A DNA stretch of 52,812 nt from contig VGZH01000036.1 in NCBI GenBank assembly GCA_016872645.1, forward strand, positions 1 to 52,812, written 5' to 3'. This stretch comes from Planctomycetota bacterium (GTDB lineage: Bacteria > Planctomycetota > Planctomycetia > Planctomycetales > Planctomycetaceae). The position numbers and the translations under genes were made by a program. The first letter of the stretch is position 1; the number at the start of each line of letters is the position of its first letter. The notes below the pieces were generated by a model, which was not told the DNA's origin, did no database searches, and saw nothing but the letters and a program-made list of their open reading frames with translations. Below, piece by piece: positions 1 through 52,812 of this stretch.

Positions 1-14
1 ACGGCAATCGCCGC

Positions 15-42
15 TTGACAAGCCCACTCGCCGAGCTAACGT
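15..42 (+). promoter_or_regulatory. Possible sigma-70 promoter of tRNA-Gly
   Basis: A perfect TTGACA lies at 15-20. After a 16-base spacer comes TAACGT at 37-42, which keeps the T, A and final T of a -10 box. The tRNA begins 11 bases further on, a sensible distance. Assigned by pattern only. Confidence 0.4.
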
Positions 43-53
43 ACCAAACCCCT

Positions 54-125
54 GCGGGCGTAACTCAGTGGTAGAGTGACAGCTTCCCAAGCTGTACGTC
101 GCGAGTTCGAATCTCGTCGCCCGCT
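54..125 (+). tRNA. tRNA-Gly (anticodon CCC)
   Basis: A full cloverleaf can be drawn. The 7-bp acceptor stem pairs 54-60 (GCGGGCG) with 118-124 (CGCCCGC), and position 125 is the discriminator. The anticodon arm is ACAGC / TTCCCAA / GCTGT, giving anticodon CCC, which reads GGG (Gly). The T arm contains GTTCGAATC. The CCA end is not encoded. A strong hairpin follows. Confidence 0.95.
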
Positions 126-140
126 CTGTCGATCAACGGA

Positions 141-176
141 AAAACCCGCCGCAGCTGCAATGCTCCGGCGGGTTTT
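141..176. terminator. Terminator hairpin between tRNA-Gly and the DUF1598 gene
   Basis: AAAACCCGCCG (141-151) and CGGCGGGTTTT (166-176) form a perfect 11-bp stem around a 14-base loop. The A-run and T-run at its edges let it act in both directions, ending the rightward tRNA transcript and the leftward gene at 215. Confidence 0.8.
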
Positions 177-187
177 GTGATTTCGAA

Positions 188-208
188 GATAGAGACTCTT
201 GCCCGTCT
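188..208. repeat. Half copy of palindrome family E
   Basis: The block containing ACTCTTGCCCGTCT matches the left arm of the full palindrome at 3638 (ACTCTTGCCCGTCC). No second arm is seen here. It lies directly downstream of the stop codon of the DUF1598 gene, the same gene-end position as the other copies of this family. Confidence 0.45.
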
Positions 209-214
209 GGAGAT

Positions 215-1969
215 CTATTTCGCGTCCCACCACCAGCGGCCTTGTGGCAAGTTGCTGGGGACAGCCTGAACGGTCATGTCCTTCAACGTCGTGGACGACT
301 TCATCACGTCGCGATCACGCACGACGGACAGCAGATCGCCGCGGACGCCGCCAGCTACCTGCACCACAATGTCTTTGCCGCGATACACGTGGTGGTTCGC
401 GACTGATTCGACTTCTCGCGGAGCAGCGTAGGTCGCCGGTTCGTACATGCCCTGCGGCGCGAACGAACCGAACTCCCAGCCAATGCGATTGGCAACTCCC
501 TCGTTCTTCAAGAGCGCGGCGACCAAAGCGAGATCGAAGACGTTTTGCAAATCGGCAAACGCGATGTCGCGCTGAGCCAATTCGGCGTAATGCTGAGTGA
601 AGTTCGCGGCGAATGCGCGGTTGGTCGCATCGGCTTGGCCGGTGCCAACGCGTTCTCCCTTTTCGGTGAGGTACTGATTCTCGGAAAGACACTGCACCGA
701 GGGGCCTTGGATTTCAAAGACGTTGTGATCCGGGCTGTGCAGGATCGCGTCGTATTTCATAGTCAGCCACCAACGCAGCGCGTCCAGTTTGCTGGATTTC
801 TGCTCTTTAACCGTGAGTAACTCGAAAATACTGGGGACGTGCGGTCCCCCTTCGAGTTTGCCGATGCCGATCATCTTCAACCGGTAGTCGGCTTCGGTGA
901 CGACGCGAGCGACGCGAGAATCACGCGGCACACCCCACAGTTCAATGTCCTGCGGGCCGAGCTTGCTTTGAAGTTGATTGACCCAGCCCTTTACGGCACT
1001 GGAGTCCAACGGGCCGCGAGACTCTGATTTTTCGACGAACGCTTGCAGTTGTTGCAACCCTTCCTGACGTGGATTGAACGAGCAACCGAAGTTCTGCGGG
1101 CCATCGTTCGAGAACGTCCGCAACACCGTAACCAGATCGTCGAGTTGCAAGGTCGGCCGGCCGCTTTTTATGCCGACGGGATTACCGTTGCTGTCGTATC
1201 TCCAGGCTTCCGATGGGCCGCCAATCAGCACGTCACGGGACTTTGGTTCCACGACGACGTACCTGATCTGCGTGATGCCCGCAAGATTCTTCATCGTCTC
1301 AACAATTGGACGCCCCTCGGTCAGGCGTTTCGACGCCTCTCGCTCAAGTTGCGTCAGCGACACGAATCGGAGATCGGCTTGCTGAGCGACTTCAGCATTC
1401 AAGTCGGCCTTGCGAGCGGCGACTCCCAGTGCCTTCAAGCGGCCAGTGTGTTCCTCTTTTTTGAGCGACGCCAGCAAGCCGTTCGGACTGACCGCAACAC
1501 CGTTTTGGTATTCGGTCATGGTCCCCCCTTCGCCACCGGAATTCATCCACGGGCCGCTGGTCTCGGTTTCGATCAACGTCATCAGCGACTGGAAGTCCGC
1601 CATCACACCGCCGCTGAGCGCCTGCTGCCGAGCTTGTTGTCCGGCGGCTTGCGGTCGCTGCGATTGATCCATTTGTCTTGTCGTGCCGCGCGCGGCCGAA
1701 GCATCACCGGCTTTCAATTGAGCATTCGCGATCATCCCCAGCAGATTCGCACGCTCCTTCAGATCATCGACGGTGCCGGCCGCGTTGATCGCAGCGGCAA
1801 ACTCACCGAAAGCCACCTGCCGTTCGATCATTCGCTGAACGTCGATGGCTCGTGGATCATCGGCGGTCGCAAAAAACGTCATGCCAACTGATGCCACAGC
1901 AGTCACTGCGACTAAACCGAGTCGCTTCTGACATTGCCGACCAAAACAACCGTGAATGTGCCACGCCAT
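215..1969 (-). CDS. DUF1598-type secreted protein
   Basis: A 584-residue protein. The N-terminus (MAWHIHGCF, then a hydrophobic run ending near FFATADD) looks like a signal peptide, so the protein is probably exported. The central and C-terminal parts, with blocks such as YVVVEPKSRDVLIGGP and DDLVTVLRTF, resemble the DUF1598 proteins I recall from Rhodopirellula-type planctomycetes; their function is unknown. I chose the ATG at 1969 rather than the one at 1990 because AAGGAG lies about 8 bases upstream of it (1977-1983). The stop codon is followed by half of a family E repeat and then by the shared terminator. It appears to be a single-gene unit. The family name rests on memory of conserved blocks, so only moderate confidence applies to it; that it is coding is almost certain. 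Confidence 0.75.
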   Translation of the reverse strand: MAWHIHGCFGRQCQKRLGLVAVTAVASVGMTFFATADDPRAIDVQRMIERQVAFGEFAAAINAAGTVDDLKERANLLGMIANAQLKAGDASAARGTTRQMDQSQRPQAAGQQARQQALSGGVMADFQSLMTLIETETSGPWMNSGGEGGTMTEYQNGVAVSPNGLLASLKKEEHTGRLKALGVAARKADLNAEVAQQADLRFVSLTQLEREASKRLTEGRPIVETMKNLAGITQIRYVVVEPKSRDVLIGGPSEAWRYDSNGNPVGIKSGRPTLQLDDLVTVLRTFSNDGPQNFGCSFNPRQEGLQQLQAFVEKSESRGPLDSSAVKGWVNQLQSKLGPQDIELWGVPRDSRVARVVTEADYRLKMIGIGKLEGGPHVPSIFELLTVKEQKSSKLDALRWWLTMKYDAILHSPDHNVFEIQGPSVQCLSENQYLTEKGERVGTGQADATNRAFAANFTQHYAELAQRDIAFADLQNVFDLALVAALLKNEGVANRIGWEFGSFAPQGMYEPATYAAPREVESVANHHVYRGKDIVVQVAGGVRGDLLSVVRDRDVMKSSTTLKDMTVQAVPSNLPQGRWWWDAK

Positions 1970-2253
1970 GAGGGAACTCCTTGCCGCCATCGGTGCGGCC
2001 GGTCTGCGATGTGGTATCCTGCCTCGTCGTTCGTCGGCGCTCCGCCAACCCGCTTCGACATTAGATCGTCCCGGAACCCGGGAGCGTCAAGAACAAAGTG
2101 ACGGATTCTTGCAGCCGCACAAGTCCGCCACGAACCGCTCCAGACAATACAAAAAACCGGCAGATCGTGCCGCCGTACGCTCGGCGATGTTCGTCGAGTC
2201 GGCTCGACCGGAGAAGTTTAGCCGACCCAACCACCCCGCACGATCGGCAGCGT

Positions 2254-2409
2254 GGGATGACGAATCCCGAAACACCCAAAGACGAAGGAACGACGAGCAC
2301 GAGGCGATTCTCTGCAAGAATCGATATCCTACGCTGCCGTGCCGCTTGATCGTTGATCCTGATTGGCTCCTTGGGATTGCGTCATTCGGTCTTTCGTCAT
2401 TCGTCATTC
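2254..2409. repeat. Family F inverted repeat in the 1970-2420 gap
   Basis: The right arm (2371-2409) is made of repeated GTCATTCG units; the left arm (2254-2295) carries the reverse form (ATGACGAAT, AAAGACGAAGG). Related blocks occur at 23959-24004 and 44168-44314. The rest of the 450-base gap between the divergent neighbours shows no gene I can support. The right arm ends 11 bases before the start codon at 2421. Confidence 0.6.
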
Positions 2410-2420
2410 TTCGAGTTGCC

Positions 2421-3347
2421 ATGCCCACAAACCTCACTGGTGTTTTGCCCGTTTTTCAGACGCCGTTTCACGACGACGAATCGATCGACTTCGACACGCT
2501 CCGCCGTGAGATCGACTGGCTCTTCGATCGTGGAGCCGACGGCATCGTCATGGCGATGGTCTCGGAAACGCTGCGGCTGTCGACAGACGAACGGCAAACG
2601 TTGGCCGAGCACGCTTGCCGATTCGCAGGCTCTCGCGGTTCGGTCGTCATCAGCGTCGGAGCGGAGAGTTCACATACCGCCGAACGCCTCGCCCGTCAGG
2701 CGACCGATGCCGGTGCGACCGCGCTCATGGCAATCCCTCCCGTCTCTGTCTCAGTCGGTGAAGACGAGCAGCTTCACTACTTCGAACGGCTGTTGCGAGC
2801 GGTCTCGATCCCGTTGATCGTGCAAGATGCCAGTGGCTACGTCGGCCGGCCAATGTCGATTGCATTGCAGGCTCGGCTGTGGCGTGAGTTTCATCCGCGA
2901 GTTCTCTTCAAACCCGAAGCGGTGCCGATTGGTCAGCGTCTGTCGGAACTTCGCGACGCCACCAGCGGCCAGGCCGCCGTTTTCGAGGGGAGTGGCGGCA
3001 TCGCGCTGGTGGACAGTTTCCGCCGAGGCATCGTCGGCACAATGCCCGGAGCCGACTTGATCGAGACGCTCGTCGCCTTGTGGCGAGCCTTGCAGGACGG
3101 CGACGACCGCCGAGCCTACGAACTTTCGCTGCCACTCTCGGCACTCGTCGCACTGCAAACCGGACTCGATGGGTTCTTGGCCGTCGAAAAATATCTGCTG
3201 CACAAACAAGGCATCTTTCCAAACACACTCATTCGCGGTCCGGTCGCATTCCGGCTCGACGAAGAAACCCGGCGTGAAGTCGATCGACTGTTCGCGAGAC
3301 TCTGCGAATTGACCCAGTCCTCACCTTCCCGGACCCCTGATCCCTAG
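2421..3347 (+). CDS. Dihydrodipicolinate synthase (DapA) family protein
   Basis: A 308-residue TIM-barrel protein of the DapA/N-acetylneuraminate lyase family, whose members form a Schiff base with a 2-oxo acid such as pyruvate. The opening GVLPVFQTPF is the usual family start, and Lys164 in VLFKPEA sits where the Schiff-base lysine is expected. The segment that normally reads GTTGE is AMVSE here (residues 45-49), and the usual YN motif in the fourth strand is replaced by DASGY, so the substrate is probably not that of the lysine pathway. The start is the ATG at 2421, where family similarity begins; the frame is open further upstream through the family F repeat but reads as noise there. No operon partner is obvious; the small WXG100-like gene begins 21 bases downstream. 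Confidence 0.85.
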   Translation: MPTNLTGVLPVFQTPFHDDESIDFDTLRREIDWLFDRGADGIVMAMVSETLRLSTDERQTLAEHACRFAGSRGSVVISVGAESSHTAERLARQATDAGATALMAIPPVSVSVGEDEQLHYFERLLRAVSIPLIVQDASGYVGRPMSIALQARLWREFHPRVLFKPEAVPIGQRLSELRDATSGQAAVFEGSGGIALVDSFRRGIVGTMPGADLIETLVALWRALQDGDDRRAYELSLPLSALVALQTGLDGFLAVEKYLLHKQGIFPNTLIRGPVAFRLDEETRREVDRLFARLCELTQSSPSRTPDP

Positions 3348-3368
3348 CCCCCAACCCCTGAATCCACC

Positions 3369-3641
3369 ATGACTCAAGCCATTGTCGATCCCGGCGAGCT
3401 GCGGCTCTTCGCCCAGATGCTCAAGCAGTTCAACCAAGACTTGACCGATCGGACGACGGCGTTGTCCGCGCAGCTGCACTCGCTCAGCAGCACCTGGCGC
3501 GACCAGGAAAACTTGAAGTTCACCGAACAATTCGAGCAGCACTTGCGCTACCTGCAACGCTTCATCGACGCCAACAACCAGCACATCCCGTATCTCACTC
3601 GCAAGGCGGAACGGATCGAGGAGTATTTGCAGCAGAAGTAG
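3369..3641 (+). CDS. WXG100-like small helical protein
   Basis: A 90-residue protein, the usual size of WXG100 (ESX/type VII) substrates. It is predicted to be two amphipathic helices around a turn with Trp at SSTWRDQENLKF, so WRD stands where WXG is expected. Aromatic and charged heptads follow. WXG100 proteins are secreted as helical-hairpin dimers by EccC-type ATPases; no such ATPase or partner lies in this window, so a role in secretion is inference only. It could also be a cytoplasmic coiled-coil protein. The TAG stop belongs to the left arm of a palindromic repeat that also carries the stop of the convergent thyX gene. Confidence 0.7.
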   Translation: MTQAIVDPGELRLFAQMLKQFNQDLTDRTTALSAQLHSLSSTWRDQENLKFTEQFEQHLRYLQRFIDANNQHIPYLTRKAERIEEYLQQK

Positions 3642-3701
3642 AATGAATACTCTTGCCCGTCCACGTTCGAACGACTGGATGGGCAAGAGGACCGATCCTA
3701 C
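3638..3701. repeat. Family E palindrome carrying stop codons of two convergent genes
   Basis: Arms 3638-3663 and 3676-3701 are inverted copies, 20 of 26 bases matching, around a 12-base spacer. Both arms start GTAG when read outward in. The TAG in the left arm is the stop codon of the WXG100-like gene (3639-3641); the TAG in the right arm, on the other strand, is the stop of thyX (3698-3700). As RNA it would form a long hairpin and probably works as a two-way terminator. A near copy lies at 49067-49129. Confidence 0.75.
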
Positions 3702-4633
3702 TTCGCGACCAATCCCAGCTCCTGCAACTTCGCGAGGCACTCATCTCGCTCACGGCTGCGAGTCAATTCGCGCCAGGTCGGGTCTTGCGCCGCCATGAAA
3801 TCTTGGACCGACAACGGCGGCACTCGTCCATTCGTGGCCGCGTGCTGCATCAACCGCTGGATGCAACCGATCTCCAGTCGAGACAGACCAGACGCTTGCA
3901 GCCGGTAGTCCTCGAAGGCTTCCCAGACCATCGGCAGCAGCGGCTGCACGATCTTGCGGCCAATCGTGGCCGAGTACTCCCGGATTTCGAGCTGCGCGTG
4001 AGAGTCCATCCGCAGCGCGAGAAAATGCAGCAGGTTGTGCAGATCGACTTTCCAATACGCTTCGGTGTAGGTCGAGAGGGGCAAGTCCTTGCGAGCTTGC
4101 TCGCGCGCGACGCCCAGATCGAGCCGTTCCTGGTAGACCCGGCGTGTGTGTTCTTGCAGCTCCCGTTCAGTCGCAGTCAGTCGTTCGCCGATGTCAGCCG
4201 GCAGGTACGATTCGCTTCCTTGCCGATTCGTCTGTGACTGGCTGCGCCACTCTGCGACGGGAGTCGTCTGCGTCGAATCAATCGCAATTGAATACCGCGT
4301 GCTGTACTCATTGACGTTCGCCGTGCGATGCCGAATCCACTGCCGCCAGCAGTCCATCGGCACACGAACGAGAAATTTCAACTCGACCATCTCGAACGGC
4401 GTCGTGTGCCGATGCCGCAGCAGATATCGAATCAGAGTGCGATCGTCGGAACCTTTTTTCGTCCCCTCGCCGTAGCTGACGCGAGCGGCCTGCACGACCG
4501 AACTGTCTTCCCCCATGATGTCCACCAGACAGACAAATCCATCGTCCAGCACAGGGAACTTCTTCCACCGCAGCTCGTTGAGCAGTGTGAGGCGATCGGT
4601 CGTCGACGCGGCATTTTCAGCGATTTCGGGCAT
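3698..4633 (-). CDS. thyX: FAD-dependent thymidylate synthase ThyX
   Basis: Makes dTMP from dUMP using methylene-tetrahydrofolate, FAD and NADPH; cytoplasmic. The 311-residue protein has the ThyX signature RHRTANVNEYSTRY at residues 101-114, matching RHRxxSxNExSxRY, and the FAD-binding RHRHTTPFEM block at 73-82. The length is longer than the roughly 220-250 of many ThyX proteins; extra residues lie at the N-terminus and in the middle (about 120-150). The start codon at 4633 gives the first residues expected before the conserved VSYGEGTKK block; no strong ribosome binding site is visible. It is transcribed towards the WXG100-like gene and its last codon is supplied by the family E repeat. No thyA is seen in the window. 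Confidence 0.95.
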   Translation of the reverse strand: MPEIAENAASTTDRLTLLNELRWKKFPVLDDGFVCLVDIMGEDSSVVQAARVSYGEGTKKGSDDRTLIRYLLRHRHTTPFEMVELKFLVRVPMDCWRQWIRHRTANVNEYSTRYSIAIDSTQTTPVAEWRSQSQTNRQGSESYLPADIGERLTATERELQEHTRRVYQERLDLGVAREQARKDLPLSTYTEAYWKVDLHNLLHFLALRMDSHAQLEIREYSATIGRKIVQPLLPMVWEAFEDYRLQASGLSRLEIGCIQRLMQHAATNGRVPPLSVQDFMAAQDPTWRELTRSRERDECLAKLQELGLVAK

Positions 4634-4763
4634 GAGCGCTCGTTCGAATCAGAGAATCTTTGGAGATCAGACCAATTTCGGGCGGGAATTTAGAGGCTGA
4701 GTTAGACAAAATCCACGACCTCAGCAATCTACGGATGGCGGAACGGGGAAGGCGGAAGGCGGA

Positions 4764-5350
4764 ATGAACGACTTTTTCTCCTTGCCGAATTCCTTCCTCG
4801 GAATCCCGAATTCGTCCAGGCCGGATCATTTCGGTTCGCCGGCGACGCGTGTCTCGCAGTTGTACGCACAATTGGCCAAGGGAGATGTCGCCGCGCCCGG
4901 GCGACTGTTCGATTTGACCGCCGCTCGGCTGGTGTGAGATTCCGAAACAAATTTCGACCGTCGCGAGTATGCCGAGGACGCGCTGCAAGTCGCGATGATC
5001 AAGCTGGCGCAGCATCCCGAACGGCTCGCGCAGGCCGATCAGCCGTGGGCGTACTTCGTGAAGATGGTCCGCAACGAAACTTTGAAACTGGCCAGTCGTG
5101 CCGCAGTCGTTCGCGCGTCGTCGGACTGTTGCGAACGTGGGCCTCGCCTCCGCGCTTACAGTCGTTACCGGATGACGACTAACGCGTGTAAATCTAAACC
5201 GCCATCAAACGTCTGCCCCCGAACAAGCCAAAGTCGTCGTCCTCAAAATCTGGGAGGAGTCGCCAACACCGCCGCCAGTCGATATCGCTATGCCCTCGAA
5301 CAAAATCAAGCGCACGCTGCAAGCTCTGGCCGAGGGGGTAAAAGATGACT
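4764..5350 (+). pseudogene. Decayed sigma-70-family (ECF-like) RNA polymerase sigma factor
   Basis: Recognisable sigma pieces are spread over broken frames. From ATG 4764 the frame reads through a QLYAQLAKGDV block to an in-frame TGA at 4935-4937, then continues with REYAEDALQVAMIKLAQ and QPWAYFVKMVRNETLKLA, which look like sigma region 2. A different frame gives PEQAKVVVLKIWEE near 5219-5262, and the first frame resumes with NTAASRYRYALEQ near 5270-5310, the usual end of region 4. Some residues between the last two blocks are missing. At least one nonsense change, frameshifts and a small deletion make an active protein unlikely. The exact sigma subfamily cannot be named. The tract before it (4740-4763) is a simple GGCGGAA repeat. 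Confidence 0.65.
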
Positions 5351-5885
5351 GAGCACTCCTTCGCTCAATCTGACTTCTTTGCCGAAACCGAATTGATTCG
5401 CAGTGCGAACTCACTGCCGACTCTTTCAAGCCGCCTGCGTGCCCTAGTCTTGGACGCTGCGACAACGGCCGATCGCCAAGCCCGCCGCTGGACTCACGCT
5501 CGCCAAGCCGCGTCGTTCCTGAGCATCTGCTTCGTGAGGTCATTCGTGCTCTCGCCGATAGGACACTTCTTAATGCCGAGCTTCGCATCATCCATCGACT
5601 AAGCATCGTTGGACATGTTTTCGTCTCCGCTGTAACCAAACTCGGCATGCAACCTGCGCCACAATCGTGAACTCATCGGCCTCCCGCGGAAAACGAACTC
5701 GCAACCCGCAGCACATAACCCTGAGCCTTACAACTCACGACTTGTCGCGCGTTTCGAATCGTCAGCACCGCAAGACAAGCTTCTGTCGGAATTGCGCAGC
5801 AGCGATGCCCGGGCCACTGTCCGAGCCTTTCAGACCGTCCGCTCCCTTCTGCAACGAGCCTTGGGGCGAACTGATTGCCTTCGGT
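5345..5885 (+). pseudogene. Remnant of the gene downstream of the sigma factor
   Basis: The ATG at 5345 overlaps the last codons of the sigma remnant, as in a translationally coupled pair. It opens an 85-codon frame (MTEHSFAQSDFF, then SLPTLSSRLRALVLDAA) that ends early at 5602. Protein-like text carries on in other frames: HLLREVIRALADR near 5524-5565 and FESSAPQDKLLSELRSSD near 5752-5810. This suggests one longer gene broken by frameshifts. Short proteins with a similar N-terminus follow sigma genes in planctomycetes as I recall, so an anti-sigma or accessory role is possible but unproven. Confidence 0.4.
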
Positions 5886-8339
5886 TCATCTTCGTCTTGT
5901 TCGTCGCGACTCTTTGTCGCTCTTCGTCGGAGTCGGCATTCTTCGCGAAGAGGCTTTGGCGCCTGATTGTTCTCCGCGAGGGCGACGGCCCGGCGCGCGG
6001 TCGAGCACCAACCGAAAATCGAGTTCGCGGCGGTCGACGTTCACGAAGGCGACTTGCACGCGGACTCTGTCGCCCAACCGCAACTGCTTGCCGGTGCGGC
6101 GACCGACCAAACTAACGCTCGCCTGGTCGAAGTCGAAGTAATCTTTCTCGGCCAGCGTGCTGATGTGGACGAAGCCATCAACGGGCATCTCCACACCTTT
6201 GCAGAACATACCGAAGCGTTCGACTCCGGTGATGATCGCGTCGAATTCATCGCCGACTCGCGTGGACATGAACGCCAGCAGCTTAATCTTCGTCAGTTCA
6301 CGCTCCGCCTGAGCCGCTCGACGTTCGGTATCGGAACAATGCGTGCCGAGAATTTCGAGTTCGACCTCGCTCGGCCCGTGCGGCGTCTTGCCGCTGGCGA
6401 ATTCATCGAACAAGCGGTGAATCGTCAGGTCTGGGTAGCGGCGGATCGGACTGGTGAAGTGGCAATACTCGGTGACCGCCAGCGCGTAGTGGCCGATCGG
6501 CACGCCGGAGTACTCTGCCTGCCGCAGACTGCGGAGCAAGGCGTAGTTGACAGCATGCTCGGCCGGAGTGCCGGCGACATCTTTGAGCAGCTTTTGCAAC
6601 GCGGCTTTCGACAGAATCACCGGACTGTCGAATGGAGATGGTCGCGATCTGAGATTTGAAATTTGAGATTTGTGTTTCCCTTTGCGATTTCCTTTCGCTC
6701 GTCGCTGCTCGCGATTGGGTGGCTGCGGTTCGCCGATGTTGAACCCGAGCGTCGCCACAAACTTCGCGAAGGCTTGCAGCTTGACGGAATCCGGCTCGGC
6801 GTGGACTCGCCGCAAAAAGCCGACCTCAAGGTCATTCATTTTTGTCGCCACGGCGATATTTGCGGCGAGCATGAACTCTTCGATGAGCTGATGACTCTCA
6901 TCGTGCTCGACTTCATGAGCACCGATGACTCGGCCCTCTTTGTCGAAGTCGAGTTTGACTTCCGGCAGGTTCAGATCGAGCGAACCTTTTGCAAAACGGC
7001 GTCGCCGCAACATCATCGCCAGCGAGTGCAAGTCGTGAAGGAGTTGAATGACGGCAGCGTCTACTTTGGCGTGCGGGGTGTCAGTCCCGCTTTGGATTTT
7101 TTCTCCGGACGAACCCAAAGTGGGACTGACACCCCGCACTCCAAGGACCAGCGGCATCACTTCTTCGTAGGCAAATCGCTGGGTGACTTTGATCGCCGAT
7201 TTCATGAATTCGGTGTGAACCGGGACGCCATCGGGCGTGAACTCGATGAACGCCGAATTCGTGTACCGCACGCGGCCCTGTTGCAGGCTCGCCAGGCCGT
7301 TCGAAATCACCTCTGGCAGCATCGGCAACACGCGTGTCGGCAGGTAAACGCTGGTGCCACGCTTCCGCGCTTCGCGATCCAGCACACTGCCACGTTTCAC
7401 AAAATGAGCGACGTCGGCAATGTGGACTCCCAGCACCCAGTGGCCCGCTTCGTTCCGTTTCAGCGAGATCGCATCGTCAAAGTCACGAGCGTCGAACGGG
7501 TCGATGGTGATGACCGTTTCGTTCGTCAGATCGAGCCGTCCGCGCAGGTCCGCTTCGTCAAAGAGTTCCGCTTGCCGAGCCGCTTCATGTAGCACTTCGG
7601 GGGGAAACTCGTCGGGCAGATTGAACTCGTGGATGATCGACAGCAAATCGACACCTGGTTCCCCCTTCGCGCCGAGCACTCGCGTGAGCACCGCTTCACC
7701 AGAATGAGCATGCGACGGAAATCGCAGCATCTCGATGACAACTTTGTCGCCGGGAGCGGCTCCTTTCGCGCCGGGATCACCAACGGAGATCGGATCTTCG
7801 AAATTGCGGCCGTCGATCATCACATAGCCCTGGCCGTCGAACTCGTCGTACGTTCCGACGAACGAATTTGTCGCTCGCTGGATGACCTCGACCACTTTGC
7901 CGTAGGCCCGCTCCCCGGCGCGAGGCTGCCCCACCAATTGCACGATGACGTTGTCGCCGACTTGCGCATCCTTCAAATCGCGCGTCGTGATCGAGACCTC
8001 CAGCGGCTTCATCCCCGCCCGATGCCCCGCCGCGTCGGCTGTCGCGATGAACACCGCGCCGCGAACGCCGATTTTCCTGATGACCCCGGAGAGCGATCCT
8101 GGTTTAAGTTTCGACTTTTGCGGCGGAGTGTGATCTGACTCGGGTTGACTCGAAAGCTGCTGATCCTGTTCGAGGCTCTTGACGCCGCGCTGGAAGATCG
8201 TCCGCCAGGCAGTCAGGAACTCCGCGAAGTCGCGTTTGCGAATGTTCAACCGCTTGGCGACTCGCTTCGGATCGAGCTTCTTGGCGTTCGGTCGAGAGTG
8301 GATGTAGTCGGTGATGAGCGTTTGAAAGACGTCGGACAT
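5886..8339 (-). CDS. rnr: Ribonuclease R
   Basis: A 3'-to-5' exoribonuclease that degrades structured RNA; cytoplasmic. The 817-residue protein has an N-terminal helix-turn-helix-like part, two cold-shock (OB) domains (about 80-250), the RNB catalytic domain with DPFDARDFDDAIS at 280-292 holding the metal-binding aspartates, and an S1 domain near the C-terminus (GVERFGMFCKG). The tail is basic. I start it at ATG 8339 (MSDVFQTL), since the 28 codons upstream do not look like protein. Two stretches are foreign to the family: residues 399-425 are encoded by a 79-bp palindrome, and residues 555-565 by another short repeat. Both lie between conserved RNB segments and keep the frame. The gene ends the leftward block that starts with the glycosyltransferase, with a 132-base gap after selB. 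Confidence 0.95.
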   Translation of the reverse strand: MSDVFQTLITDYIHSRPNAKKLDPKRVAKRLNIRKRDFAEFLTAWRTIFQRGVKSLEQDQQLSSQPESDHTPPQKSKLKPGSLSGVIRKIGVRGAVFIATADAAGHRAGMKPLEVSITTRDLKDAQVGDNVIVQLVGQPRAGERAYGKVVEVIQRATNSFVGTYDEFDGQGYVMIDGRNFEDPISVGDPGAKGAAPGDKVVIEMLRFPSHAHSGEAVLTRVLGAKGEPGVDLLSIIHEFNLPDEFPPEVLHEAARQAELFDEADLRGRLDLTNETVITIDPFDARDFDDAISLKRNEAGHWVLGVHIADVAHFVKRGSVLDREARKRGTSVYLPTRVLPMLPEVISNGLASLQQGRVRYTNSAFIEFTPDGVPVHTEFMKSAIKVTQRFAYEEVMPLVLGVRGVSPTLGSSGEKIQSGTDTPHAKVDAAVIQLLHDLHSLAMMLRRRRFAKGSLDLNLPEVKLDFDKEGRVIGAHEVEHDESHQLIEEFMLAANIAVATKMNDLEVGFLRRVHAEPDSVKLQAFAKFVATLGFNIGEPQPPNREQRRAKGNRKGKHKSQISNLRSRPSPFDSPVILSKAALQKLLKDVAGTPAEHAVNYALLRSLRQAEYSGVPIGHYALAVTEYCHFTSPIRRYPDLTIHRLFDEFASGKTPHGPSEVELEILGTHCSDTERRAAQAERELTKIKLLAFMSTRVGDEFDAIITGVERFGMFCKGVEMPVDGFVHISTLAEKDYFDFDQASVSLVGRRTGKQLRLGDRVRVQVAFVNVDRRELDFRLVLDRAPGRRPRGEQSGAKASSRRMPTPTKSDKESRRTRRR
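6646..6676. repeat. Family D repeat inside rnr
   Basis: TGAGATTTGAAATTTGAG and its flanks form a low-complexity A/T-rich block unlike the GC-rich gene around it. The same core occurs at 12495-12522 inside the glycosyltransferase gene. It encodes residues 555-565 (KSQISNLRSR) of RNase R, in a linker just after a basic stretch. Confidence 0.65.
7066..7144. repeat. Family A palindrome inside rnr
   Basis: Arms 7066-7095 and 7115-7144 are inverted copies, 28 of 30 bases identical, around a 19-base spacer. Each contains GCGGGGTGTCAGTCCC or its complement. A close relative with GTGCTGACACCCCGC lies between gatC and gatA (49448-49524). The palindrome encodes residues 399-425 of RNase R without a frame break. 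Confidence 0.9.
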
Positions 8340-8471
8340 GCGGGCCTCGCGAAATTGGTGACCGAGCGATCTTCGGGACACGCACCCGGAAGAGCAATGA
8401 TCCACGAAGCCACAAACACACATTGTGCTTCCTTGTGGCCTGGCGCCTTGCTGGTTCGACTCACCGTGGTT

Positions 8472-10430
8472 TCAGCCGAAGGGCTGGGCCAGTTTCGGCC
8501 CAGCGACTCGCAAGTCGCCGTTGCGAATCGTCAGGCCATTCGCGTCGAAGAACTCGCACAGCGGAACCGAAAACTTCCGGCTGACGTTCCAAGCATCGCG
8601 GAGCTGAGCCATCGAGGCCGGGCCGTTCTTGTCGAGGAACTCGGCGCAGAGACGTCGGGCACGTTCGATCGCATCGGGTGCGAAGTACAAATCATCGGCG
8701 ACCTTCACGAGCAAGCCGTCTTCGCAACTGACATGCAGCAGCGGTTCGATTTGATCCAGCTTCTGGCTGACGGACGCGGCAAGTTCTTTCGTCGTCGGTG
8801 GAGTCAGCCCGGCGGCGTTGATCTCTTCGAGCAGCCTGGCACGCGTGGCTTGTTGATTCTTCGTGAGCTTCACCTGCGCGTCGGCCGGACCGATGTGCGG
8901 GCCGACTTTGACCAGTTCGCCTTGAACGAACAGATTATTGAAAACCGCGTCCAGCAGCGCGGCATGCGTGATCTCGCGACAGCCCGACAGGAACACTTCG
9001 CGCGGCAGTGCTCGGCGTGGCTGATGTTTCGCCAGAACTTCGCGAATCGTTTTAATCACCGATGCTGATAACGCAGCGAGGCGGTCTTTGTGAACGAGCA
9101 GTCCCCGCTCGGCGCTTCCCAGCCGAATTAATTCGCCGGATGTCCGCAGGTCGTCCAGCAGTTGCCGATACCGATTCGGTGTGATGCCGGACCGGCGTGC
9201 GGCTTCCAGCGGCGAATCGTCGATGTTGTCTTTCTGAGCGATCAGCGCGGACAGTCTCGTCACGTCCCTGGGAGACGACCACTTCGTACCCAGCGACACG
9301 AGATCCTTGATCCGCTTACCGACCGGCAAGCAGGGATCAAGCACTCGACCGCCAGCGATCGTGACACTCGGTGAAATGCGACGCAGGATGAAGCGCTGTC
9401 CGTGTGCGGCGACGATCGGCTCCTTCGTGCGGAGTTCGGCGAAGCTTCGTTCCCCCGGCGGCAGCGGCGTTCCTTTCAGATTGATCCGCGCGAACACCTC
9501 GCGCGTGCCGAGATGCAGATTGAAAACTTGCCGGTCCTTCAACAGCAGCGGCGACGACGAGAGATGTTTCAATTCGACGAGGATTCGCCGTGTTGGCAGC
9601 AGGTAACCCGGCGAGGCGAGTTCCATGCCCCGTTCGACCTCGTCCGTCTTTACGCCGGCGAGATTGATCGCCGTCCGCTGCCGGGCGCTGGCGTCATCTG
9701 CCTGCGAGCCATGATGTTGAACGCCACGCACGCGAACCTCACGCTGCTCAGGCATCAGTTCGAGCGTCTCGCCCGCGCGCGCCGAACCACTCGCGACGGA
9801 ACCAGTGACGACTGTGCCATGCCCCGCGACGCTGAAGACTCGGTCGATCGGCAGCCGGAATAACGGCAGTGCTTCCGGGAAGACAACTTCGTTCGCCCGC
9901 TTGACGAGAGCCGCCCGCAACTCGTCAAGTCCCTCGCCCGTCTGTGAAGATACCGGCACGATTGGACACCCTTCGAGAAATGTCCCGCGAGTCAGATCGG
10001 CGATGTCCGCCGCGACGAGTTCGACGAAGTCTCGATCGACCAGATCAATCTTCGTCAACGCCACCAATCCGGCCGGGATGCCCAGCAATTCCATGATTTC
10101 CAGGTGCTCGCGCGTCTGCGGCATGACGCTGTCATCCGCCGCGATGACCAGCATTGCGAGATTCACGCCGGTTGCTCCCGCAACCATGTTCTTGACGAAC
10201 CGCTCATGCCCCGGCACATCGACGACACCGAATTGAATGCCCCCCTGCTCAAAGTGCGCGAAGCCCAGGTCAATCGAAATCCCGCGCGCCTGCTCCTCCG
10301 GCAACCGATCGGTGTTGATCCCCGTCAACCGCCCAACCAGCCGGGTCTTCCCGTGATCAATGTGTCCGGCGGTGCCGATCAGGATGTGCTTGTTGCCGTC
10401 GATTATTCGTACTCCCACTTCGACACCCAT
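8472..10430 (-). CDS. selB: Selenocysteine-specific elongation factor SelB
   Basis: Delivers selenocysteinyl-tRNA to the ribosome at UGA codons marked by a SECIS hairpin. The 652-residue protein starts with an EF-Tu-like GTPase domain: G1 GHIDHGKT (22-29), G3 DVPGHE, G4 TKID. Beta-barrel domains follow, then a long C-terminal part of winged-helix repeats typical of SelB and absent from EF-Tu. The ATG at 10430 lies inside the end of the upstream sulfatase gene (28-base overlap), which points to translational coupling; a GTG a few codons later is an alternative. No selA, selD or tRNA-Sec is in the window, so they must lie elsewhere if the pathway works. Confidence 0.93.
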
Positions 10431-11893
10431 GGGTCGCGGGTTTGTTTTTGCCAGGCTTTGAGTTTGTCTTTGAGTTCGCCGATCAACTTGGCGTGCTGTG
10501 GATCGTCGGCAAGATTCTTCAGTTCGTCGGGGTCAGCTGCGAGGTCATAGAACTCAAATTGCGGACGATGAATATAGGCCGAAGTCGATCTCAGCCCGTA
10601 GACCGGCAGCTTGGTCTTCAATGCCATCTGCCATGTCGGCGAGGCGTACAAATCGGAGGCGAACGGGTACGGCAACTCGTGAGCGATGTTGAAGATCAGC
10701 TTGTGGCGACCACTGATGATCGACCGCATCGGGTAGTACATCGTAACCTCGTGAAACGTGTGCGAACCGAAGATTTCCCCGAAGCCATGCTGCGACGCAC
10801 GTTCGTCGCTCAGTGCTTTCAAAAACGAGCGGCCATGAAATGTGACCGGTTGAGTCTTGGCATTCTTGGCCGGTCGAGCTCCTTCGGGACCGCCGCCATT
10901 TGCTCGCGGTACGACGGGCAGAGCGGGCTTCGGAGTGACTCCGCACCAGTCGAGAATCGTCGGCGTGACGTCCACCCACGCGACGAGCGCGTCGGTCGTA
11001 CCGTGACGCTGCTGCGTCGGATCCCGAACGATCAGCGGCAGCCGCGCACCGGGGTCGTACAACGTCGTCTTGGCTCCGGGAAATGGCGGGCCGTTGTCGG
11101 CCAGGAACAGCACCAGTGTGTCGTCGGCATGGCCGGTCTCCTTCAACGCCTGCATCAGCGTGCCGACGCCTTGATCGAGCCGGTTGATCGCTTCGTAGAA
11201 CTCGGCCCATTCCTGCCGTACTTCAAGAGTGTTCGGCAGCCACGAGGGGACGCGCATCTCGTCCGCCTTGAATCGACTGGGCGTCACGCCTGGATAGAAA
11301 TCGTCCGTCGGTGAGTTCGCGAAGCCCTGAGCCGCTCGATGTGGATCGGTGCTGCACCAGTAAAGGAAGAATGGCCGGTCATCTTTCTCAGCGATCCAGG
11401 CTTTCGCGTTCTCGGCCATACGGACGGAATTTCGCGAGCCTTGAATGCCCTCGTTGCGGTACGTCTCGAAGTGGTACGTCGCTTCCGGAGCAAGGTGATA
11501 TTTTCCAATCGAGCACGTCCGATAGCCCGCTTCGTTCATGATCACCGGCAGCGTGCGGACAGAGTCGTACGTGGAGAAATGGCCGTCCGCGTGAGCATGC
11601 CCGTAGTGCCCGGTTGCGTGATTGAACAAACCGGTCATCAGCACCGAACGGCTCGCACTGCAACTGGCGGTCGTGCAGTACGCTCGCGTGAACCGGACTC
11701 CCGCGGCCGCCAGCTTGTCGATGTTGGGAGTCTTCGCCTGCGTGTCGCCGTAGCAGCCAAGCTGCCAACCCAAATCATCGGCAACGATGACGACAACATT
11801 CTTCTTCACTGCTTCGCCTGCATTGGCAGAGTGACCGACCGCCCAAGCCAGAGCAACCAGTGAAACGACTTTCCAAAACAATGTACGACGCAT
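10403..11893 (-). CDS. Secreted sulfatase (heparan N-sulfatase-like)
   Basis: Cleaves a sulfate ester or sulfamate, probably from a polysaccharide, outside the cytoplasm. The 496-residue protein opens with a signal peptide (MRRTLFWKVVSL, cleaved near HSANA). Metal-binding VADD is at 37-40, and the modification motif is C78-S-A-S-R, with Ala where Pro is usual; Cys78 would become formylglycine. LADNGPP carries the later metal ligands. Overall pattern and length recall the SGSH-like family. I chose ATG 11893 because it gives a compact signal peptide; an ATG at 11917 is also in frame. A Pro/Gly-rich stretch in the last third (PRANGGGPEGARP) is unusual. It follows the glycosyltransferase by 56 bases and overlaps selB. 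Confidence 0.9.
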   Translation of the reverse strand: MRRTLFWKVVSLVALAWAVGHSANAGEAVKKNVVVIVADDLGWQLGCYGDTQAKTPNIDKLAAAGVRFTRAYCTTASCSASRSVLMTGLFNHATGHYGHAHADGHFSTYDSVRTLPVIMNEAGYRTCSIGKYHLAPEATYHFETYRNEGIQGSRNSVRMAENAKAWIAEKDDRPFFLYWCSTDPHRAAQGFANSPTDDFYPGVTPSRFKADEMRVPSWLPNTLEVRQEWAEFYEAINRLDQGVGTLMQALKETGHADDTLVLFLADNGPPFPGAKTTLYDPGARLPLIVRDPTQQRHGTTDALVAWVDVTPTILDWCGVTPKPALPVVPRANGGGPEGARPAKNAKTQPVTFHGRSFLKALSDERASQHGFGEIFGSHTFHEVTMYYPMRSIISGRHKLIFNIAHELPYPFASDLYASPTWQMALKTKLPVYGLRSTSAYIHRPQFEFYDLAADPDELKNLADDPQHAKLIGELKDKLKAWQKQTRDPWVSKWEYE

Positions 11894-11949
11894 GGAAACA
11901 CCACATGGTTTGAGCATTTGGAATCAATACGGTCTGGACCGTCGCCAAG

Positions 11950-13005
11950 CTACTGTCCCGCACACACCGCTTCTAGGCAGGCGGTGAGTCGAGGGAGTTG
12001 GGCGTTGACAGAATATCTTTCGGCAACCGTTGTCCGCGCTGCTGCCAGGACGGAGGCGCGGCAATGCGGCTCGGACAGCAGTTGCCGCAGCACGAACAAC
12101 CATTCATCCGGCGTCGTGGCCAGCCAACCGTTTGTTCCATGATGGATGATCTCTGAGTTGACACCGACGGGAGACGCGACCGCGGGAACTCCGGCAGCCA
12201 TGTATTGCAGGATCTTCAAACCACACTTGTAGCGAGTCCACTCGGTGTCCGGCATCGGCATCAGGCCGACGTCGAAGGTTTGCAACTCGGAAACTTCATT
12301 CGTTTCCGACCAAGGGACGAAGCGAGTCGGAATTCCATCTCGCTCGAACTGCAATCGCTTTAACAATCGGCTCGACTCAGCGATCACACGCAGTTCAATT
12401 TGACTCTCACGTGCCAGTTGGCGCAGTGGTTCGCGCAGGACATCGAGGTACTCGACATTCGCTGCCGTGCCCGTCCAGCCGAGGACAAGGGGCGGATTTG
12501 AAACTTGAGATTTGAAATGTGAGCTCGGCGAATATCGCTCTACGTCCACACACGTCGGAATCACGGTCACTCGCGGGGTGACCATTCGCGTGCGAGCCGC
12601 CAGCAGTTCGTTGCCGGCGATGACGTGGTCGCTCAATCCACAGAGCACTTCGAACTTGTGCCGGTGCAACGCAAACAGTCCGTCGTCGATGTCGAGTACC
12701 AACCGGCGAGCGATCTGTCGCAATGCCTGTTCGACGTTAAACGTTGCATCGCTGAAAAGCTCGCGTTCGAGAACGACAACGTCGGGCGACCAGCGTTCCA
12801 ATGCGGCGAGGTCGGCCCAGCGATTCCAGCGTTTGACGACTCCGCTCAATCGAAATCCGAGTAGCGGCCAGGAGGCGTATTTCTCTGGGCGACTCGGCAG
12901 CACCAGACATTCGTGGCCATGCCGTTGCAGGTGTGGCACAAACGGTAAGACCCGAAAGCGGCTGCTGGGGACAAACCGGCCCGAAGTGAGAAAGGCGACT
13001 CGCAT
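11950..13005 (-). CDS. Glycosyltransferase, GT4-like (GT-B fold)
   Basis: Probably transfers a sugar from a nucleotide donor to a glycan or lipid at the inner membrane. The 351-residue protein begins MRVAFLTSGRFVPSSRFR, a typical first strand, with VVLERELF in the first half. The second half has VLGWTGTAAN and the donor-site helix KCGLKILQYMAAGVPAVASPVG, where most members have an EA.A.G.PV motif. The start at 13005 leaves out six weakly supported codons. Residues 162-171 (SHFKSQVSNP), in the linker between the two Rossmann halves, are encoded by a repeat also found in rnr. It is the first gene of the leftward block that contains the sulfatase and selB; substrate unknown. Confidence 0.88.
   Translation of the reverse strand: MRVAFLTSGRFVPSSRFRVLPFVPHLQRHGHECLVLPSRPEKYASWPLLGFRLSGVVKRWNRWADLAALERWSPDVVVLERELFSDATFNVEQALRQIARRLVLDIDDGLFALHRHKFEVLCGLSDHVIAGNELLAARTRMVTPRVTVIPTCVDVERYSPSSHFKSQVSNPPLVLGWTGTAANVEYLDVLREPLRQLARESQIELRVIAESSRLLKRLQFERDGIPTRFVPWSETNEVSELQTFDVGLMPMPDTEWTRYKCGLKILQYMAAGVPAVASPVGVNSEIIHHGTNGWLATTPDEWLFVLRQLLSEPHCRASVLAAARTTVAERYSVNAQLPRLTACLEAVCAGQ
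12495..12522. repeat. Family D repeat inside the glycosyltransferase gene
   Basis: ATTTGAAACTTGAGATTT followed by GAAATGTGAG matches the block at 6646-6676 over TGAGATTTGAAAT-TGAG with one mismatch. It is in frame and codes for a short linker between the two halves of the enzyme. Confidence 0.65.
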
Positions 13006-13549
13006 CGGTCGAAAGACTCCCAAAGCCGGATGAAACGATCGTGCAGTACGTAATACCCGATCAGCGGCAAACCAACTCTTCTGATTGAAGTTAAAAAGAG
13101 TTCATGGAAATCAGGTTTGACTTCAGCAGGCCGCTAATCGTTGTATCGGTTGCGTCAGCCGATTTAGTCGTAAAAGAAACGCAAAATAGGAACACAACCA
13201 TGAGTCTTTAGACTTGGCAAAGGTGTTTGAAGGACATTTATCCTGGAAAGAAACGTTCACGGCGGCGTTCGGTGATTTCTGGGGCGGAATCACTTGCAAA
13301 ACGGATCTTCCCGGGGATTTTGGCCACTTCGACTTTGAGTACCGCAACCGCGATTTCGCTGTCATTGACGAATGGCGAGGACGTCACCATTGGCGTCGAC
13401 AGAATAAGGCTTACCTACGACACTAGCTCGGGCGATGCGTTGGCGTTCGGTGGCGGATCGCAAGATTTCCCTTGGGGCATTTGCCTTAATCGAAATATCG
13501 TCTCACTCCCTTCACCGGCCTTCGTCCGTCATGCTCGGGAGCCACCGTC
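13006..13549. other. Intergenic stretch without a supported gene
   Basis: This 544-base stretch separates the divergent glycosyltransferase and the DUF6134-like gene, so it must hold promoters for both, but no convincing -35/-10 pair stands out. A 120-codon rightward frame (13227-13589) contains protein-like text around TNGEDVTIGVDRIRLTYD, and an 80-codon leftward frame spans 13123-13365. Neither has a ribosome binding site or recognisable family. The stretch may hold the tail of a decayed gene. Confidence 0.4.
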
Positions 13550-14263
13550 ATGTCTGTCTGCGCAAATCGAGAGTACGTCCACATTCTGACGTGTCCCCTC
13601 CTCTGGCTGCTCACCTGTGTTACTCCAAGCTCTTGGGGATTGGCCGACGAACCTCGCTCCGAACCAGCCGTGGTGGAAAAACACTCGCGGGCATTCAAGA
13701 TCTCGATTGACGGCACTGAACGTGGCACGCTGACGATGCTGCTGACGAAGCAAGACGACGGGACAGAAATCATGCGTGGGCAAGCGGAGCTTTCATTTGA
13801 TTTCTTTGTCTACAAGTATCGCTACACATCGTCGGGCAACGAGACCTGGAAATCCGGGAGGCTGCTGCGACTGGCGAACGAAGCGGATTTTAATGGCGAC
13901 AAGTACGTCGTGCGGGCCGCGGCCGTGCAGCAAGACCTGTCGTTTCAGGTCAACGGCAAGGACCACCGGACCGCCGCGGACGTGTGGGTCACCTCGTACT
14001 GGCGTGAACCCGATCCGCAGCGCATCGGCCAAAAGCTGTCGCTGCTGGATGCCGACAAAGGCCGCAAGCTGACCGGTACTCTGCAACGCGTCGGAAAAGA
14101 ACAGCTGGCTCTCGAAAAGAAAATGGTAAACGCGACGCGCTACCAGATCCGCGGAGATGTCGAAGTCGACCTGTGGTACGACGAAGAGCAGCGGCTAATG
14201 CGTCAGCATTCCCTGGAATCCGGACACCGAGCGTTGCTCGAACTGACGAAAATCACTCGCTGA
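13550..14263 (+). CDS. Secreted DUF6134/DUF3108-like protein
   Basis: A 237-residue protein. Residues 12-32 are hydrophobic and end WGLADE, like a signal peptide, so it is probably periplasmic. The body is beta-rich: a strand-turn pattern with FKISIDGTERGTL near the start, FVYKYRYTSSGNETW in the middle and the closing VDLWYDEEQRLMRQHSLE. This layout recalls DUF6134/DUF3108 proteins, secreted beta proteins of unknown role. It stands alone between a non-coding tract and a leftward DUF1501 remnant. No regulation can be read. Coding is very likely; the family label is tentative. Confidence 0.7.
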   Translation: MSVCANREYVHILTCPLLWLLTCVTPSSWGLADEPRSEPAVVEKHSRAFKISIDGTERGTLTMLLTKQDDGTEIMRGQAELSFDFFVYKYRYTSSGNETWKSGRLLRLANEADFNGDKYVVRAAAVQQDLSFQVNGKDHRTAADVWVTSYWREPDPQRIGQKLSLLDADKGRKLTGTLQRVGKEQLALEKKMVNATRYQIRGDVEVDLWYDEEQRLMRQHSLESGHRALLELTKITR

Positions 14264-14269
14264 GTATCT

Positions 14270-14770
14270 TGTCTCGGCCAAGAGTCCTGATCCAACAGCC
14301 CGCACACAGGCGATCCCTCGCAAATTCGGTGTGTGTGCCCGGCTCGATCGCGGAAATCGAGTTCGCGATCGACTCCGAGCGAATGCAGAATCGTTGCAGT
14401 CAAATCAGCGGGCATGACCCCTCGGTCGGCGGCGTCTGCGCGCAAGCGATCTGATGCGTCGAAGGTTGCTCCCGGACGAACTTCGGCACCGGCCAGGACC
14501 AGTGACGCGACTTGCGGACAATTGTCGGGATCGGTGAAAACTCGCCGCGCACATTCGCCGGCAGCTCTGGCTTGGGATCCCACGAATCGTGCTGCGGAAC
14601 TGCTCCCGTTAGAAACAACCGCACGCAGCGTTTGGCTCGAGTGAACAATCCGCGATTCGCGCGCTCGACGGCCATCGCGTGAGCCGCCCCTAAATCCATC
14701 AACCACAATCCGGGCAAACCCAGAGCCCCGCCGGTAAACACCGCGAACAACTCGATTCGTGCATTCTGTC
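14270..14770 (-). pseudogene. DUF1501 gene remnant with its middle deleted
   Basis: The leftward strand holds the N-terminal part of a DUF1501 protein in one frame (FTGGALGLPGLWLMDL, then KRCVRLFLTGAVPQHDSW and PANVRGEFSPI) and, from about 14545 leftward, its C-terminal part in another frame (ASLVLAGAEVRPGATF, then MPADLTATILHSLGVD). Intact relatives need more than 400 residues; this one spans about 165 codons, so roughly 250 central residues are gone and the frame changes at the junction. The start codon is also missing: a TGA lies just ahead of the first recognisable residues. A PSD1 partner is not next to it. Confidence 0.8.
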
Positions 14771-14890
14771 AACCGCAAGTCCAAACACTACCAACCTCGA
14801 CTGCCTGGTCGTACCCACTGGACTTTCGAAAACGGACTGCCGCTGAACCTGTCCGCCGACCAGTCAAGATTCGAATTCGCCGGATCGGGA

Positions 14891-17152
14891 TCAGTCCGCA
14901 GACGACAACTCAGCCGAGAAGGTGTTTCTCAGCAGACGCCACAATCGCAGCGCGAGCGGTTGCGTGCCACAGGCGATGCGGGCTTTACCCGGGGAGTACA
15001 GAGATACGTTGGGTGTCAGGGCGGTGCTGTCTTCACGCAGGCGAACACGAACCTCGTAGGTGACCTCGGCCGGGACGATTCCTGCGCTGGTGTTGCGCAC
15101 GGCGGCGAGTTGGACGACCGTCAGTTCGCGGGGAACGACGGTGGAACGCGAGGAGGCGACCTCTTCAACCCGGCCTTCTCGCATCGATCCGGGGGCGGAC
15201 AAAAATCGCAGCCGCACGGTTTGGCCGGGACGTACAAACTCCACCTCGTTCTGATCGACCAGCAGCAACGCGTCGTGCCGCGTCGGCTGACCGACGTAGC
15301 AGAACAGCGCCTGCTCGCGAATCGTCGCGCCCACGTTGTCCTTGTCCAACGGAGTGCCGTGCCATTCCGGCAAGGCGTCGGCATCCGTCGGCGGACGAAT
15401 GACATTCGGTGGTGGCAAGACCGTACCGTCGGACGGGCTGATCAACCGCAGCCTCTGCACTTCGCTGGCCAGCTGATCGAGCCGCCGCCGAGCACCCGCA
15501 AGCTCGTCGCGCGTCGCCGGCAAACGCAGCGCGGCCGATTCGTTGTTGCCGCGCTGAGCTTCCAGAGTCTTCAGCCGGGCCGACAGCCGGGCGACCTCAG
15601 ACATCCGCAGTTCGTACTGCAGCAGCAATTCGTGATTGACCAGTTCCCCCAGCGTTTCTCCTGCCTGCACTTGCGTCCCTGCCGGCACGGCCGACGTGAT
15701 TCGCCCCGCGACCGTCACAAACACCGGCTGCGCATCTCCCGGAAACAGAACGAACGGAGCACTCACCGAATACGGCAGCGGAACCCACAGCACAGCAACG
15801 ACCAGCAGAGCACTCACGCCCAGCCCCGTCTGCACTCGACGCGGTGCACTCCGAAACGGCATCAGGAACCCTTTGTTCAAAAGAGTTCCTGACACCTTTT
15901 CAGAGACCCGGCGAATTCGACCTGCAAGCTCTCGCATCGGGGACAAGATCACTCCAACGATCAGCACGGCCGAGATCATGGTCGCGAAGATTCCCAAACC
16001 GCGACCAAAGAACTCATGCAGGAACCACACGATGCCGACTGTCACGAGCAGCCGATACGCCGCCGACACAACTCCGTAAACCACCAGCGTCCACCAACGC
16101 CATGAATCGAGTTCAATCTCGTCTTCACTGCTTCCAGTGAGCAGCCGCTCGCCCAACGACATCACTGCCTGCCGAGATTGCATCGCCAGATTCGGCAGCC
16201 GCAGCCAATCTGCCAGCACGTAGTAACCGTCGTACCTCAGCAACGGGTTGCCGTTGAACAACAGCGTGTTGACCGAGCAGACCAGCATCACATTCAGAAA
16301 GATCGAGTTGATTAAGCCAGGGACGCTCGACCACCACAGCAGCGTCGCGATCGATGCCAGCACCAACTCGACGAAAATGCCGGCGGACGAGATCGCGATC
16401 CTCGGCCAGCGCCGTGAGACCATCCAGGCATCGGTCACGTCGCCGTAAAACAGCGGCACGAACAACAGCACCTGAATGCCCAGCTCGTGACATTCGCCGC
16501 CGAAGTGCCGACAAGTCAGCACATGCCCCAGCTCGTGCAACAGCTTGATGCCGATGAAGACCATGACGAGCGGAATCAGGTTCCCCAGACCGAACAGTCC
16601 GATCGCTTCGGGCAACCGCCGCACGAGGATGTCCCAACGCAGTGTCACCAGCAGCAACGCCAGCGCGATCAGCGACACGCACATCGCGATCGTGATCGGG
16701 CGAAACAGCCAGCGTGTCCACGGCTCGACGCGATGCAGCATCGGTTCCGGGTCGATGCCTCGCCAACGCCACGCCAGCAGGTTGGACAACAGCCCGAGCA
16801 CTCCGCGATGCCGCGATGGCTCCCGCGCAGCCGCGATGGCTCGCCCCTGCCCCGGCCGCAGCGACGTCAATAACCCCGATTGCACCAGCGAGCCGATGAA
16901 CGCCTTCAAATTCTCCGGCGACCAGCCTTCCGCCGGAAACTTGCGACGCAACGCCGCCAGCAATTCGCCGTAGCTCAATTGGCCGTCCAGCAGGCAGACC
17001 ACCGTGTACTCCGCATCGCGCAATCGAAAATACGCCAGCGACAGCGGGTCCTTCAGAGTCCACCCCGCATCCTCTGCGGCAGCCCGCACAATCACGTCGC
17101 GTCGCATTCGCCAGGGAATGATCGCGTCGTTCGTCGATGCGGAAGCGGACAT
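14891..17152 (-). CDS. M50-family zinc metalloprotease fused to a HlyD-like domain
   Basis: A 753-residue membrane protein. Residues 1-100 look like a PqqD-type or winged-helix region. Hydrophobic helices follow, with the zinc motif HELGH at 206-210 and the M50 second motif NGNPLLRYDGYY at 300-311, whose Asp308 should be the third ligand. After more helices (about 360-400 and 445-465) comes an extracytoplasmic HlyD-like part: a lipoyl-type half (VPAGTQVQAGETLGEL), a coiled coil and a second half (GTVLPPP). Such M50/HlyD proteins are known beside export systems, where they process or pass on a peptide or polysaccharide. The upstream hlyD-type gene ends 5 bases before its ATG, so the two are surely one unit. 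Residues near 421-431 come from a palindromic repeat. Confidence 0.88.
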   Translation of the reverse strand: MSASASTNDAIIPWRMRRDVIVRAAAEDAGWTLKDPLSLAYFRLRDAEYTVVCLLDGQLSYGELLAALRRKFPAEGWSPENLKAFIGSLVQSGLLTSLRPGQGRAIAAAREPSRHRGVLGLLSNLLAWRWRGIDPEPMLHRVEPWTRWLFRPITIAMCVSLIALALLLVTLRWDILVRRLPEAIGLFGLGNLIPLVMVFIGIKLLHELGHVLTCRHFGGECHELGIQVLLFVPLFYGDVTDAWMVSRRWPRIAISSAGIFVELVLASIATLLWWSSVPGLINSIFLNVMLVCSVNTLLFNGNPLLRYDGYYVLADWLRLPNLAMQSRQAVMSLGERLLTGSSEDEIELDSWRWWTLVVYGVVSAAYRLLVTVGIVWFLHEFFGRGLGIFATMISAVLIVGVILSPMRELAGRIRRVSEKVSGTLLNKGFLMPFRSAPRRVQTGLGVSALLVVAVLWVPLPYSVSAPFVLFPGDAQPVFVTVAGRITSAVPAGTQVQAGETLGELVNHELLLQYELRMSEVARLSARLKTLEAQRGNNESAALRLPATRDELAGARRRLDQLASEVQRLRLISPSDGTVLPPPNVIRPPTDADALPEWHGTPLDKDNVGATIREQALFCYVGQPTRHDALLLVDQNEVEFVRPGQTVRLRFLSAPGSMREGRVEEVASSRSTVVPRELTVVQLAAVRNTSAGIVPAEVTYEVRVRLREDSTALTPNVSLYSPGKARIACGTQPLALRLWRLLRNTFSAELSSAD
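15862..15892. repeat. Family C palindrome inside the M50 gene
   Basis: TCAGGAACCCTTTG (15862-15875) and CAAAAGAGTTCCTGA (15878-15892) are imperfect inverted arms with a two-base loop. A GGTGTCAGG-type edge extends it to about 15900. It codes in frame for TLLNKGFLMP, a loop between two membrane helices. Only one copy occurs in the window, so its status as a dispersed repeat is inference. Confidence 0.5.
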
Positions 17153-17157
17153 GGCGA

Positions 17158-18288
17158 CTAGCGCTCCCCATCCGTCTTAGCCGGCGCCGCCGTGGTCGCT
17201 GCAGTGCGATTCGACGAATCGATGATCATTTCAGCCGACAATCCGGGTCGCAGTACAAGATCGGGATTCTCGACTTCCGCCCAAACTCGGACTTGGGCAC
17301 TGACTGATTCGATCTCAGAGCTGATAAAAACGACTTTGCCTTTGACGGTTACTGGCTTCGCTTCGTCGTTGGGAGTGACACGCACTCGGACCGCTGCACC
17401 GCGCAGCGAGCCGGTGATCTCGCGGCTGTCGACGAAGCCTTCGACTTTCAGACGGTCCAGCCGCACGATTCGCATCACGCGCTGCCCTGGCTCCAGCCAC
17501 TCGCCCCGATGCCGAAAAATCTCGGCGACTTCGCCATCCAGCGGCGAACGCAAGCCGCGACGAGCCAACTGCAACTTCGCCTGATCGAGTGTGCGAGCTT
17601 TCACATCGCGAGTCAACGCGTCGACTTCGCTTTGCAATTGCGCCTGCTCAACGCTGAGCTTCAACCGCGCGACGATCTGGTCCTGTTGGGCAATCGACGA
17701 GTCTTCGATTTGCTGCTGCAATTCCGCGAGGTCCTGTTCAAATTTCGCCTTCTCTATTTCCAAGTCGTTGCGTTCCAGGATCAGCTTCAGTCGGTCGAGT
17801 TCGGTCAGCGAAATACTCTTTTCAAACGCCTTTCGAGCCTGCACCGCCCGATCGTATTCCGCTTTCGAGGCATCGCGCGACTTGACTGCATGTCGGACGG
17901 CGACATCGTTCGCCGCTTTCATCGACGCGATCCGCTGCGACAACTTGGCTTGAGCCTGATCCTGTTCCGCCTCCTTGAACAACGCCTCGGCGGTGCGAAT
18001 CGGTACGGTGTTTTTCGCCTGCCGCTCGGCGATCGCCAGATCGAGTTCCGCGCGGGCGACTGCCAGCTTGGCGTCGTCGTCATCCAACCGGCTCAGTACT
18101 TGTCCGGCTTTGACAACGTCTCCCTCGCGGACTTCCAGCGTCGACAGGACGCCGACTTCTCGCGCCGGAATGTCCGCCTCTTCGAGCACCCGCACAAACG
18201 CGGAATGCACTCTGATCGGCTCGGCCGCCCTCGCCACAATTCCACCTGCCACGATCGCGAAAAGAGTCACGAGCATTCGGGAATTCAT
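17158..18288 (-). CDS. HlyD-family periplasmic adaptor protein
   Basis: The membrane-fusion subunit of an export or efflux machine; it links an inner-membrane partner to the outer envelope. The 376-residue protein begins with a signal peptide or anchor (MLVTLFAIVAGGIVARA). The split lipoyl domain is seen as VREGDVVKAGQVLSRLDDDD near 50-75 and RSPLDGEVAEI near 255. A long coiled coil rich in A/E/K/Q fills about 75-235, and a beta-barrel follows (VEGFVDSREI). GGAG-like GGAG lies about 10 bases ahead of ATG 18288. It starts 14 bases after lutB and ends 5 bases before the M50 gene. No ABC transporter or TolC gene is adjacent, so the M50 protein is the likely partner. Confidence 0.9.
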   Translation of the reverse strand: MNSRMLVTLFAIVAGGIVARAAEPIRVHSAFVRVLEEADIPAREVGVLSTLEVREGDVVKAGQVLSRLDDDDAKLAVARAELDLAIAERQAKNTVPIRTAEALFKEAEQDQAQAKLSQRIASMKAANDVAVRHAVKSRDASKAEYDRAVQARKAFEKSISLTELDRLKLILERNDLEIEKAKFEQDLAELQQQIEDSSIAQQDQIVARLKLSVEQAQLQSEVDALTRDVKARTLDQAKLQLARRGLRSPLDGEVAEIFRHRGEWLEPGQRVMRIVRLDRLKVEGFVDSREITGSLRGAAVRVRVTPNDEAKPVTVKGKVVFISSEIESVSAQVRVWAEVENPDLVLRPGLSAEMIIDSSNRTAATTAAPAKTDGER

Positions 18289-18302
18289 GGCGTTGCTCCG
18301 GT

Positions 18303-19679
18303 TTATCTTCGGTCGTTCTTGAATCTGCGCTGCCGATACAACTCACGAAAGCTCTGCTTCGGAGGGACCGGCAATTCGCGTTTCAACCCCCACGGGTTCA
18401 GACGATTGTAAACCAGAAATCGAGGCAACCACGACAGCAGTTTTCGCCCGGCCCAGCCCGCAAATCCGAACAAACGTGGCCGCTGCATCACGAAGCTCGC
18501 TGCCCCGAGCGCCAACCGTTTCGACCACGGCACCAGTCCGCGGACAGCAATTTCCTTTCGCCAAGTCAGCAATTGATGGTGCAAGTCGATCTTCACCGGG
18601 CAGACATCAGTGCAACTGCCGCACAAGCTGCACGCATACGGCAGCGAATGAAATTGCTGAGCGTCTCTTGAGGGGGCCAGAATCGATCCGATCGGACCGG
18701 GGACCGTCGTCTGATAGCTGTGCCCGCCGCTGCGACGGTAAACCGGGCAAGTGTTCATGCAGGCTCCGCAGCGGATGCAATTGAGCGACCGGCGGAAGTC
18801 ATCGCTGCCAAGAATGTCACTGCGACCGTTGTCGAGCAGCACGATGTGCAACTCGCCCCCAGGTTTCGGGCCGTGGAAGTGCGAGCTATAGGTTGTGATC
18901 GGCTGCCCCGTCGCCGATCGCGCGAGCAGTCTCAAAAAAACTCCGAGGTGCTCAGCTTTCGGAATCAACTTCTCGATCCCCATGCAGGCAATGTGGACCG
19001 GCGGCAGTGACGTACCGAGGTCCGCGTTCCCTTCGTTCGTGCAGACGACGAATCCGCCGGTCTCGGCAATCGCGAAGTTAATCCCTGTGATGCCCGCTTC
19101 CGCTTGCATGAATTTGTTCCGCAATTCAATCCGCGCGGCTTCGACCAGTGGCTTGGGTTCTGCGAGTCCCTCGGGAGTGCCGATCACTCGGTGAAACAAT
19201 TCGCCGACCTCTTCCCGCTTGATGTGAATCGCTGGCAGCACAATGTGGCTGGGAGCTTCATTGCGCAATTGCACGATCCACTCGCCGAGGTCAGTGTCAA
19301 CGACCTCCATACCGTTCCGTTCGAGGAACGGATTGAGATGACACTCTTCCGTGAGCATCGACTTACTCTTCACGACCCGCTTCACGTTGTGCTTCTGCAA
19401 AATTCCGAGCACGATCTCGTTGTGCTCGGCTGGAGTGCTCGCCCAATGCACGGTCGCACCAAGCTTCGTTGCGTTCGCCTCGAATTGCTCCAGCAGATCT
19501 GACAGCCGCGAAACCGTGTGCGCCTTAATCGCTCCCGCCGTTTCTCGCAGCGTCTCCCACTCCGGCAGCGACTTTGCCATGCGATCGCGTTTTGCACGCA
19601 CGAACCACAATGCCTGGTCGTGCCAATGCGTGCGGGCATCATCGCGAGTGAAAACAGTGGCGTTAGCGGCGTGATCCAT
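18303..19679 (-). CDS. lutB: LutB-type iron-sulfur protein of L-lactate oxidation
   Basis: LutB is the [4Fe-4S] electron-transfer subunit of the LutABC L-lactate dehydrogenase complex. The 458-residue protein has an LUD domain (about 60-280, with ETGGFVVCTNEGNADLG) and two cluster motifs, CIRCGACMNTCP at 301-312 and CSLCGSCTDVCP at 350-361. Length matches LutB (about 470). GGAG lies just upstream of ATG 19679. The expected partners lutA (CCG domain) and lutC are not beside it; instead the HlyD-type gene follows 14 bases after its stop. It may pair with lutA/C genes elsewhere, or act with another dehydrogenase. Confidence 0.9.
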   Translation of the reverse strand: MDHAANATVFTRDDARTHWHDQALWFVRAKRDRMAKSLPEWETLRETAGAIKAHTVSRLSDLLEQFEANATKLGATVHWASTPAEHNEIVLGILQKHNVKRVVKSKSMLTEECHLNPFLERNGMEVVDTDLGEWIVQLRNEAPSHIVLPAIHIKREEVGELFHRVIGTPEGLAEPKPLVEAARIELRNKFMQAEAGITGINFAIAETGGFVVCTNEGNADLGTSLPPVHIACMGIEKLIPKAEHLGVFLRLLARSATGQPITTYSSHFHGPKPGGELHIVLLDNGRSDILGSDDFRRSLNCIRCGACMNTCPVYRRSGGHSYQTTVPGPIGSILAPSRDAQQFHSLPYACSLCGSCTDVCPVKIDLHHQLLTWRKEIAVRGLVPWSKRLALGAASFVMQRPRLFGFAGWAGRKLLSWLPRFLVYNRLNPWGLKRELPVPPKQSFRELYRQRRFKNDRR

Positions 19680-19695
19680 GCTCTAGCTCCGACGT

Positions 19696-19762
19696 CACTC
19701 GCACGACGCGGAAGCGCGTGGCTCGTACGGAACAAACCACTCGCTTCCGCATCGTGCGGGGT
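19696..19762. repeat. Family B palindrome between lutB and the SGNH gene
   Basis: CACTCGCACGACGCGGAAGC with its continuation to 19721 is inverted in 19737-19762 (CCACTCGCTTCCGCATCGTG). The core resembles the arms found inside the PSD1 gene at 39346-39418 and inside murG at 46341-46402. Here it fills the gap between the stop of the SGNH gene and the start of lutB, both leftward, and could end transcription of the former. Confidence 0.75.
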
Positions 19763-19772
19763 GTGATTGCGA

Positions 19773-20474
19773 TTACTGCGGGTCCAACGTTTTGAGCATC
19801 GTATCGGCGACGAACTGATTGCCGGCCAGATTCAGATGGACTCGGTCAGAAGTCAAAATTCCCCTCTCGGCGTTATCCTTGTTGTGTGCCTTCAGATGTT
19901 CGAGGAACGCCTTACGGAGATCGCACAACGGCAACTTCAGTTCCTTCGCCAGACCACGGCTCAGATCGGAATATTGTTCCAGCTTGGCATCGAGCGAATT
20001 CGCACCATCGAGCTTCTCTCCGATGACACTTGGAGTGCACAGGACGACAGTCGCTCCGGCGTCGCGGCACTTGCCGATCACCTCTTTCAGGCCAGCGACA
20101 AAAGCGTCCGGCATTGTGCCACGTGCCGGATCTTTTTCGCCATGCCAGACGTCGTTGATGCCGATGTAAATGACGACGATGGTCGGTTTCTTGGCAATGA
20201 CGTCTTTGTCGACTCGGCGCTGCAGGTCAGGAACTTTGTTGCCACTAATGCCGGCACCGATGACTTCGATTTTGAGATCCGCGTGTTTCTTGTCGAGTGC
20301 CTGACGGATCATCGTGACATAGCCGTTGGGACCAGCTCCGCCTTGAGTGATCGAATCACCGAGGAAAACGATTCGATCGCCCGCCTTCAGTTTGCCGGCC
20401 GGCTCCTCGGCCAAGCCGATTACCGGGACAAGCAGAATCCAACTGCACAACAGAAAACCCAAGCGGCGTGACAT
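19773..20474 (-). CDS. Secreted SGNH/GDSL-family hydrolase
   Basis: An esterase-type enzyme acting on esters, often acetyl groups on carbohydrates, outside the cytoplasm. The 233-residue protein opens with a signal peptide (MSRRLGFLLCSWILLVPVIG). Block I is FLGDSITQG with the nucleophile Ser, block III is IYIGINDVWHG, and block V is SDRVHLN with the catalytic Asp and His. The frame is open further upstream, but ATG 20474 is preceded by AAGGAG 10 bases away (20485-20490) and starts the signal peptide. It stands alone, divergent from the alpha/beta hydrolase gene 87 bases away. Substrate unknown. Confidence 0.9.
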   Translation of the reverse strand: MSRRLGFLLCSWILLVPVIGLAEEPAGKLKAGDRIVFLGDSITQGGAGPNGYVTMIRQALDKKHADLKIEVIGAGISGNKVPDLQRRVDKDVIAKKPTIVVIYIGINDVWHGEKDPARGTMPDAFVAGLKEVIGKCRDAGATVVLCTPSVIGEKLDGANSLDAKLEQYSDLSRGLAKELKLPLCDLRKAFLEHLKAHNKDNAERGILTSDRVHLNLAGNQFVADTMLKTLDPQ

Positions 20475-20561
20475 CTCGTGTGATCTCCTTAATCGTATGT
20501 GATCCAAAACAGACGAGCAGGCAGTATGATCGCCGCATCCCAAAAACGCACGTTCTCCAAA

Positions 20562-21434
20562 ATGCACAGCCACACGATTTCTCTGCCCGGTCAGACTTTG
20601 ACCGCCCTCTCCGCGAATGAGTCCGCTGCCGGGCCTCCAGTGGTGTTTATTCATGGCATTACGGCGAGCGGCAATCTGTGGTTGCCGTCGATGCCCGCCG
20701 AGATTCGGGATGGGCGTCGCTGGATTTCGTTGAGCCTGCCGGGGCATTACCCCGCGAAGATCGACCGCTCGACGATTGAGTCTTGGGATGTCGTCACTTC
20801 TGAAATATGGGCCAGTTGGTACCAAACCGCTCTGCAACAACTGATCGGCGACGAACCGACCGACTTCGTCGGCTGGTCGACAGGCGGCTTCACGTCTCTA
20901 GCGATGGGAGTCCATTTTCCGAAGCGAGTTCGCAGTATCCTGAGCATCTCTGGATTCGCGATCGGCGAATGGTTGGGGCTTATCGGGCGATTCCAACGGA
21001 TGAGCTTAAGCGCGCTCACACGCTGGATGGTACGACTCGGCTTCGGCTCGGTCGGGGGTCAGCGGTGGCTTTTCGATCTGGTGATCGGTTCGGGTGTTGG
21101 AGACTTCAAAGCGTTTCGCTCGTCGCCAGTTTACGAAGAGTCCATGCGGGATTGGTTCGCCACCTTTGGTCAGCACGATTCCGTGATCATGGCGGAGTTG
21201 TTCCGCAAGATTTCGCGAGTGGACCTGTCGGATTGCATTGGTCGCATCGGTTGCCCCACGCTAATTGCCGGCGGGGACTCGGACCCCTACATTCCTGCGT
21301 CTCACACGCGCTGGATTGCCGATCAAGTGCGAGGTGCGGAATTGGTGTTGTGGCCCGGAGCCGGCCATATGTTCTTTGCCGAGCGGACTCAGGAGTATCA
21401 GGATCTGCTCGTTCGCTGGTTAAATCGTTCTTAG
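20562..21434 (+). CDS. Alpha/beta hydrolase
   Basis: A hydrolase of the alpha/beta fold, probably cytoplasmic. The 290-residue protein has the oxyanion segment FIHGITASG, the nucleophile elbow GWSTGG, the acid region GGDSDPYIP and the catalytic His in GAGHM. ATG 20562 starts directly with the first beta strand; ATGs at 20526 and 20499 are also in frame and none has a strong ribosome binding site, so the start is uncertain. The flavin monooxygenase gene begins 25 bases after its stop, suggesting one transcript with that enzyme and perhaps the SDR protein. Confidence 0.85.
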   Translation: MHSHTISLPGQTLTALSANESAAGPPVVFIHGITASGNLWLPSMPAEIRDGRRWISLSLPGHYPAKIDRSTIESWDVVTSEIWASWYQTALQQLIGDEPTDFVGWSTGGFTSLAMGVHFPKRVRSILSISGFAIGEWLGLIGRFQRMSLSALTRWMVRLGFGSVGGQRWLFDLVIGSGVGDFKAFRSSPVYEESMRDWFATFGQHDSVIMAELFRKISRVDLSDCIGRIGCPTLIAGGDSDPYIPASHTRWIADQVRGAELVLWPGAGHMFFAERTQEYQDLLVRWLNRS

Positions 21435-21459
21435 TTCTGCCATCAGGCGGCATCGCAGC

Positions 21460-22815
21460 ATGAGTAACCTCAATTCGTCCGACCGTTCCCAACGCAATGC
21501 GTGCATCATCGGAGCCGGTTCGTCCGGCATCGCCGCCGCGAAAACGTTGCGCGAACGCGGCATTCCCTACGACTGCTTTGAAATGGGGAGCGGCATCGGC
21601 GGCATGTGGCGCTACGACAATGACAACGGCCGCAGCTCGGCGTACAAGTCGCTGCACATTAATACGTCGCGTGACACGATGGCCTATTCCGACTTTCCGT
21701 TGCCACGCGATTGGGTGCCGTTTCCTGATCACGAGCACGTCCTCAAATACTTCGAAAGTTACGTCGATCATTTCGGCTTTCGCGACACGATCACGTTCCG
21801 GACGAAGGTCGAGAAGGTCGTCCCGGCCGGCAATGGCGATTGGGACGTGACAGTCGTTGGTCCCGACGGACAGCCGCGCACGAATCGTTACGGAGCAGTG
21901 CTCGTCGCCAACGGACATCACTGGAATCCGCGGATGGTGACGTATCCCGGCGAGTTCCACGGCGAGCAAATGCACTCGCATTACTACCGCACGCCGGATC
22001 TCGTCGCCGGCAAGCGTGTGCTGGTGATCGGCTTTGGCAATTCGTCCTGCGACATCGCCTGCGAATCCTCACGCGTCGCCGACACGACATTCATGTCGGT
22101 GCGAAGAGGTGCCCACGTCATTCCGAAATACATGTTCGGTTGGGCAATGGACACGATCCTGCCAAGCTGGTTGTGGACCTACCTGCCGTGGTGGGCGATC
22201 CGCCCGTTGTTCGCCGCCAGCTTGTGGTGGGCGAGAGGCAAGATGTCGTGGTACGGCCTGCCGGAACCCGAACACAGCGTGCTGCAAGAGCACCCGACGA
22301 TCTCCGCCGACCTCTTCAATGTGATCGGACACGGTTACCTCAAGATTAAGCCGAACGTTCAAGAGTTGCGCGGCGACAGCGTCCAGTTCGTGGATGGCAG
22401 CGTCGAGAAAATCGACCTCATCGTCTGGTGTACCGGCTACAACATCACGTTTCCGTTCTTCGACAACAGCATCATCGATCCGCTCAACAACGAGGTCTCG
22501 CTGTACCATCAGGTGGTGCATCCCGATCAACCGGGGCTGTACTTCATCGGACTTGTGCAACCGTGGGGCGCGATCATGCCGCTGGCGGAGGCTCAATCCA
22601 AGTGGGTCGCCGACTTGTTGACTGGAACCTCCGGATTGCCGCCTCGCGACACAATGCTCACCGAGATCCAAACGCATCGCTCGAAGATCGCAGCGCGATA
22701 CACCAAGAGCGACCGACACACGATCCAAGTCGACTTCTACCCGTATCAGCGACAACTGACAAAAGTGGCTCGGCGAGGCCGCAAATGGCCGAAGAAGCCG
22801 CTGAACCTAACGTAA
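21460..22815 (+). CDS. Flavin-containing monooxygenase
   Basis: Uses FAD and NADPH to insert oxygen into N-, S- or ketone substrates. The 451-residue protein has the FAD-binding GAGSSGIAAA near the N-terminus, the FMO fingerprint region FHGEQMHSHYY (family pattern FxGxxxHxxxY), the NADP-binding VIGFGNSSCDIA and the late block CTGYNITFPF. All key glycines are present, and length is normal for the group. It sits between the alpha/beta hydrolase (25 bases upstream) and, after a repeat-filled gap, the SDR protein. A joint pathway is plausible but its substrate cannot be told. Confidence 0.92.
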   Translation: MSNLNSSDRSQRNACIIGAGSSGIAAAKTLRERGIPYDCFEMGSGIGGMWRYDNDNGRSSAYKSLHINTSRDTMAYSDFPLPRDWVPFPDHEHVLKYFESYVDHFGFRDTITFRTKVEKVVPAGNGDWDVTVVGPDGQPRTNRYGAVLVANGHHWNPRMVTYPGEFHGEQMHSHYYRTPDLVAGKRVLVIGFGNSSCDIACESSRVADTTFMSVRRGAHVIPKYMFGWAMDTILPSWLWTYLPWWAIRPLFAASLWWARGKMSWYGLPEPEHSVLQEHPTISADLFNVIGHGYLKIKPNVQELRGDSVQFVDGSVEKIDLIVWCTGYNITFPFFDNSIIDPLNNEVSLYHQVVHPDQPGLYFIGLVQPWGAIMPLAEAQSKWVADLLTGTSGLPPRDTMLTEIQTHRSKIAARYTKSDRHTIQVDFYPYQRQLTKVARRGRKWPKKPLNLT

Positions 22816-22830
22816 ATCCAGCCAGCCGGC

Positions 22831-22981
22831 AGGGTGGCACAACTCCCCTCAAGCTGTTGGTGTAGCATCGGAAACCCTGAAAGCAACTTTCAAAATTAAA
22901 TCTTCGTCCACCCCGGCGATCGAGTTGATCAATAGTTTCCAATGCCTTCGGCACGCAGGTTGAAGCAAGCTGTGCCACCCA
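22831..22981. repeat. Inverted repeat between the monooxygenase and SDR genes
   Basis: AGGGTGGCACAACTCCCCTC (22831-22850) and GAAGCAAGCTGTGCCACCCA (22962-22981) are inverted relatives (14 of 20) with a perfect GGTGGCACA core. They bracket about 110 bases of A/T-richer DNA with no frame. It may separate the transcripts of the two rightward genes. Confidence 0.5.
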
Positions 22982-22997
22982 GCACACCCTAATCACC

Positions 22998-23954
22998 ATG
23001 CAGCGCATCGCGATCACTGGCAGTTCGGGCTACTACGGCCGCAAGCTCATCGAGCACATCCGCCACGAGTCTCCCGCGACCCAGTTGTTGGGGATCGACG
23101 TAGTCCCGCCGAAGGATTCGCAACCGCACGAGTTCTTTAATGCGGACATCCGCAGTCCCGACATCCGCACCGCGCTCGCCAACTTTCAGCCGGACACGAT
23201 CGTGCACCTGGCGTTCGTCGTGAACCCGATCCGCGACACGAAGCTGATGCACGACATCAACGTCAACGGAACAAAGAACGTCTTCGAGGCAGTACGAGCG
23301 ATCCGGCCGCAGCGATTCCTGATGGCCTCCAGCGCGACCGCCTACGGAGCTTGGCCGGACAATCCCGTCCCGATCACCGAGGACTGGCCAATCCGAGCTT
23401 GCACCGAGTTTCAATACTCCGCCGACAAGTCGACCCTCGAGGGGGAACTCAAATCGCTGCATGATGAACTCCCCGATGTCGCGGTCGCGTGGACTCGTCC
23501 GGTCATCATTGGCGGAAAGGGAGTCAGCAACTATCTCAGCCGGTATGTGTTAAACCTCCCCTTCATGGTGCTCCCCGAAGGTCGCGATGTGCAACTGCAC
23601 TTCGTCCACGAAGACGATTGCGTCGCAGCGACCTGGGCGATCTTGCAAGGCAACGCGCGAGGCCCGTTCAACGTCGGCCCTCCCGATTACCTGCCGCTCA
23701 CGAAACTCGCGAAGCTGACCAATCGCCGAGCCGTGAGCTTGCCGTACTGGTCGATGAAACTGGCCACGACAATCTGGTGGGGACTTCGCCTGCCGATCTT
23801 CGACTTCCCACCTAGCCTCCACCACTTCGCCCGCTATCCGTGGGTCGTGTCACCGGCACGCTTGCAGAACGAACTCGGATTTCAGTTCCGCTACTCGTGC
23901 GAAGAAACGCTGCTGGAGATGTGGGCCGAACATCGGCGGAAGAAGGGGAAGTGA
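22998..23954 (+). CDS. NAD-dependent epimerase/dehydratase (extended SDR)
   Basis: A 318-residue extended short-chain dehydrogenase. The NAD(P)-binding motif is TGSSGYYG at the N-terminus; ASSATAYG carries the active-site Ser and YSADK gives the catalytic YxxxK. The Asp of GIDVV at the end of the second strand fits NAD or NADP with ribose contact. Members act on nucleotide sugars or sterol-like substrates; a hydrophobic stretch near residues 245-265 might touch the membrane. It is convergent with hemD; family F repeat DNA lies between the two stop codons. Confidence 0.9.
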   Translation: MQRIAITGSSGYYGRKLIEHIRHESPATQLLGIDVVPPKDSQPHEFFNADIRSPDIRTALANFQPDTIVHLAFVVNPIRDTKLMHDINVNGTKNVFEAVRAIRPQRFLMASSATAYGAWPDNPVPITEDWPIRACTEFQYSADKSTLEGELKSLHDELPDVAVAWTRPVIIGGKGVSNYLSRYVLNLPFMVLPEGRDVQLHFVHEDDCVAATWAILQGNARGPFNVGPPDYLPLTKLAKLTNRRAVSLPYWSMKLATTIWWGLRLPIFDFPPSLHHFARYPWVVSPARLQNELGFQFRYSCEETLLEMWAEHRRKKGK

Positions 23955-23958
23955 AATA

Positions 23959-24004
23959 ACGAGTGACGAATTTGACGACCCTTCGTCATTTGTCATTTGT
24001 CATT
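23959..24004. repeat. Family F inverted repeat at the 3' end of hemD
   Basis: GAGTGACGAATTTGACGA on one side and TCGTCATTTGTCATTTGTCA on the other are inverted. The right arm overlaps the end of hemD, so the last codons (MTNDK) and the TGA stop of that gene are made of repeat units. Short spacing suggests a hairpin ending both convergent genes. Confidence 0.65.
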
Positions 24005-24855
24005 GCCAGCGTCTCCCGCACCAAATGTCCCATGTGCGGGTGCGACGGTTCCAGATCGACGTGCAATCCCGCCTCACGCAACGCCTCCGAGCATGTCGGG
24101 CCGATCGAGCCGACGCGGCAGCGTTGACTCGCCGCCACAAACGACTCCCGCAGTCCGAGTCGCTCGGCGATCTCCAGCACGTTGCGGATTTGTTGGGCGC
24201 TGGTGAAGAGCAATACGTCGATCTCCCCTGCGACGGCAGATCGAATCGCCGCTTCGAGCGGAGCGACGTCCGTCGGCAACTCCCAACGATAAACAGGGAC
24301 TGGAACGACGCTCGCTCCCCGATCAGTCAATGCCGAGTACAACTCGACGCTGGGAAGACCGTACTCCTGAATCGCGAAGGTACCCGCCCTCTGACGGCTG
24401 TCCGGCGGAAAACTCAGCCCGCCGTCGATCACGCTCAGCAATTCGCGCCAAGTGTTCGGTTCCGGAGCACGATGGTCGATGCGTACGCCCCACTCGCGTA
24501 AGACCGCCGTCGGCTTCGGCCCGCGAACGATCACGCAGCAGCACTGCAAAGCCTCGAAGAATCTCGCACGCGTCAGCTTGGTTTCGACGACTTCGAGCAG
24601 TGCCTTTGTGCCGACGCCGGTCATGAAGATCACGACGTCAAAGTCTCCCGCAAGCAGGCGATCGAGAAACTCAAACACGGCCGTGTTGTTTTCAAGCGGC
24701 ACTTCCCGCAGAGATGCGGCGATTGTGGGAACGCCACCGCTCCGTTCGATCAGCGAGCGCATCTCGGCCTGCTTGCGGCTTTCAAAGCTGCAGACGCGCA
24801 GCCTGCGATCGGAAGCCGATTGCAACTCAGAGAAATCTGCCGAAGAAGTCGTCAT
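23986..24855 (-). CDS. hemD: Uroporphyrinogen-III synthase
   Basis: Closes and inverts ring D of hydroxymethylbilane to make uroporphyrinogen III in haem and cobalamin synthesis; cytoplasmic. The 289-residue protein shows the loose but typical HemD layout: RRLRVCSFESRKQAEM at the start, DVVIFMTGVGTKALLE in the first domain, DVLLFTSAQQIRNVLEIAE in the second, and the closing VGSIGPTCSEALREAG. HemD sequences vary widely and these four blocks are the best guide. It stands alone; other hem genes are not next to it. Its last five residues and stop come from a family F repeat. Confidence 0.88.
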   Translation of the reverse strand: MTTSSADFSELQSASDRRLRVCSFESRKQAEMRSLIERSGGVPTIAASLREVPLENNTAVFEFLDRLLAGDFDVVIFMTGVGTKALLEVVETKLTRARFFEALQCCCVIVRGPKPTAVLREWGVRIDHRAPEPNTWRELLSVIDGGLSFPPDSRQRAGTFAIQEYGLPSVELYSALTDRGASVVPVPVYRWELPTDVAPLEAAIRSAVAGEIDVLLFTSAQQIRNVLEIAERLGLRESFVAASQRCRVGSIGPTCSEALREAGLHVDLEPSHPHMGHLVRETLAMTNDK

Positions 24856-25621
24856 GCCGTCAAAGATAGTCGGCGCAAAAAAAAACCGCGATGAGAAGGT
24901 CGACTGGGGAACGTAGGCGCTCGTCCAGAATCCCTCCGACGCGGAGAAACCCTAGCTACGCCCCCAGCCGACCCACACATCGCGGATCCGCAGCCTCGAA
25001 AATGAACCTCATCCCCGCCAAAGCGAATCCCTCCGCGTGGGGGCGCACCTCGCAGAAGACACAACTTCGCCGACGGTCTGTTCAATCCTCGAGACACCGC
25101 TTGGCAAACGACGTGCCGTGCTCTGCGTCCCCACGAAACTTCCGAATTCTTCGCGACTTGTGGCCTTTCTCGGCGTCGGACGGCAGTGACGACTGCCACC
25201 TCGCGCAGCAGTGGTGTCGAAAGTCGAGGCGGCAAGACACTGATCACAATTCGCCGGCGATGACAGCGGAATACGGCGGCAAGGTCAGCAATCACGCGAA
25301 CTCGGGACGAAGCTCTTCGCCGAGCGATTGCCGTCTGATGTTTCGGCACTGCGAACTCATCTGCGGTCGGCGCTGCAGGCGATGCTCGAACAACTCGAAA
25401 CTGACGAACTAAGCGAAAAAACAGCGAAACACAGAGGCACGCAGAACACAACGTTGAGTCACGTCTTCTCTCTGCGTTTCTGTGTTTTATCTTTGACGGC
25501 TGCGATTGACGGGACCGGCCATCAGTCGCCAGCAGAACTCAAAGACGCGCTCGCCCTCGCTGGAGCTTCGGGTTACATTAATCAAGGTTTTCACTCCTGA
25601 ACTCAGGCGGGAACTTCCACG
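24856..25621. other. 766-base gap with a possible gene remnant
   Basis: Between divergent hemD and the PSD1 gene. The tract 25290-25415 reads rightward as KLFAERLPSDVSALRTHLRS followed by ALQAMLEQLETDEL, which looks like the C-terminus of a helical protein, but no consistent frame leads into it, so a decayed gene is suspected. No family recognised. A palindromic repeat lies at 25427-25487. A promoter for the PSD1 gene must lie near 25500-25600 but none is clear. Confidence 0.4.
25427..25487. repeat. Inverted repeat with AAACACAGA ends
   Basis: AAACACAGAGGCACGCAGA (25427-25445) and TCTCTGCGTTTCTGTGTTT (25469-25487) form inverted arms, matching best at their outer nine bases. Single copy in the window. 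Confidence 0.5.
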
Positions 25622-28108
25622 ATGCGACGTGATCTTCAGAGACATCGGAATTGCCGAGGAATCTGCCGACTCATTTGCATTGTGATCCTGCTGGTTCACT
25701 CGGCCCGTGCGTCCGATCCGTCCGTCGAATCGTTGATCGTTGAGCCCACGGCAATCGTGCTGCACGGCACAAGTCCGCAACAGATCCTTGTCACCTGCAA
25801 GCATCGAGATGGCCGGCTGATCGACGTAACTCGCGAAGCGGAGTTTTCAGTCGACGACGCGGCTGTTGCGAGTGCGGCGGGTACGAAGTTACGAGGAACT
25901 GGTGACGGCACAACGGTTCTGACCGCGCGATTCGGTGGCCACGAGGCTCGTGTTCCGGTGCGAGTCAAATCAATCGCCGACGTCCCGCCGGTCCATTTCG
26001 TCAACGACATTGTGCCGATCCTGTCAAAGCTGGGTTGCAACAGTGGCGGTTGTCACGGCAAGGCTTCGGGGCAGAACGGATTCAAGCTGTCGGTGTTTGG
26101 GTTTGATCCCGAGGCGGATCATGCGGCGATCCTGAAAGAAGGACGAGGCCGCCGCGTGCAACCATCGAATCCCGAGCGGAGTTTGATTCTGCTCAAGCCG
26201 ACCGCGCAGGTGCCGCATGGTGGTGGACGGCGGATGTCGGTCGATTCGCTGGACCATCAATTAATGTTGGAATGGGTCCGGCAAGGGACACCCCTGGGCC
26301 GTGACGATGCGCCGCATGTCATCGCGTTGCGAGCGAGTCCCGCAGAACGCGTTATGGGACTGCAATCGTCGCAACAAATCCTCGCGACGGTTGAGTTCTC
26401 GGATGGCAGCTTGCGCGATGTGACTCATGCGGCGGCTTACACGAGCAATTCGGGAATCGCCGCCGAGGTCGACGCTCAGGGGCTGGTGCGAACCGGTCGC
26501 GTGCCGGGCGAGGCAGCGATCACGGTGCAATACATGGGACAAGTCGGCGTCACGCGAGTGCTGGTTCCTCGACCAGCAGCACTCACGAAGCCGACCGAGT
26601 GGCCGGCGAACAACGACGTCGATCGGCTCGTTTGGGCAAAGCTTCAGAAGATGCAAATCGCACCGTCCGGCCTCTCCGACGACTCAACGTACTTGCGGCG
26701 ACTGTTTCTCGACACGATCGGAACGCTCCCCAAGCCGGACGAAGTGCGAGCCTTTCTCGCGGACACACTCGCCGACAAACGGAGCCGAGCGATCGACGCA
26801 GTGCTCGCACGCGACGAGTACGCCGATTACTGGTCGCTGCAATGGGCGGACATCTTGCTGCTGAACCGGGACAAGCTTGGTGATCGCGGCGCGTTTGAGT
26901 TTCATCGTTGGCTCCACGAACAGTTCACTCGTAATCGGCCGTACAACGAATGGGTGCGCGAGTTGATCGTCGCGTCCGGCCGATCGGACGAGCACGGGCC
27001 CGTCAACTTCTATCGAGCAGTGCGAACACCGGATCAACTCGCCGAATCAGTCAGTCAGGCGTTTCTCGGCGTGCGCGTGCAATGTGCTCAGTGCCATCAT
27101 CATCCGTTTGAAAAATGGTCGCAGTCGGACTTTTATGGCATGGCCGGGTTCTTCAATGGGCTCGAACGTAAGCCGGTGAAGACAGCTGCGGATGCGAAAG
27201 TCGAATTGGTCTATCACGCCGGCTATCGCGAAACCCGGATGCCGCTGACCGACACACTGGTGCCGACACGGCCGCTCGGCGTGGCGGAAGCGTCTCCCGT
27301 CCGTTCCGACGCGAGACTCGTCGGCCACGACGACCCGCGCATGCAGCTCGCCGACTGGCTGACTGCTCCAAACAATCCGTGGTTCGCTCGACTCGTGGCG
27401 AATCGGTTGTGGAAACATTTTCTCGGTCGAGGACTCGTCGAACCGGAAGACGATCTTCGTTCGACAAACCCTGCGACGAACGAACCGCTGCTCGATTGGC
27501 TGACCCAGCAAGTGGTCGAGAACCGTTACGACCTGAAGGCCGTGATGCGGCTAATCCTCAAATCGCGCGTCTACCAATTGACTGCCGATCCCAACGATAC
27601 GAACCGTGATGACGAGCAAAACTTCTCGCATCACTACATTCGCCGTTTATCGGCCGAAGTCATGCTCGATGCGATCAGCGAAGTCACAGGATCGCCCGAA
27701 CCGTTCCCCGGCCGCCCGCGCGGCACGCGAGCGATCGAACTGTGGGACAATCGCCTGCCGTCATATTTTCTCGACACATTTGGCCGCTCCGAACGGACCA
27801 GCCCCTGCGAATGCGGACGCTCCGGCGAGCCGACGATGGCGCAGGCTCTGCACCTGATGAATGCTCCGGAGGTCTCCTCCAAGGTCGCAAACTCGACCGG
27901 TCGTGTCGCACGATTGCTGCGAACTTCGCCACCGATCACCGACGCAGCGATGATTGAGGAACTGACTCTTGTGGCACTCGGTCGACTGCCGACAGAAAAG
28001 GAACTGCGCGTCGCTCAAGCCCTGTTTGCGAGCACGACCCGACGCGACGCCGCCGAAGACTACCTCTGGACGTTGCTGAACTCTTACGATTTCCTGTTCG
28101 TGCGGTGA
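25622..28108 (+). CDS. PSD1-type protein: Ig-like, haem-motif, DUF1549 and DUF1553 domains
   Basis: An 828-residue exported protein. After a signal peptide (about 1-31) comes an Ig-like (BIG2) domain at 35-115. A single c-type haem-like motif CNSGGCH is at 139-145, in a planctomycete cytochrome-like domain. A second Ig-like domain spans about 240-320, then DUF1549 (LRRLFLDTIGTLP onward, with CAQCHHHPF) and DUF1553 (DWLTAPNNPWFARLVANRLW) to the end. Role unknown; these proteins pair with DUF1501 genes, as here, where the partner starts 24 bases on and the PPC protein follows. C-x-x-x-x-C-H in the first motif is longer than CxxCH by two residues, a known variant in this family. No palindromic insertion was seen in this copy. 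Confidence 0.92.
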   Translation: MRRDLQRHRNCRGICRLICIVILLVHSARASDPSVESLIVEPTAIVLHGTSPQQILVTCKHRDGRLIDVTREAEFSVDDAAVASAAGTKLRGTGDGTTVLTARFGGHEARVPVRVKSIADVPPVHFVNDIVPILSKLGCNSGGCHGKASGQNGFKLSVFGFDPEADHAAILKEGRGRRVQPSNPERSLILLKPTAQVPHGGGRRMSVDSLDHQLMLEWVRQGTPLGRDDAPHVIALRASPAERVMGLQSSQQILATVEFSDGSLRDVTHAAAYTSNSGIAAEVDAQGLVRTGRVPGEAAITVQYMGQVGVTRVLVPRPAALTKPTEWPANNDVDRLVWAKLQKMQIAPSGLSDDSTYLRRLFLDTIGTLPKPDEVRAFLADTLADKRSRAIDAVLARDEYADYWSLQWADILLLNRDKLGDRGAFEFHRWLHEQFTRNRPYNEWVRELIVASGRSDEHGPVNFYRAVRTPDQLAESVSQAFLGVRVQCAQCHHHPFEKWSQSDFYGMAGFFNGLERKPVKTAADAKVELVYHAGYRETRMPLTDTLVPTRPLGVAEASPVRSDARLVGHDDPRMQLADWLTAPNNPWFARLVANRLWKHFLGRGLVEPEDDLRSTNPATNEPLLDWLTQQVVENRYDLKAVMRLILKSRVYQLTADPNDTNRDDEQNFSHHYIRRLSAEVMLDAISEVTGSPEPFPGRPRGTRAIELWDNRLPSYFLDTFGRSERTSPCECGRSGEPTMAQALHLMNAPEVSSKVANSTGRVARLLRTSPPITDAAMIEELTLVALGRLPTEKELRVAQALFASTTRRDAAEDYLWTLLNSYDFLFVR

Positions 28109-28132
28109 GTCGAGAAAAGTGGAGACGTTTCG

Positions 28133-29440
28133 ATGCTCTCAAATTTTTGTGACGGACTGGATCGGCGCGAGTTCGTGCGAGTCGGCACCGTCGGTGGACT
28201 GAGTCTCGCGAGTCTGTTGCGAGCTCAAGCGGCGGAGTTGACGCCGAAGCGCGATGTGAACTGCATTTTCATTTTCACGCTCGGAGGAATGCCGCAGCAT
28301 GACATGTGGGATTTTAAGCCGGACGCACCGGCGGAGATTCGCGGCGACTTTCAAGCGATCCCGACCAATGTGCCCGGAGTGCAACTGACCGATCTGTTGC
28401 CGAAGACGGCGCAGGTCATGGACAAGCTGGCGATCCTGCGCGGCATGACGCACGGCGATTCGGACCACGGTCGCGGCTATCACATCATGATGACCGGCAT
28501 GACGCCGGGGCCGGGGGATTTCAATTCGACGAAGAACAACAACGTGCATCCGTCGATCGGCTCGATGGTCGCGCGAATGGCGTCCGGCGGCGGAGCGTTG
28601 CCGCCGTACATCTCAGCCCCGTGCTTTCTGAGGAGCGGCGGCCCGGCGTTCCTCGGGGCGAGCTACGCACCGTTTGTGATCGACGCCGATCCCGCTTCTC
28701 CGGAGTTCACCGTCCAAGACATCGTGCTGCCGACCGGCATCACCGATGAGCGCAGCCTCCGCCGGCAAGAAGCTCTGCGAGCGATCAATCGCTTTGAGCG
28801 AAAAGTCGCAGACCTCGGCAAGGACGTACAATCGCTCGACACGTTTTATCAGAAGGCGTACAGCCTGATGACATCGGCGAAGGCGAAGGAAGCGTTCGAT
28901 ATCCGCCGTGAAAAGGAATCCCTGCGCAACGACTATGGCATGACGAGCCTCGGCCAGTGTTGCTTGCTTTCGCGACGGCTGGTCGAAGCGGGTTGCCGAT
29001 TCGTGTCGATCGAGAACGGTCACTGGGACACGCATCGCGAGAACACGAAGAGCCTGCGCGACCTGCTGGTGCCAAGCGTCGATCGCGCGATCCCCGCGCT
29101 GCTGCGCGATCTCGAAGCGCGCGGCTTGTTGGATTCGACGCTGGTCGTGATCGCCACCGAGTTCGGTCGCACTCCGCGCATCAACGTGATGGCCGGCCGC
29201 GATCACTGGCCAAATGCGTTTTCGATCGTCATGGCGGGGGGAGGCATTAAGGGGGGGAATGTCATCGGAGCGACGGATAAGATCGGAGCCGCCGTAACCG
29301 ACCGGCCGGTCACGCCACCCGATATGGCCGCAACGATCCTGTCGATGCTTGGCATTGATCCCGACACCGTGCTGCACACGCCACTGGGCCGACCGGTTCC
29401 GCTCGCGCTCGGAGGAAAGCCGGTGACGGAGTTGATTTGA
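28133..29440 (+). CDS. DUF1501 protein
   Basis: A 435-residue protein with an N-terminal exported-type sequence (DRREFVRVGTVGGLSLASLL) that resembles a twin-arginine-like leader without the full RR-FLK pattern. DUF1501 blocks are intact: FIFTLGGMPQHDMWDFKP, EIRGDFQAIPTNVPG, and the late TEFGRTPRIN. DUF1501 is related to the alkaline phosphatase/sulfatase fold, and its role is unknown. GGAGA lies 9 bases ahead of the ATG. It follows the PSD1 gene by 24 bases and precedes the PPC gene by 59 bases, the common order of this cluster in planctomycetes. Confidence 0.92.
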   Translation: MLSNFCDGLDRREFVRVGTVGGLSLASLLRAQAAELTPKRDVNCIFIFTLGGMPQHDMWDFKPDAPAEIRGDFQAIPTNVPGVQLTDLLPKTAQVMDKLAILRGMTHGDSDHGRGYHIMMTGMTPGPGDFNSTKNNNVHPSIGSMVARMASGGGALPPYISAPCFLRSGGPAFLGASYAPFVIDADPASPEFTVQDIVLPTGITDERSLRRQEALRAINRFERKVADLGKDVQSLDTFYQKAYSLMTSAKAKEAFDIRREKESLRNDYGMTSLGQCCLLSRRLVEAGCRFVSIENGHWDTHRENTKSLRDLLVPSVDRAIPALLRDLEARGLLDSTLVVIATEFGRTPRINVMAGRDHWPNAFSIVMAGGGIKGGNVIGATDKIGAAVTDRPVTPPDMAATILSMLGIDPDTVLHTPLGRPVPLALGGKPVTELI

Positions 29441-29499
29441 GGTTGTGTAAAAACGGTATCACGGCTGACGGCAATCGTTTTTTGAACGGGAGCAGAACG

Positions 29500-31755
29500 A
29501 TGAATCTGAGCCGAGTTCTGTGGACTTCAGGTTTGACGCTGGCCGTCATCCTGTCGGCTCAGTCGTCGTTCGCGCAGGCCGTTCCGTCGAAGGAACCATC
29601 GAGCACGCACATCTTCCCGGCAGGTGGTCGGCGCGGAACGGCCGTGCCGGTTCGCATCGGGACGGAAGCCATGCCGCCCGGCGCGAACCTGCGATTGTGG
29701 GGCGACGGTGTTCGTGCAGCAGAGTCGCTCGGCGAGCGAGTGAAGCCGCGCTACGAACCTTCGGCTCGACGGCCGCCGCGCGACGCGGATGCGGTCGGGG
29801 CGAACATGAGTTATCCAACCGAGTGGGCATCAGAGTTCAACATCGCGGCCGATGCGCCTCTCGGCACGGCAGCTTGGCGAGTCACCTGTGGTTGGGGTGG
29901 AACGCGCGTGCGACCGTTTCTGATCGGCGACTTGCCGGAGTTCCTTGAGACGGAATCGAACTCGACGGCTGAGCGGGCGGAGCGGGTCAATCTGCCAGTG
30001 ACAATCAACGGGCAAATCGCTGGTGAGCGGGACATTGACTGTTTTGTGTTCTCGGCCACATCGGGACAACTGGTCATCGCGGATCTATTCGCCGCGCGGA
30101 TTGGTTCGCCGCTGGATCCGGTGGTCGAGTTGTTTGCGGCCGACGGCCGAAAGGTCCGTGCGGAAGTGAGCCGCGTTGCCGATGACAACCGGCTTTCGTT
30201 TCGCATTCCGGGGGCGGGAGATTACGTCCTGCAAATCGCGAACGTCAGCTTTCGCGGTGGGCCGGAGTTCGTTTATCGCGTGACGTTGTCCGATGCGGAG
30301 CAGGCTGAGAAAAACCAACTCGCAGACCGGACGACTACGTCCGGTCATGCTTTGAGCTCGGACGCGGGCATCCGCACTACGGAACGATTGACTCCAACAG
30401 AAGTCCTCAGGTTACCCGCCGCGATTCAAGGCCATTTCCTCAAAGCAGACAGCGAAGACTCATTCCGCATCCTGGCCAAGAAAGACGAGTTCATTGCCAT
30501 CGAGTGCCGCCCGGCGTCACTGTCGTCAATCGCGATGCCAATCAGCGTTCTTGAAGATGCCACCGGTCGCGCACTGGCGAAAGCCTCCGGCGCCGAGTCG
30601 GTGGATCGTGCGTGCTTGATCGAATGGAAAGCTCCTGCCGATGGCGAGTATCGGCTGCGTGTGCGCGACCTGCAGCACGGGACTCGTGGTGGCCCGGAGT
30701 TCGCCTATCGCTTGTCGGTTCGCCAGGCCCAGCCAGATTTCCAACTGAGCCTCTCGCCCGATTACGTCAACGTGACTCAAGGGAACCGCACGGATCTCGA
30801 CGTTACTGCCAAGCGCTTCGGCGGCTTCACGGGACCGATTGATCTTTCGATCACCGGACTGCCGGAAGGGGTGACGTTCGAACCGCCGCGCATCGCCGAC
30901 AACCAGACGAGCCTCAAGCTGGTGCTCAAAGCGATCGACGACACTCGGCCAACCGACGCGACACTGCGCCTCATCGGCAATGCGATGATCGCCAATCAAC
31001 CGGTCGAACACGCTGCGAGCGTGGCGAGTCTTGCGGAGGCCGCGACCGCGAACAGCGTGCAGCTGACCGTGCAGCACAAGCCAATCTTCAAGCTGACTTG
31101 CAACGAGGCATACCAGTACGGACATCGCGGCACGATCTATCCCTACGCCATGCAGATCGAACGACTCGGCGGATTCGATGGCGAGATCCATGTGCAACTC
31201 TGCGAGCGACAGGTGCAAGATCTCGACGGCATCGAAGTGGTCGAGACGCTGATCCCGCCGGGAGTCACCGAATTCAAAAACTTGGTCTATTTGCCGGAGA
31301 CGATGCACGCCAGCGTGCAGCATCACTGCCGGCCGTACTCGCAAGTTTGGGCGACCTTCACCGACAAATGGGGACAGCGGCAGTCGATGCTCTCGATCTG
31401 CGATAAACGCAACATGATCCGCACGATGCCGACCGTCGTGAAACTCAAGTCACTCGACGAACATGTCACCGCGCGACCAGGCACGACGGTACGCTGCCAA
31501 CTGGTCTTGGATCGCACGCCAAACTTTGACGGCGCGATGGTGATTGAATTGATTGAACCGCCCGCTCGCACCGGCTTCATGGCCGAGCGTGTACGAATCG
31601 AGGCGGGGCAAACTCGCACCGAGATGGTCATTCGCATCGACGATTCTGCGAACTGTCTGCCAGACTTGTCGTTGAGATTCCGCGCGGTCGGGCAACTGCG
31701 GGAAGACGTGACGGTCATCTCTGAAGCCGCGATCCCCGTTCGGCTCGAACCGTGA
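29500..31755 (+). CDS. Secreted PPC-domain (pre-peptidase C-terminal) protein
   Basis: A 751-residue exported protein. The signal peptide is MNLSRVLWTSGLTLAVILSA, ending near SFAQA. Two PPC-like beta domains follow: DIDCFVFSATSGQLVIADLFA with GDYVLQIANVSFRGGPEFVYR (about 160-265), and DSFRILAKKDEF with GEYRLRVRDLQHGTRGGPEF (about 305-405). The rest has Ig-like beta repeats. The frame opens at a TTG 63 bases earlier, but ATG 29500 begins the signal peptide. Last gene of the PSD1-DUF1501-PPC unit; probably an envelope or extracellular partner. The linker between the PPC domains holds a perfect 9-bp palindrome (30325-30346). Confidence 0.88.
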   Translation: MNLSRVLWTSGLTLAVILSAQSSFAQAVPSKEPSSTHIFPAGGRRGTAVPVRIGTEAMPPGANLRLWGDGVRAAESLGERVKPRYEPSARRPPRDADAVGANMSYPTEWASEFNIAADAPLGTAAWRVTCGWGGTRVRPFLIGDLPEFLETESNSTAERAERVNLPVTINGQIAGERDIDCFVFSATSGQLVIADLFAARIGSPLDPVVELFAADGRKVRAEVSRVADDNRLSFRIPGAGDYVLQIANVSFRGGPEFVYRVTLSDAEQAEKNQLADRTTTSGHALSSDAGIRTTERLTPTEVLRLPAAIQGHFLKADSEDSFRILAKKDEFIAIECRPASLSSIAMPISVLEDATGRALAKASGAESVDRACLIEWKAPADGEYRLRVRDLQHGTRGGPEFAYRLSVRQAQPDFQLSLSPDYVNVTQGNRTDLDVTAKRFGGFTGPIDLSITGLPEGVTFEPPRIADNQTSLKLVLKAIDDTRPTDATLRLIGNAMIANQPVEHAASVASLAEAATANSVQLTVQHKPIFKLTCNEAYQYGHRGTIYPYAMQIERLGGFDGEIHVQLCERQVQDLDGIEVVETLIPPGVTEFKNLVYLPETMHASVQHHCRPYSQVWATFTDKWGQRQSMLSICDKRNMIRTMPTVVKLKSLDEHVTARPGTTVRCQLVLDRTPNFDGAMVIELIEPPARTGFMAERVRIEAGQTRTEMVIRIDDSANCLPDLSLRFRAVGQLREDVTVISEAAIPVRLEP
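30325..30346. repeat. Perfect 9-bp hairpin inside the PPC gene
   Basis: GACCGGACG (30325-30333) and CGTCCGGTC (30338-30346) around ACTA. It codes for residues 276-283 (DRTTTSGH), in the linker between two PPC domains. It may be the core of another palindromic insertion; single copy here. Confidence 0.55.
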
Positions 31756-31763
31756 TCTCACGA

Positions 31764-32570
31764 TCATCTCTTCGATTTTGCATCTGGAGCGAGTTGAGTC
31801 TTCAACCATCCGGCACGATCGGTGGTGATGCCATCCACTCCGAGTTCCACAAACTTTCGGGCGATGACCACGTCGTTGACCGTCCAGATGAAAAGCTTGA
31901 GTCCGGCCCGCTTTACCGGTTCCACATATTCGGATGTCGGAGGAATTGACAGGTCGAGACCGTCCGCATGAATCGCCTTCGCTTTGGCAATAAGCTCCTC
32001 GACCGTTGGAGCCAGCGTGCCGGTCGTCTTGTTCTTCTTGACCGACACGATCCAGTACGCCGGATGCCGCGGCAACTCGCGTTTGGCCTCGGCGAGCGAC
32101 TCGGAGTCAAAGCTGATGATCACGAGTTGATCCGGCCGTTTGCCGCTGGATTCGACCACCTTCACCAGCGCCGGGACAGCTTCGGGACCGGTCTTCAGCT
32201 CGATGAAGCAGCGTCCATGTTCAGGAATCGTCGCGAGTGCTTCGGCAAGCGTTGGCAATTTCTCACCGGCGAATCGCTTTCCCTTCCAGCTGCCGGCATC
32301 AAGCGTTCGCAACTCGGCGAGCGTGCTGTTCTTGATCGCCTTATCGACACCGGTGGTCTTCTTCGTGTTCGCATCATGACAAACGATGAGCTCTCCGTCT
32401 TTCGTCCGATGCACGTCGAGCTCAATCGTCGAAACCTTCCGCTCCCAGGCCAAGCGAAACGCCGCTAGAGTGTTTTCCGGTGCGTCGTACGATTCGCCCC
32501 GATGAGCGATGAATTCGATGTTCGAAGGGGCGGGAAGGCTGAGCAGGAGGACAGCAAGGATCGCATTCAT
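31764..32570 (-). CDS. Glycerophosphodiester phosphodiesterase
   Basis: Cleaves glycerophosphodiesters to glycerol-3-phosphate and an alcohol. The 268-residue protein has the GDPD signature: FIAHRGESYDAPENT with the catalytic His and Arg, then STIELDVHRTKDGELIVCHD with the metal ligands and second His. FIELKTG holds the third acidic residue. A short hydrophobic N-terminus (MNAILAVLLLSLPAPS) suggests export. The C-terminal WTVNDVV and GVDGITTDRAGWL blocks complete the TIM barrel. Convergent with the PPC gene, 8 bases apart. Upstream lies a family H palindrome and a PhoD fragment. Confidence 0.93.
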   Translation of the reverse strand: MNAILAVLLLSLPAPSNIEFIAHRGESYDAPENTLAAFRLAWERKVSTIELDVHRTKDGELIVCHDANTKKTTGVDKAIKNSTLAELRTLDAGSWKGKRFAGEKLPTLAEALATIPEHGRCFIELKTGPEAVPALVKVVESSGKRPDQLVIISFDSESLAEAKRELPRHPAYWIVSVKKNKTTGTLAPTVEELIAKAKAIHADGLDLSIPPTSEYVEPVKRAGLKLFIWTVNDVVIARKFVELGVDGITTDRAGWLKTQLAPDAKSKR

Positions 32571-32600
32571 GGGTAGATTCCGGTGGCGAGAAAATCGTAC

Positions 32601-32679
32601 GGTGGGTCGAGCCCCGTGAGACCCACCAAAACGCGTGTCGATCGTCCATCGTGGTGGGTCTCACGATGTTCGGCCCGCC
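32601..32679. repeat. Family H palindrome
   Basis: Arms 32601-32628 (GGTGGGTCGAGCCCCGTGAG onward) and 32652-32679 are inverted, 23 of 28 matching, around 23 bases. The outer edge of the right arm, read leftward, is GTAGGGCGGG; its TAG is the stop codon of the PhoD fragment. Probably a hairpin terminator between the fragment and the GDPD gene. Confidence 0.75.
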
Positions 32680-33042
32680 CTACTGGAGCTCGCTGAGTTT
32701 CACTCGCTGTTGTAACACGCCTCCGCCGGCTTCATCGCGGACTTGCAGGCGGAGCAGTGAGAACGGCTGCGACCAGTCGATGTCGATCAGGCCGAAGTTG
32801 GTGTCGAAATACGTCAGGCCGACGCGGTACGAATTGATTTCGTTGGCGAAACGGACTTTGGCTTTCGTGAAATTCCCGCTCGGCACGTTGAGGCTGCTGG
32901 AAGTGACTTCGTGAATGGGATAGCCAATGCCGGCCGCGTCGCGAGCCAACCGCATGATCTCGGCGAGGTGCCGATCTCCGCTGATGACGACGATCACCGC
33001 CGCACACACGGCAAACTCCAGCAAACTTTTCAAAGCGTTCAT
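32680..33042 (-). pseudogene. C-terminal fragment of a PhoD-type alkaline phosphatase
   Basis: The 120-codon frame gives VVISGDRHLAEIMRL, EVTSSSLNVPSG and YFDTNFGLIDIDWS, which are the last part of PhoD-like metallophosphatases. GDRH carries two metal ligands; the N-terminal two thirds, with the other ligands, are absent, and the sequence above 33042 does not continue the family in any frame. It is therefore most likely a decayed remnant, although the frame itself is open from an ATG. A short helper role cannot be ruled out. Confidence 0.75.
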
Positions 33043-33564
33043 GCGTTACCTTCCGCAGCAGAATCCCCCGGCACACGCGAGCGTCCGGTACGTTCCGAAT
33101 GTCGATGATCAGTCGTGCTTTGTCACGGTGATGAATTTGAGTGAATCCCATCAGCCGGAGGGGGCTAGCCCGCGGTTCGAGCCGGACGCGAGCATGTTCC
33201 GGCAGATGGGTCGAATCCGAAAACGAACTTGTAACGCGGCTGTAGTTCCAATTTCGAGCAGGCGACAGATGACCTTACCCCGAAGTGGTTCCGTCATCGA
33301 AGTTTTTCGGCTGACGTGACCCTTTCAGAGCAGAGCAGGCACCTTCACTCAACCCATAATTAGGCCGCGCGCCATGCGATCAGAGTTAGGCAGCCCACCG
33401 TCCAACACGCGATCGAACTCTGGCCTTTTCGCAGCCCGCATGATTGACGCCCCGCATTTTTGCAGGCATTCTGACCACCACCCGAATTGACCAGCAACCA
33501 ATCGGCGGCCGAGTTAGGCTGCGTGCTGCTCAATTAGCTGTTCAGGTGGGAAGGAGAATAACAA
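33043..33564. other. Gap with GTTAGGC motifs ahead of a small lipoprotein gene
   Basis: No gene is supported in these 520 bases. Two GTTAGGC heptamers (33385-33391 and 33514-33520) match the integron core-site consensus GTTRRRY. The second ends an imperfect palindrome, 33493-33522, with AAC near its left end and GTT near its right. GTCCAAC near 33410 fits the inverse core RYYYAAC. This is suggestive of attC-like sites but not proof. Confidence 0.35.
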
Positions 33565-33936
33565 ATGAAACCGATAGCGTGGCTATGTTTGCTTGGCATG
33601 GTAACTGGAGCGTGCGGAACAGATGAGAAGAACGATTTTAAGGCTAGAGAAAACTATCTTCGGAAGAACATTGACGCGATTTCAAAGGAGAACTTTCCGG
33701 ACAATCAGGAGGATACGTATATGATTCTTGGCTTCTCGCACAAGGCAAACCAAACATACGTTGAGGTTGAACCACACTCGAAAGACGTCGGGTACGACAG
33801 ATACAAATACTTGATGGACTACTCCGGGGAAGAGGCCCCGACGTGTGTAGCCGTGTACTGTTGGGAGAGAGGGAAATACTCGCTTCTTTGCAACGCACAA
33901 GGCTGGGAGAAGAAGGTTCCGTATACCCCCGATTAG
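33565..33936 (+). CDS. Small putative lipoprotein
   Basis: A 123-residue protein with no family I recognise. The N-terminus MKPIAWLCLLGMVTGACG is a lipoprotein signal with lipobox TGAC, so Cys17 would be lipidated. The rest is charged and aromatic, with Cys residues at CVAVYCWERGKYSLLC. It has the strongest ribosome binding site in the area, AAGGAG 9 bases before the ATG, and a base composition clearly richer in A/T than neighbours. With a possible core site ahead and a hairpin with AAC/GTT ends just behind, it has the look of a mobile gene cassette. No integrase is in the window. Confidence 0.75.
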   Translation: MKPIAWLCLLGMVTGACGTDEKNDFKARENYLRKNIDAISKENFPDNQEDTYMILGFSHKANQTYVEVEPHSKDVGYDRYKYLMDYSGEEAPTCVAVYCWERGKYSLLCNAQGWEKKVPYTPD

Positions 33937-33943
33937 AGCCCGC

Positions 33944-33979
33944 AACCATGCCTTGAACCGTGCGGTCAAGACAGGCGTT
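33944..33979. other. attC-like imperfect hairpin behind the lipoprotein gene
   Basis: AAC at 33944-33946 and GTT at 33977-33979 bound an imperfect palindrome whose centre is CTTGAACCG-TG-CGGTCAAG, pairing fully except for one unpaired A. Unpaired bases in one arm are a known property of integron attC hairpins. The outer heptamers fit the core consensus poorly, so it could equally be a simple terminator. Confidence 0.3.
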
Positions 33980-34038
33980 CATCATGTTTAGCAAAATGGA
34001 TATGAAGAAATTCGTTTTATCCGATATGCTTCTCCACC

Positions 34039-35658
34039 ATGAGATACCGCTCGCCGCATCGTCTGGGGTGTTGCCGCACCGATCATCCGGGGATCGGTCG
34101 GCGTGAATTGCTGCAGGTTGGGTCGCTGAGTTTGCTCGGCACGGGACTCGCCGATTTGCTGCGGCTGGAGACTCACGCTCAATCGAGTCACACGAAGGCC
34201 CGCGCGAAGTCCGTTGTGTTCATTTTTCAATCCGGTGGTCCTTCGACCCAGGAGACGTTCGATCCAAAACCGGAAGCTCCCGACATGATTCGGGGTGAGT
34301 ATGGCGTCACGCAAACGAAGCTGCCGGGGATCAACTTCTGCGAGTACTTGCCAAAGCTCGCGGCACGAAACGATAAATTCTCGATCGTGCGGACAATGCA
34401 TCATGTCGCGCATCCGCAGTTTCGCAACGAGCATCTCAGTTGCATGTACCTCCTGCACACCGGCTCGACCGAGATGCCCGCCGGTGACACGAATGCCACG
34501 ATCGGTCAGCCGCGCGAGGGACGCATCGAATGGCCTTCCTTCGGTTCGATGATCGCGTACGCCGCGCCACCCGTAGGCGAGCCACTCCGTGACTCGAAAT
34601 CCGACGCAAGCGGACCGCGTGCGCCACAGGCCGGCTGGCCCGCCGTCGTCGAAATTCCACGCGTCAGCTTGATGAACTATCCTGGCCGAGGCGCGGGGTT
34701 GCTTGGCCCGAAGTACGAACATTGGAAAGTCGATCTGGCACCGGTTTGCAAAGCTCCCGACGCTGCGGGTTCGTGTCCGAATTGCTTCAGTCACGACGAC
34801 CCGAACGATCCTGAACGGGCGGCCGGAAAAGGTCCGAAAGCCTGGTGGGACAATTCGAGCTGCCGCGATGCCTCGTTCCACCTGCCGAATCTTGGAGTCG
34901 GCGGCGTGTCGCTGCCGCAGATCGAGAGTCGCACCGAGTTGCTCGCGCGGTTCGACACGCTGCGACGAAAGCTCGATGTGTCGGATCGAGCGGGACGGCT
35001 CGAAGCGTGGGACGAATATCGTCGGCAGGCCATGCAACTGCTCATCACCAGCCGGCCAGGAAAGCAGAACCCGTTCGATCTGACTCAGGAGCCGGACAAC
35101 ATCCGCGATCAGTACGGTCGCGAAGAATGGGGCCAAGGTTTCTTGGTCGCACGGCGATTGATCGAAGCGGGCGTGCGGATGGTGCAGATCAACCTGCGCG
35201 GCTGGGACACTCATCAAAATGCGTTTCGCGATTTGAAAGGGAAGCTGCTGCCGTCGATCGACCACTGCCTCAGCGGATTCCTCGACGATCTCGCAACGCG
35301 CGGGCTGCTCGATGAAACGCTGGTCGTGATGTGCGGCGAGATGGGCCGCACGCCGCGCATCTCGCCGATCACTCCCGGCGGCAAGAATGCCAGCGGCGAA
35401 ATCTTCACTCCCGGCCGCCATCACTGGGGCGATGTCTTCCCCTGCTTCTTCGCCGGCGGCGGAGTCCGCGGCGGCCAAGTCATCGGCCAAACCGATGCCC
35501 ACGCTGGCCTGCCGATCAGCGAAGCGTTCACCCCCAGCGATCTCGCCGCCACGATCTTTCATCTGCTCGGCATCGACACGAACGCCGAATTCCACGACTC
35601 GCGCGACCGACCCTATCGCGTCTTTCTCGGCGATCCGATCCGGCCGTTAGTGGGCTGA
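34039..35658 (+). CDS. DUF1501 protein (long form)
   Basis: A 539-residue DUF1501 protein, longer than the 435-residue one at 28133. The N-terminus GIGRRELLQVGSLSLLGTGL is a leader of Tat-like type. Key blocks: FIFQSGGPSTQETFDPKPEAP, MIRGEYGVTQTKLPG, CGEMGRTPRIS and GRHHWGDVFPCFFAGGGV. A Cys pair, CPNCF, occurs near residue 250. The stretch VGEPLRDSKSDASGPRAPQ near 178-196 does not fit the family and may stem from a repeat insertion. No PSD1 gene is directly upstream; the convergent neighbour is another DUF1501 gene. Confidence 0.92.
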   Translation: MRYRSPHRLGCCRTDHPGIGRRELLQVGSLSLLGTGLADLLRLETHAQSSHTKARAKSVVFIFQSGGPSTQETFDPKPEAPDMIRGEYGVTQTKLPGINFCEYLPKLAARNDKFSIVRTMHHVAHPQFRNEHLSCMYLLHTGSTEMPAGDTNATIGQPREGRIEWPSFGSMIAYAAPPVGEPLRDSKSDASGPRAPQAGWPAVVEIPRVSLMNYPGRGAGLLGPKYEHWKVDLAPVCKAPDAAGSCPNCFSHDDPNDPERAAGKGPKAWWDNSSCRDASFHLPNLGVGGVSLPQIESRTELLARFDTLRRKLDVSDRAGRLEAWDEYRRQAMQLLITSRPGKQNPFDLTQEPDNIRDQYGREEWGQGFLVARRLIEAGVRMVQINLRGWDTHQNAFRDLKGKLLPSIDHCLSGFLDDLATRGLLDETLVVMCGEMGRTPRISPITPGGKNASGEIFTPGRHHWGDVFPCFFAGGGVRGGQVIGQTDAHAGLPISEAFTPSDLAATIFHLLGIDTNAEFHDSRDRPYRVFLGDPIRPLVG

Positions 35659-35666
35659 GTCAAAGT

Positions 35667-35685
35667 CGCCGTCATCGAGACGGCG
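35667..35685. terminator. Hairpin between two convergent DUF1501 genes
   Basis: CGCCGTC and GACGGCG form a perfect 7-bp stem around ATCGA. It lies in the 30-base gap between two convergent stop codons. No long T-run, but position and symmetry suit a two-way terminator. Confidence 0.5.
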
Positions 35686-35688
35686 TCA

Positions 35689-37134
<1,446 letters not shown>

Positions 37135-37242
37135 CTCGGCTGCTCCGAACTACCAACTGGAACACTAATCTCCGCTGATCTCCACTAATCATGATCTGCG
37201 TTTGGGCTCTGACGGACTTCGGCGTCGGTGCTCCCTCCAAGG

Positions 37243-37440
37243 TCATCTTTTAAGGGCCGCAAACAGACAAAAGCCATGGCCGGCGCAGATCAAAGATAAC
37301 CCTCCAAAACCGAAAGCCATCAACGCACGGTTTCCACTACGGGGCGCCGCCAGCACGCCAAAGCCTACGGTGCCAATGAGCATCGAAAGGGTACGTTGTA
37401 TTGGGTCGTGCTAATCACGATTTGGTAAGTCAGGCGGCAT
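37243..37440 (-). pseudogene. Small membrane protein gene with an amber codon
   Basis: From ATG 37440, with GAGAGG about 10 bases upstream, the frame reads MPPDLPNRD, then TAG (37413-37411), then HDPIQRTLSMLIGTVGFGVL and on to ICAGHGFCLFAALKR, ending at 37243. Without the TAG it would be a 65-residue protein with two hydrophobic helices. A second ATG (37383) downstream of the TAG could give 46 residues. The stop is likely a CAG-to-TAG change in a once intact gene, or the gene starts at the inner ATG. No family recognised. Confidence 0.35.
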
Positions 37441-37542
37441 GGTCTGATCCTCTCTGAGTGTCGCGAATCGAACTAAGGTCGAATCCTGCTCTCCATTTGC
37501 CTCATTGGCAGCAATTATCGCGGACAGTTTTCCATATCCTCT

Positions 37543-39978
37543 TCAATCCCGTGTGATGAACTCATGCAGGTTGAGCAGCACGCTGACCAAATTGGTCCAC
37601 GCGGTTAGATCATCTTGATTCGCGTCTCGTTGGTCTTTGAGGTACTGCTGAAGCCGTGCGATCTCGGCTTCGGAATTGTTTCGGCCGAAGCAGAGCTTCC
37701 AGGCGAATCGCAGCCGGCCTTGGTCGGTCGCTCCACCCTCTTGCTGGATTCGCGAGGCGAGCGACGCGGCCATCTCGCCGAAGACCGGGTCGTTGAGCAG
37801 CGTGAGGGCTTGCAGCGGCGTGTTCGAGCGATCGCGCCGCGTGCAGACATCGACCGGCGTCGGAGCATCAAACGTGATCGCCTGCGCGAACGGCGACGTC
37901 CGCAAGATGAATGTGTAAAGACCGCGTCGATACCGGTCGGCTCCGTCGCTGACTTTCCACGAGTTGCTGCCGAACGCCTCCATCGTGACTCGTTCATGCT
38001 GCGGCGGGAAGACGCTCGGCCCACCGAGATTACGGCTCAGCAATCCACTCACCGCCAACGCCGCATCGCGTACGGTCTCGGCCGGAACTCGCAAACTGTT
38101 CTGCCGCGAAAGCAGCACGTTGTTCGGATCGCGCGTCGCGAGTTCCTCGCGCGGCCGCGACGACTGCCGGTACGTCGCCGAAGTCACGATTAGTCGGTGC
38201 ATGCGCTTGAGGCCCCACCTCGATCTCAAGAATTCGTCCGCGAGCCAATCGAGCAACTCCGGATGCGAAGGCCGATCGCCGCGCGTGCCGAAGTCGTCGG
38301 AGGTCGCGACGATGCCTCGACCGAAGAATTCCTGCCACGCTCGGTTGACGGTGACTCGTGCGGTCAGCGGGTTATCGGGCGAGACGAGCCAACGCGCGAG
38401 CGCGAGTCGTGGTGCGTCGCCCAACGCAGCCCTGTCGCTCCGCGATAGGAAAGCCGAACGGGAATCGACGTCGTTCGTGTGATCAACGGGTAATGCTCCC
38501 ACAACGTCCTTTGTACGCTCGGGCTTCGTCTCTCGGAGCGAGACGGCTACGTTAAGCCACTTCGGCATCCCCGGCGACACATCCGTGCCGCGGCCTCGGA
38601 AGTCACCACGTTCGTGAATGTAGGTCTGACGCGGAACAAACGCCGCCTGCATAATCGGTGCTCGCGTTGGGAACGCGGCGCCGAGCTCTTTCTTCAACGC
38701 GACGAGCTTCTGTTGCAGTTCGGGCAACTTCAGTTCAGCAAACTTTTTCGGATCAACGATCGAACCGTGCGACAAGAAATAATCGAGCCAGTCGTCTTGT
38801 TGGCGCTGCGTTCGTTTCTCCCACGGAAGACGCACGATCTCGCAGCCTTCGAGTTGCCCTTCGCCCAAGTGGCCTCCCCAGATCAGGCCGAGGACTTCCC
38901 ACTGCCGATCCCAAACATGGTCTTCGCCGGGACGAGCCGCAGCGTGCAGAGCCTTCGCCTCCCACTGCTTTTGCAATTCGGTCAGCCCCGCTCGAAACGG
39001 GTCGATGATCTCGCGACGCCGCCGTTCGTACTCCGGCCGTGAGCGTTGATAACCGGCGACTTCGTCCGGCAGCGGTGCGTCGATGTTGACCTCATCGGCG
39101 TCATCGAAGAAGGCGTACAGCCGAAAGAACTCGGCCTGAGTCAGCGGGTCGTACTTGTGGTCGTGACACCGCGCACAGCCGACCGTCAGCCCAAGCCAAA
39201 TCGTGCCGACCATCGACGTGCGATCCACGATCTGCGCGACGCGGAACTCTTCGAGGTCCGCTCCGCCTTCGCGATTGCTGAGCGTCTGCCGCAAGAAGCC
39301 CGTGCCAAGGATGCAGTCGAGCGTGTCGCGATCCGAATCACTCATACCAGCACGACGCGCAAGCGAGTGGTCGTCGTCGCGTGTTGACCGCAACCGCTCG
39401 CTTGCGCGTCGGGCCAGTGTGTCGGCATACCCATCTCGAACCATCAGATCCCCCGCGATCTGTCGCAACGTAAACTCGTCAAACGGCAAATTGTCGTTGA
39501 GCATTCGCGTGACCCAATCGCGATAGCGCCAGGCGACGGGACGTAACTGATCGGTCAGATGCCCGTCGCTGTCTCCGTAATGGCACAGATCAAGCCACTT
39601 CCTCGCCCAGTGCTCGCCGTAATGCGGCGACGCCAGCAGCCGATCGACCAATCGCTCGTAAGCGTCCGGCTGTTCGTCGTCGAGGAACTCCGCGACCTCC
39701 TCCGGCGTCGGCGGCAGTCCGATGAGGTCGAGCGTGACTCGTCGCATCAACGTGACTCGATCCGCCTGCGGTGACGGCGCGATGTTCTCCCTCTCCAACC
39801 GCGCGAGCACGAACGAGTCGCTGACATTTTGCAACCAAGCGGATTGCCGAACTCGCGGCGGAGTCGGGCGAGTGATCTTGCGGAACGACCAATATTGTTC
39901 ATCGGCGGTTGCAGGTGTTGTCGTAATCGCAAAAAGGACCGACGCAATCAAAAGCGTTCGCCTCATCACACGGAACAT
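37543..39978 (-). CDS. DUF1549/DUF1553 (PSD1-type) protein with two repeat insertions
   Basis: An 811-residue exported protein; signal peptide [19 protein letters not shown] shortly after the start. DUF1549 is seen from [18 protein letters not shown] through [14 protein letters not shown] and the haem-like [17 protein letters not shown]1553 from [20 protein letters not shown] to [17 protein letters not shown]. There are no Ig-like domains here, unlike the protein at 25622. Two segments are foreign to the family: residues 188-211 (a family B palindrome) and residues 476-519 (a longer palindrome). Both keep the frame and sit in variable spacers. ATG 39978 is chosen; 39966 is also possible. The leftward DUF1501 gene at 35689 is the probable partner. 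Confidence 0.9.
38423..38553. repeat. Family J palindrome inside the PSD1 gene
   Basis: Arms 38423-38455 (AACGCAGCCCTGTCGCTCCG onward) and 38521-38553 (ending GAGCGAGACGGCTACGTT) are inverted with about 26 of 33 bases matching, around a 65-base spacer. The whole 131-bp block codes for residues 476-519, between the end of the middle region and the DUF1553 start. Confidence 0.75.
39346..39418. repeat. Family B palindrome inside the PSD1 gene
   Basis: ACCAGCACGACGCGCAAGCG with its continuation to 39371 is inverted in 39393-39418 (ACCGCTCGCTTGCGCGTCGG), 22 of 26 matching. It codes for residues 188-211 (with ARRASERLR and SLARRAG), between the AGDL block and the GTGFLR block of DUF1549, which are normally about a dozen residues apart. 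Confidence 0.85.
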
Positions 39979-40483
39979 GATGGCGGCGGAACCGGCATAT
40001 CTCCGCGCGACGAGCCAAACCTTGTTCGGGATCCAATGCTCAGAACAATCCGTACTCATCGTGCCGGACTCCTACACTACAGCTTCGCATAATGTCCTTC
40101 GTCACTTTCCCCAACCAAGCCGTCGGCCCTTCTTCCCCGAGGCACCCGCGATATTACTCGAACGGCACGATCGAGCGAACTATCGCATCGAATCTCTCGC
40201 GTTGCTTTGCACGCTCTTTGCTGATGAGCGGTGCTTCAAAGACTCGTCGTGTTCTAACCTGTCGCCTTTTGACTTTAAATGCGGCCCAGAGTGGCACGAA
40301 ACTCCGAATGAGGACGAAGACAAGCAGCGCAGAGGAAACACTGAGCGACACGAGACACCGGACCGACCTTTGCCGCAAATCTACTTTGCCGTCCCTTCGT
40401 CCCCTCTTGCTTTTTTGCTAAAAACCAACGCGTCTTACTGCTCCATTCAATTCTTCCCATCAAGGCACGACGGAGAGACACTG
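39979..40483. other. Gap between divergent PSD1 and sugar isomerase genes
   Basis: About 500 bases with promoters to be expected for both neighbours. A leftward frame (40154-40378) has one hydrophobic stretch (LVSLSVSSALLVFVLIRSF) but begins with TTG and lacks a ribosome binding site. A rightward frame is open through the whole gap but reads as low-quality protein. No gene is supported. Confidence 0.4.
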
Positions 40484-41245
40484 ATGAAACTTGGCATCGT
40501 GACGTACATGTGGGGCGCGGACTGGGATTTGCCGACGCTTATCAAGAATTGCGAGGCCACCGGCTTTGAAGGAGTCGAACTTCGGAGCACGCACAAGCAC
40601 GGCGTCGAACCGTCACTGTCGAAAGAGCAGCGGGCCGAAGTTCGCAAGCGGTTTGCGGACTCGAAGGTGACCTGTGTCGGCCCCGGTTCGGCGTGCGAGT
40701 ATCACAGCGTCGATCACGGCGTATTGCAGCGGAACATCGACCTCACAAAAGAGTTCGTGCTACTTTCCAAAGATATCGGCGGCAGCGGCGTGAAGGTTCG
40801 GCCCAACGGCTTCAACAAGGGAGAAGACGAAAAGAAAACCATCGAGCGAATGGGTCTGGCTCTGCGCGAATGCGGGAAGTTCGCGGCCGATCACGGGCAG
40901 GAGATTCGAGTCGAAGTCCACGGCAATGGAACTCAGAAACCAGCGGTGATGCGTGACATCCTGAAAGTCGCCGAGCATCCGCAAGTCGTCGCCTGCTGGA
41001 ACTCAAACCCCGGCGAGACCGTGAACGGCTCGGTCAAGCAAAGCTTTGACTTGCTCAAGGACAAGCTCGGCTCGACGACGCACATCCATGATCTTTACGA
41101 CCCAGACTATCCGTACCGCGAACTGTTCGGGTTGCTTAAGAGCGTTGGCTACAAAGGCTGGTGTCTGTCCGAAAGCCCAGCCACGACCGACACCGTCCGA
41201 GTCATGCGCTACTACCGGGCACTATTCGATGAGTTAATGAACTAG
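40484..41245 (+). CDS. Sugar phosphate isomerase/epimerase (AP endonuclease 2 fold)
   Basis: A 253-residue TIM-barrel protein of the xylose isomerase-like superfamily, which isomerise or epimerise sugars with a divalent metal. It opens MKLGIVTYMWGADWDLPTLI with ATGFEGVELRS. Likely metal ligands are in EVRVEVHGNGT-like text (IRVEVHGNG), ACWNSNPGE, HIHDLYD and CLSESPA. GGAGAGA lies 6-12 bases ahead of ATG 40484, which decides the start, although the frame is open far upstream. No signal peptide, so cytoplasmic. It stands alone, with the Kelch-like gene 178 bases further on. Substrate unknown. Confidence 0.88.
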   Translation: MKLGIVTYMWGADWDLPTLIKNCEATGFEGVELRSTHKHGVEPSLSKEQRAEVRKRFADSKVTCVGPGSACEYHSVDHGVLQRNIDLTKEFVLLSKDIGGSGVKVRPNGFNKGEDEKKTIERMGLALRECGKFAADHGQEIRVEVHGNGTQKPAVMRDILKVAEHPQVVACWNSNPGETVNGSVKQSFDLLKDKLGSTTHIHDLYDPDYPYRELFGLLKSVGYKGWCLSESPATTDTVRVMRYYRALFDELMN

Positions 41246-41423
41246 TCTGCTCAGCACGATGGGCCACCGAGTGGTCCAGGCCAACACTACTCGCTGGCGG
41301 TTCGCGTCAGAGCCTGTTCAGCATCCGTGTCCGTTTTCGCCACCTTCGCTAAAACGTCGGTAAACCTGCCCCACGTTTTGACGAACCTGGCTACAAACAA
41401 TCATCAAGCGTGAAGGAAATGAC

Positions 41424-42476
41424 ATGAAGCGTGCTTGCTGGTTTCTGGGAATCTCTCTGCTGTTGCCATTTTTTGGTTCGGCTCGCGCCGCCGATGATCC
41501 GACCAAGCCGGTGGACTACGAATGGGTCAAGATCACGTTGAATGCGGCGTTCGCTCCGCGAGACGGCGCAGGGGCGTTGTCGTTTCAAGGCAAGATGTGG
41601 TTCATCGGCGGATGGAATCCGGGAGCGGCGACACGCAGCTTCTTTCCGCGGATCTGCAACAACGAAGTCTGGAGTTCCAAAGACGGAGCGGAATGGATTC
41701 TCGAAAAACCAAACACGTTCAAAGACCGCTCTTTCGATGCCAAAGCCGATTGGGAAGGACGGCACACAGCGGGCTATGCCGTCTACCGAGACAAGCTGTG
41801 GATCCTTGGTGGCGACTGCAATCAGGGAAATTATCAGCCCGACGTGTGGAACACGGCGGACGGCAAGAACTGGAAGCTGATCAACCCCTCGACACCGTGG
41901 GGTCAGCGAGCGTTGCATTACACGGTCGTCCATGCCGACAAGATTTGGGTCATGGGGGGGCAGACGATGCCCGCCTTTGCGAAGTCCGACGAAGCGTTTT
42001 ATCGCGACGTTTGGACGACGACTGATGGCGTTGAGTGGGCTTCCGTGAAACCACAGGAGCCGTACTGGTCGGCTCGCGGCATGATCGGCGGCAGCGCGGT
42101 TCACAAGGGGCGCATCTGGATTCTCGGCGGCGGGACATACGACACTCCCAAGACGCCGACTCGGCAATACCTGAACGACGTCTGGAGTTCGGCGGATGGA
42201 GTGCAATGGAAAAGGCATATCGAGGCCGCTCCTTGGGTACCGCGGCAGTACCACGATGTCGCCGCGTGGGACGACCGCTTGTGGGTCTTTGAAGGTTACG
42301 CCAAAGGGAACCGCAACGACGCCTGGTACTCGGCCGACGGCGAGCACTGGTTCGAGGTGCCGAACACTCCCTGGAAGCCGCGTCACGCCGCCAGCGTGTT
42401 CGTCCACAACGGTTCACTGTGGATGGTCGCCGGCAACAACATGGAATCGGACGTCTGGCGACTGAAACGCAAGTAG
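41424..42476 (+). CDS. Secreted Kelch-like beta-propeller protein
   Basis: A 350-residue exported protein; signal peptide MKRACWFLGISLLLPFFGSA. At least five repeats of a Kelch-like pattern follow, each with a hydrophobic strand ending in GG or GG-like text and then WSS or WNT-D-G: KMWFIGGWNPG, KLWILGGDCNQG, KIWVMGGQTM, RIWILGGGTYD and a last SLWMVAGNN. AAGGAAAT stands just before the ATG. Such propellers bind ligands or proteins; enzyme activity is not indicated. It is probably a single-gene unit, convergent with ridA. Confidence 0.88.
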   Translation: MKRACWFLGISLLLPFFGSARAADDPTKPVDYEWVKITLNAAFAPRDGAGALSFQGKMWFIGGWNPGAATRSFFPRICNNEVWSSKDGAEWILEKPNTFKDRSFDAKADWEGRHTAGYAVYRDKLWILGGDCNQGNYQPDVWNTADGKNWKLINPSTPWGQRALHYTVVHADKIWVMGGQTMPAFAKSDEAFYRDVWTTTDGVEWASVKPQEPYWSARGMIGGSAVHKGRIWILGGGTYDTPKTPTRQYLNDVWSSADGVQWKRHIEAAPWVPRQYHDVAAWDDRLWVFEGYAKGNRNDAWYSADGEHWFEVPNTPWKPRHAASVFVHNGSLWMVAGNNMESDVWRLKRK

Positions 42477-42527
42477 TCCCGCGGCACTCAGCGCTCCGCA
42501 TTAACGCCCTTGGATTCAAGCGTGGTT

Positions 42528-42920
42528 CTACAAGGCATTCGGTACGACGGCGACGCATTCGATCTCAAACTTCAGCGACGGTGGCAAACAATTCGTGACC
42601 GTCGTGCGTGCGGGAAACGGCGTGCGAAAATACTCGCGATAAAGGCGATTGAACGCCGGCAGATCGGCATCCTCGCGCACGTAGTTGCGAGTCTGCACCA
42701 CGTGATTCAGCCCGCAACCCGCGGCCTTGAGTACCTGAGCCAAGTTGTCCAGCGACCGGCGGAATTCCCCCTCGAACGAGTCGCACACGATCTGGCCAGC
42801 CGCATCAACAGAAGCTTGACCGGAAACAAAAACCAGATCGCCAACCCGCACGCACGGGCTGAACGGCAGGTGCGATGTCGGAGTCTCTGGATCGCACGGA
42901 TAAGTGACGATGGGAGGCAT
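42528..42920 (-). CDS. RidA-family enamine/imine deaminase
   Basis: RidA proteins hydrolyse reactive enamines and imines formed by PLP enzymes. The 130-residue protein has LPFSPCVRVGDLVFVSGQAS, the central helix LDNLAQVLKAAGC, VVQTRNYVRED with the substrate-binding Arg, and a closing EIECVAVVP. ATG 42920 is taken instead of the TTG at 42932. It begins 8 bases after the stop of the upstream membrane protein gene, so the two are surely co-transcribed. It may be a relative rather than the housekeeping RidA. Confidence 0.9.
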   Translation of the reverse strand: MPPIVTYPCDPETPTSHLPFSPCVRVGDLVFVSGQASVDAAGQIVCDSFEGEFRRSLDNLAQVLKAAGCGLNHVVQTRNYVREDADLPAFNRLYREYFRTPFPARTTVTNCLPPSLKFEIECVAVVPNAL

Positions 42921-42928
42921 GGTGAGTC

Positions 42929-44116
42929 TCAAGAGCCTGACGGATTGACGGTCGAACCGCCGGTTGCCTGAGGTTCGGTCGCCGGCCGTTCGATGATCGG
43001 TTGCTGCGAGGCGGCGACGCCGACCAGCGGCAATGGCTCCGACTTTGGTGGCGGACCGGGGATGTAAACCTGATCGAGAGATGTCCCGTCATCGATCTGG
43101 CGTAGCAGAAAGTAGATCACCGTCGTCGCAGACCAGAAGTAGCTTCCAAGCACCGCCAATTGCAGTACCTTCAAAAAATCTGCCCAGACTTCCAGGGAAG
43201 TCTCGCCGCGAACACCAACGCTCCACTCAGCAAGTTGAAATGTCAGACTGAACAGCCAATCGACGAAAGCCGAGGTCAGCAGTCCGACTCCAAACGCGAC
43301 TCCCACTATGAAAAGAAAGTACCACACTCGATTCACCACATACCCGAAGGCTCGACTCAACCCATCGAAACCATCGCTCCCCTCAATGCTGATAGCTGCC
43401 ACCATCAACGGCCAACTGGCCACAAGCACGAGCAACAGCAACGCCATCACCAAGCTGGCCAACGTCGGCAGCCAACCCATGACGAGCAACACGCCACCCT
43501 GCCCTCCGGCACACCAGACATCTGCTTTCCCCACGATTAGGCCCGCCACCGACAACGCGAATGCCCCCAGAAACGGCAGCAGCGGCGCGTAGAGGAAACT
43601 CTGCCAAAGTCGGCTCGTGAATCGCACCGCCTGCAACGGCGAAACCGATTCGTCGCGAGCGAATCGCACGGCATGCATCCGCACAATCGCTCCGCCGAAA
43701 ATTCCCCAAACAAGCAAACTCCAAAGAAGGTCGGTCCAGTGCGTTGCCACCGTCGACCAACTGCTGGCCGTTGCTGGAGTCGGCTGGAAAAACAACTCGG
43801 CTCCGGGACGACCGACGGAGATCCACGGCCATGCCAACCACCAGTGATCGAACCCGCGCTTCAGGTTCAAATCGAAAGGAGGCGACACGAGCGGCGTTGA
43901 ATTCAGCACTTCCCAAAACGACGAACTTGCTCCGTAACCCGAATGAAACGGCAGCCGATGGATCGCCATCTGGCCCACTGAAAACAGGGCAACGGCCGCC
44001 ATCGCCAGCAGCAGCACCCGAATCCGCAACGCCAATTGAGCAGCCCGCAACAAATGCAGCCACGGAAGCACGCTGTGCCAGCGAATGGTGTCCACCGCAA
44101 TGTGCTTGTCAGTCAT
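42929..44116 (-). CDS. Multi-pass membrane protein of unknown function
   Basis: A 395-residue protein with about six hydrophobic helices: ALRIRVLLLAMAAVALFSV near the start, LLWSLLVWGIFGGAI, FLGAFALSVAGLIVG, LASLVMALLLLVLVASWPLM, VWYFLFIVGVAFGVGLLTSAF and ATTVIYFLLRQ. The C-terminal 50 residues are polar and Pro-rich. AGGAGG is 8 bases ahead of ATG 44116, which fixes the start. It recalls other planctomycete integral membrane proteins with no assigned role. ridA follows after 8 bases. A family F repeat lies upstream. Confidence 0.85.
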   Translation of the reverse strand: MTDKHIAVDTIRWHSVLPWLHLLRAAQLALRIRVLLLAMAAVALFSVGQMAIHRLPFHSGYGASSSFWEVLNSTPLVSPPFDLNLKRGFDHWWLAWPWISVGRPGAELFFQPTPATASSWSTVATHWTDLLWSLLVWGIFGGAIVRMHAVRFARDESVSPLQAVRFTSRLWQSFLYAPLLPFLGAFALSVAGLIVGKADVWCAGGQGGVLLVMGWLPTLASLVMALLLLVLVASWPLMVAAISIEGSDGFDGLSRAFGYVVNRVWYFLFIVGVAFGVGLLTSAFVDWLFSLTFQLAEWSVGVRGETSLEVWADFLKVLQLAVLGSYFWSATTVIYFLLRQIDDGTSLDQVYIPGPPPKSEPLPLVGVAASQQPIIERPATEPQATGGSTVNPSGS

Positions 44117-44167
44117 CGTCGCCTCCTGCGAACGGCATTGATCGGGAATTCGATGAGAATGATAGCT

Positions 44168-44314
44168 GGCCAATGACAAATGACGAAGTACCCAATGACC
44201 AAAGAATCATGCAGCTCAAATGACGAATTGGACCAATCGCCAAACGCTGCAAGCCCGGGCGTTCGTCATTGAGATTTCCTTTGTCATTGGGTGCTTCGTC
44301 ATTCGTCATTGATC
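44168..44314. repeat. Family F inverted repeat
   Basis: GGCCAATGACAAATGACGAA with its continuation to 44199 is inverted in 44283-44314 (GTCATTGGGTGCTTCGTCAT onward), 27 of 32 matching, around an 83-base spacer. It occupies nearly all of the promoter gap between the divergent membrane protein and NagB-like genes. Units are the same CGTCATT motif as at 2371-2409 and 23983-24004. Confidence 0.8.
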
Positions 44315-44362
44315 TCCCTATACTTAGCCCGTTTGAAACCCCAAGCCCCACGGAGTTGCCTC

Positions 44363-45313
44363 ATGGATTTGCTCAGCACTTTGCCCGGTTCGTTGATGGA
44401 AGGATTCTTTCCCGCCGGCTGGGACTTGGCCAAAATTGACAAATGCGTCGACGACAACCCGGCGAACATCACCGTTCGGCAGAAGACCTGGCACCGCCTG
44501 TTTGAACCGATCCCGTGCGCGAGTATCGCCGATTTTGACATGATGCTGGGACACGAGATCGCGATGACGATCAAAAAAGCTCGCGACGCGAACGAAGAGG
44601 CGTTGCTGATCCTGCCTGTCGGCCCGATGGGGATGTATCGCTGGGCCGTCTATTTTCTGACTGAGTGGAATATCTCGTGCAGCCACGTTTACGGTTTCAA
44701 TATGGATGAGTGGTCCGACGCCGCAGGTAACACGTTGCCACCGGAGAATCCCGGTGCGTTTCAGTTCTCGATGGAGAAGGCGTTCTACGGACCGCTGGGA
44801 AAGCTGTCGCCACCGAAAAGCCAACGGTATTTCGCCACCAAGAAAATGCTGCCGACCTACGCTGCTCGGATCAAAGAACTCCGCGCGAATGGAGCTAAGC
44901 TGACGGTCATCTTCGGCATCGGCCGCGTCTGTCACATCGCCTTCTGGGAACCCCACTTCGCCTCGGAGTTCTCGTCGGAGGCCGAGTGGAAAAAACAGAC
45001 ACATCGCCTGGGAGCAAAGCTGCATCCGCTGACGGTCGAACAAAACGCGCTCACCAGTTTCAAGAGCCGCACGACGCTGGTTCCGGCCTACGCCAACACG
45101 ATCGGCCCCGGCCTGTTCCTCGGAGCCGACAAGATCATCGGCGGCGCGGATGGCTCGTTCGGGCGCGGAATGATGTGGCAAGGACTCAGCCTGTGGATGA
45201 CGCTGCGACATGCTCCAACCTCGTGGATTCCATCGACGTACATGCCAACGCAACCTGGCCGACTGTTTTTCCTGAAAGAAATCGCTGGCCCGCTCGTCGC
45301 CGACTGCAACTAG
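44363..45313 (+). CDS. NagB-like sugar-phosphate isomerase/deaminase with altered active site
   Basis: A 316-residue member of the glucosamine-6-phosphate deaminase/6-phosphogluconolactonase superfamily, longer than the 266 of E. coli NagB. The segment [10 protein letters not shown] holds Asp115, equal to NagB Asp72. The loop that reads GVGNDGHIAFNEP in NagB is [13 protein letters not shown] here: His191 and Glu196 match NagB His143 and Glu148, but Asp141, the base that opens the reaction, is Val189. The normal deamination is therefore doubtful, although relatives with this text may act on another substrate. CGGAG sits upstream of ATG 44363. The stop is followed by a hairpin. Confidence 0.85.
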
Positions 45314-45316
45314 CTT

Positions 45317-45345
45317 TTGGAGTGCGGCGATTCATCGCCGCTTTG
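45317..45345. terminator. Terminator-like member of palindrome family A
   Basis: GCGGCGA and TCGCCGC (45324-45330, 45335-45341) pair around TTCA, within TTTGGAGTGCGGCGA-type flanks. The GGAGTGCGG opening and the GCTTTGG closing are shared with the palindromes in rnr and between gatC and gatA. It starts 4 bases after the NagB-like stop. Confidence 0.65.
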
Positions 45346-45389
45346 GATTCTCTTTACCTCCGACACCTTTTGAGTTGACATCGTCCTTA

Positions 45390-45448
45390 CCGCGACCGTC
45401 AGGGAGCGGCCTCAAGCCTCGACGTCGGCCGCACCTTAACGGTCGCGG
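45390..45448. repeat. Family K palindrome
   Basis: CCGCGACCGTCAGGGAGCGG with two more bases (45390-45411) is inverted in 45427-45448, which ends TTAACGGTCGCGG; 19 of 22 match, around 15 bases. It lies just ahead of the small gene at 45471 and could fold in its leader RNA. Confidence 0.7.
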
Positions 45449-45470
45449 CACGCAGAACTCAGGAGCCATC

Positions 45471-45791
45471 ATGGCCACATCACGCAACTACTCGCCGTAT
45501 CAAGAAAAAATCATCAAGCGGTTCTACGACAACCGCGACACGATCGACCAAACGCGGTTGAGCGATCTCGCCGCCGAGCTGTACCTCGCCGAAGGCAAGA
45601 AACGCGAGCGTCTGTGGAAGCAAGCGGGCGAAGTCATGGAACGGCTCGGCGTGCCGCAGTCGCGACTCGATCACGTCCTGAAATCCGCCGACCCCGCGAT
45701 CCTGGCCGAGGTCGTCCAAGACGTGCTCAACGGCCACATTCAGCCGCCGCCGAAGAAGAAGCCGGGAGAACGACCCGGCTCCGAAAAGTAA
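45471..45791 (+). CDS. Conserved-looking small protein, function unknown
   Basis: A 106-residue hydrophilic protein. It opens MATSRNYSPYQEKIIKRFYD, has alternating basic and acidic helices (LSDLAAELYLAEGKKRERLW, then VMERLGVPQSRLDHVLKSAD) and ends in a Lys/Pro-rich tail (PPPKKKPGERPGSEK). The frame runs from 45375, but AGGAG lies 7 bases before ATG 45471. I recognise no domain; similar short helical proteins occur in planctomycetes as I recall. Its stop codon directly abuts the convergent murG stop. Confidence 0.75.
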   Translation: MATSRNYSPYQEKIIKRFYDNRDTIDQTRLSDLAAELYLAEGKKRERLWKQAGEVMERLGVPQSRLDHVLKSADPAILAEVVQDVLNGHIQPPPKKKPGERPGSEK

Positions 45792-46946
45792 TCAGGCACG
45801 CAGAGTCGGGTCGCAAAGAACTCCCACCACCGCCCTGGCCGCCGCCGGTTGTGCGAGCGTTCGGAGGTTCTGGCGAAGACGTTTTCGTGACGAGGAATCT
45901 CTCAAGAGTTGGACGAGACCGCCTCGCAAAGAGTCAGCGACGGGCGAGGAGGGTTCGACGATAAGGGCAGCCGAGTGGTCGACAAACAGGCGCGCGTTGA
46001 GGCGCTGATGGTCGTGAGCCGAAGTCGGGAGCGGAACCAGGAGGGGCGGCAGACCCGCGCACGCGAGTTCGGCCAGCGTGGTGGCTCCCGCTCGCGAGAC
46101 GACGCAGGTCGCGCGGCGGTATTGCTCGGCCATGTCGCGAAAGAAGGGTTGCACGTCGGCCGGCAGCGACAACGCGGCATAACGCTGACGAATCGTCTCG
46201 AGATCAGCCGCTCCGGTTTGATGCACGATTTGCCAACCAGTGAGTTCGCTTTGCAAAGTCGCCAGCGCATCGAGAACCGCCGCGTTGAGCGACGCCGCCC
46301 CCTGGCTGCCGCCAAGAATCAGAAGCGTCGGCGTCTCCAAACCAGCCCGGCACGCAAGCGAGAGGTTCTCGGAATGATCAGTCGCTGGCGTGTCGGACTG
46401 GTTTGGTTCTCCCAACTTGGCGATCTCGGAGCGAATCGGGTTGCCGGTCACGACCGTCTTCACTCCGCGAGGCAATCCGTTTGCGGCTTGAGGCCACGGC
46501 AGGCAGACGACCTTCGCGAAACGACTCAACCAGCGAGTCGCTTTGCCGGGGACGACGTTTTGTTCCAACAACACAATCGGCACGCCCGCTCGCCATGCGG
46601 CGAGGACTGGCGGAACGCTGGCAAAGCCACCGAGTCCCACGACAACAGTTGGACGTTCGCGAGCCATGATCGCACGAGCCTTCCGATACGCTCGCCAATT
46701 GTTGAGCACCGATGCAACGATGCGGGTCGGACTCAGCGACGGTGAGACTGATGGCAGCGCGACATGCTCGAACCCTGCACCGCCGACGATGTCGACTTCG
46801 ATCGGCTTTTGCGACCCAATGAACAGCACGCGCGCATCCGGTTCGCGAGCAAGCAGTTCGCGCGCAACCGCGATGCCGGGAAACAAATGCCCGCCAGTGC
46901 CGCCGCCGGCAAAGACCACGCTCCGTCGTGTCGAGGCATTCGTCAT
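45792..46946 (-). CDS. murG: MurG: lipid II-forming N-acetylglucosaminyltransferase
   Basis: Adds GlcNAc to lipid I to make lipid II in peptidoglycan synthesis, on the cytoplasmic face of the membrane. The 384-residue protein has GGGTGGHLFPGIAVA near the start, VVGLGGFASVPPVLAA, LLEQNVVPGKATRWL, the second-domain LILGGSQGAASLN and the donor-binding SRAGATTLAEL. All catalytic glycines and the HxxP-like start fit MurG. Start ATG 46946; 46970 also in frame. Residues 182-202 lie on a family B palindrome in the linker between the two domains. No other mur or fts gene is adjacent, unlike the usual dcw cluster; this fits the scattered division genes of planctomycetes. Confidence 0.95.
   Translation of the reverse strand: MTNASTRRSVVFAGGGTGGHLFPGIAVARELLAREPDARVLFIGSQKPIEVDIVGGAGFEHVALPSVSPSLSPTRIVASVLNNWRAYRKARAIMARERPTVVVGLGGFASVPPVLAAWRAGVPIVLLEQNVVPGKATRWLSRFAKVVCLPWPQAANGLPRGVKTVVTGNPIRSEIAKLGEPNQSDTPATDHSENLSLACRAGLETPTLLILGGSQGAASLNAAVLDALATLQSELTGWQIVHQTGAADLETIRQRYAALSLPADVQPFFRDMAEQYRRATCVVSRAGATTLAELACAGLPPLLVPLPTSAHDHQRLNARLFVDHSAALIVEPSSPVADSLRGGLVQLLRDSSSRKRLRQNLRTLAQPAAARAVVGVLCDPTLRA
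46341..46402. repeat. Family B palindrome inside murG
   Basis: ACCAGCCCGGCACGCAAGCG plus A (46341-46361) and its inverse TCGCTGGCGTGTCGGACTGG plus T (46382-46402) match at 18 of 21, around 20 bases. The left arm resembles that at 39346. It codes for residues 182-202, between GNPIRSEIAK and LLILGGSQGA, a linker that varies in length in MurG proteins. Confidence 0.75.
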
Positions 46947-46979
46947 GTCGCTAATGTAATTGAGGCCCACCGCCGGTGG

Positions 46980-47045
46980 CCACGCTCGCCAAGAGCGTGG
47001 GGAGCGTGCCCGGTCCCGTCAGACCCACGCTCTTGGCGAGGGTGG
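46980..47045. repeat. Family G palindrome
   Basis: CCACGCTCGCCAAGAGCGTG plus GG (46980-47001) and CCCACGCTCTTGGCGAGGGT plus GG (47024-47045) are inverted at 21 of 22, around 22 bases. Each arm is itself nearly palindromic. It lies in the divergent gap between murG and the sulfatase gene. Confidence 0.8.
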
Positions 47046-47109
47046 TCAAGTGGCGTGTTTTAAAGCGACGACACTGGTCGTTGCAGTTCGAATTTGTTTG
47101 AGGTGTCGC

Positions 47110-48531
47110 ATGGCCAACTGCAAGTGGTTCGTGTTCGTTGCGTCGCTGCTGTTGTGGTCGAGCCTGTCGCTTGCGGCCGATGCCGCGCGGCCGAACATTC
47201 TTTTCATCGTCGCCGACGATCAGGCCGAGTGGGCGATGAGTTGCTCCGGGCATCCGGAGGCCAAGACGCCGAACATGGACCGCATCGCTCGCGAGGGGGT
47301 ACGGCTGACGAATTGCTTCACGCCGACGCCGGTCTGCAGCCCGTCGCGTGTCTCGATTCTCACCAGCCGCTACGGCACCGAGGTCGGGATTCTCGATTGG
47401 CTCAATCCCAACAAGGAGCCGGAACGAGGACTCGATCCGAAGACTCCCGCCTGGCCGAAGCTGCTCGCGGCGGCCGGATACCGCACGGGCCTGATCGGCA
47501 AGTGGCATCTTGGACTGACGGAGGAATTCCATCCGTCCGTCTTCGGCTATCAGCACTTCATGGGCTTTCGCGGCGGAGGCAACAGCCCGCGTAACCCAAG
47601 CTTGGAAATTGAGGGCAAGGTCCAGAAGGCTGAGGGGTTTATCGTCGATCTGTTAACGGACGATGCTCTCAAATTCTTGCTGCGCGAGCCGGGTCGCCCG
47701 TTCGCACTCTCGTTGCACTTTCGCGAACCGCACGCGCCGTATGCTCCGGTGCCGGAGAGCGAGCAGCAAGCGTTCGCGGGACTCGATCCGAATGTGCCGA
47801 ATCCGGACTTTCCGAAGCTCGATGTCGCGCGAGTCAAAAAACTGACACGCGAGTATCTCGCCAGTGTCGCGGCGATCGATCGCAACGTTGGTCGAGTGTT
47901 GGATGAGTTGGATCGGCTCAAACTGACCGACAATACGCTGGTGATCTTCACCAGCGACCATGGCTACAACATCGGCCATCACGGAATTCTGCACAAAGGG
48001 AACGCTGCTTGGATTCTGACCGGAAACCCTCCCGGCACAAAAAACGTCCCAGCCGCTCATCGGCCCAACATGTTCGACACGTCTCTGCGCGTCCCAGCCG
48101 TCATCCGCTGGCCAAAGTCGATTCCAGCCGGCCGAGTCGTCAGCCGCACGGTGACGCATCTCGATTGGTTTCCGACGCTGCTGGAGGCGACGGGGATCGC
48201 TCTCCCCATCGGAACTACGATTCGTGGACGCAGCGTCCTCAATTTGCTGCGAGGTGAGGGAGCATTCGATCGCTCCGACGATCTCTATACCGAGTTCAGC
48301 GTGCAACACACGATGCGGGCCGACATGCGCTGCTACCGCACCTCCGACTGGAAGCTCAAACGGGATTTCTTGAACACCGATCGCAACGAACTCTACGACC
48401 TCCGGAACGATCCCGGTGAGACGACAAACCTCGCGACATCTGACCGACCGGAAGCGAAAGCGGCGTTCGCGAAGCTGTCAAAACTCATCCAGCAGCAGAT
48501 GATTGAACTGGGTGATCCGATCAGACCGTAA
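47110..48531 (+). CDS. Secreted sulfatase
   Basis: Hydrolyses a sulfate ester, likely on a polysaccharide, outside the cytoplasm. The 473-residue protein starts with a signal peptide (MANCKWFVFVASLLLWSSLS). Metal ligands are in FIVADDQAE (32-40), the formylglycine motif is C76-S-P-S-R with the canonical Pro, GKWHLG follows, and FTSDHGYNIGHHG gives the second metal site. An arylsulfatase A-type layout. GAGGTG lies 4-9 bases before the ATG. Maturation needs a formylglycine-generating enzyme, not found here. The TAA stop lies in the left arm of a palindrome. Confidence 0.93.
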   Translation: MANCKWFVFVASLLLWSSLSLAADAARPNILFIVADDQAEWAMSCSGHPEAKTPNMDRIAREGVRLTNCFTPTPVCSPSRVSILTSRYGTEVGILDWLNPNKEPERGLDPKTPAWPKLLAAAGYRTGLIGKWHLGLTEEFHPSVFGYQHFMGFRGGGNSPRNPSLEIEGKVQKAEGFIVDLLTDDALKFLLREPGRPFALSLHFREPHAPYAPVPESEQQAFAGLDPNVPNPDFPKLDVARVKKLTREYLASVAAIDRNVGRVLDELDRLKLTDNTLVIFTSDHGYNIGHHGILHKGNAAWILTGNPPGTKNVPAAHRPNMFDTSLRVPAVIRWPKSIPAGRVVSRTVTHLDWFPTLLEATGIALPIGTTIRGRSVLNLLRGEGAFDRSDDLYTEFSVQHTMRADMRCYRTSDWKLKRDFLNTDRNELYDLRNDPGETTNLATSDRPEAKAAFAKLSKLIQQQMIELGDPIRP

Positions 48532-48611
48532 GGTGGGATCAGCGCAGCGCCGGTCCGCCAACTTGCTTCAACGATGATGGCCCGGCACCGAAGCCGCTGG
48601 TCCCACCTTAC
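48528..48611. repeat. Family I palindrome at the sulfatase stop codon
   Basis: GTAAGGTGGGATCAGCGCAG and flanks (48528-48555) pair with 48582-48611, which ends GGTCCCACCTTAC. The outer ten bases match perfectly. The TAA at 48529-48531 is the sulfatase stop. Likely doubles as a terminator. Confidence 0.8.
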
Positions 48612-48734
48612 AGGCTTGCACCCCTCAAAACCGCAGCCGTTCCCGGTCTTGCAAGTCGGTGGCGGCACAATATACTCCCGCCTCCCAAAGCAAACTGCAG
48701 GGCCGATTTTCGTGTCAAAAAAGGTGAGAGCGTC

Positions 48735-49001
48735 ATGACTTTGATGTGCGATATTTGCAAAAGAACCGCAGGCCGAGGCAATTCCAAGGTCGAACGCGGC
48801 AAGGCGAAATATCTCGGTGGCAACGGCCGCAAAACGACCGGTATCACTAAGCGACATTACTTCATCAATCTCCAGACCGTCCACATTGAGAGGCCAGGAG
48901 GCGGAGCAATGACCGCTCGCGTTTGCACCAAGTGCATTCGCAGCGGACTGATCCGTAAGAGTGTCAAACGGAAGCCGTTCACGCTGGCGGAAAACAACTA
49001 A
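48735..49001 (+). CDS. rpmB: 50S ribosomal protein bL28
   Basis: Large-subunit ribosomal protein. The 88-residue protein has the zinc-type N-terminal CDICKRTAG (CxxC), the RGNSKVERGKAKY and RHYFINLQTVHI core, and a second pair CTKCIRSG; together four Cys for one Zn. Length is a little above the 60-78 of most bL28 because of a longer middle loop (LGGNGRKTTGIT). AAAGGTGAG lies about 8 bases before the ATG. It is transcribed alone and ends at a strong terminator. Confidence 0.92.
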   Translation: MTLMCDICKRTAGRGNSKVERGKAKYLGGNGRKTTGITKRHYFINLQTVHIERPGGGAMTARVCTKCIRSGLIRKSVKRKPFTLAENN

Positions 49002-49029
49002 TCGACCAAGAGTCGATCTAGATTTACTC

Positions 49030-49057
49030 AAACCCGGCTTCTCAAGGAGCCGGGTTT
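49030..49057 (+). terminator. Rho-independent terminator of rpmB
   Basis: AAACCCGGCT (49030-49039) and AGCCGGGTTT (49048-49057) form a perfect 10-bp stem around TCTCAAGG and run straight into a T-stretch. It lies 28 bases past the rpmB stop. Confidence 0.9.
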
Positions 49058-49066
49058 TTCTGTTGA

Positions 49067-49129
49067 AGGATGGGTACTCTGCCCGTCCGCCGAATCGAAG
49101 ACACGGACGGGCAGGAGTGCCCATCCTAC
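49067..49129. repeat. Family E palindrome ahead of gatC
   Basis: AGGATGGGTACTCTGCCCGT plus CCG (49067-49089) and CGGACGGGCAGGAGTGCCCA plus TCCTAC (49104-49129) are inverted with one base inserted. The same sequence type lies between the WXG100-like and thyX genes. It ends 12 bases before the gatC start and would fold in its leader. Confidence 0.8.
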
Positions 49130-49141
49130 CGGAGCCGCCAC

Positions 49142-49441
49142 ATGGCCCAACCGCTCACCAAAGAGATTGTCACAAAAGTCGCGCACCTCGCGCGGCTGAA
49201 GCTGACGGACGGAGAACTCGACTTGTTCACGACGCAACTTGGCCAGGTGCTTGGCTACGTTGAGTTGCTCAATGAACTCGACACCTCCGCCGTCGAGCCG
49301 ATGGCGCACGTCGCTGACATCGCCAACGTCTTCCGTGACGATGAACTGCAGCCGTCACTGCCACGAACCGCCGCACTGTCGAACTCCCCGAAGACAGACG
49401 GCAAATATTTCATCGTCCCGCAGATTCTGGAAGAGGGGTAG
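49142..49441 (+). CDS. gatC: Asp-tRNA(Asn)/Glu-tRNA(Gln) amidotransferase subunit C
   Basis: Small subunit of GatCAB, which converts Glu-tRNA(Gln) and Asp-tRNA(Asn) to their amides. The 99-residue protein has the family start KEIVTKVAHLARLKLTDGE, the central LLNELDTSAVEPMAHV and the C-terminal RDDELQPSLPRTAALSNSPK, ending YFIVPQILE. Length is normal. The ATG at 49142 follows CCGGAGCCGCC, a fair ribosome binding site. gatA follows after a palindrome; gatB is not in the window. Confidence 0.95.
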   Translation: MAQPLTKEIVTKVAHLARLKLTDGELDLFTTQLGQVLGYVELLNELDTSAVEPMAHVADIANVFRDDELQPSLPRTAALSNSPKTDGKYFIVPQILEEG

Positions 49442-49447
49442 CACTTA

Positions 49448-49524
49448 GGGAGTGCGGTGTGTCAGCACCGCTTTAGTTCACTTTGGCCAAATCCTTCAAA
49501 GCGGTGCTGACACCCCGCGCTCCA
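49448..49524. repeat. Family A palindrome between gatC and gatA
   Basis: GGGAGTGCGGTGTGTCAGCA plus CCGCTTT (49448-49474) and AAAGCGGTGCTGACACCCCG plus CGCTCCA (49498-49524) are inverted at 24 of 27, around 23 bases. It shares GGTGTCAG, the GCGG pair and the CTTTGG edge with the palindrome inside rnr. It fills nearly the whole gap between two genes that are usually adjacent or overlapping. Confidence 0.9.
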
Positions 49525-49535
49525 AAGTTTGCATC

Positions 49536-50993
49536 ATGCCCGCACAACTTTCCTCGGCTGTTGACTTGATCGCGCAACTTAATCGCGGCGAGACAAGCTC
49601 CGTCGAATTGACCGAAGGCTGCCTGCAAACAATCGCCACGCAGGACCCGAACATCCGCGCATTCCTGTCGACGAATGCCGATGCTGCGATAGCTCAGGCC
49701 AAGGCGATCGACGAGAAACGCAAAGCCGGTCAGTCCGTCGGCAAGCTGGCCGGTTTGCCGATCGCGCTCAAAGACAACATGTGCGTCACCGGTGTGAAGA
49801 CGACCTGCGCCAGCCGCATCCTCGAAAACTTCGTCCCGCCGTATGACGCGGGAGTCGTCGAGAAACTCAAGGCCGCCGACGCGGTGCTGGTCGGCAAGAC
49901 GAACCTCGATGAGTTCGCGATGGGTTCTTCGACGGAGAACTCCGCTTTCCAAGTCACTCGCAATCCGTGGAACTTGGAGCACACTGTCGGCGGTTCCAGC
50001 GGTGGATCGGCAGCGGCCGTCGCCGCGCGGATGGTTCCGCTGTCGCTCGGTTCGGATACGGGCGGCTCGATTCGTCAGCCGGCGGGGTTCTGCGGAGTCG
50101 TCGGGATGAAGCCGACCTACGGCCGAGTTTCGCGGTACGGACTCGTGGCCTACGCGAGTTCGCTGGATCAGATTGGTCCGTTCGCGACCGATGTTGCCAG
50201 CGCGGCGTTACTGTTCGAAGTCATCTCCGGGCACGACCGCCGCGATTCGACCAGCGTCGATCGGCCGGTGCCGGCGTCTTCGCAAACCGTCGAACAACCG
50301 CTGACCGGACTGCGGGTCGGCATCGCTCGCGAACACTTCGCCGAGGGACTTGACCGCGAAGTCGAAGCGGCGATCCAGCATTCGCTCGATGTGTATCGTT
50401 CGCTCGGAGCGGAGATTGTCGAGCTGTCGCTGCCGCACTCAAAGTACGCCATCGCAACGTACTACTTGATCGCGGCCTCTGAAGCGTCGAGCAATCTGGC
50501 TCGGTTCGACGGCGTGCATTACGGGCATCGGGCGGCGAAGTTCGACAACCTGATCGACATGTACTCGGCCAGCCGCGGCGAGGGTTTTGGTCCGGAAGTG
50601 AAACGGCGCATCATGCTCGGCACATACGCCCTCTCGGCCGGCTATTACGACGCCTATTACTTGAAGGCGTTGAGGGTCCGCCGCCTGATCCGCAGCGACT
50701 TCGATGCCGCGTTCAAGCGTTGCGACGTCCTCGCCTCCCCCATTGCCTCGACCCCCGCATTCCGGCTGGGCGAGTTAGTCAACGATCCGCTGGCGATGTA
50801 CCTCTCGGACATCTACACGATCAGCGCGAACCTCGCCGGGATCCCCGGCCTGTCGCTGCCGTGCGGGCTCAGTTCCACTGGCCTCCCCATCGGCCTGCAA
50901 CTCCTCGCCGCCCCGTTCGAGGAAGAAAAACTCTTTCGCGCTGCACGGATGTTTGAACGAGCGACCGAATGGCATACGAAGAGGCCAAAGTAG
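49536..50993 (+). CDS. gatA: Asp-tRNA(Asn)/Glu-tRNA(Gln) amidotransferase subunit A
   Basis: Glutaminase subunit of GatCAB. The 485-residue protein has the amidase signature with the Ser-cisSer-Lys triad: Lys in [10 protein letters not shown], cis-Ser in [14 protein letters not shown] and nucleophile Ser in [19 protein letters not shown] and [13 protein letters not shown] are further GatA blocks. The frame is open 28 codons further upstream, but these codons are read from the palindrome; ATG 49536 ([12 protein letters not shown]) fits the family start. Convergent with the GNAT gene, with two bases between stops. Confidence 0.96.
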
Positions 50994-50995
50994 CC

Positions 50996-51721
50996 TCACC
51001 CGCGTTGCTTGAGGATCGGACCGGTCAAATCGGCCAGGCGGGTTCTTTGTTGGCCGCTGCCATCGAAGTTGCTGGGTGCGAGCCACGCTTGAAACGCTTT
51101 GCGCAGAGCGGGCCATTCGCTGTCGATGGCGGCGTACCAGGCGGTGTCGCGGTTGCGATGCTTGTAGACCGTCGCTTGCCGGAAGATCCCCTCGAACGAC
51201 AAACCCAATCGTTGAGCGGCAGCTCGCGAGGGGGCGTTGAGCGCGTCGCATTTCCATTCGTAGCGGCGGTAGCCCAGCTCGAACGCACGCTGCATCAGCA
51301 AGAACATCGCTTCGGTCGCGGCCGGACGGCGCTGCAAGCGCGGCGAATAGTGAATGTGCCCGACCTCGATGGCCCCGCTGGCCGGAGCGATGCGGAGATA
51401 GCTCGCGACGCCGGCCGGAAGACCGTCGGCCAAGTCGATGATTGCGAAGAACTGCGGATCGTCACCGAGGCAGGTCGCCGTCATCCACTCGCGATAATTG
51501 GCCAGCGTGGGGAACGGGCCATAGGCCATGTAGGTCCAGCTCCGTCCCTCGACATCGGCGGCATTCGCGGCGAACAACGACTCGGCGTGCCGGTCGGGAT
51601 CGAGCGGTTCCAGCCGGCAGAAGCGTCCGCGCAGCGGCTCGCGCGGCGGATGGGGCGGCGCAGTCCAATTCGGCAACGAGACGCCAATCGGCTGGCCGAG
51701 GCTGTTGTTAGCTGTTTCCAT
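50996..51721 (-). CDS. GNAT acetyltransferase, RimJ/RimL type
   Basis: A 241-residue protein. The RimJ/RimL-like layout is seen in GRFCRLEPLDPDRHAESLF, ASYLRIAPASGAIEVGHIHY and the acetyl-CoA site LQRRPAATEAMFLLMQRAF, then YRRYEWKCDALNAPSRAAA with RLGLSFEGIFRQA. The family acetylates N-termini, amino acids or small molecules. The frame is open from 51919, but ATG 51721 (METANNSLGQP) is where the protein-like text begins. It is alone on the minus strand; a hairpin (51815-51866) and a short tract of repeat-like text lie upstream. Confidence 0.88.
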   Translation of the reverse strand: METANNSLGQPIGVSLPNWTAPPHPPREPLRGRFCRLEPLDPDRHAESLFAANAADVEGRSWTYMAYGPFPTLANYREWMTATCLGDDPQFFAIIDLADGLPAGVASYLRIAPASGAIEVGHIHYSPRLQRRPAATEAMFLLMQRAFELGYRRYEWKCDALNAPSRAAAQRLGLSFEGIFRQATVYKHRNRDTAWYAAIDSEWPALRKAFQAWLAPSNFDGSGQQRTRLADLTGPILKQRG

Positions 51722-51814
51722 ATTGGGGCCTTTATGGTCCAAGATTTTACCACCAAGGCACGAAGAGGAGTCGCGGGGGGCGACGCGGGCGGGAGGCGCG
51801 TCGTGCTGGAAAAC

Positions 51815-51866
51815 AAAAAACCGCACCGGCCCAAAAATGGAGGGGGGTGCGGTCGGTGTGGTTTTT
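51815..51866. terminator. Hairpin with A- and T-runs
   Basis: AAAAAACCGCACCG (51815-51828) and CGGTGTGGTTTTT (51854-51866) pair with one G-T wobble, around G-rich spacer DNA. It lies between the leftward surface protein and the GNAT gene, also leftward, and may end the former's transcript. Confidence 0.5.
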
Positions 51867-51979
51867 CCGAAGTTCGTCGAGCCACACGGCAATCGGCCGA
51901 GAGACCTCGTGCGGAGCACACACGGTTGGAACCGCGATTCTCAGCACGAAGTGATTCTCATCCGATGAATGTGGCAGAA

Positions 51980-52812
51980 CTACGAGCTGATACTCACAGG
52001 ATCGCCAAGGTACATGGGCGTTAAAACGGTGAAGCCGTCACCGGTTCGCGTCGCCACGTCGCGATCGAGTGTGATCGCAAAGATTCCCTGGGCATCGATC
52101 ACGACCGCACCTGATGCAAACAGTTCAGCACCGGCACCGGCACCGGCAGTACCGGCATCGGTAACAGCCCCGTGGGCGGTGATTGTCAACGTGCCGTTTG
52201 CGGTGATGTCACCAAGGTTCACCGCAGAGTTGCTGGTCACCGCGATGTTGGTGCCGGATAGAATCAGTTCGCCGGTCAATGTCGAGACCGTCGAATTCAA
52301 GTTAATGGCGGAACCAGCGGTATTCGCATTGATCGTGATCGTCGTTCCGGAGAACGTCAGATCGCCGCTATCCGACACCGCTCCACCGGACACCAAATTG
52401 AAGGTACCGGTAACGACCGACGTACCGAGATCAGTCGCGCTGGCCTCAGTGATCGTCACGTCAGCACCTGTTACCGCGATCGTCTCAAAGTTATTGGTGC
52501 CGCTACCACCAACGGTGAGGTCGATAGTTTGTCCCGTCGCCACGATTGTCGCCGTTTCGTCAACGCTGAGATTCGTAGCGGATGTTCGCGACACGGCACC
52601 GGCTGACGTGATGCTCAAATCTCCCGTTGCGGCGACCGTACCGAGTTGCGTTGAGGTGTTGTTCGTCACGGCGATGTCTGAGCCACTGAGATTGATACGG
52701 CCGGACAGTGCCGTAGCCAATTGGTCTAGCGTGATCGTCTCGCCGTTGGCTGCCGTGAGATCAGTGATACCCGACACAGTCAGATCACCGCTGTCGGTGA
52801 TCGCACCCGTAG
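51980..52812 (-). CDS. C-terminal end of a large repetitive surface protein (partial)
   Basis: The frame is open to the window edge, so the N-terminus is missing; 276 residues and the TAG stop are seen. The protein is nearly all Ser, Thr, Gly, Ala, Val, Asp and Asn in short beta repeats, with recurring units like GAVSDSGDLTFSG, GTLTITAHGAVTDAG and ITDSGDLTVSG about every 60-70 residues. It resembles large filamentous-haemagglutinin or autotransporter-like adhesins. There is no clear membrane anchor or sorting motif in the last residues (TPMYLGDPVSISS). Almost no Cys, Lys or Trp. Secretion is expected but the signal lies outside the window. Confidence 0.8.
   Translation of the reverse strand, partial: TGAITDSGDLTVSGITDLTAANGETITLDQLATALSGRINLSGSDIAVTNNTSTQLGTVAATGDLSITSAGAVSRTSATNLSVDETATIVATGQTIDLTVGGSGTNNFETIAVTGADVTITEASATDLGTSVVTGTFNLVSGGAVSDSGDLTFSGTTITINANTAGSAINLNSTVSTLTGELILSGTNIAVTSNSAVNLGDITANGTLTITAHGAVTDAGTAGAGAGAELFASGAVVIDAQGIFAITLDRDVATRTGDGFTVLTPMYLGDPVSISS

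Follow-up and report, generated by a model that had tools for sequence, protein, structure and literature searches.

Different palindromic elements share one loop of the RNase R gene in related planctomycetes

The window analyzed here is a contiguous stretch of 52,812 nucleotides from a Planctomycetota bacterium (GenBank assembly GCA_016872645.1, contig VGZH01000036.1). On its reverse strand lies a stop-free open reading frame (ORF) of 845 aa (positions 5886–8423) whose product carries RNB, CSD2 (cold-shock) and S1 domains by Pfam. The predicted structure of the product matches solved RNase R in a fold search, which adds nothing beyond that fold, and both domains and fold identify it as RNase R. 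Translation probably starts at Met29 (codon 8337–8339). In frame within the ORF is an inverted repeat with 33-nt arms (7066–7098 and 7112–7144) that are 91% complementary and separated by 13 nt. A preliminary description made from the sequence had noticed this palindrome of 79 bp, and it is real. The arms, given there as 30 bases with 28 matching, are indeed strongly palindromic and measure 33 nt; the residues, given as 399–425, were counted from Met29 and correspond to about 427–454 of the 845-aa ORF. Folded as RNA (85 nt), the palindrome reached −57.6 kcal/mol, versus −27.4 kcal/mol (sd 3.2) for dinucleotide shuffles, and none of 200 shuffles did equally well. By inverted repeat, RNA folding and half-unit scan, the element spans 7065–7145 and consists of two 33-nt half-units arranged head-to-head. 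The first (7065–7097, forward strand), delimited by half-unit match, unit consensus and stem covariation, reads TTTGGCGT, hairpin GCGGGG-TGTCAG-TCCCGC and TTTGGAT; the second, inverted (7113–7145, reverse strand), was placed by half-unit match and is separated from the first by a 15-nt linker (7098–7112). We refer to elements of this type as family A.

The insert is predicted to be disordered. In an AlphaFold2 model built with 17 sequences (mean pLDDT 79), residues 430–451 have a pLDDT below 50 and lie between helices 419–426 and 456–478, and in the alignment with two solved RNase R sequences the loop at this position is short in both. Tolerance of the protein loop is thus the simplest filter. 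These residues are absent from homologues of other genera, most of which carry a short spacer at the position, as had been proposed. The preliminary description also held that the element entered a conserved enzyme without breaking it; ORF and domains are intact, from which we infer that RNase R carrying the insert still works.

Family A is dispersed throughout the host genome, as the preliminary description had supposed. A half-unit probe with two pairs of stem positions left open gave 71 + 71 = 142 matches at three or fewer mismatches, 100 of which were listed, versus none for the reversed pattern. With the 79-bp unit as query, BLAST returned 85 matches distributed over both strands, and 40 of the 82 candidates were scored. 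Presence of the unit elsewhere in the genome and absence of the inserted residues from distant genera were both checked, and both favour the earlier reading. The half-unit consensus is TTTGGAGT, stem GCGGNN, loop TGTCAG, stem NNCCGC and TTTGGAT. We collected 145 half-units from the window and 72 fetched stretches, the latter chosen from the 100 listed half-unit matches or from places found by BLAST with the 79-bp unit. They formed 68 pairs and nine singles, and every one of the 68 pairs was head-to-head, with linkers of 12–126 nt. All six stem pairs were present in 105 of the 145 half-units, and at the two variable pairs of the stem, bases were complementary in 278 of 290 cells, versus a mean of 220 and a maximum of 233 in 1000 shuffles. 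A core-only probe, GGTGTCAGTCC, performed poorly, with five genome matches, because two stem positions covary. Within a 120-genome sample of the taxonomic family, family A matches occurred in five of five genomes of the genus and in three of 115 others, with one or two matches each; judged by these matches, family A is nearly confined to this planctomycete genus.

Most sampled family A copies are outside genes: 46 of 77 sampled places were spanned by no ORF having 40 residues on both sides of the element, and 31 by some such ORF. The window contains a second pair (49446–49526, by half-unit match) in the gap before an Amidase-family (gatA) gene, agreeing with the related palindrome described earlier between gatC and gatA. 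It begins 4 nt past the stop of the upstream ORF, presumably gatC as recognized by eye, and ends 9 nt ahead of an ATG of the amidase gene. A lone, diverged half-unit matched at 45316–45348 (forward strand). A stop triplet in any frame lay within 8 nt of the element in 68 of the 136 flanks of the 68 pairs, a count made without a shuffled control, which suggests that the elements often sit just after genes.

Six copies appear to lie inside genes, a lower bound for the 77 places, Pfam having been run on 10 element-spanning ORFs. They reside in RNase R, an Lhr-type helicase, a Ski2-like helicase, an ImuB-like polymerase and two PSCyt2/PSD1 proteins, one of the latter copies being a single half-unit. 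Support comes from Pfam domains and conserved flanks in relatives; the names Lhr, Ski2-like and ImuB rest on Pfam domains and our reading of the sequences. In RNase R and the five other genes alike the frame is unbroken, as in the palindromic elements (RPEs) of Rickettsia, and all six share the reading frame of the last arm. Four of the six are in nucleic-acid enzymes. The remaining four tested ORFs have their known domain wholly beyond the element, which therefore probably lies ahead of the gene.

The larger point, which the preliminary description missed, is that the palindrome at this RNase R site differs among related species. The genus comprises 12 genomes, ten of them with a readable RNase R (G010 had no match and G008 only a weak partial one), and all ten, the window's included, have an inverted repeat within window residues 429–454. 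Five kinds were distinguished: A in G000; B in G009 and G011; C in G004 and G006; D in G002, G003, G005 and G007; and E in G001. The repeat of G003 was seen on joining two contigs, and both inner arms of that in G007 are on one contig. Each of A, B, C and D is multi-copy in the genus, with controls at 0–3 per genome; these counts cover A–D and leave out E (G001) and two palindromes described below (F and that of family f3). Family D had 594 matches in G007 and 656 in G003, and family C 623 in G006 and 293 in G004. The two genomes with family B at the RNase R site are not rich in it, having 21 and 38 matches. The B and C counts include some places matched on both strands. An RNase R tree built from gap-free columns grouped G004 with G006, G002 with G003 and, with less support, G000 with G005, and left the order of changes open. 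The contigs of G003 and G007 break within the D copy, which splits RNase R there. Many of the listed D copies in G007 and G005 lie within ~100 nt of a contig's first base, so this repeat probably breaks assemblies.

Across 126 measured RNase R loci, 12 had an inverted repeat at the site and 114 did not. The 12 comprise ten of the genus, near-duplicates included, together with G047 and G051, members of another family of the class (f3) that share a further, sixth palindrome. A long spacer free of inverted repeats was present in four measured loci (L058, L071, L080 and L309). The 126 loci are those of 130 remaining after removal of L033, L034, L060 and L062, whose contigs end in the site; some of them are near-duplicates, L026 being the window itself and L056 and L057 resembling L027 and L028, and nine of 40 outgroup loci without the motif were read by tblastn instead. 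The RNase R loop is a shared place for palindromes and not the only one: nine other inverted repeats lie elsewhere in the same ten genes.

Loops that hold family A in other host genes are also occupied in relatives. An inverted repeat was found at the corresponding loop in six of nine Lhr, six of nine Ski2-like, five of seven ImuB and one of nine PSD1 loci. Among the five ImuB positives, one likewise belongs to family A, and families D and F, the latter a repeat beginning GTAG, are among the palindromes found. Some relatives share one kind through descent, and the positives are to that extent non-independent. In a control excluding L246, L255 and PSD1, 16 of 23 loop sites were positive versus 23 of 589 equal-length flanking windows; here the insert was taken as mid-locus, some flanking windows may touch it, and 10 of the 23 positive windows come from a single locus, L245. 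L256 and L265, where contig ends leave one side of the site only, were dropped. Other families have left the PSD1 loop unused: its sole positive relative, G002, also carries A and is the only one with an insert, seven of the nine have ~15 native residues there, and the host's own copy is too diverged to satisfy the inverted-repeat criterion. The PSD1 locus of G009 (L273) has an expanded (TD)n dipeptide repeat in the loop where G000 and G002 carry family A.

Family A resembles the REP, REPIN and BIME elements described in the cited parts of PMC3116915 and PMC8266576, which are high-copy small hairpins, form inverted doublets with a variable linker and are mostly extragenic. Its unit is likewise an imperfect-palindrome hairpin, dispersed in high copy (142 versus 0) and arranged in inverted-repeat doublets (68 of 68 pairs). 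Unlike them, it has no GTAG or CGTC tag 5′ of the hairpin, the consensus there being TTTGGAGT, and no RAYT flanked by the same repeat was found in 30 loci read. These were drawn from 91 Y1-type matches in 11 of the 12 genomes of the genus, and a cognate transposase with A within 1 kb was found at none of the 30. The nearest A was 1.4 kb from the host's own Y1 transposase gene (L201), which is flanked by GTAG-type repeats and not by A; in L293 an A with four mismatches lay ~1.8 kb from the match start. Family C was 0.3 kb from the match start in L295, and family B 1.5 kb in L292. Direct repeats of at least 4 nt (offsets up to 2) were absent from the edges of the 68 A pairs, which thus show no target-site duplication of the kind sought in testing for a MITE.

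Precedents exist for in-frame palindromes and for shared sites; what is new here is the occupation of a single loop by several families that are each dispersed separately. REPs tagged with GTAG or CGTC occur in Planctomycetes (PMC3733652, in the part cited), which limits the earlier remark that no named planctomycete counterpart was known; family A lacks that tag. The same source describes intragenic REPs in frame, many as dimers or groups coding for 20–30 residues and often in DNA repair genes, and different REPs at about the same recB site of two Xanthomonas species. By comparison, a single RNase R loop here has at least five palindrome kinds within one genus, and loops of three other genes are likewise re-used. 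The Rickettsia RPEs, rightly named as a precedent in the preliminary description, are in-frame palindromes in conserved genes but are larger (100–150 bp) and belong to another host (PMC3767692, as excerpted). Orthologues there carry inserts at the same locus, and whether this reflects a hot spot or common origin is discussed and left unsettled in the part cited; unlike that case, A–D are separately dispersed, which speaks against common origin. Inverted repeats also occur in protein genes of Nematomorpha mitochondria, where both arms encode conserved protein regions; the abstract of that study (PMC6649704) describes no dispersed inserts, unlike family A. Our search of open-access literature found no paper that combines ribonuclease R, palindromic elements and planctomycetes, although one may exist outside the literature covered.

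The occurrence of different, mostly unrelated palindromes in the same loop across relatives suggests that a few tolerant loops are struck repeatedly. We therefore favor, with a probability of about 0.75, a reading in which REPIN-like elements survive within genes in tolerant, disordered loops that are re-occupied by successive families. Family A would be a non-autonomous, REPIN-like mobile palindrome, made of two inverted 33-nt REP-like hairpins with a short variable linker and presumably moved in trans by a Y1/HUH (RAYT-type) transposase. A few copies would have landed in frame in loops that tolerate some 20–60 extra hydrophilic residues, and those would be the survivors. Because such loops would be few and lastingly tolerant, successive families would re-occupy them, and the RNase R loop would have held at least five kinds within the genus, the insert being putatively neutral and its kinds having presumably replaced one another. 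Counted against this reading are the failure to find a cognate transposase in the 30 loci, the missing tag, the nine other repeats in RNase R and the PSD1 loop that other families have not re-used. The four long repeat-free spacers, the non-independent positives, the low abundance of B in its two site carriers and a possible kinship of A with D also weigh against it, as does occupation of all ten readable genomes, which is more than tolerance alone would predict.

That full occupation would fit selection of the hairpin itself at the RNA or DNA level, for example in tuning translation or mRNA decay; RNase R and other nucleic-acid enzymes would gain from a strong palindrome of any family in that place. 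Such selection, compatible with re-occupation of tolerant loops, is in line with the four in-gene copies in nucleic-acid enzymes and with one seemingly compensatory change in family B (G011 versus G009). However, paired bases are broken in C of G004 and D of G002 (these changes, like nesting below, were judged by eye), 114 of 126 RNase R loci lack a palindrome at the site, and so do three of nine Lhr, three of nine Ski2-like and two of seven ImuB loci of relatives, and we consider it unlikely. Hot spots in the DNA, also compatible with the favored reading, are a possible if doubtful source of the pattern: the machinery may prefer a local sequence or structure, or old palindromes may attract new ones. 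In ImuB of G007 and G010, D arms lie next to other palindromes or around them, an arrangement that also accords with the favored reading, and adjoining or nested elements occur in Lhr of G002; such elements suggest that new copies can enter old ones. Moreover, the nucleotide adjoining the outer edge of an A pair is a C in 74 of the 136 flanks and a T in 42, and cleavage by TnpA-REP of E. coli takes place at CT (PMC8266576, in the part cited). Nevertheless, a search of the flanks of A revealed no evident common target sequence, and the f3 palindrome occupies the same RNase R loop despite differing surrounding DNA.

Divergence of a single ancestral insert, the origin favored for Rickettsia RPE-4/6/7 in the cited part of PMC3767692, is very improbable here, since at-site copies match their own genome-wide families, for instance with 0 mismatches in an arm of the B copy of G011 and in an arm of the D copy of G007, and A–D are each multi-copy. 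Among the 15 pairs of six arm kinds, only the pair of A with D was clearly above shuffles (3/300; next lowest 60/300), whereas same-family arms of 28–32 nt score 24–30; from this weak similarity, A and D are perhaps distantly related. Assembly artefact or chance is scarcely credible: the assemblies are drafts, and in G003 and G007 a contig break falls inside the D copy, but in eight genomes of the genus the insert is in frame and contained in a single contig, and codon-shuffled versions of the window RNase R averaged 0.15 inverted repeats per gene (20 shuffles). Speculatively, a few loops, chiefly in nucleic-acid enzymes, might be exchangeable palindrome slots, in which families are replaced because a palindrome is useful or because old ones attract new. 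Separately dispersed families in one loop make the question raised for Rickettsia, hot spot versus diverged insert (PMC3767692, as excerpted), testable, and RNase R offers a natural series of loop replacements in which repeated DNA turns into protein sequence.

RNase R has other variable places. A second variable, low-confidence loop lies at 6625–6690 (reverse strand; about residues 578–600, pLDDT below 50 at 581–598) and contains an AT-rich repeat (GAGATTTGAAATTTGAGATTTG) coding KSQISNLRS, which recurs in diverged form near window positions 12493–12528. A third insertion site, at residue ~676, is occupied in L032, L062 and G003 (L276), with an inverted repeat there in G003.
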